A stretch of 64,000 bases of DNA. It comes from Pedobacter segetis (GTDB lineage Bacteria; Bacteroidota; Bacteroidia; Sphingobacteriales; Sphingobacteriaceae). Of this stretch, positions 1 to 64,000 are shown piece after piece. Under the pieces are notes generated by a model. It saw only the letters and a program-made list of their open reading frames with translations, did not search any database and was not told the DNA's origin. The stretch lies in the NCBI RefSeq assembly GCF_016623585.1, contig NZ_JAEHFY010000017.1:1-64000 (forward strand), in the 5' to 3' direction. Within the stretch, counting starts at the first letter, position 1. Every line of letters begins with the position of its first letter. The position numbers were made by a program, and so were the translations under genes.

Positions 1-702
1 ATCGGCGAACCGACCAAGCTGGATTTGACGGCGAGCAAAACGGACATCCTTTGCAACGGCGGCACCTCGACGGTAACCTTGACGGCGACCGGCGGAACAG
101 GGGCGTACCTATACAGCAGGGACGGTACGGCCTTCCAAGCCTCGAATATCTTCGACAACCTAGCTGCGGGCGATTACACCTTCACGGTAAGGGACGGGAA
201 CGGCTGCAGCTATTCGATGCCTACGCAGGTAAACATCGGCGAACCGACCAAGCTGGATTTGACGGCGAGCAAAACGGACATCCTTTGCAACGGCGGCACC
301 TCCACGGTAACCTTGACGGCGACCGGCGGAACGGGTACGTACCGATACAGCAGGGACGGTACGGCCTTCCAGGCCTCGAACATTTTCGACAACCTATCGG
401 CTGGCGGTTACACCTTCACGGTAAGGGACGCGAACGGCTGCAGCTATTCGACACCTACGCAGCTCAGCATAACGGAGCCCGTAAAGCTGGATTTGACGGC
501 GAGCAAAACGGACATCCTGTGCAACGGCGGCACCTCCACGGTAACCTTGACGGCGACCGGCGGAACGGGTACGTACGGATATAGCAAGGACGGTACGGCC
601 TTCCAGTCCTCGAACATCTTCGATAACCTATCGGCTGGCGATTACACCTTCACGGTAAAGGATGCGAACGGCTGCAGCTATTCGACACCTACGCAGGTAA
701 AC
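1..702 (+). repeat. Three GC-rich 234-bp tandem repeats
   Basis: Units run 1-234, 235-468 and 469-702, each 234 bp (78 codons) and nearly identical at the DNA level. The array ends abruptly at 703, where sequence becomes AT-rich and repeats are conserved only as protein. A sample 60-base line inside (61-120) is 39/60 G+C; one outside (781-840) is 25/60. The array probably continues left of the window. Confidence 0.95.
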
Positions 703-3201
703 ATCGGCGAACCGGCCAAACTGGAGATATCAGAAACTCATGAAAATATTAAATGCTATGGAAGCGAAACGGGTTTTATTAATATCAGCGTAAGTGGAGG
801 GAAGCCACCATACACTTATTTGTGGAATAGCGGGATAAAAACACAAAGTTTATCAAATTTAAAAAGTGGTGATTACTCTGTTTTGGTTACCGATGCCAAC
901 GGATGCTCTGTTTCTAAATTGATTAAGATTACTCAACCAAACGCTCCGATATCCATTTCTGAAACGCATCAAAATAATATATGTTTCGGAGAGAAAAACG
1001 GAAAGATAAACGTTATTGTTTTAGGAGGAACACCACCTTATCAATATCAATGGAATAACGGAGCGAAAACTCCTAATTTGAGCAATCTTGGTTCTGGGAC
1101 TTATCAGTTAACTGTAACCGATAAAAATAATTGTAGCCAATTAATATCAGTAGATATTACCCCTCTAAAACTATTTGCGGTTAAAGAGCAAATTGAACAA
1201 ATAAAATGTTTTGGAGAGAACTCTGGTAAGATAAATCTTGTATTAGATGGTGGTGTGGCACCTTATCAGATAAAATGGGCAAACGGAAAAACGGGCAACA
1301 CTTTAGATAATTTGACTGTTGGAACGTATTCTTATGTAGCTAAGGATAATTATGGATGTACCATTGCAGGTGCAGTTAAAATCACTCAACCTCAACCCTT
1401 ATCTGCTAAAACAACTGTAAAAAATACAACTTGCAAATACTCACCAGATGGGGCAATTTTAATTGAAGTAGATGGTGGTACTAAACCTTATCGATTTATA
1501 TGGAACGGACAAGATAGGGACAAAAATAGCACCTTGTTAAACATAACCGCTGGTAAATATACTATTGATATTATTGATGCGAATAATTGCTCATTAAAGG
1601 TGTTTGCCGAAGTTATGCCTGGCAATTGCTCTCCAAATGCAGCCAATGATAATTACATTACCAAAGAAGACACGCCAATCATTATCGAAACACCAGGAAT
1701 TATAGTTAACGATTCTGATCCTGACGATGACCCAATTAAAGTGGATTTAACTTCTGCTAAAGACCCTGATATGCAGAATGGTGCCATTGATAGAAAACAA
1801 TCTAACTTTAGAACAAAAAACGGTTATGTTACATTAAATGATGATGGTGCTTTTATTTACTCGCCAAACCAGAACTTTTATGGAAAAGAAAATTTTGTAT
1901 ATAAAGTTACCGATGGTAGTTTAAACTCTAATTTGGCGGTTGTAACCATTGTTGTTGAGGCCGTAAATGACCCGCCAAAAGCAATTGACGATACCTACCT
2001 TACAAAAGAGGATATTCCGGTAAACGGTACTGTTGCGCCAAACGATAGCGATCCAGATAATGATAAGCTGACTTTTACTTTGGTAAATCCGCCGATCAAC
2101 GGGAATTTAACCTTTAATGCAGATGGCTCTTTTAATTATATCCCAGAACCTAATTTTAACGGTACGGTAACTTTTAACTATCAGGTTTGCGATCCCCAAG
2201 GTTTATGTGATGCTGCAATGGCAACGATTACGATCACTCCAGTAAACGACCCACCAATTGCATTAGACGATAAATTTTATCTGGAAAGAAACGGACAAAT
2301 TTCACAAACGGTAATTAAAAACGATAGTGACCCAGACGGGGATGTTTTAAACTTTACGGCAATTACGCAACCTAAAAATGGCACACTAACTTTTAATGCC
2401 GATGGTACCTTTGTATATAAACCCAACCAAGGATTTAAAGGGATAGATACTTTTGATTACAGAGCTTGCGATCCTTTAGGTTTATGTGATGATGCAACGG
2501 TAACCTTAATTGTACAACCTATGGTTACGGTAAGTTTGATTCCACCGTCTGGGACAATAAAAGAAGGAGAAAATATAGAAGTTACAGCGGTTTTAACCGA
2601 ATCTTTAATTGAGGATGTGAATATCTACTTAAGCTTTGATGGTTCTGCAACCTTAAATTCTGATTATAAGCTTACCGGCGATTATGTGACCATAAATATT
2701 CCGGCTGGTAAAACGGTTACCACACAAAAATTTAAGGTAAACGCTTTGTTAGATGATATTAGAGACGATAATGAGACGGTAAACGCTTCCATTTCTAAAA
2801 CAGACCAACCTAGTTTTGTTATTATTGGTAATGGGTCTATCATCACGATAAAGGATGTTTATCCAGAAAGCAAGCCATTGGGGCCAGAAGAAAACCCAAA
2901 TATCAATCCCGATCCATTGGTTTCACCAAACGGCGATGGCAAAGGGAACGAAAGTTTTGTTATTTACAATATCAGTAAATATCCAAATAACGAAGTAATC
3001 ATTTTTAATAGATGGGGAAATGAAGTTTACCGTACCAAGGGATACGATAATAAGGGAAATTCTTTTAGGGGTGTTGCCAACGTGGGTATTTTAACAAATT
3101 CTAATAAAGAATTGGTTGATGGGGTTTACTACTATATTATTTATACAGACGATAATAATAAGCGAAAACTGAATAAAGGATATTTGATTTTGAAAAGATA
3201 G
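1..3201 (+). CDS. SprB-repeat, cadherin-like adhesin with gliding-type C-terminal domain (5' truncated)
   Basis: The reading frame is open to the left edge, so this is the 3' part of a larger gene; an ATG at position 25 lies inside a repeat and is not the start. Reading left to right there are three near-identical 78-residue SprB-type repeats, about four diverged SprB repeats (GGxxPYxYxWNxG, DxNGC), three tandem Ig/cadherin-like repeats starting with NDPP or similar (about residues 550-830), a Calx-beta-like segment (about 840-950), and a C-terminal domain with the SPNGDG and NRWGNEVY motifs of the CHU_C / type B sorting family. Such proteins are exported by the type IX secretion system and act as surface adhesins. 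The codon usage of the first three repeats is far more GC-rich than the rest. Confidence 0.9.
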   Translation: MGEPTKLDLTASKTDILCNGGTSTVTLTATGGTGAYLYSRDGTAFQASNIFDNLAAGDYTFTVRDGNGCSYSMPTQVNIGEPTKLDLTASKTDILCNGGTSTVTLTATGGTGTYRYSRDGTAFQASNIFDNLSAGGYTFTVRDANGCSYSTPTQLSITEPVKLDLTASKTDILCNGGTSTVTLTATGGTGTYGYSKDGTAFQSSNIFDNLSAGDYTFTVKDANGCSYSTPTQVNIGEPAKLEISETHENIKCYGSETGFINISVSGGKPPYTYLWNSGIKTQSLSNLKSGDYSVLVTDANGCSVSKLIKITQPNAPISISETHQNNICFGEKNGKINVIVLGGTPPYQYQWNNGAKTPNLSNLGSGTYQLTVTDKNNCSQLISVDITPLKLFAVKEQIEQIKCFGENSGKINLVLDGGVAPYQIKWANGKTGNTLDNLTVGTYSYVAKDNYGCTIAGAVKITQPQPLSAKTTVKNTTCKYSPDGAILIEVDGGTKPYRFIWNGQDRDKNSTLLNITAGKYTIDIIDANNCSLKVFAEVMPGNCSPNAANDNYITKEDTPIIIETPGIIVNDSDPDDDPIKVDLTSAKDPDMQNGAIDRKQSNFRTKNGYVTLNDDGAFIYSPNQNFYGKENFVYKVTDGSLNSNLAVVTIVVEAVNDPPKAIDDTYLTKEDIPVNGTVAPNDSDPDNDKLTFTLVNPPINGNLTFNADGSFNYIPEPNFNGTVTFNYQVCDPQGLCDAAMATITITPVNDPPIALDDKFYLERNGQISQTVIKNDSDPDGDVLNFTAITQPKNGTLTFNADGTFVYKPNQGFKGIDTFDYRACDPLGLCDDATVTLIVQPMVTVSLIPPSGTIKEGENIEVTAVLTESLIEDVNIYLSFDGSATLNSDYKLTGDYVTINIPAGKTVTTQKFKVNALLDDIRDDNETVNASISKTDQPSFVIIGNGSIITIKDVYPESKPLGPEENPNINPDPLVSPNGDGKGNESFVIYNISKYPNNEVIIFNRWGNEVYRTKGYDNKGNSFRGVANVGILTNSNKELVDGVYYYIIYTDDNNKRKLNKGYLILKR

Positions 3202-3239
3202 TTTTTAGGTTTAATTACAGCCTAATTTTAGGATAAATA

Positions 3240-3362
3240 ATTGGGCGTTTTAACACGCCTGCCTTAACAGGCGGGCTATCCACTATAGTTTTTTATTTGT
3301 TTTCCTTCTAGGCCGCTCAGGATGACAAATAAAAAAGCTGCCGTTCCTATCGTTAACACAAA
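3240..3362. repeat. Dispersed intergenic repeat, copy R1
   Basis: This element opens with TTGGGCGTTTTAACAC, has a central CCGCTCAGGATGACAAATAAAAAAGC and ends with CTATCGTTAAC. The same order of motifs recurs at 40692-40820, and in part at 8103-8362, 24172-24338, 43650-43886 and 60620-60730. It lies between convergent genes. No reading frame of interest is present. Confidence 0.7.
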
Positions 3363-3393
3363 AAAACCTCTCTATTTCAAGTATTTAAGGTAT

Positions 3394-4380
3394 TTAGCTC
3401 TCTGCCTTTAATTCACAAAACTCGTCTATATCAAAATAAACGGTTTCCCCGCATTTAAGATTTAAAAATTGATAGTCGTGGGATAATAAAAGCTTACCTT
3501 CTGTAACCAATTCTACTTCTTGGTAAGCACCGCTAAAATGAATGGATTTAACCGTAGCCTCTGCAACACCTTGATAAGGGTTTAATTTTATTTGATGCGG
3601 ATAAACCCCATACATCACATTTTGTTGGGGTAAAAAACTCAAATTTTTGAGCAAATTAGCCCGCCCCAAGATCTTGGCAACATAGCTAAACTGTGGGTCT
3701 AAATATAAATCTTGTGGTTTACCTTGCCTAATTATTTTGCCGTCCTTTACGATCAATAACTGATCAGATAAGGCCAAACCATCCGTTGGGTCATGCGAAA
3801 CCATGATGATGGTTATTTTTAAGAACTTTGATAAGCGCTCGATATCATCACGTAATTGTTTTTTAAGAACGCTATCGATCTGGCTAAATGGTTCATCTAA
3901 TAATAAAACCTTTGGTTCTGTAATTACGGCCTTTGCAATGGCAACCCTTTGTTGCTCCCCCCCGCTTAACTCAACAATTTTTTTCTCGGCTAAATGATCG
4001 ATCCGTAAAAATTCCATGGTTTGCAGCGTCAACTGGCTTTTTGCTTGCAAATCTGTATTGGATAGTTGCGAGGCAATATTATCAAAAACCTTGGCATAAA
4101 GATTTAAGGTAAGCTCTTGTGTTACCATTTTCATCTCATCATGCCCGGGGATCAATTTTTCCGTTGGTCCTTTAATTTTCTCGCCATTATAAAGTACTTC
4201 TCCCTTTTGGGGGATTAGGTAACCGTAAATAAGTTTGAGTAAAGTGGTTTTTCCGCTGCCGCTTTCGCCGATAATGGTTACAATCTCACCGGTATCGATA
4301 CTTAAATCAATACCCGAAACCCCAGAAGGAATATCCTCTTGGAAATTTCTGCTCACATTTTTTAATTGTAACAAAGGCAT
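3394..4380 (-). CDS. ABC transporter ATP-binding protein, PotA/CysA-like
   Basis: The 328-residue protein is a complete ABC ATPase with a C-terminal extension. Walker A GESGSGKT is at about 38-45, the signature LSGGEQQR at about 138, Walker B VLLLDEP at about 158 and the switch histidine in VSHDPTDG at about 196. The roughly 90 residues after the ATPase domain resemble the TOBE-like tail of importers for polyamines, sulfate or iron. No permease or binding protein lies beside it, so the substrate cannot be named; the partner genes must be elsewhere. Confidence 0.85.
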   Translation of the reverse strand: MPLLQLKNVSRNFQEDIPSGVSGIDLSIDTGEIVTIIGESGSGKTTLLKLIYGYLIPQKGEVLYNGEKIKGPTEKLIPGHDEMKMVTQELTLNLYAKVFDNIASQLSNTDLQAKSQLTLQTMEFLRIDHLAEKKIVELSGGEQQRVAIAKAVITEPKVLLLDEPFSQIDSVLKKQLRDDIERLSKFLKITIIMVSHDPTDGLALSDQLLIVKDGKIIRQGKPQDLYLDPQFSYVAKILGRANLLKNLSFLPQQNVMYGVYPHQIKLNPYQGVAEATVKSIHFSGAYQEVELVTEGKLLLSHDYQFLNLKCGETVYFDIDEFCELKAES

Positions 4381-4686
4381 TCTCTAATTTTTATCGGGGC
4401 GTAAAGATAAAAAAAATTAATAACGCAAAATTAATAAAAGGGGAAACCAAAAAAGTTTGCCATTTCGTTAACCAAGCGGCCAATCAGAAACTCATTAGCA
4501 TAATTTCTTGCCAGTTAAGCTACTTTATCGATGAGATTTTTGGGCCATCCTTTAGCGGATTGCCTAAGAGAAAGCCTGTTTTTTTATAGACGATCATTTT
4601 TATTGCACCAAAGCCATGGTATTAATTTTTTGCCAATATAAATTTTAAAGAATTAGCGTTCTTTGTACGATAATTGATATTGTTGA
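4381..4686. other. Intergenic region between divergent genes, no gene seen
   Basis: About 306 bases separate the divergent ABC ATPase and DUF4407 genes and should hold both promoters. I found no convincing open frame, RNA gene or strong hairpin. Confidence 0.6.
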
Positions 4687-5802
4687 ATGATGAAAAGAAT
4701 AACCTCCTTTTTTTGGTTTTGCTCTGGCGCACATATAGATACCTTACTAAAAAACCCAACAGAGCATAATAAATATGTGGGCATTGGTGCCACTATATTT
4801 TTTACTGCTTTATTTGCTTGCTTATCTGGTGGTTACGCTATGTATTTTGTTTTCTCGGGAAACCCTGCAGCAGTAGTTTTTGCTATCTTATTTGGTTTGA
4901 TATGGGGTTTGGCCATTTTTAATATGGATAGATATATAGTGGCTAGTATTAAAAAAACAGGTTCAACAAATCATCAAATTATGCAGGCGATGCCAAGGAT
5001 TTTATTGGCCATCATGATAGGTATCATCATCTCCCGCCCTTTAGAATTAAAGATTTTTGATAAAGAGATTAGGCAGAAGTTAAAAACAAGTTATTTAAAC
5101 GGGCAACGTTCTAAAATTGATACTTTAAACAAAGCATTTAACAATAAATATAGTTTAGAACTGGCTAAATATAGCGAGCTAAGAGACGAGAAAGACTCTT
5201 TAGAAAAAGATATAAACCGATCTAGATATATTTTGAACCAAGAAGTTTTTGGCGATAAAACAAACCAAACCAGCGGTATTATGGGTTTTGGAACTTATGC
5301 AAAGCAAAAAGAAACCGTTGTTAACCAAAAGGTAGATAGGCTAAGCCAAGTAAGGGCCGATCTAGACCGGATGGATAAACTAATAACCACCCGAAAAGAA
5401 ATTGAAGGTTTAAATAGCACCAAACTTTTTAGCGAACCGCAACTAGATAGCCTATCTAACGTAGCCGGTTTTGCCGATAGAAATTATGCCTTAGGGCAAC
5501 TTTCTTTTAACCCAGATGGATCTAGGGATTTGGATACCTATTTAGCGATTTCTTTTATATCTTTTTTGTTTATACTATTAGAATGTTTACCTGTTTTTGT
5601 AAAATTGATGAGCGATAAAGGACCTTATGATATTGCGCTCCAAAACGTAGAAGCTGTTTCTATTTATAAGAGCGAAAAAGATAAAGACCATAGATTTGTA
5701 GTTATAGATGGCATTTTGGATACTAAGAATAAGGAGATAACCAATAAAAAGAAAATTTTATTAAAGCGTAAAATTGATAAAGACTTAGAAGAAGACGAAT
5801 AA
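4687..5802 (+). CDS. DUF4407 domain membrane protein
   Basis: The 371-residue protein matches the DUF4407 family by its N-terminus (FFWFCSGA) and layout. Hydrophobic segments lie at about 31-56, 62-80 and 103-117, then a long charged, coiled-coil-like region at about 120-265, a fourth membrane segment at about 287-310 and a basic tail. The molecular function of the family is not known. The gene stands alone between divergent and convergent neighbours. A second ATG lies immediately after the first. Confidence 0.8.
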   Translation: MMKRITSFFWFCSGAHIDTLLKNPTEHNKYVGIGATIFFTALFACLSGGYAMYFVFSGNPAAVVFAILFGLIWGLAIFNMDRYIVASIKKTGSTNHQIMQAMPRILLAIMIGIIISRPLELKIFDKEIRQKLKTSYLNGQRSKIDTLNKAFNNKYSLELAKYSELRDEKDSLEKDINRSRYILNQEVFGDKTNQTSGIMGFGTYAKQKETVVNQKVDRLSQVRADLDRMDKLITTRKEIEGLNSTKLFSEPQLDSLSNVAGFADRNYALGQLSFNPDGSRDLDTYLAISFISFLFILLECLPVFVKLMSDKGPYDIALQNVEAVSIYKSEKDKDHRFVVIDGILDTKNKEITNKKKILLKRKIDKDLEEDE

Positions 5803-5944
5803 AAAAAGGCAAGCCGCTATGTATAAACTGCTTACCTCTTAACTAAACCTAAACTATTTTTGTATTAAAATCTTTTTTAAAGATTATACCCCAAATTTAA
5901 AAGATGAATATTAAGGGAACATTAAATCCTCATGAACAAATTCA

Positions 5945-6886
5945 TTATTTACATTCCCAAACGGCATCCAAAAACCAGTTTTTATCGTCAAAAAAATGTT
6001 TTACGGGCTTAAAGCCTGCTTGAGAGGCCATTTCATCGGTTTCTTTAACGCTGTATTTTTGTGAGATTTCCATTAAAATGGGCTCGTTTTCTTCAAAGTC
6101 TATAAAATCTGCCTCACCAATTCTTACGGTCTGCTTTTTTAAGCTGATCAGATAGCTTTTACAAGAACCGGTTATGGGATCGTAAGATGGGTAATGTTCA
6201 AAATCTTCGATGTTAAAATCAGCCTCCAACTCATTGTTTATCCTTCGCAACAAATTAAGGTTAAACTTTTTGGTATAACCCTTTGCATCGTTATATGCCG
6301 CCCTTATTACCCTTGGGTGCTTTTTTAAATCAATGCCTACCAATATCAAATCTGTTTTGCTTAAGCTTTTTCTTAGGGTTTTGGCAAAATCAAAAGCATC
6401 TGCAACTGGCATGTTGCCAATATTAGAACCCAAAAAAAGCACCACTTTTCTTTTATCAGAAAACTGACGGGTTTTTTCTAACATCTCAAAATATTCGCCA
6501 TTAAAGCCGCACACCTTTAAACCTTTAATTTCCTTAGGCAAATTCTCTTCTAAATGTTTAATGGTATTGGTAGAAATATCAATAGGGAAATAATCAAAAT
6601 CTACTTTATCTGCCACCAATTGCTTTAGCAAATAAGAAGATTTTGTGGCATCACCAGCACCCAGTTCTACCAAATCGAAACTATCAAAACCATTCTTTAA
6701 TGTTTTGGCAAGTTGTGCAGTTTGGTTTTTAAATATCTCCATCTCACAATCTGTGGGGTAATATTCATCGCTAGCCATAATCTGCTGAAATAGTCTATCG
6801 CCTATTTCATCATAAAAATATTTAGAATGAAGATGTTTGGGCTGGGCATTTAAGCCGTCTAAAACTTCTTGTAAAAACTTATTCAT
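5945..6886 (-). CDS. egtD: L-histidine N-alpha-methyltransferase EgtD
   Basis: EgtD trimethylates histidine with S-adenosylmethionine to give hercynine, the first step of ergothioneine synthesis. The 313-residue length is typical. The N-terminal KYFYDEIGDRLF and DEYYPTDCE motifs and the SAM-binding LVELGAGDATKS (about 71-82) are characteristic. It starts 5 bases after the egtB stop on the same strand, so the two form an operon and would be co-expressed, matching their consecutive steps. Confidence 0.93.
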   Translation of the reverse strand: MNKFLQEVLDGLNAQPKHLHSKYFYDEIGDRLFQQIMASDEYYPTDCEMEIFKNQTAQLAKTLKNGFDSFDLVELGAGDATKSSYLLKQLVADKVDFDYFPIDISTNTIKHLEENLPKEIKGLKVCGFNGEYFEMLEKTRQFSDKRKVVLFLGSNIGNMPVADAFDFAKTLRKSLSKTDLILVGIDLKKHPRVIRAAYNDAKGYTKKFNLNLLRRINNELEADFNIEDFEHYPSYDPITGSCKSYLISLKKQTVRIGEADFIDFEENEPILMEISQKYSVKETDEMASQAGFKPVKHFFDDKNWFLDAVWECK

Positions 6887-6891
6887 AGGTG

Positions 6892-8043
6892 TTATTTTAC
6901 TAGGCGTAATCCATTATAATGCCATCTTAATGAAGGATGGAAAAAATTTCTGTAGGTAATTCTATCGTGGTTTGGAGAGGTAGCAACAGAAGCGCCCCTT
7001 AATACTTTTTGGCTGATCATAAATTTACCATTATACTCCCCAATTGCCCCTGCGGCCTTAGAAAAGCCCGGATATGGTAAATAAGCACTTTCTGTCCATT
7101 CCCAAAGTTTGCCCCAATTTAGCTGCTTGGCGGCAATTTCCCATTCAAATTCTGTAGGCAATCTGCTACCTTTCCAAGATGCAAACGCAGCAGCTTCATA
7201 AAAACTGATATGGCTAACCGCATCATCTAATTTTAAAGGTTTTAATCCTCCCGCAAGGTCATATCTTAGCCACTCCTCGTTAACAAAATGCCAATATAAT
7301 GGGGCAGTAATTTTATTGCTGTTTACCCAATCCCAAGCTTCGGCATGCCAATGCTTAAAATCCCGATAGCCACTATCATTAATAAATTCCAAATATTCTG
7401 CATTACTAACCAAAGCGGTAGCAATCTCAAAACCTTGTAGATAAACTTTGTGTTTACCTAGTTCATTATCAAAACAAAATTCATTTCCATCATAACCGAT
7501 CTCATAGATCCCTGCTTCAATTTTTAGCCAATTTTGCAGATCAACTTTTAAATCATGCTCTATATGTTCCTCGGCGTAAGCCGGAAATAACGGGTTATGG
7601 CCCAAAATATATTTGATATCATAACGCAACAATTCTTGGTGTTGCTGCTCATGGTTTAAACCCAAAACCAACAATTCCTCCACTTCAGCAGATGGCTCTC
7701 GGCATAAAAAACTCTCCATCGCCTCATCAACATGTGCCCTGTATTTATAAACATCGGCAACCGTGGGGCGGCTTAAGTTCCCCCTATCTGTTCTAATAAC
7801 CCTTGCGCCAACAGTTTCATAATAACTATTGAAAACATAATTGTAGTTAGGATCAAACTCTTGGTATGCCGTAAAATTTGGTTTTAGTACAAAAGTTTCA
7901 AAAAACCAAGTGCTATGCCCCAAATGCCACTTGGGCGGGCTAACATCTACAACTGGTTGCACCACATAATCTTCAATTTGTAGCGGTTCGCAAATTTTTT
8001 CGGTGTGTTTCCTAACTTTTAAATACTGGGTTAAAAGAGACAT
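6892..8043 (-). CDS. egtB: Ergothioneine biosynthesis sulfoxide synthase EgtB
   Basis: EgtB is a non-haem iron enzyme that uses oxygen to join hercynine to a cysteine-type thiol. The N-terminal DinB-like domain carries the iron-ligand histidines: WHLGHSTWFFE (H40/H43) and HEQQHQE (H131, H135). The C-terminal half is an FGE-sulfatase fold ending in NHDRITYRNFF and GLRLVK. At 383 residues it is slightly shorter than mycobacterial EgtB. It is the first gene of the egtB-egtD operon. No egtA, egtC or egtE is nearby, so the thiol donor (cysteine or gamma-glutamylcysteine) cannot be decided. Confidence 0.9.
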   Translation of the reverse strand: MSLLTQYLKVRKHTEKICEPLQIEDYVVQPVVDVSPPKWHLGHSTWFFETFVLKPNFTAYQEFDPNYNYVFNSYYETVGARVIRTDRGNLSRPTVADVYKYRAHVDEAMESFLCREPSAEVEELLVLGLNHEQQHQELLRYDIKYILGHNPLFPAYAEEHIEHDLKVDLQNWLKIEAGIYEIGYDGNEFCFDNELGKHKVYLQGFEIATALVSNAEYLEFINDSGYRDFKHWHAEAWDWVNSNKITAPLYWHFVNEEWLRYDLAGGLKPLKLDDAVSHISFYEAAAFASWKGSRLPTEFEWEIAAKQLNWGKLWEWTESAYLPYPGFSKAAGAIGEYNGKFMISQKVLRGASVATSPNHDRITYRNFFHPSLRWHYNGLRLVK

Positions 8044-8102
8044 TTATGGTTTTTGCAAATTTTAACAAAAACAATGCCTTTTAGTTCTTTAAGAAATAAA
8101 AT

Positions 8103-8362
8103 ATGGGCGTTTCCCCAAAGAAAAATTGGGGTCGGTGTTTTGCGTACTCCGCTTCGCTACGGTTTTTTATTGCCCATGGCAAATAAAAGAACAAGCTTTT
8201 TCAAAGCTTTACTCCAACCACCTAACGCAAAATCTTTTAAACGTACGATCCTTGTTCTGTTCTTAGGTAGGGATAACGCTCGGGCTATCCCAAATTTTCT
8301 GAATAATATAGGCTTATTATACGAGTATAGCCCAAGTGCTATCCCTAACCGTTTAAGAATCT
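8103..8362. repeat. Dispersed intergenic repeat, copy R2 (long form)
   Basis: Begins with TGGGCGTTTCCCC, then TTGGGGTCGG, and ends with TGCTATCCCTAAC, the terminal motifs shared with the other dispersed copies (best match 43650-43704 on the other strand). A central stretch includes TCCGCTTCGCTACGG. It fills most of the gap between egtB and ispF. A 103-codon open frame here is a by-product of the repeat. Confidence 0.65.
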
Positions 8363-8396
8363 AATATGAGAATTTTGGTTAATCGATAGCTTAGAG

Positions 8397-8873
8397 CTAT
8401 TTCTGTATCAAGCAAACGGCATAGGCAACTACGCCTTCTTCTCTTCCAATAAAACCCATGGTTTCGTTGGTGGTTGCTTTTATAGAAATATCATCAACAT
8501 CAATACCCATTGCTCTTGAAATTTGCAGCTTCATTTTTGGTACATGTGGGTTTATTTTGGGCGCTTCTAAACAAAGCATGGCATCTACGTTATTGATAGC
8601 ATAGCCTTTTTCTGAAATCATTTTCACGCACTCGGTTAATAGAATAAGGCTGCTAATTCCTTTCCAACGTTCATCCGTGTTTTTAAAATGATGTCCAATA
8701 TCCCTCAAGTTTGCGGCCCCTAACAAGGCATCACAGATTGCATGCGCCAAAACATCGGCATCAGAATGCCCAAAAGCACCTTTGTGGTGGTCTAATAAAA
8801 CGCCGCCCAAAACAAAAGGATGGCCTTCTTTTAACTGATGTACATCAAACCCAAAACCCACTTTAATTTTCAT
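8397..8873 (-). CDS. ispF: 2-C-methyl-D-erythritol 2,4-cyclodiphosphate synthase
   Basis: IspF forms the cyclic diphosphate intermediate of the non-mevalonate isoprenoid pathway. The 158-residue length is exact for the family. The zinc ligands are in GFGFDVHQL (D8/H10) and HSDADVLAHA (about H42); the C-terminal ATTNETMGFIGR motif is also present. The start overlaps the porV stop by 4 bases, so it is translationally linked to porV although the functions are unrelated. Isoprenoid precursors made here would feed the carotenoid genes at 42-49 kb. Confidence 0.95.
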   Translation of the reverse strand: MKIKVGFGFDVHQLKEGHPFVLGGVLLDHHKGAFGHSDADVLAHAICDALLGAANLRDIGHHFKNTDERWKGISSLILLTECVKMISEKGYAINNVDAMLCLEAPKINPHVPKMKLQISRAMGIDVDDISIKATTNETMGFIGREEGVVAYAVCLIQK

Positions 8874-10051
8874 CGTCCGGGTGTTGAAGCTGCCCCTGCA
8901 AAGTTAAATAGTAAAGAGAAACGGAGCGTGTTTGCCAATGGCGATTGCTGTTGGTTAGCTAAAAGATAAGAGAAGTTTAAATCTACCACGTTATATTTTA
9001 AGCCTAAACCCAAAGATAAATACTGGCGGTTTCCTTTATTTGGGTTCTCATAAAAATAACCAGCCCTAATGGCAAATTGTTGGTTGTACCAATATTCTAA
9101 ACCGGTTGCAATGCTTACTTCTTGTAGTTCTTCAGAAAAACCACCTGGGGCATCACTAAAAGAGCCAAAAATACCAGCAGGTACAGAACGGTTTGGGTCT
9201 TTCCCTGCAATTATTTTTCCGTTAGGATCATTGTTTTCCCTTATTGGAGGTGTAGGAACCAATAATTTATTAAAGTCTAGGGCAAAAGTAAAATCGTTAA
9301 AATCATCTGCATGGATGGTTGCGGCACCACCTAGGCGCATATTTGTTGGTAAAAAATATTTTGGGCCGCCATCTGTGTAACTCATCTTCGTACCGATATT
9401 AGAAATATCCAAACCGGCAGAAACCGTGGCGCTTTTGCCAAAAAGTTGGTTGTTTTTAGTATAATAACCAGAAATATCTGCCGCTAAAGCAGTACCGGGC
9501 TTGGTTTGTTGATCAGAAAAAGTTGCTCCACCAGAAAGATTGGAATAGATAAACCTTAATGCCGTACCTAAAGAGAAATTCTCTCCAAAACTTCTTGCAA
9601 AAGTACCATCAACAGCTAATTCATTGGGGTTAAAATCTCCTTGTTTTACTTGGTTAACATCTACAAATTGGATGTTTCCTAAAGAAAAATAGCGTAAAGA
9701 ACCACCAATGGTGTTTCTATCATCTAATTTATAATAACCGTTTAAATAAGCCAGGTTAATATCAGGAACCAATTTTTGTAACCATGGGCTGTAAGAAAGG
9801 CCAAAGCCATAAGGATCTTTCATAAAGGCCAATTTTGCAGGGTTCCAATGCGTAGCGTTAACATCTGGGCTTAGCGCAACACCAACATCGCCCATCGCAC
9901 CAGACCTTGCATCTGGTGTTATCAATAAAAAAGGGACAGCCGTTGTGATCGTATTTCCCTGTCTTCCATCTGTTGTGGTTTGCGTTTGCGCAAAAGTTGC
10001 GTAACCAGTAAAAGATAGTGTTATAAATAGAAAGTAGATTTTAGATTTCAT
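8870..10051 (-). CDS. porV: Type IX secretion outer-membrane shuttle protein PorV (LptO)
   Basis: The 393-residue protein has a signal peptide (cleaved near TFAQTQ) and a FadL-like beta-barrel. The conserved start of the mature protein, FLLITPDARSGAMGDVGVA followed by HWNPAKLAF, identifies PorV. PorV carries type IX substrates from the translocon to the PorU sortase in the outer membrane. It lies 39 bases downstream of porU on the same strand, the usual porU-porV arrangement. Confidence 0.92.
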   Translation of the reverse strand: MKSKIYFLFITLSFTGYATFAQTQTTTDGRQGNTITTAVPFLLITPDARSGAMGDVGVALSPDVNATHWNPAKLAFMKDPYGFGLSYSPWLQKLVPDINLAYLNGYYKLDDRNTIGGSLRYFSLGNIQFVDVNQVKQGDFNPNELAVDGTFARSFGENFSLGTALRFIYSNLSGGATFSDQQTKPGTALAADISGYYTKNNQLFGKSATVSAGLDISNIGTKMSYTDGGPKYFLPTNMRLGGAATIHADDFNDFTFALDFNKLLVPTPPIRENNDPNGKIIAGKDPNRSVPAGIFGSFSDAPGGFSEELQEVSIATGLEYWYNQQFAIRAGYFYENPNKGNRQYLSLGLGLKYNVVDLNFSYLLANQQQSPLANTLRFSLLFNFAGAASTPGR

Positions 10052-10090
10052 GCAGTAAAAATAATTTTTTTTATGTGAATTTAATTTTTT

Positions 10091-13000
10091 TTAAAGTAAA
10101 ACGAGCTTCTCTATTTTTTTTACGGTTTGGCCAGATAATGTAGAACGTACTTTTAGCTCATAAACGTATATACCCCTCGCTAATTTTTCGCCAAAATCGT
10201 CTTTACCGTCCCAAAATATATTATTAACCCTGTTACCAATAGAGTTTACCGATTGGTTTATGGTTTTAACCAACTTACCAGAAACCGTTCTGATGTTAAC
10301 TTGAACCTCTAGATCTTCATTAGGGTGGTTATGCTCAAACTGAAAACTTGTTTTTGTTGTAAAAGGGTTGGGATAATTTAAAACATGGAATAAGGCCAGC
10401 TTTTCTGATGTTTTAACCTCAAAATTGATGGTTTGTTCTGATGAATTGTTAAAAACATCCCAAGCTTTAATTTTTAAGGTATATAAGCCCGGTTCTAGAT
10501 TATTTAGATTATAGGTTATGGTACCTTCTTGGTAAGAATCTAGCTTGGCTTGGTAAAATTGGTTTAAGATAATGTTCTGGTCGTTTTTTGTTGAGGTGCT
10601 TAATGTTGCAACAATATCATGGCCTATGCCAATACCTGTGGTGTTTATGCCGCTTTGGTCGCTTAAATTTACCAGTAAAACCGGGTTGTTGTTTGTTGTG
10701 CCACCAGAAACAAAGTTTTCATCATTTAGGTAGGTATTTATGATTGGGCCAATTTTATCGTTTTGGCTATCCAAGGCAGAGCCTCCCACCAATAAATTAA
10801 CATCAGAACCATTTGCATCTGTAAAGTTGTTGGCCGCATAAAAACTGGCTTTACCTTTGCCAACTTGCAAATTAATATCCTTCGGTACAATAAAATCTAA
10901 ACTAAAATTACCGTTGGTTACGCTAGCTTTGCCCTTATAAATAACATTCTTCTGGGTTTGAAAAGAGGCTGCATAACTCCCGTTTTGTTGCGGATCTTGC
11001 CCCAAAGTAGTAACCGTTGATGGCTTATCAAAAATAGTTGGATAAACGAATCCATTAAACGAATTTAATTTGTTGCCCTGATAATCTGTTAAATAACCTT
11101 TTAAATTAATTTTTTTCCCTGCTTTTAAAGTATCCGTTAAAGCATTCATTATCACTTTATTTGTTGGGAAGGGGAACATTGCAGTTGGATCGCCCAGCAG
11201 GGTAAAGTTTCTAGAATTGATATTTAAACCGCCCACATTATTGTTTTTTGCAGCTTTGAAAACCTCGCCAAAAGTAATTTTCTTGTTTTGGTTTGCAGCA
11301 TCAAACAAAGACCTCAAAAAACTTTGGTTCAAATCAAAGTTGTAAGAAGAAAAAACAATTCTGGTGGTACTAAAAATAGAGGGGACACCATTGTCTTTTT
11401 CTATCAAAGTTAATTCGCCTGCCGATACCATTTCAGGATCATCCCACCTACTAAAAGAACAGGTAGCCGTAAATATGATAGGAAGGTTATTTGGGTTTTG
11501 CCAAGCTTTTATATCATCTAAAGTCAATACTTTTTCTGCCGCCCAACCTGTTTCGCCACCATGCCCGGTATAGTTGATCAATAAGGCACCTTTATTAACT
11601 TTTTGGTTGATGGCATCTTCTACTTCGGGATAGCGACTGCCGCCCGCTAGATTTTGCTGCTGATAAGCATCGAAGTAAATCTTATCGATATTGATATTGT
11701 TGTTTTTTGATTGTATCAAAGAGGCGTTGGCTTCTGCTTGGTTTAAATGGAGGTTATTGTCTTCATCATCAGCAACTATGGCTACTTGGTTCCTCCAATC
11801 GCCAAAACTATTTATATTGGCATAGTTGATCAATTTATCTACCACATTTTTTGCTTCCTCGGCAGATTTTACGGGTATCCTGCCAACGGCAATATCCAAA
11901 AGCCCGGGATTGTTCACGTAATCTTCTGGGAATGCGCCTTCATCATCATCCAAAAGGGCAAAATAATCATCAGAGGTATAACTTTGCGTGGGCGATAATG
12001 AGTTTTCTGACTGATAGGTGACCACGAAATTATTCTCTTTAAACTGGATCATTTTATTATCGAACGAACCTTTCCCGAAAAGCAATAAATACTTTGGCGA
12101 TAAATTTAGATTTCCACCAGCCCTATCGTAAAACATCTTCACAAAATCCCTAATGGCGGTTGCATCTCTTTTACCCGATGAAAACTCGTTATAAATCTGC
12201 TCTGGGCTAACTATCAAATAACTGATGTTCTGTGTAGATTTCCTAAAATCGGCCAGTCTTTTGGCCTCATTAAAAAATTGAGCGGGGCTAATGATCAATA
12301 AATCGGCGAAAGCCAAACCATGTAAGTTTTGATTGGCAACCCTGCCTATAAACTTTGCTTCTTTAAATGCCGATGAATTAAACGCGACGAACTCTTTTAA
12401 AACGTTGGTGTTGGCTATGAAACTTGCGTTATTTGCTGAACCGGTATAATTGGATTTAATGGGGTTTAATGGATTTGAGACATCCCAAACCCTTAGATCT
12501 ATACCTGTGTTTTTGATGTTAAATTGAGTGAGGTTTCCGTTCCCAACGCTTTGTAAATCTCTAAAATTTAGATAATTGTTATTCAAACTCAGTTCTCTCC
12601 TGCAATTTAATTCTAAATAATCTAACCAAGCATTACTGGCAGAATTAGGTTTATTATAAGTGATGGATATTTTTGCTGTGTTCCCGTTGATGCTATTTAA
12701 AGAACTTATTTTGCTTGCTGGTATCGCAAAATCAGTCTCGAAGGTTAGCGGTAAAGCACTTGCCGATAGATTATATAAGTTTTGACCGTTTAAGCTTACC
12801 ATTGCAGAAGAGCCCACGTTAGAACGAATAACCATATTGGTTTTCAAGAATACAGGGGTGTTATTTATCAGTCCGTTTACATCAAAATTAAAGGTTTGTG
12901 TAGGGGTAAACTCAAAGTTTTCGCCATACCAATTTCTTCCCGATTTTAGGGTAGATGTAATTAAGGTATAAAGGTCTTTTTCATAAAGTTGATGATCATT

Positions 13001-13936
13001 ATAGCTGTTGCTCACATAATTTTGGGAACCATTGGTAATGGAGGTGTTTATCCTTTTACCCATTCCCAGATCAACATTAATGTAATAGTAAGAGCTGTCT
13101 GTATAAACATTATTTTGATGTTCAAAATATTGCCCCGCATTGTTAAGTGTCCATTTTGTGTTTCCGTTGGCATAAAAAAGAACGTAATCTGTATTGTCGA
13201 ATTTATTATCATCCTCACCAACCACCTCAATGGCATTTTCCGCTAAATCGTCTGTTCTTATTGCCGAGTTTGGTTGGGGCAACATTTCGCCGCCATTGCC
13301 ATATATCCTTATATTTTTAGGGTTTAAGTTGGCAACATCTATACCTACGCTTTTAATAAAATTATAATCCAATTTATAAATACCTTGATCTTTAACCGCA
13401 ATTTTATACCAATTGCCATTGGCCAAAACAGAATTGTTTTTGTAAGTTTTTATGGTTTTGGCAGCTATTGAAGTTAGGTTTAAAGGGTTAATATCTAAAC
13501 TATAGGCCTCAATTTTTTTAATTCCATCTGTTGTTTTTATAAGGGGTAAAAAATTAACCAACAAAAAATATTGGTTATTTTCTCTAACAGTATGATAATC
13601 AAGTTGGATATCTCCCTTAATTTTTAAAACATTCTTATCTGTTTGGGGGATAAAAGCGTTTGAAAAAGAATTTATTTTAATGTTTACCGAATTATTTTTT
13701 GCGCCAACGGGTAATTTCAAATACACGGTAGGCAAATCTCCAAACCTTTCGGGATTATATCTTGGAAAATCTGTTTTTAGAGCATTAGGACGCAAAGATT
13801 GCTTTAAAATAGTATCAGATGGCCAGGTAATATTTCTCATCTCGCCCAAATTTTGAGCAGAAACAGGTCCCAAAAAAACCAAAAAAACCAAAGAAACAGC
13901 TACAATTATAAATACCTTATATACAATGCCTTTCAA
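10091..13936 (-). CDS. porU: Type IX secretion sortase PorU
   Basis: This 1281-residue surface cysteine protease removes the sorting domain of exported proteins and attaches them to the cell surface. A gingipain-type C25 peptidase domain fills the middle: the catalytic histidine is in INYTGHGGETGW (about 789) and the catalytic cysteine in TATCSFSRWDDPE (about 826). The C-terminus (LNYPNPF, then WDGKDDFGEKLARGIYVYEL) is an FlgD-Ig/sorting-like domain. The start is TTG at 13936; it is needed to include the hydrophobic signal peptide ending near PVSAQN, since the next ATG lies beyond it. Confidence 0.93.
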   Translation of the reverse strand: MKGIVYKVFIIVAVSLVFLVFLGPVSAQNLGEMRNITWPSDTILKQSLRPNALKTDFPRYNPERFGDLPTVYLKLPVGAKNNSVNIKINSFSNAFIPQTDKNVLKIKGDIQLDYHTVRENNQYFLLVNFLPLIKTTDGIKKIEAYSLDINPLNLTSIAAKTIKTYKNNSVLANGNWYKIAVKDQGIYKLDYNFIKSVGIDVANLNPKNIRIYGNGGEMLPQPNSAIRTDDLAENAIEVVGEDDNKFDNTDYVLFYANGNTKWTLNNAGQYFEHQNNVYTDSSYYYINVDLGMGKRINTSITNGSQNYVSNSYNDHQLYEKDLYTLITSTLKSGRNWYGENFEFTPTQTFNFDVNGLINNTPVFLKTNMVIRSNVGSSAMVSLNGQNLYNLSASALPLTFETDFAIPASKISSLNSINGNTAKISITYNKPNSASNAWLDYLELNCRRELSLNNNYLNFRDLQSVGNGNLTQFNIKNTGIDLRVWDVSNPLNPIKSNYTGSANNASFIANTNVLKEFVAFNSSAFKEAKFIGRVANQNLHGLAFADLLIISPAQFFNEAKRLADFRKSTQNISYLIVSPEQIYNEFSSGKRDATAIRDFVKMFYDRAGGNLNLSPKYLLLFGKGSFDNKMIQFKENNFVVTYQSENSLSPTQSYTSDDYFALLDDDEGAFPEDYVNNPGLLDIAVGRIPVKSAEEAKNVVDKLINYANINSFGDWRNQVAIVADDEDNNLHLNQAEANASLIQSKNNNINIDKIYFDAYQQQNLAGGSRYPEVEDAINQKVNKGALLINYTGHGGETGWAAEKVLTLDDIKAWQNPNNLPIIFTATCSFSRWDDPEMVSAGELTLIEKDNGVPSIFSTTRIVFSSYNFDLNQSFLRSLFDAANQNKKITFGEVFKAAKNNNVGGLNINSRNFTLLGDPTAMFPFPTNKVIMNALTDTLKAGKKINLKGYLTDYQGNKLNSFNGFVYPTIFDKPSTVTTLGQDPQQNGSYAASFQTQKNVIYKGKASVTNGNFSLDFIVPKDINLQVGKGKASFYAANNFTDANGSDVNLLVGGSALDSQNDKIGPIINTYLNDENFVSGGTTNNNPVLLVNLSDQSGINTTGIGIGHDIVATLSTSTKNDQNIILNQFYQAKLDSYQEGTITYNLNNLEPGLYTLKIKAWDVFNNSSEQTINFEVKTSEKLALFHVLNYPNPFTTKTSFQFEHNHPNEDLEVQVNIRTVSGKLVKTINQSVNSIGNRVNNIFWDGKDDFGEKLARGIYVYELKVRSTLSGQTVKKIEKLVLL

Positions 13937-14040
13937 AATAAAATAAATATTTATATTTAACGTAACTATTGGGTGTTAAAAATCGTTTTAATAACCTAAA
14001 CATTAAAGATATTGATAAAAGCACAATTTATATTAATCAG

Positions 14041-14075
14041 TTTGATTAATCATAATTAAATTATTTTTAGCTTTG
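14041..14075 (+). promoter_or_regulatory. Candidate Bacteroidota promoter for gldJ
   Basis: TAGCTTTG at 14068-14075 matches the TAnnTTTG -7 element exactly, 17 bases before the gldJ ATG. A TTTG at 14041-14044 lies 23 bases upstream, slightly further than the usual 19-21. Confidence 0.45.
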
Positions 14076-14092
14076 AAAACACAATAAAACGC

Positions 14093-15760
14093 ATGAAAAA
14101 ATTAATTATACCTGCACTTTCCGTAAGTATGGCTTTTTCCGTTATGTTATCATCTTGTGGTAGCAAGGGCGGTAAAAATTCTGTTTCTGGCAAAACCAAT
14201 GTTGCATACAATGCCCAAAGGCCAGGATCTTTACATGTCCCCAAAAAAGTGAAACCAACCCCAGGCCCAGGTTTAGTACACATAGAAGGTGGTACTTTTG
14301 TAATGGGGGGATCCAACATCGATGATATTGGTTACGATTATGCCGCTCCCAAAAGGAGGGTTACGGTTGCTACCTTTTATATGGATGAAACGGAAGTGGC
14401 CAATATAGATTGGTTAGAGTATTTGAATTGGATAAATGAAGTACCCAAAGACCCTAGATGGTATTATGAAGCTTTACCAGACACATTGGTTTGGAGAAGC
14501 CCCTTGGCATATAACGAGCCTTACGTAAATAATTATTTAAGACACCCCGCTTATCAAGATTACCCTGTTGTTGGTGTAACCTGGGAACAAGCCAATGCTT
14601 ACTGCGATTGGAGGACAAATATTGTTAACGAAAATATCTTAAGAAACAAAGGCATTTTAAGCGATTGGAAAACTTATGCTAATGCTAAATCTGGTACTAC
14701 CGCAAAAGGCGGAGGAAAAGCATCAGGAAGTGGCAACGGTACAGAGGTTAGTACAGATCCTTTTAACCTGGATCTTTACTTAAACGGACAATACGCAGAT
14801 AAAGGAAAAGGTGCTGAAAAAGCGACATCAAACACAGGTGCTGCTGCTACGGGATCTAAAGGTAAAGCTGCCCCAGAAAAAAGATTTGCTAAAATAGAAG
14901 ATGGCGTGTTTACGCCCGGTAGATACCGTTTACCTACCGAAGCAGAGTGGGAGTATGCCGCTTTAGCTTTAGTTGGTACGGGGGGCAACAATATTGTTAA
15001 CAATAGTAAAGTGTACCCTTGGTATGGTTTAGGGATTAGATCGCCAAAGAAAAGTACCCGTGGGTTAATTTATGCCAACTTTAAAAGAGGCGAAGGAGAC
15101 AATATGGGTGTAGCTGGATACTTGAATGACGGAGCGGACATTACCGCACCCGTTAAGGCCTATTTACCCAACGATTTTGGTTTGTACAACATGGCCGGTA
15201 ACGTTAACGAGTGGGTATTAGATACTTACAGACAGCTGTCTTTTGATAAAGTTGAAGACTTTAATCCTTTTAGAGGCAACGATTTTGAGAATAATGAATA
15301 TGATACCAACGGTAAAATACTAACAATTGGCAAAACAAACGTTCCGAAGAAAACTAATGCGACTTCAGGTAAAAAAGATTCTTATGAAAAACACGCCAAT
15401 AAATATGGTAACATCTCAGAATTAAGCCCTAGTACCCCTGATGCTATCGATACTACTAAAATGCCTGTATTAAAACCTTCTTTTGATGCCGATGAAAGAG
15501 GGGCATTAGATCCACAAAACCTTGATCTTTACGGTAAAATCACTTTAGTTAATGATAGGTCTAAGGTTTACAAAGGAGGTTCATGGAACGATAGGGCCTA
15601 TTGGTTAAACCCTGGTACAAGAAGATATTTAGATGAAGGAGAAGCATCATCAGAAATTGGTTTTAGATGCGCCATGAGCAGTGTGGGCGATCCTCAAATA
15701 AACAAAAAAAGCACCCCTCAGTTTAAGCAACCAAAATCAAGGGTGGGATTTAAAAAATAA
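14093..15760 (+). CDS. gldJ: Gliding motility / type IX secretion lipoprotein GldJ
   Basis: The 555-residue protein has a lipoprotein signal with cysteine at about position 22 (MLSSCGSKGG). The body is a formylglycine-generating-enzyme-like (FGE-sulfatase) fold: IEGGTFVMGGS near the start, YRLPTEAEWEYA in the middle, MAGNVNEWV, and KGGSWNDRAYWL with GFRCA at the end. GldJ is needed for gliding and for stability of GldK and the type IX machinery in Flavobacterium. It diverges from porU. In a non-gliding host it would serve secretion only. Confidence 0.9.
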   Translation: MKKLIIPALSVSMAFSVMLSSCGSKGGKNSVSGKTNVAYNAQRPGSLHVPKKVKPTPGPGLVHIEGGTFVMGGSNIDDIGYDYAAPKRRVTVATFYMDETEVANIDWLEYLNWINEVPKDPRWYYEALPDTLVWRSPLAYNEPYVNNYLRHPAYQDYPVVGVTWEQANAYCDWRTNIVNENILRNKGILSDWKTYANAKSGTTAKGGGKASGSGNGTEVSTDPFNLDLYLNGQYADKGKGAEKATSNTGAAATGSKGKAAPEKRFAKIEDGVFTPGRYRLPTEAEWEYAALALVGTGGNNIVNNSKVYPWYGLGIRSPKKSTRGLIYANFKRGEGDNMGVAGYLNDGADITAPVKAYLPNDFGLYNMAGNVNEWVLDTYRQLSFDKVEDFNPFRGNDFENNEYDTNGKILTIGKTNVPKKTNATSGKKDSYEKHANKYGNISELSPSTPDAIDTTKMPVLKPSFDADERGALDPQNLDLYGKITLVNDRSKVYKGGSWNDRAYWLNPGTRRYLDEGEASSEIGFRCAMSSVGDPQINKKSTPQFKQPKSRVGFKK

Positions 15761-15780
15761 TAATTTCATAAAAACAGAAA

Positions 15781-15818
15781 AAAACCGGTTTGATATAATT
15801 TATCAAACCGGTTTTTTT
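15781..15818. terminator. Bidirectional terminator between gldJ and the PBP4-like gene
   Basis: A perfect 14-bp inverted repeat (AAACCGGTTTGATA / TATCAAACCGGTTT) with a 5-base loop, flanked by A and T runs, lies between the two convergent genes. Confidence 0.9.
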
Positions 15819-15827
15819 ATATCATGG

Positions 15828-17159
15828 CTAATAATTATCATGAATAGCGCTCAACACCCTCACAACCTCGTCTTTTATCTCTTTGGTAGAAATAACAAAA
15901 CCATTGTTCATAAAAGAAAAAATATACTTTTTACCAGATTTACCGATTAGATAACCGCTTAAATTATAGTTATTAGTTAAACTACCAGATTTTGCAAATA
16001 TATAGGGTGCGGTACTTCCTTTAAACATATCCTTTAAAGTTCCAGATTCTCCGCCGGCAGGCAAAAGGGAGAACAAACGATCGTCGTTGTTTATTTTGTC
16101 TCGTATTTTTTGGAGTACAAGAACCATATCATCAGGAGTAAACAGATTTAACCTAGATAATCCCGATCCATCTACCCACTTTATTTTATTGGGCATATCA
16201 TTGAGCAAATTTGCAGAGGCCCAATAAATTACGCTATCCGTATTCATATCCATTTTGTTTGCGGCGGCACAATTAAGCAGCAATTCTTCTGCAATAAAGT
16301 TATCACTCGGTAAAAGCAGATGCTTATATAAAGTATCCGATGCAACGCCGTAAATTATGTTGGCACTTTGGGGTACCTTTCTCCAGTTTAAAGTTTCTAT
16401 GGGCTTAACGATAGCTCCTGTTGCAAGCAAAGTATCAGACAATAAATTTTCTACAATAGTTTTATTTAATGATAAGGGTAAACTTTGCCTATAATTTGTG
16501 TTAATGGATGTTGGTACAATCCAATTATTATTGTTAAGGCCTCTTTTAACAGTTTTTAATTGGTTAGATATGCTTACTTCATTTAGATATAAAGCCGCTA
16601 GATCCGGAGTGTATTTTAATTTACCAAACAAGCCGCAAGAGATATCAACAGCGTTCCCATAGATAGGCATATCGTTTATTTCGGTTTGATAATACTCATT
16701 AAAATCATCCCAACTCCATCCTTTTCCGTACTTTTCGCCATGGTAACGCCCCGTAACCAAATAAACATCCTTTCCTGCATCCTTTATAAAATCAAAAGAT
16801 TTTTGGGCCTTAAAATCTGGGTGTAGAAAAGAAGCATCGGCCATGGGCCATAATATTAAAGAATCTTTTCTAAAGATATATTGAAATGATGGGACAGAAT
16901 CTCCCAGCATATTAAGAGCGGTGTAAAAAGTAAAAAGCTTGGTATTGGATGCTGGGATAAAATAGAGATTAGCATTTTTTTCATACATATTTTTGCTAGC
17001 CCCAACCTCTTTTATGGCAAAACCCACATGGTGGTTTTTGCCAATAGCAGAATTCTCTATTAAATCTGCAATGTTCTGATAAGGAGTTAAGGTTGCCTTT
17101 TTAACTGTACAGGCATTTAGGGTAAATATAACGGCTGCGAGACCAAAAAACTTTTTCAT
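15828..17159 (-). CDS. D-alanyl-D-alanine carboxypeptidase, PBP4 type (S13), lipoprotein
   Basis: The 443-residue protein has a lipobox (TLNAC, cysteine 17), so it is probably membrane-anchored facing the periplasm. All three penicillin-binding motifs are visible: SNTK (S71-K74), SDN in PSDNFIAEE, and KSG in KSGSLTNNYN. It would trim or cleave peptidoglycan peptides. It is one of two S13 enzymes in the window; the other, at 49812-51203, is longer and not a lipoprotein. The gene stands alone. Confidence 0.88.
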   Translation of the reverse strand: MKKFFGLAAVIFTLNACTVKKATLTPYQNIADLIENSAIGKNHHVGFAIKEVGASKNMYEKNANLYFIPASNTKLFTFYTALNMLGDSVPSFQYIFRKDSLILWPMADASFLHPDFKAQKSFDFIKDAGKDVYLVTGRYHGEKYGKGWSWDDFNEYYQTEINDMPIYGNAVDISCGLFGKLKYTPDLAALYLNEVSISNQLKTVKRGLNNNNWIVPTSINTNYRQSLPLSLNKTIVENLLSDTLLATGAIVKPIETLNWRKVPQSANIIYGVASDTLYKHLLLPSDNFIAEELLLNCAAANKMDMNTDSVIYWASANLLNDMPNKIKWVDGSGLSRLNLFTPDDMVLVLQKIRDKINNDDRLFSLLPAGGESGTLKDMFKGSTAPYIFAKSGSLTNNYNLSGYLIGKSGKKYIFSFMNNGFVISTKEIKDEVVRVLSAIHDNY

Positions 17160-17247
17160 AAATAATTAAATAAAGCTGCAAATTAGTAAATTGTATAATA
17201 ATGCGTTTGCAAACCATCGTGATGAACAAACCTATTAATAAACCAAT

Positions 17248-18486
17248 ATGTTAAGCCAAGTTGTTAAAATATCTATTTTATTTCTTTTGGGCTTTTGCAC
17301 ATTAATTGAGCCAGTTTTTTCCCAAGATCAATTTGAGTTTTCTGGGAAAAGAAAAAGACAGCAAATTAATTTTAAAGCCGCAAGGGGTTTAGTGGTAGTA
17401 CCTATGTACATCAATCATAAAGGGCCTTTTAATTTTATTTTAGATACTGGAGTTGGCATTACCATCATTACCGACCCTAAATTAAAAGATTCTTTAGATC
17501 TTAAATATTTAAGGAAAATGCAATTGTACGGCTTAGGGGAAGATACAAGTTTATCTGCTTATACCACACCTTTCCTAGATTTTAAAGTTGGTGCCGCACA
17601 AGCTAAAAGTTGTGCTGCCGCAATTCTAGATCAAGACGTTTTAAACCTATCCGGATATGCAGGGATGCCAATTCATGGTTTGTTAGGGTATGATTTTTTT
17701 AAAAGTTTTAAGGTCAGGATAAATTACCAATCGCGGTTTTTAAAAATTTATAAAAATAATTTATCAATATTTTTAAGAAAAGGAAATAGGATAAATTTGG
17801 ATATTGAAGAAAATAAACCCTATGTAAATGTGATTGCCGATGCTACGGAGCATAAAAAAATACCTTTGAAAATGCTGATAGATACCGGAAGCGGGAATAC
17901 TTTATCTTTAGAATCTTATCAGAAAAGCCCGTTCCCTTTGCCCAATAAATTTGTGATAGCAAATTTAGGCGTTGGTTTAGGTGGAAACATTAGGGGCTTT
18001 AAAGGGCGGCTAGAAAAATTAAAAATAGGTAAATTTGGGTTAGATAGCATTATAGCCGCATTTCCTTACTATGAAGATGTTGCAGCAAAAATTACGAGCG
18101 TAGAAAGAAACGGAAGTATTGGCAACCCATTTTTCAAAAAATTTGATGTTCTGTTCGATTATCAAAACAGTTGTATCTATTTAAAAGGAAATACCACATT
18201 AAAAGAGCCCTTTGAATATGATATGAGCGGTTTAGAGCTTGTTGCAAGTGGCAATAAATTTGATGAATTTTTTGTGACAAGGGTAGAAATTGGATCCCCT
18301 GCTGATGAATTTGGCGTAAAAGTGGGCGATCAACTGCTAAGCATAAATTTTAACCCGGCAGAAAAATTATCACTTGATGAGATTTGTCAAATATTTAGTT
18401 CTAAAAACGATAGAAGTCTTTACCTAGAAATGGCAAGGGGACAAGATATTTACCGTGGTATTTTAACCTTAAAACGCAGGATATAA
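17248..18486 (+). CDS. Retropepsin-like aspartyl protease with C-terminal PDZ domain
   Basis: The 412-residue protein has a signal peptide (ends near PVFSQDQ) and two aspartyl protease half-sites: ILDTGVG (D66) and LIDTGSGNT (about D212). A PDZ-like domain occupies about residues 315-395 (GSPADEFGVKVGDQLLSIN). Having both DTG motifs in one chain means it could form an active site without dimerising. It is likely periplasmic. The substrate is unknown. The gene is divergent from the PBP4-like lipoprotein upstream. Confidence 0.85.
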   Translation: MLSQVVKISILFLLGFCTLIEPVFSQDQFEFSGKRKRQQINFKAARGLVVVPMYINHKGPFNFILDTGVGITIITDPKLKDSLDLKYLRKMQLYGLGEDTSLSAYTTPFLDFKVGAAQAKSCAAAILDQDVLNLSGYAGMPIHGLLGYDFFKSFKVRINYQSRFLKIYKNNLSIFLRKGNRINLDIEENKPYVNVIADATEHKKIPLKMLIDTGSGNTLSLESYQKSPFPLPNKFVIANLGVGLGGNIRGFKGRLEKLKIGKFGLDSIIAAFPYYEDVAAKITSVERNGSIGNPFFKKFDVLFDYQNSCIYLKGNTTLKEPFEYDMSGLELVASGNKFDEFFVTRVEIGSPADEFGVKVGDQLLSINFNPAEKLSLDEICQIFSSKNDRSLYLEMARGQDIYRGILTLKRRI

Positions 18487-18552
18487 TTAGGGATGGATGA
18501 GTGATGTTGCAAATTGTATAAAGGCATAAAAATAGCTCAATAATTAAAATTA

Positions 18553-18584
18553 ACTTGTCAAATCAATTTTAATAGCTAACTTTA
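18553..18584 (+). promoter_or_regulatory. Candidate promoter for the KAS III-like gene
   Basis: CTTG at 18553-18556, a 20-base spacer and TAACTTTA at 18577-18584 resemble the Bacteroidota TTTG / TAnnTTTG promoter with one mismatch in each element. It lies 40 bases before the ATG. Confidence 0.35.
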
Positions 18585-18624
18585 TACGTTAAACCAATTT
18601 AGTATTTAGTCTAAAAATCTTTTA

Positions 18625-19704
18625 ATGGGTTCAAAAATCAGCTCTATTATTACCGGAACGGGAAAATACATCCCAAACAAATTGATCAAAAATTCTGATT
18701 TTATAAATCATGCGTTTTACGAGAAAGATGGCACAATAGCAAAAAGGAATATGTTTGATGTGATCCAAAAATTTCAGGCTATAACTGATATTGAAGAGAG
18801 AAGATATGCAGAAGACGATCAAAATGCCTCTGAACTTGCCTACTTGGCAGCAAAAGATGCCCTAGAAAGTGCCAATGAAGATAAAGAAAAATTAGATTAT
18901 ATTATTGTTGCCCATAATTTTGGAGACGTGAACCATGGCGATAACCGCACAGATATGGTGCCTACCTTGGCAAGCCGTGTAAAATATAAATTAGGGATAG
19001 AAAACCCAGATTGTGTGGCCTATGATTTGCCATTTGGTTGCCCCGGATGGCTTCAGGGTATGATACAGGCCGATTATTTTATCAAATCTGGCGATGCCAA
19101 AAAGGTGATGGTTATAGGTTCAGAAACTTTATCAAGGGTAATCGACCCTCATGATAAAGACAGTATGATCTATTCTGATGGTGCCGGAGCAACAATTTTA
19201 TCGGCAAGTAAAGATAATGGAGCTGGCATTTTAAGTCACAAATCACAAACCCATACTTTAAACCAAGCATGGTTTTTAAAGATGGAAGGTTCTAGCAAAC
19301 CCGATTATGAAAGCAAAGAAGATCTATACCTTAAAATGGATGGCAGAAAAGTGTATGAATACGGGCTAACCCATGTGCCTTTGGTAATGAAAACCACCGT
19401 AGAAAAAGCCGGTATCTTACCAGAAAAAATTAAAAAGGTATTTGTACACCAAGCTAATGGCAAAATGGACGATGCAATTTTAAAGCGCTTTTTTAAACTT
19501 TATGATTATGACTGCCCACCAGAAAATATTATGCCTATGTCTATTTCAAAATTAGGGAACTCTTCGGTAGCAACCATCCCAACCCTGTTAGATATGGTGT
19601 TGAAAGAGGAAATGGAAAACCAAACAGTAAAAATAGGAGATGTAGTGATTTTTGCATCAGTAGGTGCAGGTATGAATATCAATGCCATGATTTATCGGTT
19701 TTAA
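18625..19704 (+). CDS. 3-oxoacyl-ACP synthase III family protein (FabH-like)
   Basis: The 359-residue thiolase-fold enzyme has the condensing triad: cysteine 139 in FGCPGW, histidine 275 in VHQANG and asparagine 312 in KLGNSSVATIP. It would condense an acyl-CoA or acyl-ACP with malonyl-ACP. The chain is longer than housekeeping FabH (about 320) and no other fatty-acid synthesis gene is next to it, so a specialised starter-unit role or a 3-oxoacyl product other than a fatty acid is possible. It is monocistronic. Confidence 0.85.
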   Translation: MGSKISSIITGTGKYIPNKLIKNSDFINHAFYEKDGTIAKRNMFDVIQKFQAITDIEERRYAEDDQNASELAYLAAKDALESANEDKEKLDYIIVAHNFGDVNHGDNRTDMVPTLASRVKYKLGIENPDCVAYDLPFGCPGWLQGMIQADYFIKSGDAKKVMVIGSETLSRVIDPHDKDSMIYSDGAGATILSASKDNGAGILSHKSQTHTLNQAWFLKMEGSSKPDYESKEDLYLKMDGRKVYEYGLTHVPLVMKTTVEKAGILPEKIKKVFVHQANGKMDDAILKRFFKLYDYDCPPENIMPMSISKLGNSSVATIPTLLDMVLKEEMENQTVKIGDVVIFASVGAGMNINAMIYRF

Positions 19705-19851
19705 CCAAACAAAATAGCCATCAAGTTTAAAAACATCCAAATATTCATCAGAACAAAAAAAGCCCACTTATTCTCTGTTTTTAAAATTTATCCCTTCTAA
19801 TTAATCCTTTTAAAATTTTAGCTGTCATAAAACCATAAACCAGTTTTTGAC

Positions 19852-21798
19852 ATGAAAGCATTATTAAAATATTTTTACATCCCATTTTTAGTTTTAGCGG
19901 GTGTGCTTTTTTTCTCATCTTTTCTATCATTCAAAAATGACAACTTAACCTCTGCTTATAAAAAAGCTGGGTTAACAGATAGAGAGGCCGCACTTCATTT
20001 AATCAATCGTTTTACTTTTGGCGCAAGGCCAGAAGATATTGATAATGCCTTAAAAATGGGCCTAAGCAATTGGCTTAACCAACAATTGAAAGGGAAAACT
20101 GAAGATAAAGAGCTAAACGATAGGCTTAAAAGTTATGATGCCATCAATCTATCTAACCAAGAAGTTGCAGAAAAATTTCCGAAGGGAGCCAAAATCTTAA
20201 GAATGGCAATTAAAGACGGCTTTATAGATAAAGATTCTGTTAATAAAGGCGATAAGAAAGATTATAGGGAAAAGTTAAAAGGATATATGATCAATAAGGG
20301 TTATAAACCCCAGCAAGAGCTTTATCGCCAGTTTATCTCACAAAAAATTTTAAGAGCTGCATATAGCAACAACCAATTACGCGAAGTATTAACCGATTTT
20401 TGGTTTAACCATTTTAATGTTTCATTAACCAAAAATGACTGCGCCATGTACGTACCAGCCTATGAAAGAGACGTGATAAGGCCTAACGTTTTTGGGAGGT
20501 TTGATAAGCTTTTAATAGCTACCGCTAAATCTCCGGCAATGCTTTTTTATTTAGATAACTTTAGTAGCCAGGCTAGCGAAAGCGAGCAGCAAAAAAACAG
20601 GTTAGATATGATGGGAAACAGGATTGGGAACGACAGAGCAAAAGCCTTGGCATTTCAAAAAATAAAAAATGCTAAGAAAAGCCAAGGGCTAAACGAAAAT
20701 TATGCGAGGGAGGTAATGGAGCTTCACACCTTGGGTGTTGATGGTGGTTACACACAAACAGATGTTACGCAGGCGGCAAGAGTTTTAACCGGCTGGACAA
20801 TAAACCCCTTTGATGAATATGGGCAAGGAGAGGCTTTTCAAAAAACGATCAATAAATATGGCAAAGAAAATTTAATTAGAAAAGGGTTTGTGTTTGATGG
20901 TGATTTCTTGTTTGCAGCAACCAGGCATGATACCGGAGATAAAGTTGTTCTTGGCAAAAAATTTAGCAATAATGGCTACCAAGAGGGGCTTGATCTATTA
21001 GAAATGTTGGCGCATAGCCCTTCAACCGCAAAATTTATTTCTACCAAGATTGCAGTAAGATTTGTGAGCGATAATCCTCCAAAAAGCTTGATAGATAAGA
21101 TGAGCAAAACCTTCTTAAACAAAGATGGTAATATCACAGATGTTTTACTGACCATGGTAGAATCTCCAGAATTTTGGAGCAAAGACGCATTAAGAGAAAA
21201 AACAAAATCTCCGTTTGAGTTGGCAATTAGTGCCGTTAGGTGCTTAAATGCCGATCTTGCGCAGCCTTACCAATTGTATGGTTGGATCAATAAAATGGGG
21301 CAAAAAATCTATTACTACCAAGCACCAACCGGTTTCCCAGATAAAGGACAATATTGGATAAATACCGGTGCCCTTTTAAATAGGATGAATTTTGGCCTGG
21401 CCTTAGCAGCCCAAAAAATACCCGGTATTAAAATTAACCTGGCCGCATTAAACAATAACCACGAACCTGAAAGCAGCGAAGCGGCTTTAAAAACCTATGG
21501 GAAAATAATTATGCCAGAGCGTAATTTGGAAGGCACCATAAAAAGGTTGACCCCATTGTTAACAGACCCAGAATTGGTTGATAAAGTAAACAACGCTGCA
21601 AGTAAATCTCCTACCCCAACATCAGTAAGCGAGACGGATGATAATATGATGATGAGCGATGATCAATCGGCTGTAAAGCCAAAAAGCAACAACAAGAAAT
21701 ATGGTTATATGGGAAAAGAAAAATCTTTTGGAGATAATTCTATGTTGGCGCAGGTTGTAGGGGTTATTATCGGTTCCCCAGAGTTTCAAAAAAGATAA
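19852..21798 (+). CDS. DUF1800 domain protein
   Basis: The 648-residue protein starts with a hydrophobic segment (about 6-25), probably a signal anchor, followed by the DUF1800 hallmarks: LINRFTFGARPEDI, FWFNHFNVS, NENYAREVMELHTLG and ARVLTGWTI. An acidic, methionine-rich low-complexity stretch (about 600-620) lies near the end. The function of DUF1800 is not established. The gene is followed after 25 bases by a DUF1501 gene; this pairing recurs in many bacteria, which suggests a common exported complex. Confidence 0.88.
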   Translation: MKALLKYFYIPFLVLAGVLFFSSFLSFKNDNLTSAYKKAGLTDREAALHLINRFTFGARPEDIDNALKMGLSNWLNQQLKGKTEDKELNDRLKSYDAINLSNQEVAEKFPKGAKILRMAIKDGFIDKDSVNKGDKKDYREKLKGYMINKGYKPQQELYRQFISQKILRAAYSNNQLREVLTDFWFNHFNVSLTKNDCAMYVPAYERDVIRPNVFGRFDKLLIATAKSPAMLFYLDNFSSQASESEQQKNRLDMMGNRIGNDRAKALAFQKIKNAKKSQGLNENYAREVMELHTLGVDGGYTQTDVTQAARVLTGWTINPFDEYGQGEAFQKTINKYGKENLIRKGFVFDGDFLFAATRHDTGDKVVLGKKFSNNGYQEGLDLLEMLAHSPSTAKFISTKIAVRFVSDNPPKSLIDKMSKTFLNKDGNITDVLLTMVESPEFWSKDALREKTKSPFELAISAVRCLNADLAQPYQLYGWINKMGQKIYYYQAPTGFPDKGQYWINTGALLNRMNFGLALAAQKIPGIKINLAALNNNHEPESSEAALKTYGKIIMPERNLEGTIKRLTPLLTDPELVDKVNNAASKSPTPTSVSETDDNMMMSDDQSAVKPKSNNKKYGYMGKEKSFGDNSMLAQVVGVIIGSPEFQKR

Positions 21799-21823
21799 TT
21801 TTAATCTTCAAAATATAAATATC

Positions 21824-23095
21824 ATGACATCAAGAAGAGGATTTTTAAAAGCAGGGGGCTTGGCCCTATTTGGCATCGGTTTAGGTGGTTTACCGGGTTT
21901 TGTTACTAAAGCAGCGGCAAATGTAAAAGCCCCAGGATTGTTTAAAAGAAGAAAAACGTTAATCTGTATTTTCCAACGTGGCGCAATGGATGGCTTAATG
22001 GCCGTTACACCATTTACGGATGAATACTTAAAAGCAGCAAGACCAAATTTGTTTATTTCTGCCGCTAAGGCGGGAAACGCTAAACCATTGATAGATCTAG
22101 ACGGAAGGTTTGGTTTGCACCCAAGTATGCAGGCGTTTGAGTCTGTTTTTAAAGAAGGAAGGCTGGCAATTGTACACGGCATTGGCTCGCCAAACAATAC
22201 CCGTTCACATTTTGATGCCCAAGATTATATGGAGTCTGGCACTCCTTTTAATAAAGGGACTTCTAGCGGTTGGTTAAATAGGGCAGTTGGTTTGTTGGGG
22301 CATGATGCTGCTAGTTCGCCATTTCAAGCGGTAAGTTTAACATCTTCTTTGCCAAGATCCTTTTATGGCGATAACCCATCAGTGGCGATCAGTAATATCC
22401 AAGATTTTGCGATACAAATGAGAGGCAACCCAAGCGGTGCAAATATGGCCGCAAAAAGTTTCGAGGATCTTTATGACCAAACCACTTCTAGCTTGTTAAA
22501 AGAAACCGGCAAGGAAAGTTTTGATGCCATGAAAATACTTAAAAAAGTAGATACCAAAAATTACAGGCCAGAAAACGGAGCGGTTTACCCAAACTCTGCC
22601 TTGGGCAATTCGTTAAAACAAATTGCGCAACTGGTTAAAATGGATGTGGGTTTAGAGGTGGCTTTCGCCGAGTCTGGAGGTTGGGACACACACTTTAACC
22701 AAGGAACGGATTCTGGCATCTTTGCAAGAAACGTAAACGATTTAAGTGAAAGCATAATGGCCTTTTGGACAGATATGGGTACTTTGCAAGATGATGTAAC
22801 CGTAATGACCATGACCGAGTTTGGCCGTACCGTAAGGCAAAATGGAACCGGCGGCACAGATCATGGCAGGGGATCTTGTAATTTTATTTTGGGCAATGAT
22901 GTTGCCGGCGGTAAAGTGCATGGCAAAATGAATGCTTTGGCCATAGAAAACCTAGAAGATGGAAGAGACTTGGCTGTTACCACTGATTTTAGAAGCGTTT
23001 TTAGCGAGGTAGCCGATAGGCATTTGGGCATAAATAAAGATACCATATTATTCCCAGACTGGGATGGGAAACATATAGGTATGATGAAAAGCTAG
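21824..23095 (+). CDS. DUF1501 domain protein with Tat signal
   Basis: The 423-residue protein opens with a twin-arginine signal (SRRGFLK at 3-9, then a glycine-rich hydrophobic stretch to AAA), so it is probably folded in the cytoplasm and exported by Tat. DUF1501 hallmarks are IFQRGAMDG, GSPNNTRSHFDAQ, GGWDTHFNQG, TMTEFGRTV and GTDHGRG; these histidines and aspartates resemble the metal-binding alkaline-phosphatase/sulfatase superfamily. It is in an operon with the DUF1800 gene. The activity is unknown. Confidence 0.9.
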   Translation: MTSRRGFLKAGGLALFGIGLGGLPGFVTKAAANVKAPGLFKRRKTLICIFQRGAMDGLMAVTPFTDEYLKAARPNLFISAAKAGNAKPLIDLDGRFGLHPSMQAFESVFKEGRLAIVHGIGSPNNTRSHFDAQDYMESGTPFNKGTSSGWLNRAVGLLGHDAASSPFQAVSLTSSLPRSFYGDNPSVAISNIQDFAIQMRGNPSGANMAAKSFEDLYDQTTSSLLKETGKESFDAMKILKKVDTKNYRPENGAVYPNSALGNSLKQIAQLVKMDVGLEVAFAESGGWDTHFNQGTDSGIFARNVNDLSESIMAFWTDMGTLQDDVTVMTMTEFGRTVRQNGTGGTDHGRGSCNFILGNDVAGGKVHGKMNALAIENLEDGRDLAVTTDFRSVFSEVADRHLGINKDTILFPDWDGKHIGMMKS

Positions 23096-23138
23096 ATTTT
23101 ATTACTCCGGATAAGAGGATCATGAGAATTTAGTTCTC

Positions 23139-23837
23139 TTATCCGTTGCCATTATGGGCAAAATTCTTTAAAATATCTTCATTTGCGATAGTGATATTCC
23201 TTTTTTGTACAACTACGGCTTTTTCTTCGATTAACTCGTTCAATATCCTAAACAAGGTTTCATAGGTTGCACCTATATAAGAAGAAACATCTTGTTTAGA
23301 TAGTTCTAGTTTTAAGCTTCCATCAGCAGCCAGGCCAAACTGGTTTTTAAAATTTATCAATGCTTGCGATAACCTGCCTTTAACACTCATGTGCGCTATA
23401 TTTCTCATCTTAGCCTCAGAGTCTTGCAGTTCATCAGCAAAAAACATCATCAGCTTATAAGTAAAATCTACGTTAACTTTTAAAGTACTGTTAAAAAAAT
23501 CCATATCTATAAAACAAACCACGCTGTTTTCTAATGCCGTTGCAGAAATGGGATAATTTTTATTAAAGGTGCTTAAACCCCTGTGCCCCAATATAGAGCC
23601 TCCCGTTGCAAAGCGCAAAATCAGTTCTTTATCTGAGGTCCATTTTTTATGAACTTTTAAAATACCTTGATATACAAAATAAATACCTTCTACCGGTTGG
23701 CCTTCTTTAAAAACCTGTTCTCCCTTTTTTACTTCATATACCTTTTTATTGGCCTCTATTGCTGGCCTCCACTCTGGCGAACAGTTGATTGTTAAATAAC
23801 AATTGGCGTTATCGTACTTTTTTTTACTAAGTTTCAT
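23139..23837 (-). CDS. Crp/Fnr family transcriptional regulator
   Basis: The 232-residue protein has a cyclic-nucleotide-binding-like beta-roll (about 28-125, GEQVFKEGQPVEGIYFVYQG) and a C-terminal helix-turn-helix (about 178-205, QDVSSYIGATYETLFRILNEL). No FNR-type N-terminal cysteine cluster is seen, so it is not an obvious oxygen sensor; the single cysteine pair CYLT/NCSP near the N-terminus does not form the pattern. It converges on the DUF1501 gene and may act elsewhere. Confidence 0.87.
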   Translation of the reverse strand: MKLSKKKYDNANCYLTINCSPEWRPAIEANKKVYEVKKGEQVFKEGQPVEGIYFVYQGILKVHKKWTSDKELILRFATGGSILGHRGLSTFNKNYPISATALENSVVCFIDMDFFNSTLKVNVDFTYKLMMFFADELQDSEAKMRNIAHMSVKGRLSQALINFKNQFGLAADGSLKLELSKQDVSSYIGATYETLFRILNELIEEKAVVVQKRNITIANEDILKNFAHNGNG

Positions 23838-24171
23838 TAAAAACAGATTTAATCATTAAAATAATAGCTTATAATCTGGCTAATTTATACTGTTTTATTT
23901 AAAAACATAAATTATTTTGTCATTTTATTAATGTATTTTTTATAAATTTTAAATTAAAGTAGTTATTAAATAAATTATAGACTATTATTTTTATTAATAA
24001 TCAATATTAAGGTATTTTTTATAAATATTTACATCTATTTTTAACGATAATTAATAAAAAAATTTTTAAAATGACGATTTATATTGTTTTAATCATATAA
24101 AATCATAAAGAAGCATAAAATATTAACTTTCTGATTGATTTTAATAGGCTTGTTTTAGGTTTTTTTCTTGC
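23838..24171. other. AT-rich intergenic region, no gene seen
   Basis: Between the divergent Crp-like gene and the sigma factor the first 280 or so bases are extremely AT-rich with runs of A and T and no clear hairpin or open frame. It then passes into dispersed repeat R3. Confidence 0.6.
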
Positions 24172-24338
24172 TTTAGGGATAGTAGCGATATCCCCGCTTG
24201 TTTTTCGGGCAGGCTTTTTTGTCATTCTGAGCATTGCCACTCTGAGCATCGTCACTCTGAGCGGAGTCGAAGAGGGAGTCGAAGAATAAGACAAAAAAGA
24301 TATATCCGCCAGCTGGCAGACCGCCCTAACGGCCAAAT
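24172..24338. repeat. Dispersed intergenic repeat, copy R3, with short minisatellite
   Basis: Read on the minus strand it has CCAGCTGGCGGATATATCTT, then about two CTCCCTCTTCGA units, CCGCTCAGAGTGAC with two more related CTCAGA units, AAAAAAGCCTGCCCG and a terminal CTATCCCTAAAG. The order matches copy R4 (40692-40820), and the minisatellite matches R5 (43747-43886) but with fewer units. Confidence 0.75.
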
Positions 24339-24448
24339 AATTTCTGCTTCTAATAGGCCTCACGCTTATATTTATCGTATAATTGAATTGTTTTTTATGC
24401 TGATGCAACCTTTCCATTAAATCCATCATCTTGCATACAGAACCTTAT

Positions 24449-25021
24449 ATGAATTTGAAACACAAATACGCTATAGAAGATATTGTTAAGGGATGCCAAG
24501 CTGGGGAACGCAAGTTTCAAGAAATGCTCTACCATACAGCTTCGCCTAAGATGCTAGGGGTATGTATGCGCTACGCCAAAGACCATTTTGAGGCCGAAGA
24601 TATGATGCAGACCGGTTTTATAAAGGTGTTTAAAAAAATTGACGACTACCGAGGTGAAGGCTCTTTTGAAGGGTGGATGAGAAGGATCATGGTGCACACT
24701 TCTATTGAGTTTTACAGAAAAAACCTGCGCAGTTTAAACGTTGTTGATATTAACGAAACGCATGAACAATCTGCATCTACAGAATTTGACATGAGCAGTT
24801 TGAATGTGAAAGATTTAATGCGCTTGATACAGAATTTGAGCAGTGGATATAGGATGGTTTTTAATATGTACGCTATTGAGGGTTACTCGCACAAAGAAAT
24901 TGGCGAGCAATTGGGTATTACGGAAGGTGCTAGCAAGTCGCAATTATCTAGGGCGAGAGCCATATTAAGGGAACAAGTTTTAAAATTGGAAGGATATAAA
25001 AATGAAGCCAATGTTGGATAA
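24449..25021 (+). CDS. RNA polymerase sigma factor, ECF (sigma-70) family
   Basis: The 190-residue protein has region 2 (about 20-90: YAKDHFEAEDMMQTGFIKVF, then FEGWMRRI) and region 4 (about 125-180: YRMVFNMYAIEGYSHKEIG followed by a helix-turn-helix). I chose ATG 24449; an in-frame TTG at 24431 would add six residues. The end overlaps the next gene, which looks like an anti-sigma factor, so the two are probably co-translated and co-regulated. Confidence 0.88.
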   Translation: MNLKHKYAIEDIVKGCQAGERKFQEMLYHTASPKMLGVCMRYAKDHFEAEDMMQTGFIKVFKKIDDYRGEGSFEGWMRRIMVHTSIEFYRKNLRSLNVVDINETHEQSASTEFDMSSLNVKDLMRLIQNLSSGYRMVFNMYAIEGYSHKEIGEQLGITEGASKSQLSRARAILREQVLKLEGYKNEANVG

Positions 25022-25793
25022 AGATTTTGATCAATTTTTTAAATCTTCTTTTGAGGATTTTGAAGTGCAATCAGCGGCAAATAGCTGGGATAAAATAACC
25101 GCGGGTTTAGAAAAAAAGCCTAAGAGCAAAAGTTTTGGGATGTTTTGGATGGCAGCAGCAAGTATTGTTGTTGTTTTGGGAATTGGCATTGGTTTATATA
25201 CCAAACCTAAAGAAGTGATCAAGCTTAGGGGCAATGCCGATGAGGTTTTAAACCAAGTTGCCCAAGAGCAAAAAATCGAACCAGAAGTACTTGAAAGTGT
25301 TGCTGTTAGAACGGATAAAACAAAGGCTGTTTTAAAAAGCAAAAATGATCATTCTTTAGTCAGTAACCATAAAGTTGACTTAGGGGCAAAAAATAATTTT
25401 AAGAATGATGCAACCATCGGTACAAAAACCAACGTCTTACCTATAAAAAAAACTGATACTGATCAACCACAAATAGTTGCGATAAAAGCAGTAAGGGCAA
25501 AAACAGTAACCGAGCGTATTTTAGATGATGAGGCCTCTAAAACTAAAGAAGAATCTGAAATTAAAGCTCAACCTCTTTTAGCACAAAACACCGTTGATGA
25601 TAACCTGACAGAAGATGGCAACCAAATTGGCAAGAAATTAAAGATTAAATCTGTAGGTGATTTTGTAAACTTTGTGGTAGCAAAAGTTGATAGGCGAGAA
25701 GAAAAAATAATAAAAGTGAGCAAAACGGAAGAAAGCGATAACGAAGTTACCGGCATAAACCTAGGTTTGTTCAAATTCAGAAAGATTGATTAA
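25002..25793 (+). CDS. Probable anti-sigma factor, single-pass membrane protein
   Basis: The 263-residue protein begins with a short acidic cytoplasmic segment (about 1-45, with DFDQFFKSSFEDFE and AANSWDKI), one membrane helix (about 47-66) and a long charged low-complexity periplasmic region. This is the layout of many Bacteroidota anti-sigma proteins coupled to ECF factors. It starts 20 bases before the sigma factor stop; ATG 25011 is an alternative. Sequence alone does not prove sigma binding; the call rests on layout and position. Confidence 0.65.
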   Translation: MKPMLDKDFDQFFKSSFEDFEVQSAANSWDKITAGLEKKPKSKSFGMFWMAAASIVVVLGIGIGLYTKPKEVIKLRGNADEVLNQVAQEQKIEPEVLESVAVRTDKTKAVLKSKNDHSLVSNHKVDLGAKNNFKNDATIGTKTNVLPIKKTDTDQPQIVAIKAVRAKTVTERILDDEASKTKEESEIKAQPLLAQNTVDDNLTEDGNQIGKKLKIKSVGDFVNFVVAKVDRREEKIIKVSKTEESDNEVTGINLGLFKFRKID

Positions 25794-25820
25794 AGAAACA
25801 GAAAAACCAAAAGAAAAGAA

Positions 25821-26630
25821 ATGAAAAAAATATACTTAATTGTAATTGCTTTACTAATTGTAAGCACTACACAGGCACAAGAACAAGATACCTTAAAAGT
25901 ATTTAAAAAAGGCACTAAAACCTCCATGATTATTGATACAGGCGGTGTGAGCATTACGGTTGGCAAAGCCGATTCGACCAAAAAGGAGAAGAAAACAGTA
26001 AAATACCCACATGCAACCTTTGGGATTACCTTTGAACATTTTGATATCGGATTGAGTAAATTCCATACGGGCTCTGATTTTTCTGCACCAGTTGGGTATG
26101 ATTATCTAGAAAACAAACCTTGGAAAACCAGTAATATCGGTTTTGATCTATTACAGTTTGGCGTAAGGTTTAACCCAAGTTTTAAGATAATGCTAGAAGC
26201 GGGGATAGATTGGGATTTGATTAGATTGGTTAAAAACGTTACAATAGAGCCAGATAAGCCAACCTTAACCGCAACCCCAAGTACCATAGTGTATGATAAA
26301 AACAGACTTTCTAGCAAATATTTAAGAATACCCTTGTACTTTGAATACCGCAGCCCTCAAAGCCAAAAAGGCAAAAGAATCTCTATCGTAGGTGGACCAG
26401 AAATCGGTTTTTTACTAGGGGGAAAAACAAAACAAATAAGCAGCGAAAACGGCAAAGTTAAAGTGAAAGACGATTTCAATTTTGAACCTTTCCGTTATGG
26501 AGCAAACATAAGAATTGGATATGGTGGCGTAGGCTTGTTCTTTAAATATTATATGAATGATGTTTTTGCCAAAAACCAAGGCCCGGCAGATTATAAAAAC
26601 CTAAATTTTGGTTTAACATTTGGTTTTTAG
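25821..26630 (+). CDS. Outer-membrane beta-barrel protein (PorT-like family)
   Basis: The 269-residue protein has a signal peptide (cleaved near TTQAQEQD) and a C-terminal run of alternating hydrophobic strands ending in phenylalanine (NLNFGLTFGF), as in the OMP_b-brl_2 / PorT-like barrels. It lies 27 bases after the anti-sigma gene and probably shares its transcript, so it may be the target or sensor of the sigma switch. The specific role is unknown. Confidence 0.75.
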   Translation: MKKIYLIVIALLIVSTTQAQEQDTLKVFKKGTKTSMIIDTGGVSITVGKADSTKKEKKTVKYPHATFGITFEHFDIGLSKFHTGSDFSAPVGYDYLENKPWKTSNIGFDLLQFGVRFNPSFKIMLEAGIDWDLIRLVKNVTIEPDKPTLTATPSTIVYDKNRLSSKYLRIPLYFEYRSPQSQKGKRISIVGGPEIGFLLGGKTKQISSENGKVKVKDDFNFEPFRYGANIRIGYGGVGLFFKYYMNDVFAKNQGPADYKNLNFGLTFGF

Positions 26631-26670
26631 TAGTAGTTTGTAAATAAAGATAAAAGACCTTTTTATGGTA

Positions 26671-26706
26671 AAAGCTGTCTCATAAAAAAATAGAGGCAGC
26701 TTTTTT
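26671..26706 (+). terminator. Terminator after the sigma / anti-sigma / barrel operon
   Basis: AAAGCTGTCTC and GAGGCAGCTTT pair as an 11-bp stem with one wobble around an A-rich loop, followed by a T run. Confidence 0.8.
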
Positions 26707-26905
26707 GATTAACCTATCTTACCATTCTAAACCTAATAATGGATCATAGGGAATAACGGTTATGCGCCGGTTGCAAATTATCTCTCAGAACGGCAAAACA
26801 ATAATGTTTTAACTTATTGTGTAAGAACTTTGTAAACAATGCCGGTTGGATAAAATGCTATAGAAATTAAAATAGCAAAAGCAGAGAAGTTTGGATAAAT
26901 ATAAA

Positions 26906-27673
26906 TTAAACCTTTTTGGCTTGTAAATTACCAATGATGGTTTTTAGGATCGATCTTGTACTTGGCGACCACCATTGCTTGAGCATTTTCTCTAAAGTTG
27001 CAGATTGATCCTGAGAAACTTTAGCATTCAATTCTTTTCGCATATTTAACTTGCTTTCTTGCCAAGTAATCGCATCAAACTGTATGTAATTAGCCATTTT
27101 CTTTTGGGCCACTGTCATTAAAGATTCTATAGGCGTGGTAGCATCTACTAATCCAATGTTTTTTGCTTCTTCAAAACCCATTAGTTTCCCTTCTAATAAG
27201 TTTCTGTAGGCCGCCGCTTTACCGATCCAAAAAGCATAAAGTTCAAAGATATTATCGGGTACAATTATGCCCACAGGTACTTCATTCAAACCGATAACAT
27301 ATTTGCCTTCTGCCATTACCCTGTAATCGCAGCAAATACTTAAAACACAACCTCCGGCAGGGCTATGGCCACTTATGGCGGCAATCATTGGTTTTTTAAA
27401 CAAGGTTAATGTTTTAACTAAGTCTAAAAAATCTATCCAAAATTTTTTGATCTGTTTTTCATCATAATCGTAAAGCGTAATCAAATCTAAACCGGCACTA
27501 AAAAAGCCTTTTTTACCAGTTAAAATAACGCCCCTCATGTTATCATCGGCTTCAACACTGGTAATTATCTTTTTTAATTCTGCAAGCATTTCTGCATTGA
27601 TGGTATTAGAACTGCCATTATCTAATGCGATAATGGCAACATGATCTTGGGTTGTTATTTGTAAGGTATTCAT
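26906..27673 (-). CDS. Delta3-delta2-enoyl-CoA isomerase-like crotonase (ECI1 type)
   Basis: The 255-residue crotonase-fold protein resembles mitochondrial ECI1 more than enoyl-CoA hydratase. In GHSPAGGCV the position of the first hydratase glutamate is valine (V110), while the glutamate of GLNEVPVGIIVP (E131) is kept. Isomerases need only this second acid. It would shift a 3-enoyl-CoA double bond to the 2 position during oxidation of unsaturated fatty acids. It follows the plug/MG2 gene by 7 bases on the same strand, so the two are probably co-transcribed. Confidence 0.75.
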   Translation of the reverse strand: MNTLQITTQDHVAIIALDNGSSNTINAEMLAELKKIITSVEADDNMRGVILTGKKGFFSAGLDLITLYDYDEKQIKKFWIDFLDLVKTLTLFKKPMIAAISGHSPAGGCVLSICCDYRVMAEGKYVIGLNEVPVGIIVPDNIFELYAFWIGKAAAYRNLLEGKLMGFEEAKNIGLVDATTPIESLMTVAQKKMANYIQFDAITWQESKLNMRKELNAKVSQDQSATLEKMLKQWWSPSTRSILKTIIGNLQAKKV

Positions 27674-27680
27674 TAAAATT

Positions 27681-30383
27681 TTATTTAGTATTGACTTTGT
27701 AACGGGTTACATTTCTCCCAATATGACCATTTAAGTCCATACCTTCTAAAACTATTTTATAATTACCGGTACCATCGGCATTGTAGAAATTAACTTTTGC
27801 AGTACCGGTAGAGTCTGTAACCAATTGTGGGTTCCAATAAATAGTGGTTCTTAAATCGGCAACAGAGGTGTTTATTTTAGGATCTGCATAATTTGGCGAA
27901 TAAAATTCTTTAGGTTGAAAAATACCTATTGGAGAATAGGTAATAATACCAGGTGCATAAGCATTGCTAACATAACCCGGTTTTCCTCTTTTTGTGTTTA
28001 TGATGATGACACCCCCACCACCACGGCTGCCGTAAATAGCAGTATAACCTATGCTTTTTAAAATTTCTACGCTCTCTACATCTTGGGGCTGTATGGTGTT
28101 TAAGAAATCCCCATCAACATAAATCCCATCTAAGATTATCTGCGCCGGCTGGTTTCTTATATAGGCTATACCGTTAATTATTTGTAGGCCGGCAACCCTG
28201 CCTTGTAAGGCTTGCTCCATAGAATAAGCGTTTTGAAAATCTTTTTCTGTTAGTACCCTATCTGCATTACCAGCACCGTTTAAGTTAGAAGACTCTTCAA
28301 CTATCGGTTTGGTATCCACAACTTTTACCTCTCCCAAAAGAATTGATCTGTTAACTATACCGTTCTTTAACCATTCTTCATACTGGGTTTTACTATTTTT
28401 AAGATAGGCTTGCATGGACCCATTTATGTTAACCGTCAAATCTGGAAGGTTTGGGTTTTTGGTTACTATTTGTGGGGCATTATTATAAAGTTCTATATCC
28501 ACCCCTTTTCTTCCTTTTTCATTTCTGGCTTGTATCACAAATTTTGTGCTATCTGGGAAATAAAGGCTATCAATTTTAAATTCGCCATTGGTATTTGTTG
28601 TGGTCTGTATCAAAAAAGAGCCTCCTGATGATGAGAAAAGAGTAACCGTACCACCAACTACCGGTTTTTTACCCTGCGTAACTTTACCGCTAACAGAAAG
28701 GGTTTTCTCTGGCTTAAATGATAGTGATGGGAAAACGTTGTTGATGATGTTTCTCCAGTTAAAACGGCTCCAGCCCTGTGTCATCATCAATACATCTAAA
28801 TCCATTTTCTTCGTATCGTTAATATCATGAAAATAATAGTTTGGATCTTCTACATAACCTTTAATATCTGATGTTAGCAATAGGTCTGTAAAAATAGTAT
28901 GTTCTTCATCTTCATTTACGGGCACTTTTGTTTCATCGGTAACGGCCATAGAGAAAGAACCCATTATAGGTTTTCCATCGGGGCCTAATGCTTTAACGCT
29001 TAAATTGGTTTTCTCTCTTTGGGTATAACTTTCTTTATCGGGTTTTACCGATAATGATAAAATATTTTTAGGCATGGTAAAAGCTAACCTTTCTGATAAT
29101 GGCAGCATATTTTCATCAAATAGCGTAAATTGGGTAATGCCCGCCGGGAACCTGTCTTTTGCCAATTTAGCGGCAAAAGCAAGTCCGCTAAGTTTAGATT
29201 GGGCAGTATAAATTATATTGCCAGAATTTTGGGCTACCACAGTAAAGGCTTTGCCCTGGTTTTTATCTGCGAAGGCTTTGTTACTGAATACTTTTAGGAT
29301 TATGCTATCTTCTACAAGATTGTTATACACACTAAGGGTTATACCCGCTGGTTTAATGGCTGGCAGGTTTATCTTTTTTTCCGAGCCATCGGCAAATTTT
29401 ATCATAGCGGTATAGGTTTTACCCTCTAATGGTGTCATCGTAAAATACCCCATACCTAAGTGCCGGCTTTCAAAACCGACTATTTTGTTCCCTTCATTAT
29501 CTTCTACATAGCCTGATATTTTTTGCCCCAAACCATCGGCACCTAATGCTTTAAAGGCAACTTTGCTTCGTACATTTTGGATCAGATCACCACCTTCTGG
29601 GAAAAACTGAACATCTACTTGGTTAGAAGTGCTCACAATAGGGATGTATTTATTCACTATCGTATTATCGGCGATCTTTAGGGAGGTGGTAATTCTGCCA
29701 TTCTTGGCTAAAAAAGGTTTGTCGTTGGTAAAATTGATCGTAATGTTCCCATCATCATCCGTAATTGCCTTGCCCTTGGCGATGTTCCTAAAATCTAACT
29801 CGATTTGATAGCTCACTTCTTTTTTTGCATAAGGGAAGCCATCAATATTGTTGAAATTTATTTTTGCGGTTACGTTTTCGTTATTGCCCTGTTTTTCGTA
29901 AGTATAATCGGTTTTGGTAACTAACTGGTTGGTCCAGGCATTTCCAATTTTTACGGTTCTATCAAAATAAAAGCCTTCGCCAAAATTCCTCATCCAATTG
30001 GTGTATGCCCTAAGCCTATAATTACCCTCTTTTAAAGAATCTTTTAACTCAAAATTGCCATGACCAAAACCCGCAACCAAAGGTATCCTTAATGTTTTCT
30101 TAACAGAATCGCGTCCGTTGATTAAATCAACGTATAAAATGTTGCTTTGTGTGGTTGGCGTTAGCGTTTGGGCATCCATCACATAGGCCTTAAACCAAAT
30201 CTCATCGCCTATGGCATAATAAGGCTTGTCGGTATGTAGATAAACTTTTTCCTGTACGTTTTTCTCTTGATATTTCTGAAAGCTTTCTAATGCCCTTTTA
30301 AGGAGATCATCATCGGCTATAAAGCCAAAAAGACCAATAAACGTAATTGCCAAAACCGAGAGGATAATCTTTTTACTTTTCAT
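27681..30383 (-). CDS. MG2-type and TonB-plug domain protein lacking a receptor barrel
   Basis: The 900-residue protein has a signal peptide, then alpha-2-macroglobulin MG2-like beta domains (VYLHTDKPYYAIGDEIWFKAYV at the start), carboxypeptidase-regulatory-like domains in the middle (about 560-640) and a TonB receptor plug at about 714-800 (MEQALQGRVAGLQI, DVESVEILKS, YGSRGGGGVIIINT). About 100 residues follow, far too few for a 22-strand barrel. The family is common in Bacteroidota, its function is not settled. It is exported and probably outer-membrane associated. Confidence 0.8.
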   Translation of the reverse strand: MKSKKIILSVLAITFIGLFGFIADDDLLKRALESFQKYQEKNVQEKVYLHTDKPYYAIGDEIWFKAYVMDAQTLTPTTQSNILYVDLINGRDSVKKTLRIPLVAGFGHGNFELKDSLKEGNYRLRAYTNWMRNFGEGFYFDRTVKIGNAWTNQLVTKTDYTYEKQGNNENVTAKINFNNIDGFPYAKKEVSYQIELDFRNIAKGKAITDDDGNITINFTNDKPFLAKNGRITTSLKIADNTIVNKYIPIVSTSNQVDVQFFPEGGDLIQNVRSKVAFKALGADGLGQKISGYVEDNEGNKIVGFESRHLGMGYFTMTPLEGKTYTAMIKFADGSEKKINLPAIKPAGITLSVYNNLVEDSIILKVFSNKAFADKNQGKAFTVVAQNSGNIIYTAQSKLSGLAFAAKLAKDRFPAGITQFTLFDENMLPLSERLAFTMPKNILSLSVKPDKESYTQREKTNLSVKALGPDGKPIMGSFSMAVTDETKVPVNEDEEHTIFTDLLLTSDIKGYVEDPNYYFHDINDTKKMDLDVLMMTQGWSRFNWRNIINNVFPSLSFKPEKTLSVSGKVTQGKKPVVGGTVTLFSSSGGSFLIQTTTNTNGEFKIDSLYFPDSTKFVIQARNEKGRKGVDIELYNNAPQIVTKNPNLPDLTVNINGSMQAYLKNSKTQYEEWLKNGIVNRSILLGEVKVVDTKPIVEESSNLNGAGNADRVLTEKDFQNAYSMEQALQGRVAGLQIINGIAYIRNQPAQIILDGIYVDGDFLNTIQPQDVESVEILKSIGYTAIYGSRGGGGVIIINTKRGKPGYVSNAYAPGIITYSPIGIFQPKEFYSPNYADPKINTSVADLRTTIYWNPQLVTDSTGTAKVNFYNADGTGNYKIVLEGMDLNGHIGRNVTRYKVNTK

Positions 30384-30463
30384 GATTTTTTAGATGGATA
30401 AACTTTATAAAGGATTAACATAATAAAAAATAAAACCCCAAAATGTTTTGAGGTTCCTAAGTT

Positions 30464-31000
30464 TTAAAACTGGTTTTTCCACATCATGCTTTCAACGGGT
30501 TTTGTGGTTTTGTTATTATATTTAGCATCGCCTTTGGTGTGGTACATGGTTTCTACTTCGCCATCAACAACAAAATAAATCAGTTGGCCAATGGGCATAC
30601 CCGCATAAATTTTAACGGGCTGGGTGGCAGAAATTTCTAAGGTCCAAGTATTACAAAAGCCCACATCTCCTTTTCCGGCAGTTGCATGGATATCGATCCC
30701 CAAACGGCCGGTGCTTGATTTCCCTTCTAAAAAAGGAACGTGGGCGTGTGTTTCTGTATATTCTAATGTTACCCCCAAGTATAAAGTGTTGGGCTGCAAC
30801 ACAAAACCATCTTTCGGTATCTCAAAATGATCGATCTCATTATGTTTCTTGGCATCCAATTCTCGGTTTTTATAACAGGCCAAATGCTTGCCCAAGTGTA
30901 CATCATAAGAATTTGTTCCCAAACATTCTCTTTTAAAAGGCTCAATTACAATTGTTCCCGCTTCTATTTCTTTTAAAATGAGCCGATCAGACAGTATCAT
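30464..31000 (-). CDS. dcd: dCTP deaminase
   Basis: The 178-residue protein deaminates dCTP to dUTP for thymidylate synthesis. Family motifs are SYDVHLG, the active-site region GKSSTGRLGIDIHATAG and the substrate-binding end QLIYFVVDGEVETMYHT with a YNNKTTKP tail. Length is typical. It is transcribed away from the phosphopantetheinyl transferase. Confidence 0.92.
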   Translation of the reverse strand: MILSDRLILKEIEAGTIVIEPFKRECLGTNSYDVHLGKHLACYKNRELDAKKHNEIDHFEIPKDGFVLQPNTLYLGVTLEYTETHAHVPFLEGKSSTGRLGIDIHATAGKGDVGFCNTWTLEISATQPVKIYAGMPIGQLIYFVVDGEVETMYHTKGDAKYNNKTTKPVESMMWKNQF

Positions 31001-31072
31001 GGTTAAAATTTTGATTTTGTCTAAAATATGATTTATTTAAAATAATTTCGCAGAGAATTTATAAATTTAGAA

Positions 31073-31711
31073 ATGCCCATTACCTTTCATGAAAATATTG
31101 ATCAAGATACGGCAATTGGTCTTTGGCAGATTACCGAAAGCACCGCAGATCTAGAAGCCCGTTTGCAATTAAAAGCCCATGAATTGTTGCTTTTAAATTC
31201 TTTAAGTAACGATAAAAGGAACTTACATTGGTTGGCAACAAGGGTTTTGCTAAGAAAAATGCTAAACACCAATGAATATATTGATTGCCAAGCAGACCAA
31301 AACGGGAAACCAATCTTAATAAACCATCCTTATTTTATTTCTTTAAGCCATTCTTATGATTATGCCGCCGTAATGATCAGTAAAACAAAACAGGTAGGCA
31401 TAGATATTGAAATTATAAAGGATAAAATAGTAAGGGTACAAAATAAATTTTTGAACCAAACAGAGCTTGATCATATTGATGAAGAAGCAAGGATAGAGAA
31501 GCTTTACGTTTATTGGTGTGCAAAAGAGGCTTTGTATAAACTGAACGGGAAAAAAGAAACTTCTTTCAAAGATCATATCCACATAAAACCTTTTAATTAT
31601 TTGCCTTACGGCGAGTTAAGCGCAACAATTGAAAAAGCAAACACCGCTGATGCGTACCGGGTACACTATAAAAAAATAGAAAATTACATGTTGGGTTATG
31701 TTTGTAAATGA
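31073..31711 (+). CDS. 4'-phosphopantetheinyl transferase superfamily protein
   Basis: The 212-residue protein carries the Sfp-type motifs: HWLATRVLLRKML, SLSHSYDYAAV, the magnesium-binding GIDIE and WCAKEALYK. It attaches the phosphopantetheine arm of CoA to a carrier protein. It resembles the Sfp/AcpT type and not the short AcpS type. Its stop overlaps the lipB start by 4 bases (ATGA), so the two are co-translated, both acting on prosthetic-group attachment. Confidence 0.88.
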   Translation: MPITFHENIDQDTAIGLWQITESTADLEARLQLKAHELLLLNSLSNDKRNLHWLATRVLLRKMLNTNEYIDCQADQNGKPILINHPYFISLSHSYDYAAVMISKTKQVGIDIEIIKDKIVRVQNKFLNQTELDHIDEEARIEKLYVYWCAKEALYKLNGKKETSFKDHIHIKPFNYLPYGELSATIEKANTADAYRVHYKKIENYMLGYVCK

Positions 31712-32418
31712 TGATAAAAAACAAAGAAGTAAAGTTTGAGGATTGGGGCTTAATGGATTATCAGAAAGCTTGGGATAAGCAAGAGGAGATTTTTGCAGAG
31801 ACCGTCGCTATCAAAACAAAGAACAGGAACAATCCTGAAAATGAGAACCGAACAGAAAATCATTTGGTTTTTGTAGAACATCCACACGTTTACACCTTGG
31901 GGAAAAGCGGCAAACAAGAAAATTTGTTGTTAGCTAACCAACAACTAATAGAAAAAGGAGCAAGCTATTATAAAATTAACCGAGGTGGTGATATTACCTA
32001 CCATGGGCCGGGACAAATTGTGGGTTACCCCATTTTAGATCTAGACCATTTTTTTACCGATATCCACCTTTATCTCCGTACTTTGGAAGAAGCCGTAATA
32101 TTGACATTAAAAGATTATGGGATACCTGCAGCAAGATACCCAGGCTTTACCGGCGTTTGGATAGATGCCGATAATGAAAAAGCCAGAAAAATTTGCGCCA
32201 TGGGCGTAAGATGTAGCCGATGGGTAACCATGCATGGCTTCGCATTTAACGTAAATACAGATTTAGACTATTTTAAGAATATTATACCCTGTGGTATCGA
32301 TGATAAAGACGTAACCTCGATGCAAAGGGAATTGGGCAAAGAGATAAATATTGACGAGGTTAAAGAAAACCTAAAAAACCATATTTCCGTTCTTTTTGGT
32401 ATGACCATCATAAAGTAG
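31708..32418 (+). CDS. lipB: Lipoyl(octanoyl) transferase LipB
   Basis: LipB moves the octanoyl group from acyl carrier protein to lipoate-dependent enzymes. In its 236 residues RGGDITYHGPGQIVGYPILD, KICAMGVR (catalytic lysine) and PCGIDDKDVTSM (catalytic cysteine) are all present. It overlaps the phosphopantetheinyl transferase gene and is followed 7 bases later by an SGNH hydrolase, so it sits in a three-gene operon. Confidence 0.95.
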   Translation: MMIKNKEVKFEDWGLMDYQKAWDKQEEIFAETVAIKTKNRNNPENENRTENHLVFVEHPHVYTLGKSGKQENLLLANQQLIEKGASYYKINRGGDITYHGPGQIVGYPILDLDHFFTDIHLYLRTLEEAVILTLKDYGIPAARYPGFTGVWIDADNEKARKICAMGVRCSRWVTMHGFAFNVNTDLDYFKNIIPCGIDDKDVTSMQRELGKEINIDEVKENLKNHISVLFGMTIIK

Positions 32419-32425
32419 AGGAAAT

Positions 32426-33121
32426 ATGAGATTAATCTGTGCCGCCTTCATTCTGAATATCGTATTTTCTTCCTGTAAAGTAAAATCCAATCAAACCGAT
32501 TATCCCCAAAAACAATTGAAAACTTATACCTATTTGGCTTTAGGCGATTCTTATACCATCGGGCAATCTGTAGCCGCAAAAGAAAATTTTCCCAATCAAC
32601 TAACTGCATTGTTAAACGTTGACAGCTTAATTGTGGAAAAACCCACAATTGTTGCCAAAACAGGTTGGACAACCGATGAATTGATAAATGCCATCAAAAC
32701 AAGCGAACTAAAAACCAAATACAGTTTTGTCACTTTATTGATCGGCGTTAATAACCAATACAGAGGTTATAGTATTGATAAATACAAAATAGAGTTTAAG
32801 CAACTTTTAGAAACCGCCATACAAAAAGCTGGCAATAATGCCAATAAGGTGTTTGTTATTTCTATCCCAGATTATGGGATAACCCCTTTTGCACAAAATA
32901 GCGATAGAGAAAAAATTGCTAGAGAAATTGATCAATACAATCAAATTGCATTACAAATTACCAAAGATGCGAAAGCAAACTATTTGGATATTACGCCAAT
33001 ATCTAGAGAAGCAAAAGATAACCCTGCCTTAATTGCAGCTGATGGTTTGCACCCTTCTGCAGAAATGTACAGACTTTGGGTAGTTGAGCTAGCAAAACAA
33101 GTAAAAAAAGAAGTTTTTTAA
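32426..33121 (+). CDS. SGNH/GDSL-family hydrolase, lipoprotein
   Basis: The 231-residue protein has a lipoprotein-like N-terminus (NIVFSSCKV, cysteine about 17). The block I serine is in ALGDSYTIG, block III asparagine in LIGVNNQYRG and the catalytic Asp-His in ADGLHPSAEMY. It is an esterase or lipase-type hydrolase at the cell envelope; substrate unknown. It is last in the operon with lipB. Confidence 0.88.
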   Translation: MRLICAAFILNIVFSSCKVKSNQTDYPQKQLKTYTYLALGDSYTIGQSVAAKENFPNQLTALLNVDSLIVEKPTIVAKTGWTTDELINAIKTSELKTKYSFVTLLIGVNNQYRGYSIDKYKIEFKQLLETAIQKAGNNANKVFVISIPDYGITPFAQNSDREKIAREIDQYNQIALQITKDAKANYLDITPISREAKDNPALIAADGLHPSAEMYRLWVVELAKQVKKEVF

Positions 33122-33246
33122 TCCTCTGCTTTTGATATTAAAATTGTCTATACAATGTATTAATTAAATTACATTGTCTCTTTTAGGGCATTACAACCGT
33201 AACCATTAACATAAAACCAACTCATTCTCGTTAAAAAATGTTAATG

Positions 33247-33278
33247 TTTAGGTTTTACTAAAAAGAAAGATAAATTTG
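33247..33278 (+). promoter_or_regulatory. Candidate promoter for the FKBP genes
   Basis: TTTA at 33247-33250, a 20-base spacer, and TAAATTTG at 33271-33278 (exact TAnnTTTG) lie 15 bases before the first FKBP gene. Confidence 0.5.
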
Positions 33279-33293
33279 CAAACTATTTAAAAA

Positions 33294-33776
33294 ATGAAAA
33301 ATTACGTTTTAGTACTGTTTATTGCTGTTTTTGGATTAAGCTCTTGTTTAAAAAAAGATAATACCGATCCTTATGCAGATGCAAAGGTTCAATTGGCTAA
33401 AGACACCACCATTATCAGAAAATTTATTACAGATAATAACATACCCGCTATAAAAGATGCTTCAGGTATATTTTATCAAATTATAGAGCCTGGATCTGGA
33501 AATGTTACCTACTCTACCAATACCCAAATAGAGGCAATTTATACAGGGAAATTGCTTAACGGGACAATTTTTGATACCTCTGTGGGAAAGGCTAATTTAA
33601 AAATAGCTTTGGGCAAGGTAATTACAGGTTGGCAAATAGGAATACCATTGATACAAAAAGGCGGAAAAATAAGATTGATCATACCAAGCGGTTACGCTTA
33701 TGGCAACCAAATTGTGGGCGGCATACCTGCCAATTCCATTTTAGATTTTGATATAGAATTAGTAAATGTTCAATAA
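33294..33776 (+). CDS. FKBP-type peptidyl-prolyl isomerase, lipoprotein
   Basis: The 160-residue protein has a lipobox (FGLSSCLKK, cysteine 18) and one FKBP domain (about 55-160: YTGKLLNGTIFDTS, ITGWQIGIPLIQKGGKIRLIIPS, YAYGNQ, IPANSILDFDIELV). It would help fold proteins at the envelope. It overlaps the next FKBP gene, a tandem duplication. Confidence 0.9.
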   Translation: MKNYVLVLFIAVFGLSSCLKKDNTDPYADAKVQLAKDTTIIRKFITDNNIPAIKDASGIFYQIIEPGSGNVTYSTNTQIEAIYTGKLLNGTIFDTSVGKANLKIALGKVITGWQIGIPLIQKGGKIRLIIPSGYAYGNQIVGGIPANSILDFDIELVNVQ

Positions 33777-33777
33777 A

Positions 33778-34653
33778 ATGATAAAAAAATATTTAGCCAT
33801 ATTGTTATTGGCAACTGTGGTATTAGGTTCTTGCAAAAAAGAGACTAGAGATTTACGAACCATAGAAGACCAACAAATACAGGCCTTTATCAAAACCAAT
33901 AACTTAACCGGTTTTACTAAAGATTCTTCTGGTTTTTACTATCAAATTTTAGATGAAGGTAATGGTGCTGCATTACAAAATTCCGATTTTATCTATTATC
34001 TTAAAGACATTAAAGATCTAAATGGCAATGATCTAAAACCAAATGGTGCATTAACTCAAACAGGAAAAACTTCTTCTTATCTTAGCGAATATCTGGGGTA
34101 TTTAAGCAAAAGCTACAGAGAAAGTTTGTTAAACGTTAAAAAGGGTGGTTCTGTTAGGGTTTTGGTGCCTTCCTACCTAGCCTATGGAAAAGATGGTTAT
34201 GGTTCTACCATTAAAGGGAATGAGATTTTAGATGCTAAATTACAGGTTATAAACGGATTAAACCAAACTGAAGTTAACGACTCTTTAATTACTAAATATA
34301 AATCTACCTTGCCTTTAGCATTTACAAGAGATAGTTCTGGCGTTTATTATTCCATAATTTCAAACGGTAACGGAACAGAAACCATTACTACTGCCTCAAC
34401 TTTAAAAGTGGCATATACTGGCAAATTATTTAATGGTGTTGTATTTGATTCTGCAACTGCTAATAACCCTTTACAATCTACACTTATCAATTTGATACCT
34501 GGCTGGCAAGAAACATTGGTAAAAATTAAAAAAGGTGGCAAAATAAGAATTCTTGTCCCTGCTTATTTAGGATATGGGGGTTCTTCTTATGGGAATATTC
34601 CTGCTAACACTCCATTAGATTTTGATATTGAGGTGGTTGATGTAACCAATTAA
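33778..34653 (+). CDS. Two-domain FKBP-type peptidyl-prolyl isomerase, lipoprotein
   Basis: I chose ATG 33778 because it gives a clean lipoprotein signal (ATVVLGSCKK, cysteine about 19); ATG 33766 overlapping the previous gene would add four residues. The first FKBP-like domain (about 40-150) is degraded: it lacks the YTGKL segment and reads YYLKDIKD instead. The second (about 180-291) is complete (AYTGKLFNGVVFDSA, PGWQETLVKIKKGGKIRILVP). It probably arose by duplication of the upstream gene with an added inactive half. Confidence 0.88.
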   Translation: MIKKYLAILLLATVVLGSCKKETRDLRTIEDQQIQAFIKTNNLTGFTKDSSGFYYQILDEGNGAALQNSDFIYYLKDIKDLNGNDLKPNGALTQTGKTSSYLSEYLGYLSKSYRESLLNVKKGGSVRVLVPSYLAYGKDGYGSTIKGNEILDAKLQVINGLNQTEVNDSLITKYKSTLPLAFTRDSSGVYYSIISNGNGTETITTASTLKVAYTGKLFNGVVFDSATANNPLQSTLINLIPGWQETLVKIKKGGKIRILVPAYLGYGGSSYGNIPANTPLDFDIEVVDVTN

Positions 34654-34687
34654 TATCTAAAATAAATTGAATCCCGATATTTTCGTT

Positions 34688-34940
34688 TCCGTTAAGCAGG
34701 TCAGTTTAAGCAGTTTAAGCAGGTTCTCTCGATAGAGGAACCTGCGTCTATAAGATGTCTAACACAGGGTTCTCTCCGAGAAACCCAGCTAGGACTAAGT
34801 TTGCTAGGACTATTTCCATTTAGCAGGTCTGTTTAAGCAGTTTAAGCAGGTTCTCTCAAGGAGGAACCTGCGTCTATAACGTGTTGTCTAACAAGTGATG
34901 TCTAACACAGGGTTCTCTTCGAGAAACCCTGCTAGGACTA
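34688..34940. repeat. REP hairpin cluster left of the RAYT gene
   Basis: Two hairpin types alternate. Type 1 (GCAGGTTCTCTCGATAGAGG followed by AACCTGC) is at 34719-34745 and 34846-34871. Type 2 (CAGGGTT-CTCTCCGAG-AAACCCTG) is at 34765-34790 and 34908-34931, the first with one base changed in its stem. Type 1 is preceded by GTTTAAGCAG, type 2 by CTAACA and followed by GCTAGGACTA. This is the composition of a bacterial interspersed mosaic element beside its transposase. Confidence 0.9.
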
Positions 34941-34990
34941 ATGCCTTTCTTAAGCCTTAACATCAGTACTATTAAGCTATAGATTCAAGA

Positions 34991-35560
34991 TCATCCTTCA
35001 ATATCTAAATAATGACAAATATCTATATTCAGATGTTTTAAATCATTTTCATAAAACATAGCACTACTGTGCGGGTACTCTGGAAACGATTCTACTAATT
35101 TCCATATACCGCTAACAGGGTTATGATGTATATAATTTATTTTTTGATGCATGAATTTATTTGTAAATAACGCTTTGGCATCAAACGAAGGCTCAAAAAC
35201 CTTGTGCTTTTGGCCTTTGGCTTTCTCTTTATCACTACAAGCCTCATTTAACCTTTTTAATATTTCAAGCTTTCCGTTTTGTGATAACCGCTTAACGATT
35301 TCATAAGCCATAAAACGCTTTCCATTAGAAATAATGGTGTTTAAGTTCTTACCTTCAGAAAGATGTAATATCAAATGAATGTGATTAGGCATAATTACAA
35401 AAGCAACGGTTTTCACATCCAATTTTTGATTTATAAGTCTAAGCCAGTTATAAACTAAATCATAAGATTTGGTAGTTTCAAAAAGGGGAAGCCAGCCGTA
35501 GCATGTGAATGTGATAAACCAAGTTTTTTCTGTTGTATCGTGTACGGTTTTAATTGCCAT
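34991..35560 (-). CDS. REP-associated tyrosine transposase (RAYT, Y1_Tnp / TnpA_REP)
   Basis: The 189-residue protein carries the HUH motif in VIMPNHIHLIL (H60, H62) and the likely catalytic tyrosine in NYIHHNPVSG (Y143), the standard RAYT signature. RAYTs are single-strand endonucleases related to IS200/IS605 transposases and are thought to spread the REP hairpins near them. I chose ATG 35560; TTG 35566 is an alternative. REP hairpins lie on both sides. The enzyme motifs look intact, so it may be active. Confidence 0.92.
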   Translation of the reverse strand: MAIKTVHDTTEKTWFITFTCYGWLPLFETTKSYDLVYNWLRLINQKLDVKTVAFVIMPNHIHLILHLSEGKNLNTIISNGKRFMAYEIVKRLSQNGKLEILKRLNEACSDKEKAKGQKHKVFEPSFDAKALFTNKFMHQKINYIHHNPVSGIWKLVESFPEYPHSSAMFYENDLKHLNIDICHYLDIEG

Positions 35561-35599
35561 ATTCAAATGTAGCTATAATGATGGTTAACTTCGTTTTCG

Positions 35600-35800
35600 T
35601 TTCGTTTCAGCAGGTTCTCTCGATAGAGGAACCTGCGGTTTCGTTTCAGCAGGTTCTCTCGATAGAGGAACCTGTGTCTTGCGTTGCAACAGGGTTCTCT
35701 CCGAGAAACCCTACTAGTGCTAAACACAGGGTTCTCTCCGAGAAACCCTGCTAGGGCTAGACACAGGGTTCTCTCCGAGAAACCCTGCTAAAAACGTGAT
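35600..35800. repeat. REP hairpin cluster right of the RAYT gene
   Basis: Type 1 hairpins lie at 35610-35636 and 35649-35675, each preceded by TTTCGTTTCA. Type 2 hairpins lie at 35690-35713, 35727-35750 and 35764-35787, separated by CTAGTGCTAAACA or CTAGGGCTAGACA. Loops CTCTCGATAGAG and CTCTCCGAG are almost invariant. An apparent 66-codon frame here is produced by the repeats. Confidence 0.9.
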
Positions 35801-35812
35801 GGCTAACAAATT

Positions 35813-37501
35813 CTAATCTGTAGATTTTACTCCAAAAAATCTTTCTAATACCAACCCAAACAAAATTACCAAAACACAACCAAAAAGATTGAGCCATAAA
35901 TATGCCATCCAATCAAATTTGAAGGCGATGAAAACGAATACTTCTGTAAGTAAAGCGGCATAAAAAACCGCTTTCCCCCCAACAGATTTTACATAAAACG
36001 CTACCAAGAAAACTCCTAAAATAGTTCCGTAAAAAAGCGAGCCCAAAATATTTACGGCTTCTAGCAGATTGCCCAATTTACTAGCAAATAAAGCCATGGC
36101 AATACTTACTATACCCCAAAAAAGCGTGGTTAATTTGCTGATGTTTAGATACTTTAAATCTGTACCAGATTTATTGATTAACCTTTTATAAATATCCACG
36201 GAAGTGGTAGATGCCAAAGAGTTTAGCGCACTTGCTGTAGAACCCATTGATGCCATGCAAACAATGGCGATCAGTAAACCTATCAACCCTTTTGGGAGGT
36301 ATTTGGTAACGAATGATAGAAAAACATAGTTTGTATCGTCCAAATCTGCATTTGCATCATTTTTCTTCATCACTGCTAAAGCATCTTTTCTTTTTTGTTG
36401 TAGATTGATATTGGCATCCTTTACCGCAGCACTCGCATCGGCAACATTTTTTTTGTTGCTGAGCGCATTTTCTAAAACTATTACTTTTGTTTTTTTATCG
36501 GCGAAAGCCAAATCAAATTCTTTTTCTTTTGCTTTAAATTCATCTTTATAAAAAGAATTCTCGATCTTGTTAAGTTCTAAACTGTTAAAAAAAACAGGTG
36601 GTTTTTGGTATTGATAAAAGGCAAAAACCAAGATGCCGATCAACAAAATCATAAACTGCATCGGTATCTTCAACATCGCATTCATCAATAAACCCATCCT
36701 ACTTTGCCCCACAGAACTGCCTGTTAAATACCGCCCAACCTGAGATTGATCGGTGCCAAAATAAGAAAGCTGAAGAAAGAGACCGCCGATAATCCCTGTC
36801 CAAACGGTGTATTTATTATCCAGATCAAAGGTCCAATCTATCACGTTCATCTTATCCATTTTACCGGCAATATCCAAAGCTTTTACAAAGCCAACGTTTT
36901 GCGGTAATAGGCTTACCACAACAAATCCAGCAAAAAACAACCCCGAAAAAATGATACTCATCTGTAACATTTGGGTGTAAGAAACTGCTTTTGTACCGCC
37001 GTAAACGGTATAAAGAACAACTACACTACCAATAAATAAAGTAGTATAGGTGGTATCGATATTTAAAATGGTGGATAAAATAATAGAAGGAGCGTAAATG
37101 GTTATCCCGGTAGAAAGCCCTCTTTGTATGAGGAACAAAAAAGCGGTAAGCGCCCTTGTTTTTAGATCGAAGCGTTGTTCTAAGAACTCATAAGCGGTAT
37201 AAACTTTTAGCTTATGGTATATAGGTACAAAGGTGATGCAGAGGATGATCATGGCCAAAGGCAGCCCAAAATAAAACTGTACAAATCGCATCCCATCTGC
37301 GTAAGCTAAACCCGGGGCAGAAAGAAAGGTAATGGCACTTGCTTGGGTAGCCATTACAGATAAACCCACGCTATACCAAGGCATAGAACGATCACCAAGC
37401 AAATAACCGTCTATATTTTTTTGGCCTCTACTTTTATAGATGCCATAGATCACAATAAACAAAATGGTACTAGTGAGTACAATCCAGTCTATCGCACTCA
37501 T
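35813..37501 (-). CDS. Sodium:solute symporter (SSS family)
   Basis: The 562-residue protein has about 13 hydrophobic segments and SSS-family motifs: LGDRSMPWYSVGLSVMATQ and SAITFLSAPGLAYADG near the start, SYFGTDQSQVGRYL in the middle, and MGSTASALNSLASTTSVDIY. A soluble lysine-rich insert (about 300-390) between two helices is unusual. It imports an unidentified solute with sodium. Its ATG overlaps the stop of a 42-codon micro-gene, which overlaps a second one, so the three are translationally coupled. Confidence 0.88.
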   Translation of the reverse strand: MSAIDWIVLTSTILFIVIYGIYKSRGQKNIDGYLLGDRSMPWYSVGLSVMATQASAITFLSAPGLAYADGMRFVQFYFGLPLAMIILCITFVPIYHKLKVYTAYEFLEQRFDLKTRALTAFLFLIQRGLSTGITIYAPSIILSTILNIDTTYTTLFIGSVVVLYTVYGGTKAVSYTQMLQMSIIFSGLFFAGFVVVSLLPQNVGFVKALDIAGKMDKMNVIDWTFDLDNKYTVWTGIIGGLFLQLSYFGTDQSQVGRYLTGSSVGQSRMGLLMNAMLKIPMQFMILLIGILVFAFYQYQKPPVFFNSLELNKIENSFYKDEFKAKEKEFDLAFADKKTKVIVLENALSNKKNVADASAAVKDANINLQQKRKDALAVMKKNDANADLDDTNYVFLSFVTKYLPKGLIGLLIAIVCMASMGSTASALNSLASTTSVDIYKRLINKSGTDLKYLNISKLTTLFWGIVSIAMALFASKLGNLLEAVNILGSLFYGTILGVFLVAFYVKSVGGKAVFYAALLTEVFVFIAFKFDWMAYLWLNLFGCVLVILFGLVLERFFGVKSTD

Positions 37502-37626
37502 GAAAAGTGATGGGTAACGAGGTTAAAAATGAGAATGAGCAAAACCAGCCAACATAAAACAATTACGTAAAATTGGTTCCAACTCTTTATAAATGGGGGA
37601 AGTTCTTTATTATTGGACTTCTTCAC
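37498..37626 (-). CDS. 42-residue single-pass membrane microprotein
   Basis: The frame starts at GTG 37626 and ends at TGA 37498, overlapping the symporter ATG (ATGA). The product starts with KKSNNKELPPFIKSWNQFY, has one strongly hydrophobic helix (about 20-37) and ends HHFS. There is no ATG in frame. The GTG lies inside the end of the upstream micro-gene (17-base overlap). The tight overlaps on both sides and membrane-like composition favour a real gene; no family is recognised. It may assist or regulate the symporter. Confidence 0.6.
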   Translation of the reverse strand: MKKSNNKELPPFIKSWNQFYVIVLCWLVLLILIFNLVTHHFS

Positions 37627-37789
37627 GGCTTTTGTTAATCAGGAACTGGAACAACCCACCTGTTAACAAGCCTAAAATTGCACCAATAATCACATGGCCT
37701 TCAACAGCCAAACCTGAGATTGCTCCGCAAACCAAACCTACAACATAATATATCCAGTTATAATCTTGGAAATCTATTTTCTCTTCCAT
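37610..37789 (-). CDS. 59-residue small membrane protein
   Basis: ATG 37789 to TAA 37610 encodes 59 residues: a short acidic N-terminus (MEEKIDFQDYNW), two hydrophobic helices with glycine-rich faces (about 13-27 and 33-51) joined by VEGH, and a charged tail (NKSREEVQ). It is the first gene of the overlapping micro-gene / micro-gene / symporter operon. No family is recognised. A TAAATTTG promoter-like element lies 20 bases upstream. Confidence 0.7.
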   Translation of the reverse strand: MEEKIDFQDYNWIYYVVGLVCGAISGLAVEGHVIIGAILGLLTGGLFQFLINKSREEVQ

Positions 37790-37808
37790 TGTTTTTTGTC
37801 TTTTGCTG

Positions 37809-37816
37809 CAAATTTA
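37809..37816 (-). promoter_or_regulatory. Candidate -7 element for the symporter operon
   Basis: TAAATTTG on the minus strand matches TAnnTTTG exactly, 20 bases before the first micro-gene. No clear TTTG -33 element is seen at the usual distance. Confidence 0.4.
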
Positions 37817-38011
37817 ATCAAATTATTTATTTCATTTGATGATTGAAGGAATGAAATTTGAGCAAATAAATTTTGATCGATAGAAAGAGTGGATGATACA
37901 ATTAAAAAAGCCATTAAAAATTCATTCATCTAAAACTAAACACTAATTCAAACATTCTATCATTAACTATATGCAATTTCTCATCCCATCCTTCACTTAT
38001 TCAAAATTGTT

Positions 38012-40606
38012 ATGAAAGAAACCGAAAAGTTAAAAAATCCACAACCTTGGCGCAAGTGGGGCCCTTATTTATCCGAAAGACAATGGGGAACGGTACGAGA
38101 AGATTACAGTGAAAGTGGTGATGCTTGGGATTATATCTCTCATGATATGGCGAGGAGTAAAACCTATCGTTGGGGCGAGGATGGCATTGGGGGTTTGAGT
38201 GATGATAACCAGTTTTTATGCTTGGCTACGTCTTATTGGAACGGCAAAGACCCAATTTTAAAAGAACGCCTTTTCGGTTTAACCAACAATGAAGGAAACC
38301 ACGGCGAAGATGTGAAAGAAATGTATTATTATTTGGATAATGTGCCTTCACACAGTTATATGAAGTTTTTGTACAAATATCCGCAAACAGAATTTCCCTA
38401 TGCAAAATTAGTTGCCGAGAACAAAAAAAGAGGGAAGCTTGACCCAGAATTTGAATTGATAGATACTGGCGTTTTTGATGATGACCAATATTTTGATGTT
38501 TTTACCGAATATATCAAAAACGATGAGAACGACATATTAATCCAATATACCATCCATAACAGGGGCAGCAAAAAAGCGAGCATACATTTTTTGCCAACAC
38601 TTTGGTTTAGAAATACATTAGAATGGAGCGAAGCTGATAAACCCACGATATCACCAATGGATAGCGATGTTTTGTTTCTCCAAACAAAGAAAATGGGCGA
38701 TTATTATTGCTATTTAGAAGAAGAAGCCCCGTTTTTATTTACAGAAAATGAAAGTAACAATAAAAAACTATACAATTCTGATAACAAGACACCTTATGTT
38801 AAGGACGGAATAAACGACTATGTGGTTAATGGCGATAAAGATGCGGTAAGCCCACAACAAAGCGGCACAAAAGTAGGCATCTATTATCAAAAAGAAATTT
38901 TAGGTAAAAAAAGCATCACCATCAGGTTGCGTTTATCAGATAAAAAAATAAAAAATCCGTTTACAGGTTTTGATAAGATAGTAAAACAGCAGTTGGCCTT
39001 CGCCGATGAATTCTATAACTTAAAACATGGCGATAAAAACGAAGACGCAAAGCTAGTGCAAAGGCAGGCTTGGGCCGGGATGCTTTGGAGTAAGCAATTT
39101 TATTATTACTATGTTAAAGACTGGCTTGATGGTGATGACGGCGAACCCAAACCTCCCGAAAAACATCAAAAAGGAAGAAATAGCGACTGGAAACACGTAA
39201 TGGCTGCCGATATAATCTCTATGCCGGATAATTGGGAGTACCCTTGGTTTGCCGCCTGGGATTTGGCATTTCATTGTATCCCCTTGGCAAGTATCGATAT
39301 TCAGTTTGCCAAAGATCAGGTTTTATTATTGATAATGGAACGCTATATGCACCCAAATGGGCAATTACCGGCCTACGAATGGAATTTTAGCGATGTTAAC
39401 CCACCAGTTCACTCACTCGCCGCTTGGAAAGTTTACAAAATGGAAAAAGAGCAAACCGGCCAAGGTGATATAGAATTTTTGCAAAAGGTTTTCCATAAAC
39501 TCATCCTCAATTTTAATTGGTGGGTAAACAGAAAAGATACAGAAGGCAACAATATTTTTGAAGGAGGTTTTCTGGGTTTGGATAATATAGGTGTTTTTGA
39601 TCGTAGTAAACCTATGCCGGGTGGTGGGGTTTTAGAGCAATCTGATGGCACAAGCTGGATGGCCATGTATGCACTTAGTATGATGCGTATTGCGATGGAA
39701 ATATCTTATCATCAGCATGTTTATGAAGATATGGCGGTTAAATTTTCTGAGCATTTTTTTTACATAGCTGGCGCAATGGCAAACATGAACAATACCGAAG
39801 GTGCTGGATTATGGGATGAAGAAGACGGCTTTTATTATGATATGTTGCATACAGAAGATGGCAATTGGAAACGGCTGAGGTTAAGGACATTGGTGGGGCT
39901 GCTTCCTTTGATTGCGGTAGAAGTTATCGATGAAAAAAACTGGGATAAACTGCCCGGTTTGGTTTCTCATATCAAATGGTTTACTAATCAACGCCCAGAT
40001 TTAGCGAAGTTGGTAAGTAATTGGGTAGGGCAAGATCCTAACAGCAATTTGCAGTTATTGAGTTTGTTACGCGGCCATAGAATGAAATGTTTATTGCGTA
40101 GGATGCTAGATGAAAACGAGTTTTTCTCTGATTATGGGATAAGGTCTATTTCTAAGGTTTATGAAAAAAAACCGTTTAAAATTAAAGTTGCAGACCAAAC
40201 CTTTACAGTAAAATATACTCCTGCAGAAAGCGATACCGGAATGTTTGGGGGCAATAGCAATTGGAGAGGCCCAATTTGGATGCCTGTTAATTACTTACTT
40301 ATAGAATCCATGCATCGTTTCCACGATTATTATGGCGATGATTTTAAAATTGAAATGCCTACCAATTCTGGCAATTATACCACCATTAAAGATGCTGCAA
40401 ACCAAGTTGCCAAAAGGTTAACCAGTATCTTTTTAAAAGACGATAAAGGTAGAAGAGCCGTTTTTGGGGACAATAAAAAATTGCAAGAAGACCCTCACTT
40501 TAAAGATTACATCGTTTTTCACGAATATTTTAACGGCGATAATGGCAAAGGTTTAGGTGCAAGCCACCAAACCGGGTGGACAGGTTTGGTTGCATTGCTT
40601 TTGTAA
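38012..40606 (+). CDS. GH63-type glucosidase (MGH1-like glycoside hydrolase)
   Basis: The 864-residue protein begins WRKWGPYLSERQWGTVREDYS and continues with an (alpha/alpha)6-barrel region (SMPDNWEYPWFAAWDLAFH, EQSDGTSWMAMYALSMM) and GPIWMPVNYLL toward the end, as in bacterial GH63 glucosidase/mannosylglycerate hydrolase relatives. No signal peptide is visible, so it is probably cytoplasmic and may act on an internal glucoside or glycogen-like polymer. It stands alone, divergent from the symporter operon. Substrate not determined. Confidence 0.82.
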   Translation: MKETEKLKNPQPWRKWGPYLSERQWGTVREDYSESGDAWDYISHDMARSKTYRWGEDGIGGLSDDNQFLCLATSYWNGKDPILKERLFGLTNNEGNHGEDVKEMYYYLDNVPSHSYMKFLYKYPQTEFPYAKLVAENKKRGKLDPEFELIDTGVFDDDQYFDVFTEYIKNDENDILIQYTIHNRGSKKASIHFLPTLWFRNTLEWSEADKPTISPMDSDVLFLQTKKMGDYYCYLEEEAPFLFTENESNNKKLYNSDNKTPYVKDGINDYVVNGDKDAVSPQQSGTKVGIYYQKEILGKKSITIRLRLSDKKIKNPFTGFDKIVKQQLAFADEFYNLKHGDKNEDAKLVQRQAWAGMLWSKQFYYYYVKDWLDGDDGEPKPPEKHQKGRNSDWKHVMAADIISMPDNWEYPWFAAWDLAFHCIPLASIDIQFAKDQVLLLIMERYMHPNGQLPAYEWNFSDVNPPVHSLAAWKVYKMEKEQTGQGDIEFLQKVFHKLILNFNWWVNRKDTEGNNIFEGGFLGLDNIGVFDRSKPMPGGGVLEQSDGTSWMAMYALSMMRIAMEISYHQHVYEDMAVKFSEHFFYIAGAMANMNNTEGAGLWDEEDGFYYDMLHTEDGNWKRLRLRTLVGLLPLIAVEVIDEKNWDKLPGLVSHIKWFTNQRPDLAKLVSNWVGQDPNSNLQLLSLLRGHRMKCLLRRMLDENEFFSDYGIRSISKVYEKKPFKIKVADQTFTVKYTPAESDTGMFGGNSNWRGPIWMPVNYLLIESMHRFHDYYGDDFKIEMPTNSGNYTTIKDAANQVAKRLTSIFLKDDKGRRAVFGDNKKLQEDPHFKDYIVFHEYFNGDNGKGLGASHQTGWTGLVALLL

Positions 40607-40691
40607 AGTTTAAATCTTACAAATACAAACATTTAAGGCAAAAGAGATTTTATAGAAAAACCTTTCATTCGCAGAATATTTGAATCAGTTT

Positions 40692-40820
40692 TTGTGCGTT
40701 TTAACACTCCGCCAGCCAGCGGATATATCTTTTTTTTTGCACTTGCTAAATGGCGAGGACAAAAAAAGCCCGCCCGAAAAACAGGCGGGCATGCCGCTGC
40801 TATCGTTAACGTAAAAAAAC
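40692..40820. repeat. Dispersed intergenic repeat, copy R4
   Basis: Opens TTGTGCGTTTTAACAC, continues CCGCCAGCCAGCGGATATATC, a T run, then the palindrome GCCCGCC-CGAAAAACA-GGCGGGC and CTATCGTTAAC, ending in A-rich sequence. It aligns end to end with R1 (3240-3362), and on the opposite strand with R3 (24172-24338). Confidence 0.75.
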
Positions 40821-40894
40821 AATTTTAAAATTCGTATATTTTCAGTCTTAATTAATCAAGAAATAGCCAGTTATAAATTCTTAAACCAGATCAT

Positions 40895-41770
40895 ATGTAT
40901 AACCAACCCATGCTGCGAGACAATGCACTAAAAGATAAAACCTATGTGGTAACCGGAGGCGGAACAGGTTTAGGAAAAGCAATGAGCACCTATTTATTAG
41001 AATTAGGAGCAAACGTTGTAATTACTTCCCGTAAGTTGGATGTGCTACAAAAAACCGCTGCCCAACTAGAAGAAGAAACCGGAGGAAAAGTTTTGGCCGT
41101 GGCTTGCGATGTGCGGGATGCAGCACAAGTGGATAATGTTTTAAAAGAGGCCTTGGCCAAGTTTAAAACCGTAGATGGATTATTGAATAATGCCGCAGGT
41201 AATTTTATATCCCCAACAGAACGCCTTTCTGCAAATGCCTTCAGCACTATAATAGATATTGTTTTAAAAGGAACTGTTAATTGCACTTTGGCTTTCGGCA
41301 AACATTGGATCAAAGAAAAGCAACCAGCTAGTATCTTAAATATCGTAACTACTTATGCTTTTACAGGTTCTGGTTATGTGGTTCCTTCTGCTTGTGCAAA
41401 AGGTGGTGTTGTAGCCATGACAAGGTCTTTAGCAGCAGAATGGGGGCATTATCAGATAAGGTGCAATGCTATTGCCCCTGGGCCCTTCCCTACAAAGGGT
41501 GCATGGGACAGGTTACTGCCCGGAGAAATGGCAGAAAAATTCGATTTTAAGAATAGGGTTCCTTTAAAAAGGGTGGGCAACCATCAAGAATTGGCAAATC
41601 TGGCAGCTTATCTATTATCAGATTTTTCTGGCTATATCAATGGCGAAGTGATTACCATAGATGGTGGCGAATGGTTACAAGGTGCCGGGCAGTTTAACGG
41701 TTTAGAAATAGTGACAGATGATATGTGGGATGGTTTAGAGCAAATGATTAGGGGGACTAAGGGGAGTTGA
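40895..41770 (+). CDS. 2,4-dienoyl-CoA reductase-like SDR (DECR1 type)
   Basis: The 291-residue short-chain dehydrogenase has the NADP-binding GGGTGLGKA motif. The usual YxxxK is replaced by SxxxK (S165-K169) with a tyrosine 15 residues before the lysine (Y154), the exact spacing of the Tyr-Ser-Lys active site of mitochondrial DECR1. The context YAFTGSGYVVPSACAKGG and the GPFPTKGAWDRL loop match DECR1 closely. It would reduce 2,4-dienoyl-CoA with NADPH in unsaturated fatty-acid oxidation. ATG 40910 is an alternative start. Confidence 0.85.
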   Translation: MYNQPMLRDNALKDKTYVVTGGGTGLGKAMSTYLLELGANVVITSRKLDVLQKTAAQLEEETGGKVLAVACDVRDAAQVDNVLKEALAKFKTVDGLLNNAAGNFISPTERLSANAFSTIIDIVLKGTVNCTLAFGKHWIKEKQPASILNIVTTYAFTGSGYVVPSACAKGGVVAMTRSLAAEWGHYQIRCNAIAPGPFPTKGAWDRLLPGEMAEKFDFKNRVPLKRVGNHQELANLAAYLLSDFSGYINGEVITIDGGEWLQGAGQFNGLEIVTDDMWDGLEQMIRGTKGS

Positions 41771-41782
41771 AAATTTAACCGC

Positions 41783-41835
41783 TTTGCCACTAAATCACAA
41801 ATACATATTATTAAAATTTGTGACTTAGTGGCAAA
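41783..41835. repeat. Long inverted repeat between convergent genes
   Basis: TTTGCCACTAAATCACAAAT (41783-41802) pairs with 41816-41835 over 20 bp with one mismatch, around a 13-base loop. It is longer than a typical terminator and has no clear T run. It may terminate both convergent genes or be a small mobile palindrome. Confidence 0.8.
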
Positions 41836-41917
41836 TATATTTTAGGTTATTATCTACTCCATCCAAAATCAATACGATCCGAAATATTGAAAAATAAATA
41901 TTCAGCCAATTTTCTAC

Positions 41918-42934
41918 CTATTTATTCAAAATAATATCTTCTAAAGCATCAATCCAAGCGGGGTTATCATTTAAACTTTCTACCAACTGAATTTTTTCTC
42001 CGCCCATCTCAGCAAATTCTTCTTGATATTCAAAACTGATTTCATATAAAGTTTCTAAACAATCCGATACGAAAGCTGGGCATAAAACCAATAACTTTTT
42101 TGCTCCTTTTTTAGCTAATTCTTTTAAAATATCGCTGGTGTAGGGTTTCATCCAAGGGTCATTGCCCAAACGGGATTGGTAGCAAATGGTAAAATCTTCT
42201 TTTTTAAGACCTAAATCATCTGAGATTAGCCGAGCTGTTTGGTGGCATTGTGCAGAATAGCAAAATTTATTGTTTTCTGTTAAAACACTGCAGCAGTTTT
42301 CTACTTTTAAGCAATGCTGGCCAGAAACATCGGCTTTTTTCATTTGCCTTTGTGGGATGCCGTGGAAGCTGAATAAAATATGGTCCCACTTTTGATCAAG
42401 GTATTTTCTGGCATTATCCGCATAAATTTTGATCATGCCCGGATGATCGAAATAACTGTTTACGAAACTGAGCGCAGGTATTGCTTGCCATTTACTTACA
42501 ATTTCCATCACTAATTGATGTACAGATCCCGTTGAAGCAGAGGCATATTGTGGAAATAACGGAATAACTTTAATGCTATCTACCTTGGCTTGCTTTAACC
42601 TTTCCAAAGCAGCGGGTATTGATGGCGATTGGTAACGCATGGCCAGTTCTACCATATAATCGTCCCCTAGTTTTTTAGCAATTTCTTCTTTTACCCTGTT
42701 GCCATAAATCAATAACGGGGAACCATCGTCTGTCCAAATTTCTTTATAGATCTTTGCAGATTTTGGCCCACGGAAAGGAACTATGATTCCTTTTACCAAT
42801 AATGTACGTCCAACGGCGTTAATGTCGATAACACGTTCGTCCATTAAAAATTCATCCAAATATTTTCTTACATCGGCAGTAGCTGGGCTATCTGGCGTAC
42901 CCAGATTTACCAATAGAATTCCTTTTTTACCCAT
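41918..42934 (-). CDS. hemH: Ferrochelatase
   Basis: HemH inserts iron into protoporphyrin IX. The 338 residues include LLVNLGTPDSP at the start, FSFHGIPQRQM with the conserved histidine, YQSRLGNDPWMKP and LVLCPAFVSDCLETLYEI with the conserved glutamate. Several cysteines (HCLKVENCC and CYSAQCH) hint at a 2Fe-2S or structural site. Its start overlaps the end of the crtW-like gene by 8 bases, so haem and carotenoid genes share a transcript here. Confidence 0.94.
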   Translation of the reverse strand: MGKKGILLVNLGTPDSPATADVRKYLDEFLMDERVIDINAVGRTLLVKGIIVPFRGPKSAKIYKEIWTDDGSPLLIYGNRVKEEIAKKLGDDYMVELAMRYQSPSIPAALERLKQAKVDSIKVIPLFPQYASASTGSVHQLVMEIVSKWQAIPALSFVNSYFDHPGMIKIYADNARKYLDQKWDHILFSFHGIPQRQMKKADVSGQHCLKVENCCSVLTENNKFCYSAQCHQTARLISDDLGLKKEDFTICYQSRLGNDPWMKPYTSDILKELAKKGAKKLLVLCPAFVSDCLETLYEISFEYQEEFAEMGGEKIQLVESLNDNPAWIDALEDIILNK

Positions 42935-43619
42935 TATTTGTTGTCATGTTTTTTTCCTTTATTTCCCATAATTGCCACCAAGGCGTACCCGGCGAGTGGT
43001 GATGTTCATAATGATAGCCGAAAAAGTAGCAGCTAAGAAATGCCCAAACGTGGTTTTTGTTTTGGGTTTTTGATTGATATTTATTTTGATGCTCGCCTTT
43101 ATGGGGCAAATAAGTGCCAAAATAAAATAATTGTAAGGTGCTTAACAATGATGGCAAAACCCAAAATAAGATCAGGTTTTTTTCTGGTACCCAGATTTTT
43201 AGAACATTGTAAATAATGGCCATTGCCACAATTTGCCACCAAGTAATGTATTGTTTGATAAAGTTGAAATACCATACAAAAAAGTTGCCCTCGTAATAAT
43301 CTGGATCATTTTTGGTATGCACAAAATTATGGTGTTGATGGTGTTTGGTATGGAGATTTTTTAAAGGGAATAATGCATAAAGTGCAGTACAAACTTGCCC
43401 TAACGCAAAATTTAAGTTTTCATTTTTTGGAGCGATTGTGCCATGCATGGCATCGTGAGCGGTTATAAAAAGCCCAGTATAAAGGTGGGTTTGCACCAGA
43501 ATTAACACGTACAATAAAGGGTTTAAAAAACTAAAACCGGATCGCATGAGCAAGATGATGCTTACCATCCATAAAGTGATGATGAGCAATGCCATGGTTA
43601 TTCCTTTATTATTCTTCAA
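42927..43619 (-). CDS. Fatty-acid-desaturase-fold protein, probable beta-carotene ketolase CrtW
   Basis: The 230-residue integral membrane protein has the three histidine boxes of the di-iron desaturase/CrtW family: HDAMH, HTKHHQHH and HYEHHHSPGTPWW. The short length and the last box favour CrtW (adds a 4-keto group to a beta-ionone ring) over acyl desaturases of 300 or more residues. The start is TTG 43619; ATG 43595 would give 222 residues. It overlaps hemH and lies downstream of ispH and the carotenoid genes, separated from ispH by repeat R5. Confidence 0.75.
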   Translation of the reverse strand: MKNNKGITMALLIITLWMVSIILLMRSGFSFLNPLLYVLILVQTHLYTGLFITAHDAMHGTIAPKNENLNFALGQVCTALYALFPLKNLHTKHHQHHNFVHTKNDPDYYEGNFFVWYFNFIKQYITWWQIVAMAIIYNVLKIWVPEKNLILFWVLPSLLSTLQLFYFGTYLPHKGEHQNKYQSKTQNKNHVWAFLSCYFFGYHYEHHHSPGTPWWQLWEIKEKNMTTNNG

Positions 43620-43649
43620 TTCTTGGTTTTTAATATTGCGCCATATAGG

Positions 43650-43886
43650 TTGCGTTAGCCCTGTACAGCCCGACCCAAATTTTTCATTGGGGTAACGCCC
43701 GAATCATGTTCGAGATTTTTTTAAGATTTATACGCCTTGCTTTATACTCCCTCTTCGACTCCCTCTTCGACTCCCTCTTCGACTCCCTCTTCGACTCCGC
43801 TCAGAGTGACAAGGCTCAGAGTGACAAGGCTCAGAGTGACAATGCTCAGAGTGGCAAGGCTCAGAGTTCAAAGCTCAGAGCGACGA
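43650..43886. repeat. Dispersed intergenic repeat, copy R5, with expanded minisatellite
   Basis: The core 43650-43704, read on the minus strand, is GGGCGTTACCCC ... GGGTCGGGCTGTACAGGGC and TAACGCA. Next to it lies a tandem array: four exact 12-bp CTCCCTCTTCGA units (43747-43794), then about six 14/15-bp units of GCTCAGAGTGACAAG (43799-43886) with drift in the last ones. An 80-codon frame with FDSL and AQSDK repeats is the translation of this array and is not counted as a gene. Confidence 0.85.
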
Positions 43887-43944
43887 TTTTAAGGTTAATG
43901 ATGCTCGGAGTGCCAATAATCAAAAAGAAAATTTACCCAGCTAC

Positions 43945-44793
43945 CTAATAAGTTTCCAAATGCTCTTTTACCTGCTCCATTAACCACATTGGTGTTGATG
44001 TTGCCCCGCAAATCCCGATCTTGTCTCCCTCGTTAAACATTGCTTTCTCTAGATCGTTTGGTTTGCTGATGAAATAAGTTGCGGGATTGTGCTTTCTGCA
44101 AACTTCATAAAGCACCTTGCCGTTAGAAGATTTTTTGCCCGATACAAAGACGATCTTATCAAAATTCTTAACAAATTTTGGCAATTCTTTATCCCTGTTA
44201 GAAACCTGGCGACAAATGGTATCGTTGGCTTTTATTTCATATCCACGATCGGTAAGCTCGTGTTTTATCTCGTAAAACTTATCGGTTGATTTTGTGGTTT
44301 GGCTGTAAAGGGTAAAGGCCTTGGGCAATTCTATATTGTCTAACTCGGCGATATCTTGAAAAACAACGGCTTCATTATTTGTTTGCCCCTGTAAACCAAT
44401 TACTTCTGCATGGCCATGTTTGCCAAAGATAACAACTGGTTCTTGTGCATCATGCGTTGTTTTTATGCGGTTCTGCAATTTTAAAACTACGGGGCAAGAA
44501 GCATCAATTAATGTTATGTTATTTTCTAAAGCCACTTTATAGGTTTCTGGTGCTTCGCCATGCGCCCTTATCAGCACTTTTTCGTTGTGCAGGCTTTTTA
44601 AATCATGGTTGTCTATAATTTTTAATCCCTTGGCTTTTAGGCGGATAACCTCCTCATCGTTATGAACAATATCACCCAAGCAATAAAGATAACCTTCTTC
44701 CTCCAAAATTTCTTCGGCCATATCTATGGCGTAAACTACGCCAAAGCAAAAGCCAGAATCTTGATCTATGGTAACTTTTAAATTATATTCCAT
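43945..44793 (-). CDS. ispH: 4-hydroxy-3-methylbut-2-enyl diphosphate reductase
   Basis: IspH (LytB) makes IPP and DMAPP in the last step of the non-mevalonate pathway. The three iron-sulfur cysteines are C16 (GFCFGVVYA), C100 (DASCPVV) and C194 (DTICRQV). The C-terminal GATSTPMWLME motif is present, as are YSQTTKST and SNRDKELPKF; 282 residues is normal. It lies 37 bases downstream of cruF in the carotenoid operon, supplying precursor. Confidence 0.95.
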   Translation of the reverse strand: MEYNLKVTIDQDSGFCFGVVYAIDMAEEILEEEGYLYCLGDIVHNDEEVIRLKAKGLKIIDNHDLKSLHNEKVLIRAHGEAPETYKVALENNITLIDASCPVVLKLQNRIKTTHDAQEPVVIFGKHGHAEVIGLQGQTNNEAVVFQDIAELDNIELPKAFTLYSQTTKSTDKFYEIKHELTDRGYEIKANDTICRQVSNRDKELPKFVKNFDKIVFVSGKKSSNGKVLYEVCRKHNPATYFISKPNDLEKAMFNEGDKIGICGATSTPMWLMEQVKEHLETY

Positions 44794-44830
44794 CTCAATG
44801 ATATTTGCCTACAAAAATATGAAAAGTTTT

Positions 44831-45472
44831 TTAGGCAATTGTAAGATTAAGCCCCAGGAAAAATAGAAATTGACAAACAACCATAGTGAATGCCACGGGA
44901 TTGCTTTTTCTAAAATCTAATTCGTAATAAGTCCTTAGTAAAACAAATACAATAAAAAACCAAGCGGTAAAGTTTTGTAATGGTATTTCGCTGTTTTCCC
45001 AGGCCCAATAATCAAACCTTACGGCAACGGGTTCTATCAAAAAATCTAAACCTACCAAAATTGCCGCCCCTACTAAAGATTTTACCGTTCTTTGGTGTTT
45101 AAAGTGTTTCTTTAGGATGGCCCCAACAGAGAAAATGATGATTACCCAATTGATCCCGATTAATAGGGGTACATCCAAAAATTTTATCCCCAATGTTTCT
45201 CCGTAATGATAAACGCCAAAAATTGCCCCTGTAGCAACGCCAACAACTTCAATTAAGTAGCCACTTAGGTAAACAAAGATAAAGGCTACCCAAAAATTTC
45301 TATTGTATTCTTTTTGGTTGGCCATTAGTATTGCAGCCATCAACAGTAAATGGTAGGGCACAAAAGACAAGAAAAAATCGTGGTAATCTGGGATAGAAAA
45401 CCCAATGAAGCCTACAACGTGGAAAATAATAATAAAGATTTTCGATATCCCCGCCTTGTCTAAATACTTCAT
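44831..45472 (-). CDS. cruF: Carotenoid 1',2'-hydratase, CruF family
   Basis: The 213-residue protein has about seven hydrophobic segments and the CruF/bisanhydrobacterioruberin-hydratase features: YLIEVVGVATGAIFGVYHYG, PLLIGINWV and LDFLIEPVAVRFDYWAWE. CruF hydrates the psi end of a carotene to give a 1'-hydroxy group, which is what the adjacent glycosyltransferase can then modify. It overlaps the glycosyltransferase gene by 4 bases. Confidence 0.85.
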   Translation of the reverse strand: MKYLDKAGISKIFIIIFHVVGFIGFSIPDYHDFFLSFVPYHLLLMAAILMANQKEYNRNFWVAFIFVYLSGYLIEVVGVATGAIFGVYHYGETLGIKFLDVPLLIGINWVIIIFSVGAILKKHFKHQRTVKSLVGAAILVGLDFLIEPVAVRFDYWAWENSEIPLQNFTAWFFIVFVLLRTYYELDFRKSNPVAFTMVVCQFLFFLGLNLTIA

Positions 45473-46563
45473 GTATGTATGGTCCTGCCTTTCCAGTTTA
45501 GTGTTTTGTTTAATGATTTTTTTATGGATAACGTTGCGATTACCACCAAACTGATCATTTGAAAAGCGTGAAAAATAATGTTCATGATTACGTTTTGCCC
45601 CGATAAATAAGAGATCATCAATCGGCTAAAAATAATTAAAGTTACTGCAAAATAAAACAGCTGAAAGTTTAAGAATACTAGAATGAAAATTGGCCCTAAA
45701 ACTACCAAAAACAGATAAATGAGTAAACCAAAAATACTGTTCCCAAAACCTGATAATAGGTTTTTGCTGAAACCTTCTACACTTTCTTTATAGTTTTTAT
45801 ACATACGGCAAAAAATGTATCCATTGGCTAATAAGGCTTCGCCTTTTAGTTTATTGAGCTTTACCAGCTTCATAATCTCTATATCTTCTACCACTTTGGC
45901 CTTCACTTGTTGGTGCCAATTATTTTGATGGTAGTCTTGTGCGTTAAAAAGCATAAATTGTCCGCTTGCGGCAGATAGTGATGGTAAATTGGTTAATTTA
46001 ACCAATCTTAACGGCAACAGGTTCAATAGTAAATAGTGCATCAGTGGCACCACAGATTTTTCGCCTAAGGTTTCTGTGGTCTGGTTTGTAAACAGGCTCA
46101 ACAAACTGAGCTGGCCAATTTGCATCCTATACAAAGAGTTGTTTATCAAACCATCCTTCACTACTTCATCGGCATCTAAAAACAGCAAGAAACTGCCTTT
46201 GGCTTCTTGGGCCAATTGGTGGCAAGCGTAATTTTTACCTAACCACCCTTGTGTTAAAGGTTTCCCTCTGATGATCTTGAAGCGCTGATCGGTTTGACAA
46301 AATTGGGTTACGGTTTGATGGGTATCGTCTTCAGAATGATCATCCAAAACAATTACTTCTATGTTAAAATAATCTTGGTTTTTTAATGAACTTAACAAAG
46401 GGAGAATGTTTTCGGCCTCGTTGCGGGCAGGTATTAGAACAGAAACTAGATCGTTATAGATTTTTGGCGAACGCGTTAATTTTGGATTTGATATAAAGTT
46501 GAAAAGCGTTACGGTAAACCTCAATATCAAGAAAAAGAAGATGATGTAAAAGAAGTAGATCAT
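45469..46563 (-). CDS. Family 2 glycosyltransferase, CruC-like
   Basis: The 364-residue protein has an N-terminal membrane helix, a GT-A domain with SVLIPARNEAENI, VLDDHSEDDT and the metal-binding FLDADEVV, then membrane helices at the C-terminus. In this context (between cruF and an acyltransferase) it probably glycosylates the 1'-hydroxyl of the carotenoid, like CruC. It starts 2 bases after the acyltransferase stop. Confidence 0.8.
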   Translation of the reverse strand: MIYFFYIIFFFLILRFTVTLFNFISNPKLTRSPKIYNDLVSVLIPARNEAENILPLLSSLKNQDYFNIEVIVLDDHSEDDTHQTVTQFCQTDQRFKIIRGKPLTQGWLGKNYACHQLAQEAKGSFLLFLDADEVVKDGLINNSLYRMQIGQLSLLSLFTNQTTETLGEKSVVPLMHYLLLNLLPLRLVKLTNLPSLSAASGQFMLFNAQDYHQNNWHQQVKAKVVEDIEIMKLVKLNKLKGEALLANGYIFCRMYKNYKESVEGFSKNLLSGFGNSIFGLLIYLFLVVLGPIFILVFLNFQLFYFAVTLIIFSRLMISYLSGQNVIMNIIFHAFQMISLVVIATLSIKKSLNKTLNWKGRTIHT

Positions 46564-46565
46564 GC

Positions 46566-47189
46566 CTAAACTTTAATTTCTGATTGCTGCTTTAACGCCT
46601 TTTCATAATGCTTGTTATACTCGCTTTTTATTACCTGCAAACTGGTAAACTCTTGTGCTTGCCATAATTTTAAGAATATATTGATGCTTGGCTTTCTGAA
46701 ATTAAAATAATCTGTAAGGATGGCGGCAAAAACGTACTGGAATTTTTTTTGGGAAGAAGCAATGATCTTGCCAACGCCTTTCTCAAACGCCACAGAACTT
46801 ACATGAGAAGAATGCAACTCGCCTTGAGGGAAGATCAAAACCAGATTTTTTGGATCATCTAATAATTTTGCGGCATAATCTAAAGATTGTATCAAGCTTT
46901 TCGCATTTTTTTGGATGCTGAAACAACCCATGTAAGGTAAAAATTTTACCTCTTTAAGCGTTTCTTCTAACACCATTACGTGAAATTTTTTTTTGAAATA
47001 GATTTTATTGAGATGAAAAATGATGAAGCCATCCCACCAACTAAAATGATTGGACAACAACAGGATAGACCTGCTTTGATCAAAGTTTTCTTTGTTAAAC
47101 ACAAATCTCTCAAAATCTGATCTAATGATATGGCTGATATACCAAGAGAAAAAACCGTGGATTAACTTATTGGACTTAGGTTCTATCAT
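46566..47189 (-). CDS. PlsC-type acyltransferase, CruD-like
   Basis: The 207-residue protein has the lysophosphatidate-acyltransferase HX4D motif in LLSNHFSWWDGF and the FPQGELHS block. It lies between crtD and the glycosyltransferase, so it probably acylates the carotenoid glycoside (as CruD does) and not a phospholipid. Sequence alone would allow either. Confidence 0.75.
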   Translation of the reverse strand: MIEPKSNKLIHGFFSWYISHIIRSDFERFVFNKENFDQSRSILLLSNHFSWWDGFIIFHLNKIYFKKKFHVMVLEETLKEVKFLPYMGCFSIQKNAKSLIQSLDYAAKLLDDPKNLVLIFPQGELHSSHVSSVAFEKGVGKIIASSQKKFQYVFAAILTDYFNFRKPSINIFLKLWQAQEFTSLQVIKSEYNKHYEKALKQQSEIKV

Positions 47190-47212
47190 GTTTTATCTTA
47201 GGGCTAAATTAA

Positions 47213-48679
47213 TCATTCCTTCTTAATCATTCTTGCTACGATCTTGGCAGATAACAGTGCTAAAGGTATCCCACCCCCGGGGTGAACGCTCCCGCCAACA
47301 AAATAGAGGTTCTTGATCTTTTTGCTAAAATTGGCATGACGCAGAAATGCTGCAAACTGTCCGTTAGAACTTGTGCCATAAAGAGAACCTTTGTAAGATG
47401 ATGTTTTTGACTCTATTAAAACAGGATCTAAAACAGATTCTGTTTCTATTAAACTTTCTAAATCAATATTTAGGTTTCTATTTATTTTTTTGATGATGTT
47501 GGCCCTTGCCCCAGCTTTAAAAACCTCCCAGTTTTGCCCTATGTTATTTGGTACGTTGATCATGGTAAACCAGTTTTCGCAACCTTTTGGGGCATCATTG
47601 GTTTTAAATTTAGAGCTGATGTTGATGTAAACCGTTGGGTCTTGATAAATGGTTTTTGTTTTAAAAAGATGGTTAAATTCTTCTTGGTAGTTATCGCTAA
47701 AGAAGATATTATGCAAACCCAATTCTGGAAATTCTTTTTTAACGCCCCAATAAAAAATGAGTGCCGAGCTTGATCTTTCTTGCTTTAAGATTTTTTGCGG
47801 TTGGGCCTGCTCTTTTAGCAATCTTTTGTAAGTAAAATAGACATCCATATTAGAGACAACAACATCTGCTAAAATTTTTTCATCGCCAATTTTAATCCCT
47901 TTAACTTTTTTTTCATCGATAATAATTTCATCTACTCTTTTATTGTAATAAAATTTTACGCCTAATTCTTCGGCAAGCCTTACTAAACTTAAAGTAATAT
48001 CAAACATCCCATTTTTGGGGAAATATGCTCCAAAATTTTGTTCTAAATGCGGGATTACGTTTAAAGTTGCAGGTGCCTGATAAGGGTTTGAACCATTATA
48101 AGTGGCAAACCTATTGGCATATTGCTGCATTTTAGCATCGGTAAAAAAAGATTGGTTTGCTTTTGCCATTGTTCTAAAAGCATCGATCTTTGCAAACCTT
48201 AAAAAAGATTTTGCGGTGTTGATGTTGGTGTATGTTTTTAATAGATGAAGAGATTTCTCTAAAAAAACCTCATGGGCAATATCATAAATGGTTTCGCTGT
48301 TTTTTAAAAACCCTTTGATTTCTTGCTGTGTGGAGTTGGTGTTCTTCTCAATTTCTTTTGCAAATTTATCAACATCGGCGTAAGCTGTAAAACGGGTTTT
48401 ATCGTCCCAAAAATACCTACAAACCTCTTCTAGCTTTTCATATTCAAAACAACGTTTTGGGTTTTTACCGGCCAGCTCAAAAAGCTCATCAACATATTGC
48501 GGCATGGTAAACAGACTTGGGCCAGCATCAAAACGGTAGCCATCTTGTTCAAATTGAGAAAGTTTTCCTCCAGGATAATTATTGGACTCATAAACGTCAA
48601 CTTCAAAATTATTGATGGCTAATCTAATGGCGGTAGCAATTCCCGCAATTCCGGCTCCTATGATTATCGCTTTTGGCAT
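47213..48679 (-). CDS. crtD: 1-hydroxycarotenoid 3,4-desaturase CrtD (phytoene-desaturase family)
   Basis: The 488-residue protein is a CrtI/CrtD-type FAD enzyme: the dinucleotide-binding IIGAGIAGIATAIRLA at the start, GYRFDAGPSLFTMP, and the C-terminal YFVGGSVHPGGGIPLALLSAK. Features such as SSSALIFYWGVKKEF and TSSYKGSLYGTSSN resemble the Bacteroidota CrtD group. CrtD adds a double bond next to the hydroxyl made by CruF. CrtI function is not excluded. I used ATG 48679; TTG 48682 adds one residue. It is the first gene of the operon. Confidence 0.82.
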   Translation of the reverse strand: MPKAIIIGAGIAGIATAIRLAINNFEVDVYESNNYPGGKLSQFEQDGYRFDAGPSLFTMPQYVDELFELAGKNPKRCFEYEKLEEVCRYFWDDKTRFTAYADVDKFAKEIEKNTNSTQQEIKGFLKNSETIYDIAHEVFLEKSLHLLKTYTNINTAKSFLRFAKIDAFRTMAKANQSFFTDAKMQQYANRFATYNGSNPYQAPATLNVIPHLEQNFGAYFPKNGMFDITLSLVRLAEELGVKFYYNKRVDEIIIDEKKVKGIKIGDEKILADVVVSNMDVYFTYKRLLKEQAQPQKILKQERSSSALIFYWGVKKEFPELGLHNIFFSDNYQEEFNHLFKTKTIYQDPTVYINISSKFKTNDAPKGCENWFTMINVPNNIGQNWEVFKAGARANIIKKINRNLNIDLESLIETESVLDPVLIESKTSSYKGSLYGTSSNGQFAAFLRHANFSKKIKNLYFVGGSVHPGGGIPLALLSAKIVARMIKKE

Positions 48680-48753
48680 CAATACAAATAAGGGTAAAAT
48701 TTATTTAACAGAGATCATAAAACTTAATCCAAGTAATTTTCGTACAAAACAGC

Positions 48754-49809
48754 ATGATAGAAAAATTAAATTGGCAATCTATTTACGCATCTCTAGACAA
48801 AATATCATTTTTAAGAAAAAGTTTTACTTTAAAGTTCCTTTTCATAGCTTTTATTGGCATACACATCCCTTTACTGGGTCTTCTTTTCTTCTTAAAGTTT
48901 AATTCTTTAAACAGTTATTCTCCTGTTCAAATCATTTTAATAACATTGATATTAACCTTGGTTGCAACCATGGTTACGCTGTATGTTCTTAACAATTTGC
49001 TAAAACCGCTTATACTTTCTAAAAATGCTTTAAAAGATTTTTATCGGTACAGAACCTTGCCAAATTTGCCAAGCATACACCATGATGAGGTTGGCGAATT
49101 AATGAGATTGGTTAATAAAACCTTAAATTCTTTAGATGTATTAAGCAGGGAAAAACAACAGTTAATAGCTTTGGTTTCACATAATTTAAGAACGCCGTTA
49201 ACACAGATCTTAAGTTTATGCGAACTGTTTAAAGCAGAAAACGAAGGGAACAACTTTTATACCGATAACATTTCTAAGATAACAGAAAACCAGTTGAACG
49301 ATCTGGCCGAGTTACTGAACCAACTGGTGCAAAACAAAAACAACGTGGTTTTAGATGATGATGGTTTTAATGTTTATAGTTTGGTTGAAGAGGACATTGA
49401 AAAGCAAAAGTTTCAAACAAATTTAAAATCTATCAAGGTAGAGGTTGAAAACCAGGAAGAACTGTTTTTGCCTAACACTATTAGATCTAACATAGATCTG
49501 GTGTTCCATAATTTACTGTCTAACGCCATCAAGTTTTCTTACCCAAACTCTATCATCAAGGTAAAAATATTTGGCAAGGCCGATAAGGTTTACATAGAAG
49601 TTAAAGATCAAGGAATTGGTTTTGATGATGATTATAAAGATATGATCTTTAAAAACATGAAGAACAAGGGTAGGTTGGGCACTAAGAACGAACCTTCAAT
49701 AGGGCTTGGTTTACATTTATGCAAGAAAACCATACAAAAAGCAGGTGGAGATTTAATTGCCAAAAGCGATGGAAACAACAAAGGCGCAACCTTTACTTTA
49801 ATAGTTTAG
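48754..49809 (+). CDS. Sensor histidine kinase
   Basis: The 351-residue protein has two membrane helices (about 28-48 and 58-80) with a very short loop, a HAMP-like linker, a HisKA domain with the phosphorylated histidine 143 (LVSHNLRTPL) and an ATPase domain (N box LLSNAIKFSYP, G1 DQGIGFD, G2 GLGLHLCKK). There is almost no extracellular domain, so it may sense the membrane. No response regulator is adjacent. It diverges from crtD by 74 bases. Confidence 0.88.
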   Translation: MIEKLNWQSIYASLDKISFLRKSFTLKFLFIAFIGIHIPLLGLLFFLKFNSLNSYSPVQIILITLILTLVATMVTLYVLNNLLKPLILSKNALKDFYRYRTLPNLPSIHHDEVGELMRLVNKTLNSLDVLSREKQQLIALVSHNLRTPLTQILSLCELFKAENEGNNFYTDNISKITENQLNDLAELLNQLVQNKNNVVLDDDGFNVYSLVEEDIEKQKFQTNLKSIKVEVENQEELFLPNTIRSNIDLVFHNLLSNAIKFSYPNSIIKVKIFGKADKVYIEVKDQGIGFDDDYKDMIFKNMKNKGRLGTKNEPSIGLGLHLCKKTIQKAGGDLIAKSDGNNKGATFTLIV

Positions 49810-49811
49810 CA

Positions 49812-51203
49812 TTATTTTAAGCTATCCAAAAGGCCAAACATTTTTTGCCGCATAGTAGCAGAACTGCCATTATAATTATTGATGATCAAAGAGAAACAAA
49901 GCGGTGTTTTACCTTCGGGATCTACGTATCCGGCATAGGCCAAAACATCAGTAATTGTACCGCTTTTCATGTGTAAACCATTGTAAATGGGCAAACTAGA
50001 AAAATAGCTATCAAACCAGTTTTCTTTTTTTGCTTCATATAAAACTTTAGCCATGGTTAAGGTAGTCACTCGGTCTTGTGGCGAAAGCCCGCTGCCATCT
50101 ACAACATTTAAACTTGCATCGTCAATTCCCTTTGCTGCCCAAAATTTTTGCATCGTTTTAACACCTTCTTTGGTAGAAGTGTTTTTACCGAATTTGTAGC
50201 CAATGGTGCGCAGCAATTGCTCTGCATACAAGTTGATGCTTTTTTTATTGAGATAATAAACGATCTCTTTTAAAGGTGGCGAAACGATAGTTGATAAAGG
50301 TTTTAAATCTACCTGCTTCTCAATTGTTTTGGCCGCCGCCGATGGTTTGGTCTCAAATCCATTCTTATTTAAAAAATCGGCAACATCATAAGCCATCGCC
50401 AAAGCTGGGTCTGGCAAAGAAATCCCAATATCCTTATTTAGATCTTTGGCATAAGTTCCCCTTAAATAAATTTCTGAGGTGTAAGGTGCAGAATAAGCAT
50501 AAACATTATCTCCCGATCCATTTGCTCCGGTTGTTAATTCGTTAGTGATATTTAAAAACGGGTAAATAGCAGGGTTATTGATCTTAACCGAAGAGCCTTC
50601 AGTTTTTCCGACCGTAAAACTCAAATCAAAAAGATTTTCTCCCCAGCATAGTTGCGATGTTCCGGCTGCGTAATAATTGCCTATATCTTGCCATATCCAA
50701 CCGATGGGCAATGATTGCGTATCCCAATCGCTCACATCTGCCAACACCTTCCCGTTGATAGATTTAATTCCCTTTTGCTGCAAAGCAAACAAAACCTTGT
50801 TCAATATTTGCGATTTCTTTGTTTTATCCCAACGGGGGCTGCCCAAAGTTGGGTCGCCGCCACCTTTGATAATGAGGTTTCCGTTTAAAACACTGTTAAG
50901 TACTTCGCCAGAATAGGCTATTTGGGTGCTAAACGTGAAATCTTGGCCCAATAGGGCCAAAGCCGTTGCCGATGTGATCGTTTTTAAGGTAGATGCCGTT
51001 GCAACTCCGATATTTTGTTTATCGCCAAAAACAAGTTCTCCGTTTGTGGCATTTAAAACAGAAAAAGAAACAGTTGCATATTTGAGCTGGTTGTTTGATA
51101 ATAAATTTTCAAAAGCTTTTTTGATTTTTATGGGCAAGGTTTGGTCTTTCGCCGATGCAGTAATGATCAGAAAAGAAAATATAATGGTGATAGGTTTTTT
51201 CAT
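49812..51203 (-). CDS. dacB: D-alanyl-D-alanine carboxypeptidase / endopeptidase (PBP4, S13)
   Basis: With ATG 51203 the 463-residue protein has a signal peptide (IIFSFLIITASA); TTG 51212 adds three residues. Motifs are STLK in ATASTLKTITSA, SIN in KKSINLYAEQLL and KSGT in MKSGTITDVLAYAG. It cleaves peptidoglycan cross-links or terminal D-alanine in the periplasm. It converges tail to tail with the histidine kinase (2-base gap). It is the second S13 enzyme in the window. Confidence 0.9.
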   Translation of the reverse strand: MKKPITIIFSFLIITASAKDQTLPIKIKKAFENLLSNNQLKYATVSFSVLNATNGELVFGDKQNIGVATASTLKTITSATALALLGQDFTFSTQIAYSGEVLNSVLNGNLIIKGGGDPTLGSPRWDKTKKSQILNKVLFALQQKGIKSINGKVLADVSDWDTQSLPIGWIWQDIGNYYAAGTSQLCWGENLFDLSFTVGKTEGSSVKINNPAIYPFLNITNELTTGANGSGDNVYAYSAPYTSEIYLRGTYAKDLNKDIGISLPDPALAMAYDVADFLNKNGFETKPSAAAKTIEKQVDLKPLSTIVSPPLKEIVYYLNKKSINLYAEQLLRTIGYKFGKNTSTKEGVKTMQKFWAAKGIDDASLNVVDGSGLSPQDRVTTLTMAKVLYEAKKENWFDSYFSSLPIYNGLHMKSGTITDVLAYAGYVDPEGKTPLCFSLIINNYNGSSATMRQKMFGLLDSLK

Positions 51204-51406
51204 GAAACACAAAATTAAGAGATGTAGATAGACTAACGAATTTTGATCGCTTTTTTTATGATTAAGAAAAAATCTATCATAGATTAAATGATCCTTAAAG
51301 CTCTGTATCAGGATAAAATATTCCCTTATTCAAAATAAACCTACAAGCTTTTTTAAAATTTATCTAAATTAGGGCATTGAAAAATACCCGTAAATTGCCA
51401 ATAAAA

Positions 51407-51691
51407 ATGGCCCAAACAGAAACACAAGAAGAGACATTTACTTTAGATGAAGTTTTAAGTGCCTTAAAGGTGGTACATCGTTTAATTTTATGGAATGATG
51501 ATGTTAATTCTTTTGAGCATGTTATCCGCTGCTTGATGAAATATCTTGATTATTCTGAACCTCAATCAGAAAAGATCGCTTGGACTGTGCATAACGAAGG
51601 TAAATGTGCCATCTTAGAAGGCTCTTTTACAGAGATGGAAGTTTATCGAAAAATATTGCAACAAGAAGGGTTGACGGTTTCTGTTGATTAA
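51407..51691 (+). CDS. clpS: ATP-dependent Clp protease adaptor ClpS
   Basis: ClpS brings N-degron substrates to ClpAP. The 94-residue product from ATG 51407 has the family core VHRLILWNDDVNSFEHVIRC and HNEGKCAILEGS. An in-frame TTG at 51377 would add ten residues, but 51407 gives the usual length. No clpA is nearby. Confidence 0.9.
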   Translation: MAQTETQEETFTLDEVLSALKVVHRLILWNDDVNSFEHVIRCLMKYLDYSEPQSEKIAWTVHNEGKCAILEGSFTEMEVYRKILQQEGLTVSVD

Positions 51692-51703
51692 GGATCAGTG
51701 TCA

Positions 51704-51866
51704 CTGCAGGGATCTCCGTCCCGGCAGGGTCTCGCAGAAGACCCTGCTCGGGCAATCAATGTCCCGACAGGGTCTCTTTCGTGTCCCGGCAGGGTCTCTC
51801 GCAGAGGACCCTGCTCGGAGTCCATATACCGTCCCGACAAGCTCTCTCACAGAGAACCCCTGCTCG
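51704..51866. repeat. Remote REP-like hairpin cluster
   Basis: Hairpins GCAGGGTCTCGCAGAAGACC followed by CTGC at 51724-51747 and GCAGGGTCTCTCGCAGAGGA followed by CCCTGC at 51789-51814 are preceded by GTCCCGG and followed by TCGG. Half or decayed units are at 51704-51718, 51766-51780 and 51837-51864. The stem (CAGGGT...ACCCTG) and CTCTC loop resemble the type 2 hairpins next to the RAYT gene but the sequence is distinct. No transposase is adjacent. Confidence 0.8.
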
Positions 51867-51876
51867 GATTATCCAC

Positions 51877-52446
51877 CTACTTATGATCTAACGGTTTTTT
51901 AAGATGATTCTTTAACCGATCATCTAATTGCTGGATTTTATCCATCTGTGATTTCTGTATCTCAAACAAGTTTTTCATTTGTTCGGTTATCAATAGGTCT
52001 ATCTTTTCGTGTAAGTTTCTCAGCTCTATTTCAGATTTCAGATTAACCATGTAGTCGTCTTCGGCTCTTTTTCTATCACGCTCTTCTTTTCGGTTTTGGC
52101 TCATCATAATTACCGGGGCTTGTATGGCGGCAATGGTTGATAAAATCAGATTAAGCAAGATAAAGGGATAAGGATCAAAGCCTTTATTTAAGAAAATAAA
52201 TACGTTAAGGCACATCCAAAAGCATAAGAAAACAGAAAATAAAATAATAAACTTCCAACTGCCCCCAAAGTTTGCCACTTTATCCGATAGCTTATCGGCA
52301 AAATTCAATTTTGTATTGATGTTGTCGTTCTCTAATCTTTTAGAAAGCAATTGCTCTTCTTCTACCGCTTTTACTACAATTTGGTGCAGCTTATCCAAGT
52401 TGGCGTTATTGGTATGCAATAGGTTATTATATTTCGATTTAGACAT
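51877..52446 (-). CDS. DUF1003 membrane protein
   Basis: The 189-residue protein has the DUF1003 core: ADKLSDKVANFGGSWKFI, two membrane helices (about 66-85 and 94-112), and NLILSTIAAIQAPVIMMSQNR followed by a coiled-coil (RKRAEDDYMVN to about 175). The function of DUF1003 is unknown. It lies downstream of pepT on the same strand with a 53-base gap. Confidence 0.85.
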   Translation of the reverse strand: MSKSKYNNLLHTNNANLDKLHQIVVKAVEEEQLLSKRLENDNINTKLNFADKLSDKVANFGGSWKFIILFSVFLCFWMCLNVFIFLNKGFDPYPFILLNLILSTIAAIQAPVIMMSQNRKEERDRKRAEDDYMVNLKSEIELRNLHEKIDLLITEQMKNLFEIQKSQMDKIQQLDDRLKNHLKKPLDHK

Positions 52447-52498
52447 CTTTATTTGATGATTTTAACGGTTAAAACTTCATGTATTAAACTTTTATGCC

Positions 52499-53740
52499 TT
52501 AAGCTTTTTCTTCCCAGATCATGGCTAAATTAACTATCGTTCTTACGGCTGCTTGCATATCCTGTTCAGATACCCACTCTTGTTTACCATGAAAAGCATG
52601 CTCGCCGGCAAAAATATTTGGGCAAGGTAAACCCATAAAAGACAACCTAGAGCCATCTGTGCCTCCTCTAATGCTCCTTTTTAAAGGTTTTACTCCTGCT
52701 CTTTCAATCGCCTTTAAGGCATATTCACTTATTTTAGGGTATTTATCTATTACCTTTTTCATGTTACGATATTGCTCTATTATCTTAAATTCTACACTTG
52801 CGCCCGGATAGTTTTCTAAAACTTTTAAGGTAATATCTTTCACTTCATCTTCATGTTGTTTAAGTTTCTCATCTTCAAAATCGCGGATAATTAAATCTAT
52901 TTGGGCGTTTTCTACTTGCCCTTCTATATTAACCGGATGTACAAAACCTTCTTTTTGATGGGTGCTTTCTGGAGATAACCTATCTTTTGGCAATGCCGCA
53001 ATTATTTCTGCCGCAATTTTAATGGCGCTCTGCATTTTGGCCTTCGCAAAACCGGGATGCGCACTTACGCCATTTATCATAATTTGCATACCATCTGCGC
53101 TAAAAGTTTCATCTTCAAAAGAGCCTAAAGTTTCTCCGTCTATGGTATAACCAAAGTTGGCATTTAGCTTTTCAATATCCACATGATCCACGCCCCTCCC
53201 AATCTCTTCGTCTGGCGTAAATAAAATTTTTATTTCTCCATGTTTTAATTGAGGATGATTGATCAAATGATAAGCCGCATCCATAATTTCGGCAACACCT
53301 GCTTTATTATCAGCGCCTAAAAGTGTAGTTCCGCTTGCGGTGATAATGTTATTGCCAATTTGATTTTTTAGATCGGGATGATTTTCTGTTTTTAACACAA
53401 CGCTTTTATCATCGGGCAAAACCAGGTCCTCTCCTTGATAATTTTTATGGATGATCGGTTTAATATTAGCACCGCTACAATCTGGCGAGGTATCTACATG
53501 AGAGCAAAAACAAATTGTTGGCACTTTTTTATCAGAATTTGAAGGTATCGTTGCATATACATAGCCTTTATCGTCTAAATGTGCATCAGAAATCCCCATT
53601 TCTAATAATTCGTTTACCAATATCTTTGAAAGATTCTTTTGTTTCTCTGTAGAAGGTATATTTTTAGAGCTACCATCCGATTGCGTATCTATTTTTACAT
53701 ACTTTATAAATCGTTGTAAAACAGTATAGTTAAATTTCAT
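52499..53740 (-). CDS. pepT: Peptidase T (tripeptide aminopeptidase)
   Basis: PepT is a cytoplasmic dizinc M20 peptidase that removes the N-terminal residue of tripeptides. The 413 residues include SHVDTSPDCSG, LLGADNKAGVAEIM, FTPDEEIGRGVDH, the dimerisation-domain SAHPGFAK and the C-terminal RGGTDGSRLSFMGLPCPN. All zinc-ligand motifs are intact. DUF1003 follows. Confidence 0.94.
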   Translation of the reverse strand: MKFNYTVLQRFIKYVKIDTQSDGSSKNIPSTEKQKNLSKILVNELLEMGISDAHLDDKGYVYATIPSNSDKKVPTICFCSHVDTSPDCSGANIKPIIHKNYQGEDLVLPDDKSVVLKTENHPDLKNQIGNNIITASGTTLLGADNKAGVAEIMDAAYHLINHPQLKHGEIKILFTPDEEIGRGVDHVDIEKLNANFGYTIDGETLGSFEDETFSADGMQIMINGVSAHPGFAKAKMQSAIKIAAEIIAALPKDRLSPESTHQKEGFVHPVNIEGQVENAQIDLIIRDFEDEKLKQHEDEVKDITLKVLENYPGASVEFKIIEQYRNMKKVIDKYPKISEYALKAIERAGVKPLKRSIRGGTDGSRLSFMGLPCPNIFAGEHAFHGKQEWVSEQDMQAAVRTIVNLAMIWEEKA

Positions 53741-53860
53741 TTCGATAGAATTTTGATTAACGGATTATTTGAAATATTTTTAGGGCTTAATCTTGCTAAA
53801 ATAAAACAAAAGAAAAGATTAATTAGTAAAAATTCTAGTTTTACCGTAGATATAAGCAGT

Positions 53861-54604
53861 TTGAAAAAAATAATCCTTACACTTTTATTATTTGGAGCGC
53901 TAAAGGCTTATTCTCAGGCTAATTTTAGTAGGATCGGAGTTGGGCTATCCGCTGGGCTTTCTAGTAGTTTTACCGGCCTTAGTTATGGGCCTGGTGGCTC
54001 GATTCCGGGTTTTGCCCCTAAGAAAACTCTTTTCATAAATAAGTCAAATACATTTGGAGGCTCTTTAGATTATTACTTTACGCCCTTTATAACCGCCGGT
54101 TTAGAGTATAACCAAGTACAATTAAAAGGCGGTACAGATAAATATAACAGGGCGTTTGTTTCTAAATTCTCATCAATAGAAATTAGGGGTAATGTTGCGG
54201 TGGGGCAATTCATAGATTTTTCTTATAGTCCGTTTTTATATGCCATAAGAAACGTTAATGCAGGCTTTGGCATAGGTTTTATAGGTGGGTCCAACAATGT
54301 TGCCGATTTTGGCTCAGGTACATTTCCTAGTCGCCAACACCCTAACGATCTGGGTAAAAGTAAATTTAGTGGGGTAGTATCTTTTCCGGCATCTATTGGA
54401 TACAATTTGAACATCTATGATGCTTACCAAGAAACAAGGTTTGTTATTGGGTTTAATTATAAGATGGATTTCACGCTTTCTGATGATATTGATGGGTATG
54501 CCGATGACCCAAGGATTTTCAACAATAAGAATAATGATGTTTACACCACTTTAGGGGTTTCCGTTAAATACCTTTTTGGCCCTAAAGGTTTGTATTATAG
54601 ATAG
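53861..54604 (+). CDS. Outer-membrane beta-barrel-like protein, unknown role
   Basis: No in-frame ATG is seen near the start. TTG 53861 gives a 247-residue protein with a clear signal peptide (KKIILTLLLFGALKAYSQ), so I prefer it to the longer TTG at 53753. The mature part has alternating glycine/hydrophobic strands (GVGLSAGLSSSFTG, FGIGFIGGSNN) typical of small outer-membrane barrels. Specific function not recognised. It is divergent from pepT. Confidence 0.65.
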   Translation: MKKIILTLLLFGALKAYSQANFSRIGVGLSAGLSSSFTGLSYGPGGSIPGFAPKKTLFINKSNTFGGSLDYYFTPFITAGLEYNQVQLKGGTDKYNRAFVSKFSSIEIRGNVAVGQFIDFSYSPFLYAIRNVNAGFGIGFIGGSNNVADFGSGTFPSRQHPNDLGKSKFSGVVSFPASIGYNLNIYDAYQETRFVIGFNYKMDFTLSDDIDGYADDPRIFNNKNNDVYTTLGVSVKYLFGPKGLYYR

Positions 54605-54607
54605 ATT

Positions 54608-54961
54608 ATGAATATTGAAACCCTTAGAACTTATTGTTTAAATAAGTTGGGGGCTACAGAAAGCTTTCCTTTTGGTAACGATACACTTGTTTTTAAGGTT
54701 GCAAATAAAGTTTTTCTTTTAACCAGTTTAGAAAATCCCAATAGTTTTAACGCCAAATGCAATCCAGAAAAAGCAGTATTGCTAAGAGAAAAGTATCCCG
54801 AAATTGTCCCAGGCTACCACATGAACAAAAAGCATTGGAATACTGTTTATTATGATGGTAGTCTTTCTGAAAAGCTTTTAAAAGAACTAGTTGATGATTC
54901 TTATCAATTGGTTTATGAGGGCTTACCGAAAAGTTTAAAACAAGAAATAGAGAATTTATGA
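54608..54961 (+). CDS. MmcQ/YjbR family protein
   Basis: The 117-residue protein matches the MmcQ/YjbR fold family: [64 protein letters not shown] and the C-terminal [11 protein letters not shown]. Some members bind DNA, but the function is not firmly known. Its stop overlaps the phhB start by 4 bases. Confidence 0.87.
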
Positions 54962-55191
54962 GTTGGTTAGAAAAAGACAATAAATTAATTAAAGATTTTA
55001 AGTTCGATGATTTTATAGCCGCTTTCGCATTTATGACAAAAGTGGCAATAGTAGCCGAAAAAATGGGCCATCACCCAGAGTGGAGCAATGTTTACAACAA
55101 AGTATCCATTAAACTTTCTACCCATGATGCAGGCGATATTGTTACAGAAAAAGACCATAAACTGGCGGCAGAAATTGATAAGTTTGCTTAA
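54958..55191 (+). CDS. phhB: 4a-hydroxytetrahydrobiopterin dehydratase
   Basis: The 77-residue protein (short but complete for some bacterial forms) has the active-site pattern [20 protein letters not shown] and [12 protein letters not shown]. It recycles the pterin cofactor after aromatic amino acid hydroxylation. No hydroxylase is in the window. It is co-translated with MmcQ. Confidence 0.88.
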
Positions 55192-55235
55192 TTCGTCAGT
55201 TTCAAATTTTTTCAAATCTTCATTATTAGCATTTC

Positions 55236-55856
55236 ATGCAAGAAATATTTAATTCCTCTCCAGTATCTTCCTTAATTTTTGTTTTTACCATAGTTACCAG
55301 TATTTATGCTTTCTACAACCCAGAAACTTATGGGAAATTTATGCTACATCCTTATAGCGTAGCGAGGGGGAAAAACGTTTACCAGTTGATTACCAGCGGC
55401 ATGGTGCATAAAGATTGGTCGCATTTGATATTTAATATGCTCTCTTACTACTTTTTTGCTTTTAATTTAGAGCAAACCATAGGGCATTGGCAATTTGCAT
55501 TGCTATATATTTTAAGTTTAATTTTATGCGATCTACCTTCCATATATAAGCATAAAGATAATTTTCATTACCATAGTTTAGGGGCATCTGGGGCAGTTTG
55601 TGCCGTAGTGTTTAGTTTCATTATGTTTTCTCCCTTAACCACGCTGATTATTTTCCCTATCCCTTTCCCTATCCCTGCTGTAATTTACGGTGTTTTATTT
55701 TTGATATATACATCATACGCTGGCAGAAAATCTAATGATGGTATTAACCACGATGCGCATTTTTATGGGGCTTTGGCAGGGGTTTTTATAACACTTGCTT
55801 TATATCCGCAAGCTTTGCAAATATTTGTTGCTAGCGTACAAAACAAATGGTTTTAG
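55236..55856 (+). CDS. Rhomboid family intramembrane serine protease
   Basis: The 206-residue protein has about six membrane helices. The catalytic serine is in LGASGAV (about 117) and the histidine in NHDAHFYGA (about 174). The upstream HxxxN-type motif HLIFNMLSYYFFAF is also present. It cleaves membrane-embedded substrates; the target is unknown. It is followed by nth after 44 bases. Confidence 0.9.
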   Translation: MQEIFNSSPVSSLIFVFTIVTSIYAFYNPETYGKFMLHPYSVARGKNVYQLITSGMVHKDWSHLIFNMLSYYFFAFNLEQTIGHWQFALLYILSLILCDLPSIYKHKDNFHYHSLGASGAVCAVVFSFIMFSPLTTLIIFPIPFPIPAVIYGVLFLIYTSYAGRKSNDGINHDAHFYGALAGVFITLALYPQALQIFVASVQNKWF

Positions 55857-55900
55857 AAAACCATAGTTATGTTAAAGCAAAATAATTTCGTAATCTCATT

Positions 55901-56653
55901 ATGCTAAAAAAAGAACGTTATCAAGCTTTTGTAGAGTATTTTTCTGATAAACAACCCGAAGCAGAAACGGAATTGAATTACTCCAATCCTTTTGAGTTGT
56001 TGATAGCCGTTATACTTTCTGCACAATGTACAGATAAACGCATCAACCAAATCACACCTCAACTATTTGGGCGTTATCCAACAGCAGCGTCTTTAGCAAG
56101 CTCAACACCTGATGAGGTTTTTACCTATATCCGCTCGGTAAGTTATCCAAATAATAAGGCCAAGCATTTAGTGGGCATGGCCAACGTTTTATTAACCCAG
56201 TTTGGTGGAACTGTACCAGAAAGCATCGATGATTTGCAAAAAATGCCTGGCGTTGGACGTAAAACGGCTAATGTAATCGCATCCGTAATTTATAATGCAC
56301 CGGCAATGGCCGTGGATACCCATGTTTTTAGGGTTTCTAATCGCCTAGGGCTAACAACGGCGGCAAAAACTCCGTTAGCGGTAGAAAAACAATTGGTAAA
56401 ATTTCTCCCTCAAGAGAAAATACACATTGCCCACCATTGGTTAATTTTGCATGGGCGATATGTATGTTTAGCCAGAAGCCCGAAATGCGAGATTTGCGCC
56501 ATTAGCCATTTTTGTAAATATTACGAGCAACAAAACACGCCTTCCGCTTTAAAGCGAAAAGAAGAGCGTGAAATTAAAAAGGAAAAACAAAAATCAATCA
56601 AATTAAAAAAGGATAAAATTGCAAAAGAGCTAAAAAAGAGAGCGGTTAAATAA
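55901..56653 (+). CDS. nth: Endonuclease III
   Basis: Nth removes oxidised pyrimidines and nicks abasic sites. The 250-residue protein has the helix-hairpin-helix LQKMPGVGRKTANVIA (catalytic lysine), the catalytic aspartate in AVDTHVFRV and a 4Fe-4S cluster with C-X6-C-X2-C-X5-C spacing at CLARSPKCEICAISHFC. A lysine-rich C-terminal tail (about 215-250) is longer than in E. coli. Confidence 0.95.
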   Translation: MLKKERYQAFVEYFSDKQPEAETELNYSNPFELLIAVILSAQCTDKRINQITPQLFGRYPTAASLASSTPDEVFTYIRSVSYPNNKAKHLVGMANVLLTQFGGTVPESIDDLQKMPGVGRKTANVIASVIYNAPAMAVDTHVFRVSNRLGLTTAAKTPLAVEKQLVKFLPQEKIHIAHHWLILHGRYVCLARSPKCEICAISHFCKYYEQQNTPSALKRKEEREIKKEKQKSIKLKKDKIAKELKKRAVK

Positions 56654-56790
56654 ACCTATTTATTCACATTTATTTGAAATACCAATTGCCTTGTTTAAGT
56701 TTAAAATATAAAATTTTGTTTTACCAATTTTTTTAGCAATTTTGCATCCACAAAATTTGATCATCCTTATAAATACTAAAAATATTATAC

Positions 56791-57819
56791 ATGAGCGGAA
56801 AAGACGATAAAAGCGATAAATTAAAAGCGCTACAATTAACCTTAGATAAATTAGAAAAATCTTATGGTAAAGGCACCGTAATGAAACTAGGGGATGCCCC
56901 AATAGAATCTATGGAATTTATTTCTACGGGTTCTTTAGGTTTGGATATTGCATTGGGGATAGGAGGGGTGCCTAAAGGTAGGGTAATTGAAATTTATGGT
57001 CCAGAATCTTCTGGTAAAACCACATTGGCCACCCATATTATTGCCGAAGCCCAGAAAAAGGGTGGAATTGCAGCTTTTATAGATGCAGAACACGCATTTG
57101 ATCAGTTTTATGCTAAAAAATTAGGGGTCGATATTGAAAATTTGTTGATTTCACAGCCCGATAACGGAGAGCAAGCTTTAGAAATCGCAGATAATTTAAT
57201 CCGTTCTGGTGCTATTGATGTGATCGTTATCGATTCTGTGGCCGCATTGGTGCCAAAGGGAGAGATAGAAGGCGAAATGGGAGATTCTAAAATGGGGCTT
57301 CACGCAAGGTTAATGTCTCAAGCTTTAAGAAAACTGACGGGTACAATTAGTAAAACCAAATGCTGTTGTATTTTCATCAATCAATTGCGTGATAAAATAG
57401 GGGTAATGTTTGGTAGCCCAGAAACTACAACCGGCGGTAACGCCCTAAAATTTTATGCTTCCGTACGTTTGGATATCAGAAGAATTGCTCAAATCAAAGA
57501 TAGCGATGAAGTTTCTGGAAACCGGGTAAAAGTAAAAATTGTTAAAAATAAGGTTGCGCCACCATTTAGGATAGCCGAATTTGATGTGATGTTTGGCCAA
57601 GGGATTTCTAAAGTTGGGGAAATTGTAGATCTAGGTGTTGAGTATGGTATAGTAAAAAAAGCAGGTTCTTGGTTTAGCTACGGAGAAACAAAACTAGGGC
57701 AGGGGAGGGATGCCGTTAAACAATTATTGTTAGATAACCCAGAGCTTTCAGACGAGTTGGAAAGCAAAATAAAAGCAGTTGTTACGGGAGATAACATTAT
57801 TATTGAACCTGAAGATTAA
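56791..57819 (+). CDS. recA: Recombinase RecA
   Basis: The 342-residue protein is a complete RecA with Walker [10 protein letters not shown], Walker [11 protein letters not shown], and the family stretches [19 protein letters not shown] and [17 protein letters not shown]. It drives homologous recombination and the SOS response. It is monocistronic with its own terminator downstream. No LexA-type box could be recognised upstream with confidence. Confidence 0.98.
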
Positions 57820-57835
57820 ATATAACTTTACCGTC

Positions 57836-57872
57836 AAAAAAAAGGTGTTGATTTTGTCAGCACCTTTTTTTA
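57836..57872 (+). terminator. Terminator downstream of recA
   Basis: AAAAAGGTGTTGA and TCAGCACCTTTTT form a stem of about 13 bp with one wobble and loop TTTTG, followed by a T run; located 17 bases after the recA stop. Confidence 0.88.
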
Positions 57873-57905
57873 TTTCAACTCAAATGGCTATAATTAATAA
57901 CGTTA

Positions 57906-58352
57906 CTAAGCTATTTGTAATTGATTAGTTCTAATAAAGAATTTTTCAAAATTTACCCTGTTCCCGCCTAACCAATTTAATAACAGAAAAATCCCGTTTC
58001 CCTCTTTTTTATCTTCTGCTATTTCTAAAATAAATTTATCCATTGCAATAGGTATAATGCAATTTGATAGTTTTCTTGCTTCTAAAGAATTTATCCCATA
58101 ATACCTGTTTAAACGATTCGCAAATTTCTTTACCATTATCATAATAATCGTCTCACGTTCAGATTTTCTTCCCTTAAAAACCGTTAAAACATCTTTTGCT
58201 TTCCCAGTCTCCACCTGGTTTTTCAATACATCAACCATTACCCCAGATGCCTCGTTAATTGCGGCTTCTAAAGAATTTTCTGCTATTCCGGCATTTAAGA
58301 AAACATCTTTTTGAGAGCTTTCTTTTACTATCTGATTTAATTTTCCAAACAT
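57906..58352 (-). CDS. Hypothetical protein, DUF937-like
   Basis: The 148-residue protein is mostly helical with no signal peptide. The beginning (MFGKLNQIVKESSQKDVFLN, then AAINEASGVMVDVLKNQV) resembles small Bacteroidota DUF937-like proteins, but the match is by eye and weak. The second half is NRYYGINSLEARKLSN and a C-terminal FLLLNWLGG. Function unknown. It converges with recA. Confidence 0.6.
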   Translation of the reverse strand: MFGKLNQIVKESSQKDVFLNAGIAENSLEAAINEASGVMVDVLKNQVETGKAKDVLTVFKGRKSERETIIMIMVKKFANRLNRYYGINSLEARKLSNCIIPIAMDKFILEIAEDKKEGNGIFLLLNWLGGNRVNFEKFFIRTNQLQIA

Positions 58353-58491
58353 GATAAATGAGGTTAAAGTGTTATTAATATATTTTATACAAAAAAGGCA
58401 ATTAAATATTAAAAAATCAATTTATTGTAATTTTATTTTATAATTTATCAATTTTTATTAAACTGTATTGACAATTTTAAAATTAGGAGCT

Positions 58492-58526
58492 AAAAAAAGG
58501 AACCGATAAAAAGATTCCTTTTTTTA
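58492..58526 (-). terminator. Terminator downstream of the OmpA-family gene
   Basis: AAAAAAAGGAA and TTCCTTTTTTT form an A/T-flanked stem around CCGATAAAAAGA. On the minus strand it follows the OmpA-family stop at 58549. Confidence 0.75.
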
Positions 58527-58548
58527 TTTATATTAAATAAGGATCTAA

Positions 58549-59235
58549 TTAATTAGCGGTTGCTTGTTTTGCCTCTGCTTTCATTTTATCATTGGCAATT
58601 ATCACAATCTCCACCCTTCTGTTTTGTGCCCTTCCAGCATCGGTATCATTAGAAGCAATCGGTTCGGTTTCGCCTTTTCCTTCTGTTTTTAACCTGTTGG
58701 CATCAACACCTTGAGACATTGCATAATTTTTAACAGATGCGGCCCTTTCTTCTGATAATTTCATGTTAAAGGGATCGGAACCTACATTATCTGTATGCCC
58801 TACTACCAAAATATTTGTATTAGGATATTTGTTTAAAGAAGATGCTAAATTGTTGATGTTTTGTTTAGCATCGGCAGATAATGATGCTTTTCCAAATTCA
58901 AACAACAAACCAGAATCAAATTTCACAATAATACCTTCACCCGCAGGTATTACTTGTGCGCCAGGAACCGTTTGTTCAATTTCCTTGGCTTGTTTATCCA
59001 TATTACGGCCAATGTATGCGCCGGCCGTACCACCAATTGCGCCTCCTATTATTGCGCCAACCGCTGTATTACCAGCTTTTTTCCCTATTAATGCGCCTAT
59101 CGTACCCCCTGCAACGGCACCTATACCTGCACCTTTTTGTGTTTTTGTTAATGATTTGCAAGCGGGCATTACAGTAGTAACCCCAAAGGCTACGGCCAAA
59201 CTTAATGCTGTTATTTTTAATTTATTAGTTTTCAT
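58549..59235 (-). CDS. OmpA-family lipoprotein with glycine-zipper region
   Basis: The 228-residue protein has a lipobox (VMPACKSL, cysteine 26), a glycine-zipper region (about 34-75: GAGIGAVAGGTIGALIGKKAG and a second run) and a C-terminal OmpA domain (about 105-215: VVGHTDNVGSDPFNMKLSEERA) that binds peptidoglycan. It resembles the YiaD family. It links outer membrane and cell wall. Confidence 0.9.
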   Translation of the reverse strand: MKTNKLKITALSLAVAFGVTTVMPACKSLTKTQKGAGIGAVAGGTIGALIGKKAGNTAVGAIIGGAIGGTAGAYIGRNMDKQAKEIEQTVPGAQVIPAGEGIIVKFDSGLLFEFGKASLSADAKQNINNLASSLNKYPNTNILVVGHTDNVGSDPFNMKLSEERAASVKNYAMSQGVDANRLKTEGKGETEPIASNDTDAGRAQNRRVEIVIIANDKMKAEAKQATAN

Positions 59236-59304
59236 GACTTACTTTTTGATTTACAATCTATAAACAAAGCAAATGCCAAAAAATCTTATTTGTATTTTTG
59301 TGGG

Positions 59305-60144
59305 ATGATAAAAATGGAAGTAAATAGTATTGCCATATTAGGATGCGGATGGTTAGGATTTCCTTTAGCTATAAAACTGCTTGATAAGAACTATCTGATA
59401 AAAGGATCTACCACTTCTGTAGAAAAATTACCCGTTTTAAAAGAACATTGTATTGCACCTTATTTAGTACGATTGGATCCCGAAAAATTTACCGATGATT
59501 TAACCGATTTCTTAAATGTTGATTTATTGATCATAAATGTACCGCCAGGAAGAAATAAGGATGTACCAGATGATTATGGGTTAAAAATGAAACAATTAGC
59601 TGATAAGGTTACCAAGAGTACCGTAAAGAAATTAATTTTTATTTCTTCTACGTCTGTTTATCCAGAAATTAACCGTATTGTTGATGAAGAGCAACTAGAT
59701 CTGGCAAAGTCTGCCCCTGCTTTGAGGATGTTGGCTGCTGAGGAGATTTTTAATGGGTTAGAAAACATAGAGACTACCGTTATAAGAATGGCGGGCTTAA
59801 TTGGGCCAAATAGGCACCCTGGGAGGTTTTTTGCGGCTAAAGAAAACATACCCGATGGTTTAAACCCCGTTAATCTTATTCATTTGGATGATTGTATTGG
59901 GATGATCTGCCATGTAATAGAAAACGGGTTATGGAAGCAAACTTACAATGGAGTTGCCCCTACGCATCCTTCAAAAACTGATTTTTATGATCTAGCGAGT
60001 TTAAAGCTTTATGGTAAAAACGCCCTGTTTTTAAATGAAAAAGGAGATTTTAAAGTTGTTGATGCAAAAAAAATCATAAAAACAGGTTACCATTTTAAAC
60101 ATCCCGATTTAATGGAATGGCTTTCTCAAACTCCTCAAAGTTAA
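59305..60144 (+). CDS. NAD(P)-dependent epimerase/dehydratase-like SDR (YeeZ-like)
   Basis: The 279-residue protein starts with a Rossmann motif, AILGCGWLGFPLA, and contains IFISSTSVYPE and a RMAGLIGPNRHPGRFFA segment typical of the atypical SDR YeeZ group. No YxxxK pair is obvious, so catalysis is uncertain. I chose ATG 59305; TTG 59290 adds five residues. Its last 50 bases overlap the 3' end of the gene on the other strand. The biological role is unknown. Confidence 0.75.
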   Translation: MIKMEVNSIAILGCGWLGFPLAIKLLDKNYLIKGSTTSVEKLPVLKEHCIAPYLVRLDPEKFTDDLTDFLNVDLLIINVPPGRNKDVPDDYGLKMKQLADKVTKSTVKKLIFISSTSVYPEINRIVDEEQLDLAKSAPALRMLAAEEIFNGLENIETTVIRMAGLIGPNRHPGRFFAAKENIPDGLNPVNLIHLDDCIGMICHVIENGLWKQTYNGVAPTHPSKTDFYDLASLKLYGKNALFLNEKGDFKVVDAKKIIKTGYHFKHPDLMEWLSQTPQS

Positions 60145-60592
60145 ACGTTGCTTTATCCAAAATATCCCAAGTAGAATCTGACAGTAAACGGATGGTAGAA
60201 AGAAAACGGCTAAACTTTTTAGAGCGTCCCCATTCTTGTGGTGCGATCATGCTCACTAAAAAGCTGCCTTTTTCTTCTTTTTCATAAAGATGATAAATTT
60301 GGCCCATTACAGGTTTAAAACGCATTTCTGCTTTATAGATTAGTTCTGATATTTTTAACCTGTCTTCAATTTCTTTTACCTGTTGCATAATAAGTTCTGC
60401 TTGTTTGCGCAGCATGGCAATTTGTTGGTGGGCCTGCATGTGCATAGCTTCTACGGCGTTGGCCCTTATCTTATTTTTATCGATGGGTTTTATTGCAGGA
60501 GAACTAACCGACATTGGGACCGGTGAGAATTTGGCTTCGCCGGTATAATATTCTGTTTCTTGTGCAGGGTCTTTTGTAGAATTAGCTGTCAT
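60095..60592 (-). CDS. DUF2452 domain protein
   Basis: With ATG 60592 the protein is 165 residues and begins MTANSTKDPAQETEYYTGEA; a 42-residue upstream extension would translate dispersed repeat R6 and is rejected. The DUF2452 core is IRANAVEAMHMQAHQQIAML, a helical stretch, and FKPVMGQIYHLYEKEEKGSF then SMIAPQEWG. Function unknown. Its 3' end overlaps the convergent SDR gene by 50 bases. Confidence 0.82.
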   Translation of the reverse strand: MTANSTKDPAQETEYYTGEAKFSPVPMSVSSPAIKPIDKNKIRANAVEAMHMQAHQQIAMLRKQAELIMQQVKEIEDRLKISELIYKAEMRFKPVMGQIYHLYEKEEKGSFLVSMIAPQEWGRSKKFSRFLSTIRLLSDSTWDILDKATFNFEEFEKAIPLNRDV

Positions 60593-60619
60593 GGTTCTTT
60601 TGATAAACATTGTTGATTG

Positions 60620-60730
60620 CTGCGTTAGGAATCTAATCGGCATCTTTTTTTTTTTCATCCAGAGCGGAATATAAGGATTACAAAAAAAGATATACCCGCC
60701 AGCTGGCTGACCTCCCAAACGCCCAAATTA
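60620..60730. repeat. Dispersed intergenic repeat, copy R6 (truncated)
   Basis: The minus strand reads TTTGGGCGTTTGGGAGGTCA, CCAGCTGGCGGGTATATCTT and a T run, matching the first half of R3/R4. The middle and far end are missing or decayed; GCGTTAGGAATC at 60622 may be the remnant of the far end. Confidence 0.65.
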
Positions 60731-60858
60731 TTTTATAAACCATTATTCTGGCTTATGGTTTTTGTTTCATCGTATAAAAAAAACCATTCATAGTGATATA
60801 TTGCAATTGAGCGGTTTTAAGCCGGAACCAAATTTCAAAGTTTTAACTTAGCCATAAG

Positions 60859-61908
60859 ATGTTAGGGATAAAAGATTTTTTTAAATGTTTTTTAAATGGT
60901 TTTAAGCTAGGGCTGATAGTTGCCCTTGTTCTGGTAGTTTTTTACTTGGTTTCTACCAATAAAATTCAATGGACCTACATCGGGGTTACGTTTATGTATA
61001 GTGTTTCTATCGCCACATCTATTTCTTTTCTGATAAAAATGGTGGATAATTACAGGGCAAAATATATCCCGAAGAATATTTATTTTATCTGGGGCCTGTA
61101 CTATTCTGCTGCTTTGGTGGGCATGACGATCGCTACCGAGGCCTGTACTTTTATACTCAAAATTTTTGTTTTACATACCAGTTATGCTGTTTTTTCTGAG
61201 CCTAAACAGCTTTTGATCAATTTATTGATTTCTTTGGTTGTTACTACTATTGTGGGTGTTTACCAAGGCCAAAGAGCAAATTTAGAGGTGCAATTAAAGA
61301 AAAAAGAGCTTGATATAGTAAAGCTTAACCAAATGAAAACCCAAGCAGAGTTGCAATCCCTGCAGTCCCGCATCAACCCTCATTTTTTATATAATTCTTT
61401 AAACAGTATAGCAAGTTTGATCCATATCGATGCGGATAGGGCAGAAGATATGACCTTAAAGCTTTCTAAATTATTTAGGTATAGCATTAATACCCAAAAT
61501 GAAAATCTAACATCAGTAAAAGAAGAGGTAGAAATTGCGAAGACCTATTTAGATATTGAAAAAGTACGTTTTGGCGATCGTATTAATTTTACTATGGATA
61601 TTGCTGATGACACTTTAAATATTTTAATTCCTCGTTTTATTTTACAGCCTTTAATTGAGAATGCGCTAAAACATGGTTTAAAAGATAAAATTGAAGCAGG
61701 GGAACTAACTTTGGTAATATTTAAGCAAGAAAAAGAAATTGTTTTGATGGTTTCTGATAATGGAAAACCTTTCCCCGAAGAATTGAATGCCGGTTATGGG
61801 TTGCAAAGTACCTATGAAAAATTACAACTTTTATATGGCGATAGATATGCGCTGCTGATAAGTAACGAACCTGAAAAATTGATAAAAATCACAATCCCGA
61901 ACGTATGA
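60859..61908 (+). CDS. LytS/YehU-type sensor histidine kinase
   Basis: The 349-residue protein has four membrane helices (about 12-30, 35-58, 72-97, 115-140), a coiled-coil linker and the PF06580 kinase domain with histidine 175 in INPHFLYNSLNSI, then an ATPase region (ENALKHGLKD, SDNGKPFPEE, GYGLQSTYEKL). It overlaps the response-regulator gene by 4 bases (ATGA), the standard LytS/LytTR pair. The signal sensed is unknown. Confidence 0.92.
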   Translation: MLGIKDFFKCFLNGFKLGLIVALVLVVFYLVSTNKIQWTYIGVTFMYSVSIATSISFLIKMVDNYRAKYIPKNIYFIWGLYYSAALVGMTIATEACTFILKIFVLHTSYAVFSEPKQLLINLLISLVVTTIVGVYQGQRANLEVQLKKKELDIVKLNQMKTQAELQSLQSRINPHFLYNSLNSIASLIHIDADRAEDMTLKLSKLFRYSINTQNENLTSVKEEVEIAKTYLDIEKVRFGDRINFTMDIADDTLNILIPRFILQPLIENALKHGLKDKIEAGELTLVIFKQEKEIVLMVSDNGKPFPEELNAGYGLQSTYEKLQLLYGDRYALLISNEPEKLIKITIPNV

Positions 61909-62648
61909 ACATCACTTGTATAATTATTGACGATGAAGAATTGGCTCGCCAAAGGTTAACCAGATTATTAACTCCGTATAAGTTCATAGAAATTATTGCC
62001 GAAGCCAGCAATGGGAAAGAGGGTTTAAAGCTGGTAGAAGAAATGCAGCCCGATATGATTTTTTTGGATATAGAAATGCCAGTAATGAACGGCTTTGAAA
62101 TGCTTTCTAAAATTAAAAAGCAACCAAAAGTGATTTTTACTACCGCTTATGATCAATATGCCATTAAAGCTTTTGAAGAAAATTCTTTAGATTATTTATT
62201 GAAACCAATAGAGAAAGAACGTTTGGAAAAAAGCATGGAAAAGCTGCAAGAAACGCATAAACCGATGGCGTTACCTTTACAACAATTACTAAACGAACTA
62301 AAGCCAAAGAAAGAGATTAAAACTTTAACAGTTAAAATTGGCGATAAGATCCTATTGATTGCCTTAGATAGGATTGTTGCCATTGAGGCAGAAGACAAAT
62401 ATGTTTTTTTACATACCGAAGATGGAAGTAAACACCTTACCGATTTTACCTTGAGTGGTTTAGAAGAAAAGCTTCCCGACGATTTTTGTAGGATCCATAG
62501 GGGTGTAATTATCAATACAAATTTTATAAAGGAGATAAGAAAAAGCTTTAATGGTGCTTTGGTTTTTGTGATGAACAATAAAGAGCAAATTAAATTTACC
62601 AGTAGCCGGGGCAATTCTGAGGCTTTGAGAAAACGTTTTGATATTTAG
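61905..62648 (+). CDS. LytTR-family response regulator
   Basis: The 247-residue protein has a receiver domain with the phospho-acceptor aspartate 55 (MIFLDIEMPVMNG), the conserved threonine and lysine (TTAYDQY, LLKPIE), and a LytTR DNA-binding domain (about 145-247: LIALDRIVAIEAEDKYVFLH, FCRIHRGVIINTNFI). It is the partner of the overlapping histidine kinase and controls transcription of unknown genes. Confidence 0.93.
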   Translation: MNITCIIIDDEELARQRLTRLLTPYKFIEIIAEASNGKEGLKLVEEMQPDMIFLDIEMPVMNGFEMLSKIKKQPKVIFTTAYDQYAIKAFEENSLDYLLKPIEKERLEKSMEKLQETHKPMALPLQQLLNELKPKKEIKTLTVKIGDKILLIALDRIVAIEAEDKYVFLHTEDGSKHLTDFTLSGLEEKLPDDFCRIHRGVIINTNFIKEIRKSFNGALVFVMNNKEQIKFTSSRGNSEALRKRFDI

Positions 62649-62790
62649 TATTTTGGGAAATAATAATATTTTGTCATACTAAACTTGTTTCAGTATCTAA
62701 CTTGCAGGTTAAGCATCATGATAACCATTTTTGATAAGACCCCGAATTCATTTCTGAATGACAAAATATTTTTTTAAGATCAATCAAATT

Positions 62791-63222
62791 TTATTTATAA
62801 TCTGTGGTTACATCTGTGATTTGCCAATTGTTTTTTGCTTTTACTAAGGTTACAAAATCTACTCTTGTAAAGTTTGCATAAACAGAACTTATTTTTACCA
62901 AGCTGTAGTTAGCGGTACTTACTAAAGTTGCAGATTCTACTTTACATTGTTGTACCACATCTTTGTTTTGCTTCATAAAAGCAAGCTCTTCTCTTTTGCC
63001 ATGCGTAACAACTTTCCCATTTCTGGTCATGTTAAATTTTACGTCGTCGGCTAAGATATTGGTCAATTCTTTGTAAGAGCCAGTTTTAATTTTGTTTATA
63101 TAACTGTTTACGCTAAACTGCAGATTGGTTCCTTCTGTTAAGTAGTTTGCTTTTACAAAAGAGCTAAAGCTTACTAATAGTGCCAAAGCTAAAAGGGTGG
63201 TTTTAATGTTTAAATTTTTCAT
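62791..63222 (-). CDS. Secreted NTF2-like (DUF4440/SnoaL-like) protein
   Basis: The 143-residue protein has a signal peptide (ending near SSFVKANY) and a cystatin/NTF2-type domain (SYINKIKTGSYKELTNILADD then GKREELAFMKQN and NWQITDVTTDYK). These small secreted folds have no single function. It is separate from the neighbouring genes. Confidence 0.75.
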   Translation of the reverse strand: MKNLNIKTTLLALALLVSFSSFVKANYLTEGTNLQFSVNSYINKIKTGSYKELTNILADDVKFNMTRNGKVVTHGKREELAFMKQNKDVVQQCKVESATLVSTANYSLVKISSVYANFTRVDFVTLVKAKNNWQITDVTTDYK

Positions 63223-63398
63223 GATTTTTTTAGGGTTTTAATTTTTCTAATTGCTTTTCTAAATAGACGCAGCCATTTAACCAAAAGTTACAGATATTAG
63301 AATTAAATTTTATAATTAACTAAAAAACAGATTATTATATTTTATATTACGAATAATTTTAACCCATACAAGCTTTTTTAAAAACTTATTTTAAACAA

Positions 63399-63428
63399 AA
63401 AAGCCCATGGATTCAATCATGGGCTTTA
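63399..63428 (-). terminator. Terminator for the M16 peptidase gene
   Basis: AAAGCCCATG and CATGGGCTTT form a perfect 10-bp stem around GATTCAAT with a T run on the minus strand, just after the stop at 63451. Confidence 0.9.
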
Positions 63429-63450
63429 TTATTATTTTTGTTTTCTTCAG

Positions 63451-64000
63451 TTAAAACCCATCTGCTTTAATATCTTTTTCTGAAAGTGTGCCATACTTTT
63501 CTACTATGTTTTTTATATCCGCAGCTTTACCAATAAACAAGAATTGCAGGTTTTCATCGGGGAAATATTTGGCAATTATCTCTTTGGCCTTCGCCGATGT
63601 TAAGCTGTTAACATTTGCTTGGAAATTATTAACGTAAGATTCGTCAAATCCGTACCAAAACATTTGCGTAAGCAAACCTGCTAATTGCCCAGAAGTTTCA
63701 TAATCTGGAGGGAACTGTCCGTTAATATAGTTTTTTGCAGATGCTAGGGTCTCATCGTCTATTCCTTTCTCATGAATTTTCTTTAAAACCCCTAATGTTT
63801 TATCAATGGTAGGTTGGGTAGTTTTTGTTGCAGTAAATGTAGAAACGCTAAATGTACCCGCATTTTTAAGTGGTGCAAAACCACTTCTTGCGCCATAGGT
63901 TAAACCAGAGTTTACTCTTAATTCGTCGTTTAGCCAAGAGGTAAACCTGCCTCCCAAAACGGTGTTTATAACTTGTATAGCTACATAATCTGGGTTGTTT
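63451..64000 (-). CDS. M16-family metallopeptidase, C-terminal part (5' truncated)
   Basis: The frame is open to the right edge, so the N-terminus, including any HxxEH zinc site, lies outside the window. The visible 182 residues contain the M16 C-terminal stretch LGGRFTSWLNDELRV and SGLTYGARSGF (substrate-binding R/Y pair) and a final region ending EKDIKADGF. In this half M16 proteins usually lack the zinc site, so whether this one is active cannot be told here. Confidence 0.88.
   Translation of the reverse strand, partial: NNPDYVAIQVINTVLGGRFTSWLNDELRVNSGLTYGARSGFAPLKNAGTFSVSTFTATKTTQPTIDKTLGVLKKIHEKGIDDETLASAKNYINGQFPPDYETSGQLAGLLTQMFWYGFDESYVNNFQANVNSLTSAKAKEIIAKYFPDENLQFLFIGKAADIKNIVEKYGTLSEKDIKADGF

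Follow-up and report, generated by a model that had tools for sequence, protein, structure and literature searches.

We describe a locus of Pedobacter segetis in which a single transposase gene is bracketed by nine hairpins, all within the 64,000-nucleotide stretch of DNA that was analyzed (referred to here as the window). The locus most probably represents a REPtron belonging to a clade of Bacteroidota RAYTs whose tag is of the GTCC type, i.e., a domesticated HUH/Y1 single-strand transposase with its own REPs on both sides, which have diverged and have multiplied only locally. At the level of sequence, we could establish that the hairpins form one family with covarying stem pairs and a defined tag, that this family is linked to the RAYT, and that REPINs moved in the past in a relative. 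Sequence comparisons likewise indicate that the RAYT, the REP stems, and the tags of this genome have all diverged from the genus norm.

The RAYT/TnpA_REP gene (34991 to 35560, minus strand; 189 amino acids; HUH motif, NHIH; Y motif, YIHHNP) starts at an ATG at 35560 (alternatively, at a TTG at 35566) and contains no internal stops. It lies between an FKBP-type gene (plus strand, ending at 34653) and a sodium/solute symporter-like gene (35813 to 37501, minus strand). The protein exceeded the cutoff of the NCBIfam profile REP_Tyr_transpos (NF047646). When the whole PDB was searched with the predicted structure (mean pLDDT, 89), the best match was 4er8, the complex of Escherichia coli TnpA_REP with a REP hairpin, which was also the sole match in a PDB profile search. 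Profile and fold thus agree with the initial assignment to the Y1/HUH family, and the combination of HUH with a single catalytic tyrosine in Y---NP is that of the RAYT/TnpA_REP group. The protein is full length with every catalytic residue, and the catalytic H, H, and Y are invariant across 20 homologues. Codon divergence is 0.18 to 0.20 at position 2 versus 0.53 to 0.63 at position 3, a pattern like that of a gene under purifying selection. The gene is low-copy (one such gene in this genome) and is flanked here by nine REPs. Its product is 61 to 64% identical to the other RAYTs of the genus, which share 69 to 77% identity with one another; unlike this divergent RAYT, the adjoining symporter shares 81 to 93% identity with its orthologues in the genus. 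A further Y1-like gene that is only very distantly related (L002; G000 contig 33, 135256 to 135618; 25% identity; E = 2.8e-4) was also detected, with no hairpins of similar type near it according to covariance model R2.

The hairpins to the left of the RAYT (34720, 34765, 34847, and 34908) follow the class order 1-2-1-2, and those to the right (35611, 35650, 35690, 35727, and 35764) follow the order 1-1-2-2-2, which confirms the arrangement around an intact gene given in the preliminary description. The chance expectation per hairpin class in the window is 0.00, 0 of 100 shuffles matched, and the single strands folded better than their shuffles, with z values near -5 in class 1 and between -2.4 and -4.1 in class 2. 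On the left side, REP 1 (class 1, plus strand, tag GTTTAAG; 34710 to 34750) and REP 2 (inverted class 2, minus strand, tag GTCCTAG; 34759 to 34798) are the left and right arms of one REPIN (REPIN A), while REP 3 (class 1, plus strand; 34837 to 34876) and REP 4 (inverted class 2, minus strand; 34902 to 34941) are those of REPIN B, a tandem copy of A with a unit of ~127 bp. Both pairs (34710 to 34798 and 34837 to 34941) show the REPIN geometry of inverted REPs with tags pointing outward. On the right side, REP 5 (class 1, plus strand, tag GTTTCAG; 35601 to 35641) is followed by its tandem copy, REP 6 (class 1, plus strand; 35640 to 35680), and then by three inverted class 2 copies on the minus strand, i.e., REP 7 (35690 to 35713, hairpin only), REP 8 (35721 to 35760), and REP 9 (35764 to 35787, hairpin only). 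This side looks like a single REPIN in which each arm underwent tandem multiplication, at a step of 39 bp (REP 6) and at steps of 37 bp (REPs 8 and 9).

Read on the plus strand, class 1 is CAGGTTC-T-CTC-GATA-GAG-GAACCTG; read on the minus strand, class 2 is CAGGGTT-T-CTC-GGA-GAG-AACCCTG. The two share a 5' tag, a 7-bp stem, an unpaired T on the 5' arm, a 3-bp stem, and a short loop, and their stems are distinguished by compensatory changes. A GTYYnnG-like tag lies 5' of both (GTTTAAG or GTTTCAG in class 1; GTCCTAG or drifted forms in class 2). The supposed two classes are a single REP present in both orientations, and since class 2 folds as class 1 does once it is read on the opposite strand, the 1-2 alternation corresponds to a REP followed by an inverted REP (i.e., a REPIN). 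Because both classes carry the 5' tag, two of the three linkers, GTTTAAGCAG and GCTAGGACTA, are this tag seen from opposite strands. The linkers were initially regarded as fixed, which holds mainly for the left side; the exact GTTTAAGCAG precedes just two of the four class 1 copies, and the exact GCTAGGACTA follows just two of the five class 2 copies. The hairpin can also fold on the opposite strand in a shifted register, so any strand preference rests on the tag. Differences in stem and loop between the classes, together with traces of other REP subtypes in the genome, would suit two independent REP families, each formerly with its own RAYT, that overlap at this locus. We consider such an overlap very improbable, given that tag position, unpaired T, and upper stem are identical in the opposite orientation, that class 2 stems occur as variants among the REPs of relatives, and that hetero-armed REPINs accompany one RAYT clade in another genome (G031); the idea of two independent families was discarded once the hairpins had been oriented by their tags. 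Nor would one enzyme acting on two REP variants be a novelty, as the y, z1, and z2 REPs of E. coli are all served by its TnpA_REP (PMC8266576).

Pattern and covariance searches were extended to the whole genome of 3.84 Mb (a draft with 99.8% completeness), in which the broad covariance model R2 matched the REP family 13 times at three places. The RAYT locus is the only one of these with classes 1 and 2; a search of the remaining genome that tolerated up to 3 mismatches recovered neither class. The second place is an orphan array (core, 51715 to 51819; whole, about 51684 to 51868; plus strand) of about four canonical-type REPs with the tag GTCCCGG, all in one orientation, located without a RAYT between a plus-strand gene ending at 51691 and a minus-strand gene (51877 to 52446); it may be what is left of an earlier REPtron. 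The third array, which is small and consists of another REP subtype (CAGAGTC-T-CC-TTTTTA-GG-GACTCTG), lies at positions 2310 to 2494 of L152 (G000 contig 72, about 27310 to 27494), where a genome-wide protein search placed no RAYT. The preliminary description had envisaged an active mosaic-element system and had named the absence of both hairpin classes from the rest of the genome as grounds for rejecting it. That absence is what we observed, and with no dispersed class 1 or class 2 copies and the family at three places only, this genome gives no support for an active system of genome-wide reach. Dispersal of REPINs as units was likewise absent here (R2) but was seen in the relative G031. The RAYT-REP pair looks like one of separate specificity, whether it arrived with that specificity or drifted toward it, that multiplied only locally.

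The lack of dispersed copies also bears on whether the RAYT still acts on its hairpins. Adjacent copies are near-identical tandem repeats, which slippage alone could have generated, several hairpins (34765 and 35690) carry mismatches or drifted tags, and two further arrays of the genome have no RAYT. It is possible, although we lean against it, that an old REPtron left the hairpins as an inert remnant, that replication slippage increased their number, and that the RAYT no longer acts on them. Opposed to this are the full-length RAYT with all catalytic residues present and codon positions as under purifying selection, and the paired changes that separate the stems from the canonical type.

The REPtron interpretation draws on comparisons with related genomes. 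RAYTs of Pedobacter, Pelobium, Mucilaginibacter, and other taxa (45 to 64% identical) are flanked by hairpins of the same design, with the canonical stem CAGGGTC-T-CTC-nnn-GAG-GACCCTG. At 71 RAYT loci, unpaired-T hairpins of this geometry occur at 2.43/kb within 300 bp of the gene versus 0.12/kb beyond 700 bp (i.e., a ~20-fold difference). The finder used for these loci allowed any unpaired base, and near RAYTs almost only T and C were recovered; the unpaired-C cases are explicable as the same palindromes on the opposite strand. The geometry was not found around distant RAYTs (about 30 to 35% identity), and the hairpin type thus follows the RAYT clade. Two-sided changes were observed at 5 of 12 pairs among Sphingobacteriaceae REPs and at 9 of 11 stem pairs in a phylum-wide set (99.6% of cells paired; 0/500 shuffles), in which one stem position shows all four Watson-Crick types. 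Constant in the phylum-wide set are the unpaired T, whose constancy is partly due to selection because the sets were hand-assembled from pattern-fitting hairpins, and the second pair beneath it, a T-A pair.

These comparisons also bear on whether the hairpins are transcription terminators or mRNA-stabilizing structures of the neighboring genes, independent of the RAYT. The hairpins are intergenic and lie beside the 3' ends of the FKBP and symporter genes, which suits such a role, and a secondary RNA role may exist. However, the region contains no terminator-like site and no T run, the same hairpins follow RAYTs with unrelated neighbors in other genomes, and the conserved asymmetric tag lies outside the hairpin, all of which makes a primary role of this kind highly unlikely. 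The search for terminators in the region found none, and the window had no Rfam matches.

Among 31 relatives for which both sides of the gene were scored, 30 have the nearest upstream REP in the plus orientation and the nearest downstream REP in the minus orientation relative to the gene. The window locus alone shows the reverse on each side, since its gene is bordered by complete REPINs instead of half-REPINs; it is not typical in this respect. The one REP per side with outward tags at 30/31 loci, along with the presence of the genus RAYTs at different loci, would be compatible with an IS200-like element that moves as one block with the hairpins as its ends. We judge this to be very unlikely, since the gene is single copy, carries Y---NP instead of Y---Q, shows only distant identity between genomes, and is adjoined by complete REPINs rather than single ends; the Y---Q motif and multiple near-identical copies that characterize IS200/IS605 elements are lacking.

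Gene neighborhoods were compared within the genus. The RAYT of one member (G014; L147, 9500 to 17800) ends a block that is collinear with window positions 26906 to 33121 in the opposite orientation, with the FKBP genes absent, as if the REP arrays marked a rearrangement site; this RAYT adjoins the same LipB-GDSL block. Apart from G014, the window RAYT has no neighbors in common with the other genus RAYTs that were fetched. In G017, the orthologous symporter-FKBP intergenic region lacks the RAYT and all of these REPs. That region (L135, 3187 to 3746) contains other palindromes (GTCCTC-GGTCTGTG-TCCT-CACAGACC) with a GTCC-like start in ~110-bp repeats, and the palindrome recurs in L151 (near the G017 RAYT) and in L082. 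Insertion boundaries could not be derived from this site, since the intergenic sequences are unalignable and other palindromes (GTCCTCGGTCTGTGTCCTCACAGACC) occupy it, leaving no clean empty site.

The distribution of REPs across 221 genomes of the family was examined with covariance model R1, which was trained partly on RAYT-flanking REPs, and RAYT presence was defined at E <= 1e-30. REPs were found in 13 of the 14 RAYT-bearing genomes versus 17 of the 207 others (Fisher's exact test, P = 4.6e-12, shared ancestry ignored). Under the same test, likewise ignoring shared ancestry, the proportions were 5/5 versus 3/13 in the genus of the window (P = 0.0065) and 7/7 versus 11/34 in genus g15 (P = 0.0014). 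The view that RAYTs in Bacteroidota are linked to REP hairpins as mosaic (REPIN/BIME-like) elements was right. The preliminary description would have given up its interpretation of an active system if relatives without the RAYT carried just as many REPs, which is generally not so, but two genomes without a close RAYT (G008 and G181) keep 16 REPs each. Loss of the RAYT after REP spread explains these two cases, and another mobilizer is possible; G008 and G181 are candidates for REPs that outlived a lost enzyme. Past mobility is recorded in G031, in which five hetero-armed REPINs of ~95 bp (CTC-GCA-GAG and CTG-GTA-CAG) with sharp ends at the tags occupy unrelated sites, which is good evidence, drawn from their boundaries, that such REPINs moved as units. 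Their arms (L171 to L175) differ systematically in the upper stem (CTC/GAG versus CTG/CAG); the reason for preferred hetero-armed pairs was remarked on as open by Di Nocera et al. (PMC3733652).

Five relatives supplied 38 REPs, mostly not next to RAYT genes, for a logo that gave the consensus TTnnGTCCn[A/C]G-hairpin-CG; conservation ends on both sides of it, with information near background outside. E. coli REPs have GTAG at the tag position. At the locus, the canonical GT[AG]G is absent from the hairpin foot, and a GTCC/GTTT tag takes its place. Five residues of E. coli TnpA_REP have been named for the GTAG region (W94, Q95, E100, H101, and R104; PMC6006769). In the present clade these align with F, E, A, K, and L/F, respectively, and the replacements fit a guide other than GTAG. 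We tentatively suggest a Bacteroidota-wide RAYT clade with a GTYY guide, an unpaired-T hairpin, and swapped GTAG-reading residues, within which the enzyme and REPs of this genome may have shifted together (stem GC to TA and CG to TA; tag GTCC to GTTT) to become a private RAYT-REP pair before dispersal.

The locus resembles the E. coli REPtron (TnpA_REP of group 2, 4er8, with BIMEs/REPINs of Y and Z REPs) in its HUH Y1 fold, its imperfect hairpin with an unpaired position, its conserved 5' tag, its inverted REP variants, and its REPIN-flanked gene. It differs in that the tag is GTYY (GTCC in relatives, 2 to 3 nt from the stem) and not GTAG, the GTAG-recognition residues are replaced, and the REPs are undispersed in this genome. 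With TnpA_Y1 subclass 2.6 (Quentin et al. 2018, PMC6006769) it shares the Bacteroidetes host, the NH[LIV]H motif, REPs without GT[AG]G, a similar protein length (median, 179 amino acids in 2.6), and REP copies elsewhere in the genomes of relatives. The motifs YIH[QN]NP and WQ of that subclass correspond to YIHHNP (YIHNNP in two genus members) and FE here. By its sequence, the protein is nearest to subclass 2.6 but is not formally filed there because FE replaces the tabulated WQ. Quentin et al. noted that this subclass lacks GT[AG]G and that its proteins are not conserved in the region of the five E. coli residues; their main text gives no consensus for the REPs of 2.6, and the REPs of Bacteroidetes RAYTs were described in 2018 as "atypical" hairpins without GT[AG]G (PMC6006769). 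Like the REPINs of Bertels and Rainey (2011, PMC3116915), the elements studied here are inverted pairs with outward tags and a dispersed unit (in G031), but they are hetero-armed and have a GTCC-type tag. The CGTC-tagged REPs, said to have no dedicated transposase (Di Nocera et al. 2013, PMC3733652), are similar in the CGTCC or TGTCC of many relatives' copies, in their head-to-head dimers, and in their Bacteroidetes hosts. They require an AT stem start, a loop of 4 to 5, and a CCA tail, whereas the present hairpins have GCAGG..., a loop of 3 to 4, a CG tail, and an unpaired T; membership in the CGTC superfamily, which the CGTCC tags had suggested, is excluded by stem start and tail. None of the papers in the collection that was searched links repetitive extragenic palindromic sequences, Pedobacter, and transposase. 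The kind of system is already known, while the tag, the unpaired-T hairpin definition, and the enzyme residues of this variant were not found defined in the literature examined.

In the mechanism that we propose, each REP is an imperfect hairpin whose 5' arm carries a single unpaired T and whose 5' tag is of the GTCC type (in this genome, drifted to GTTT/GTCC), and the substrate unit would be the REPIN, i.e., two head-to-head REPs with tags outward and slightly different stems (class 1 plus inverted class 2). If it works as E. coli TnpA_REP and IS608 do (PMC8266576), the enzyme would bind the tagged REP when it is single stranded (e.g., on the lagging-strand template), and the same systems suggest that the tag and the unpaired T may tell it strand and register. 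It presumably then cuts near the tag and copies or moves the REPIN. The conserved TT located 2 nt upstream of the tag in relatives is a candidate cleavage site; this TT is kept in only some of the nine window copies. Multiplication in this genome is local only: whole REPINs as well as single arms recur in tandem next to the gene, and this variant is undispersed. The consensus (i.e., GTCC-type tag, unpaired T, invariant T-A pair, and freely covarying stem) and enzymes that are ~45 to 100% identical provide a test set for transposase-hairpin coevolution after domestication and for the reading of a guide tag. A genome in which the matching REPs lie solely beside the enzyme offers a clean starting point for watching dispersal.
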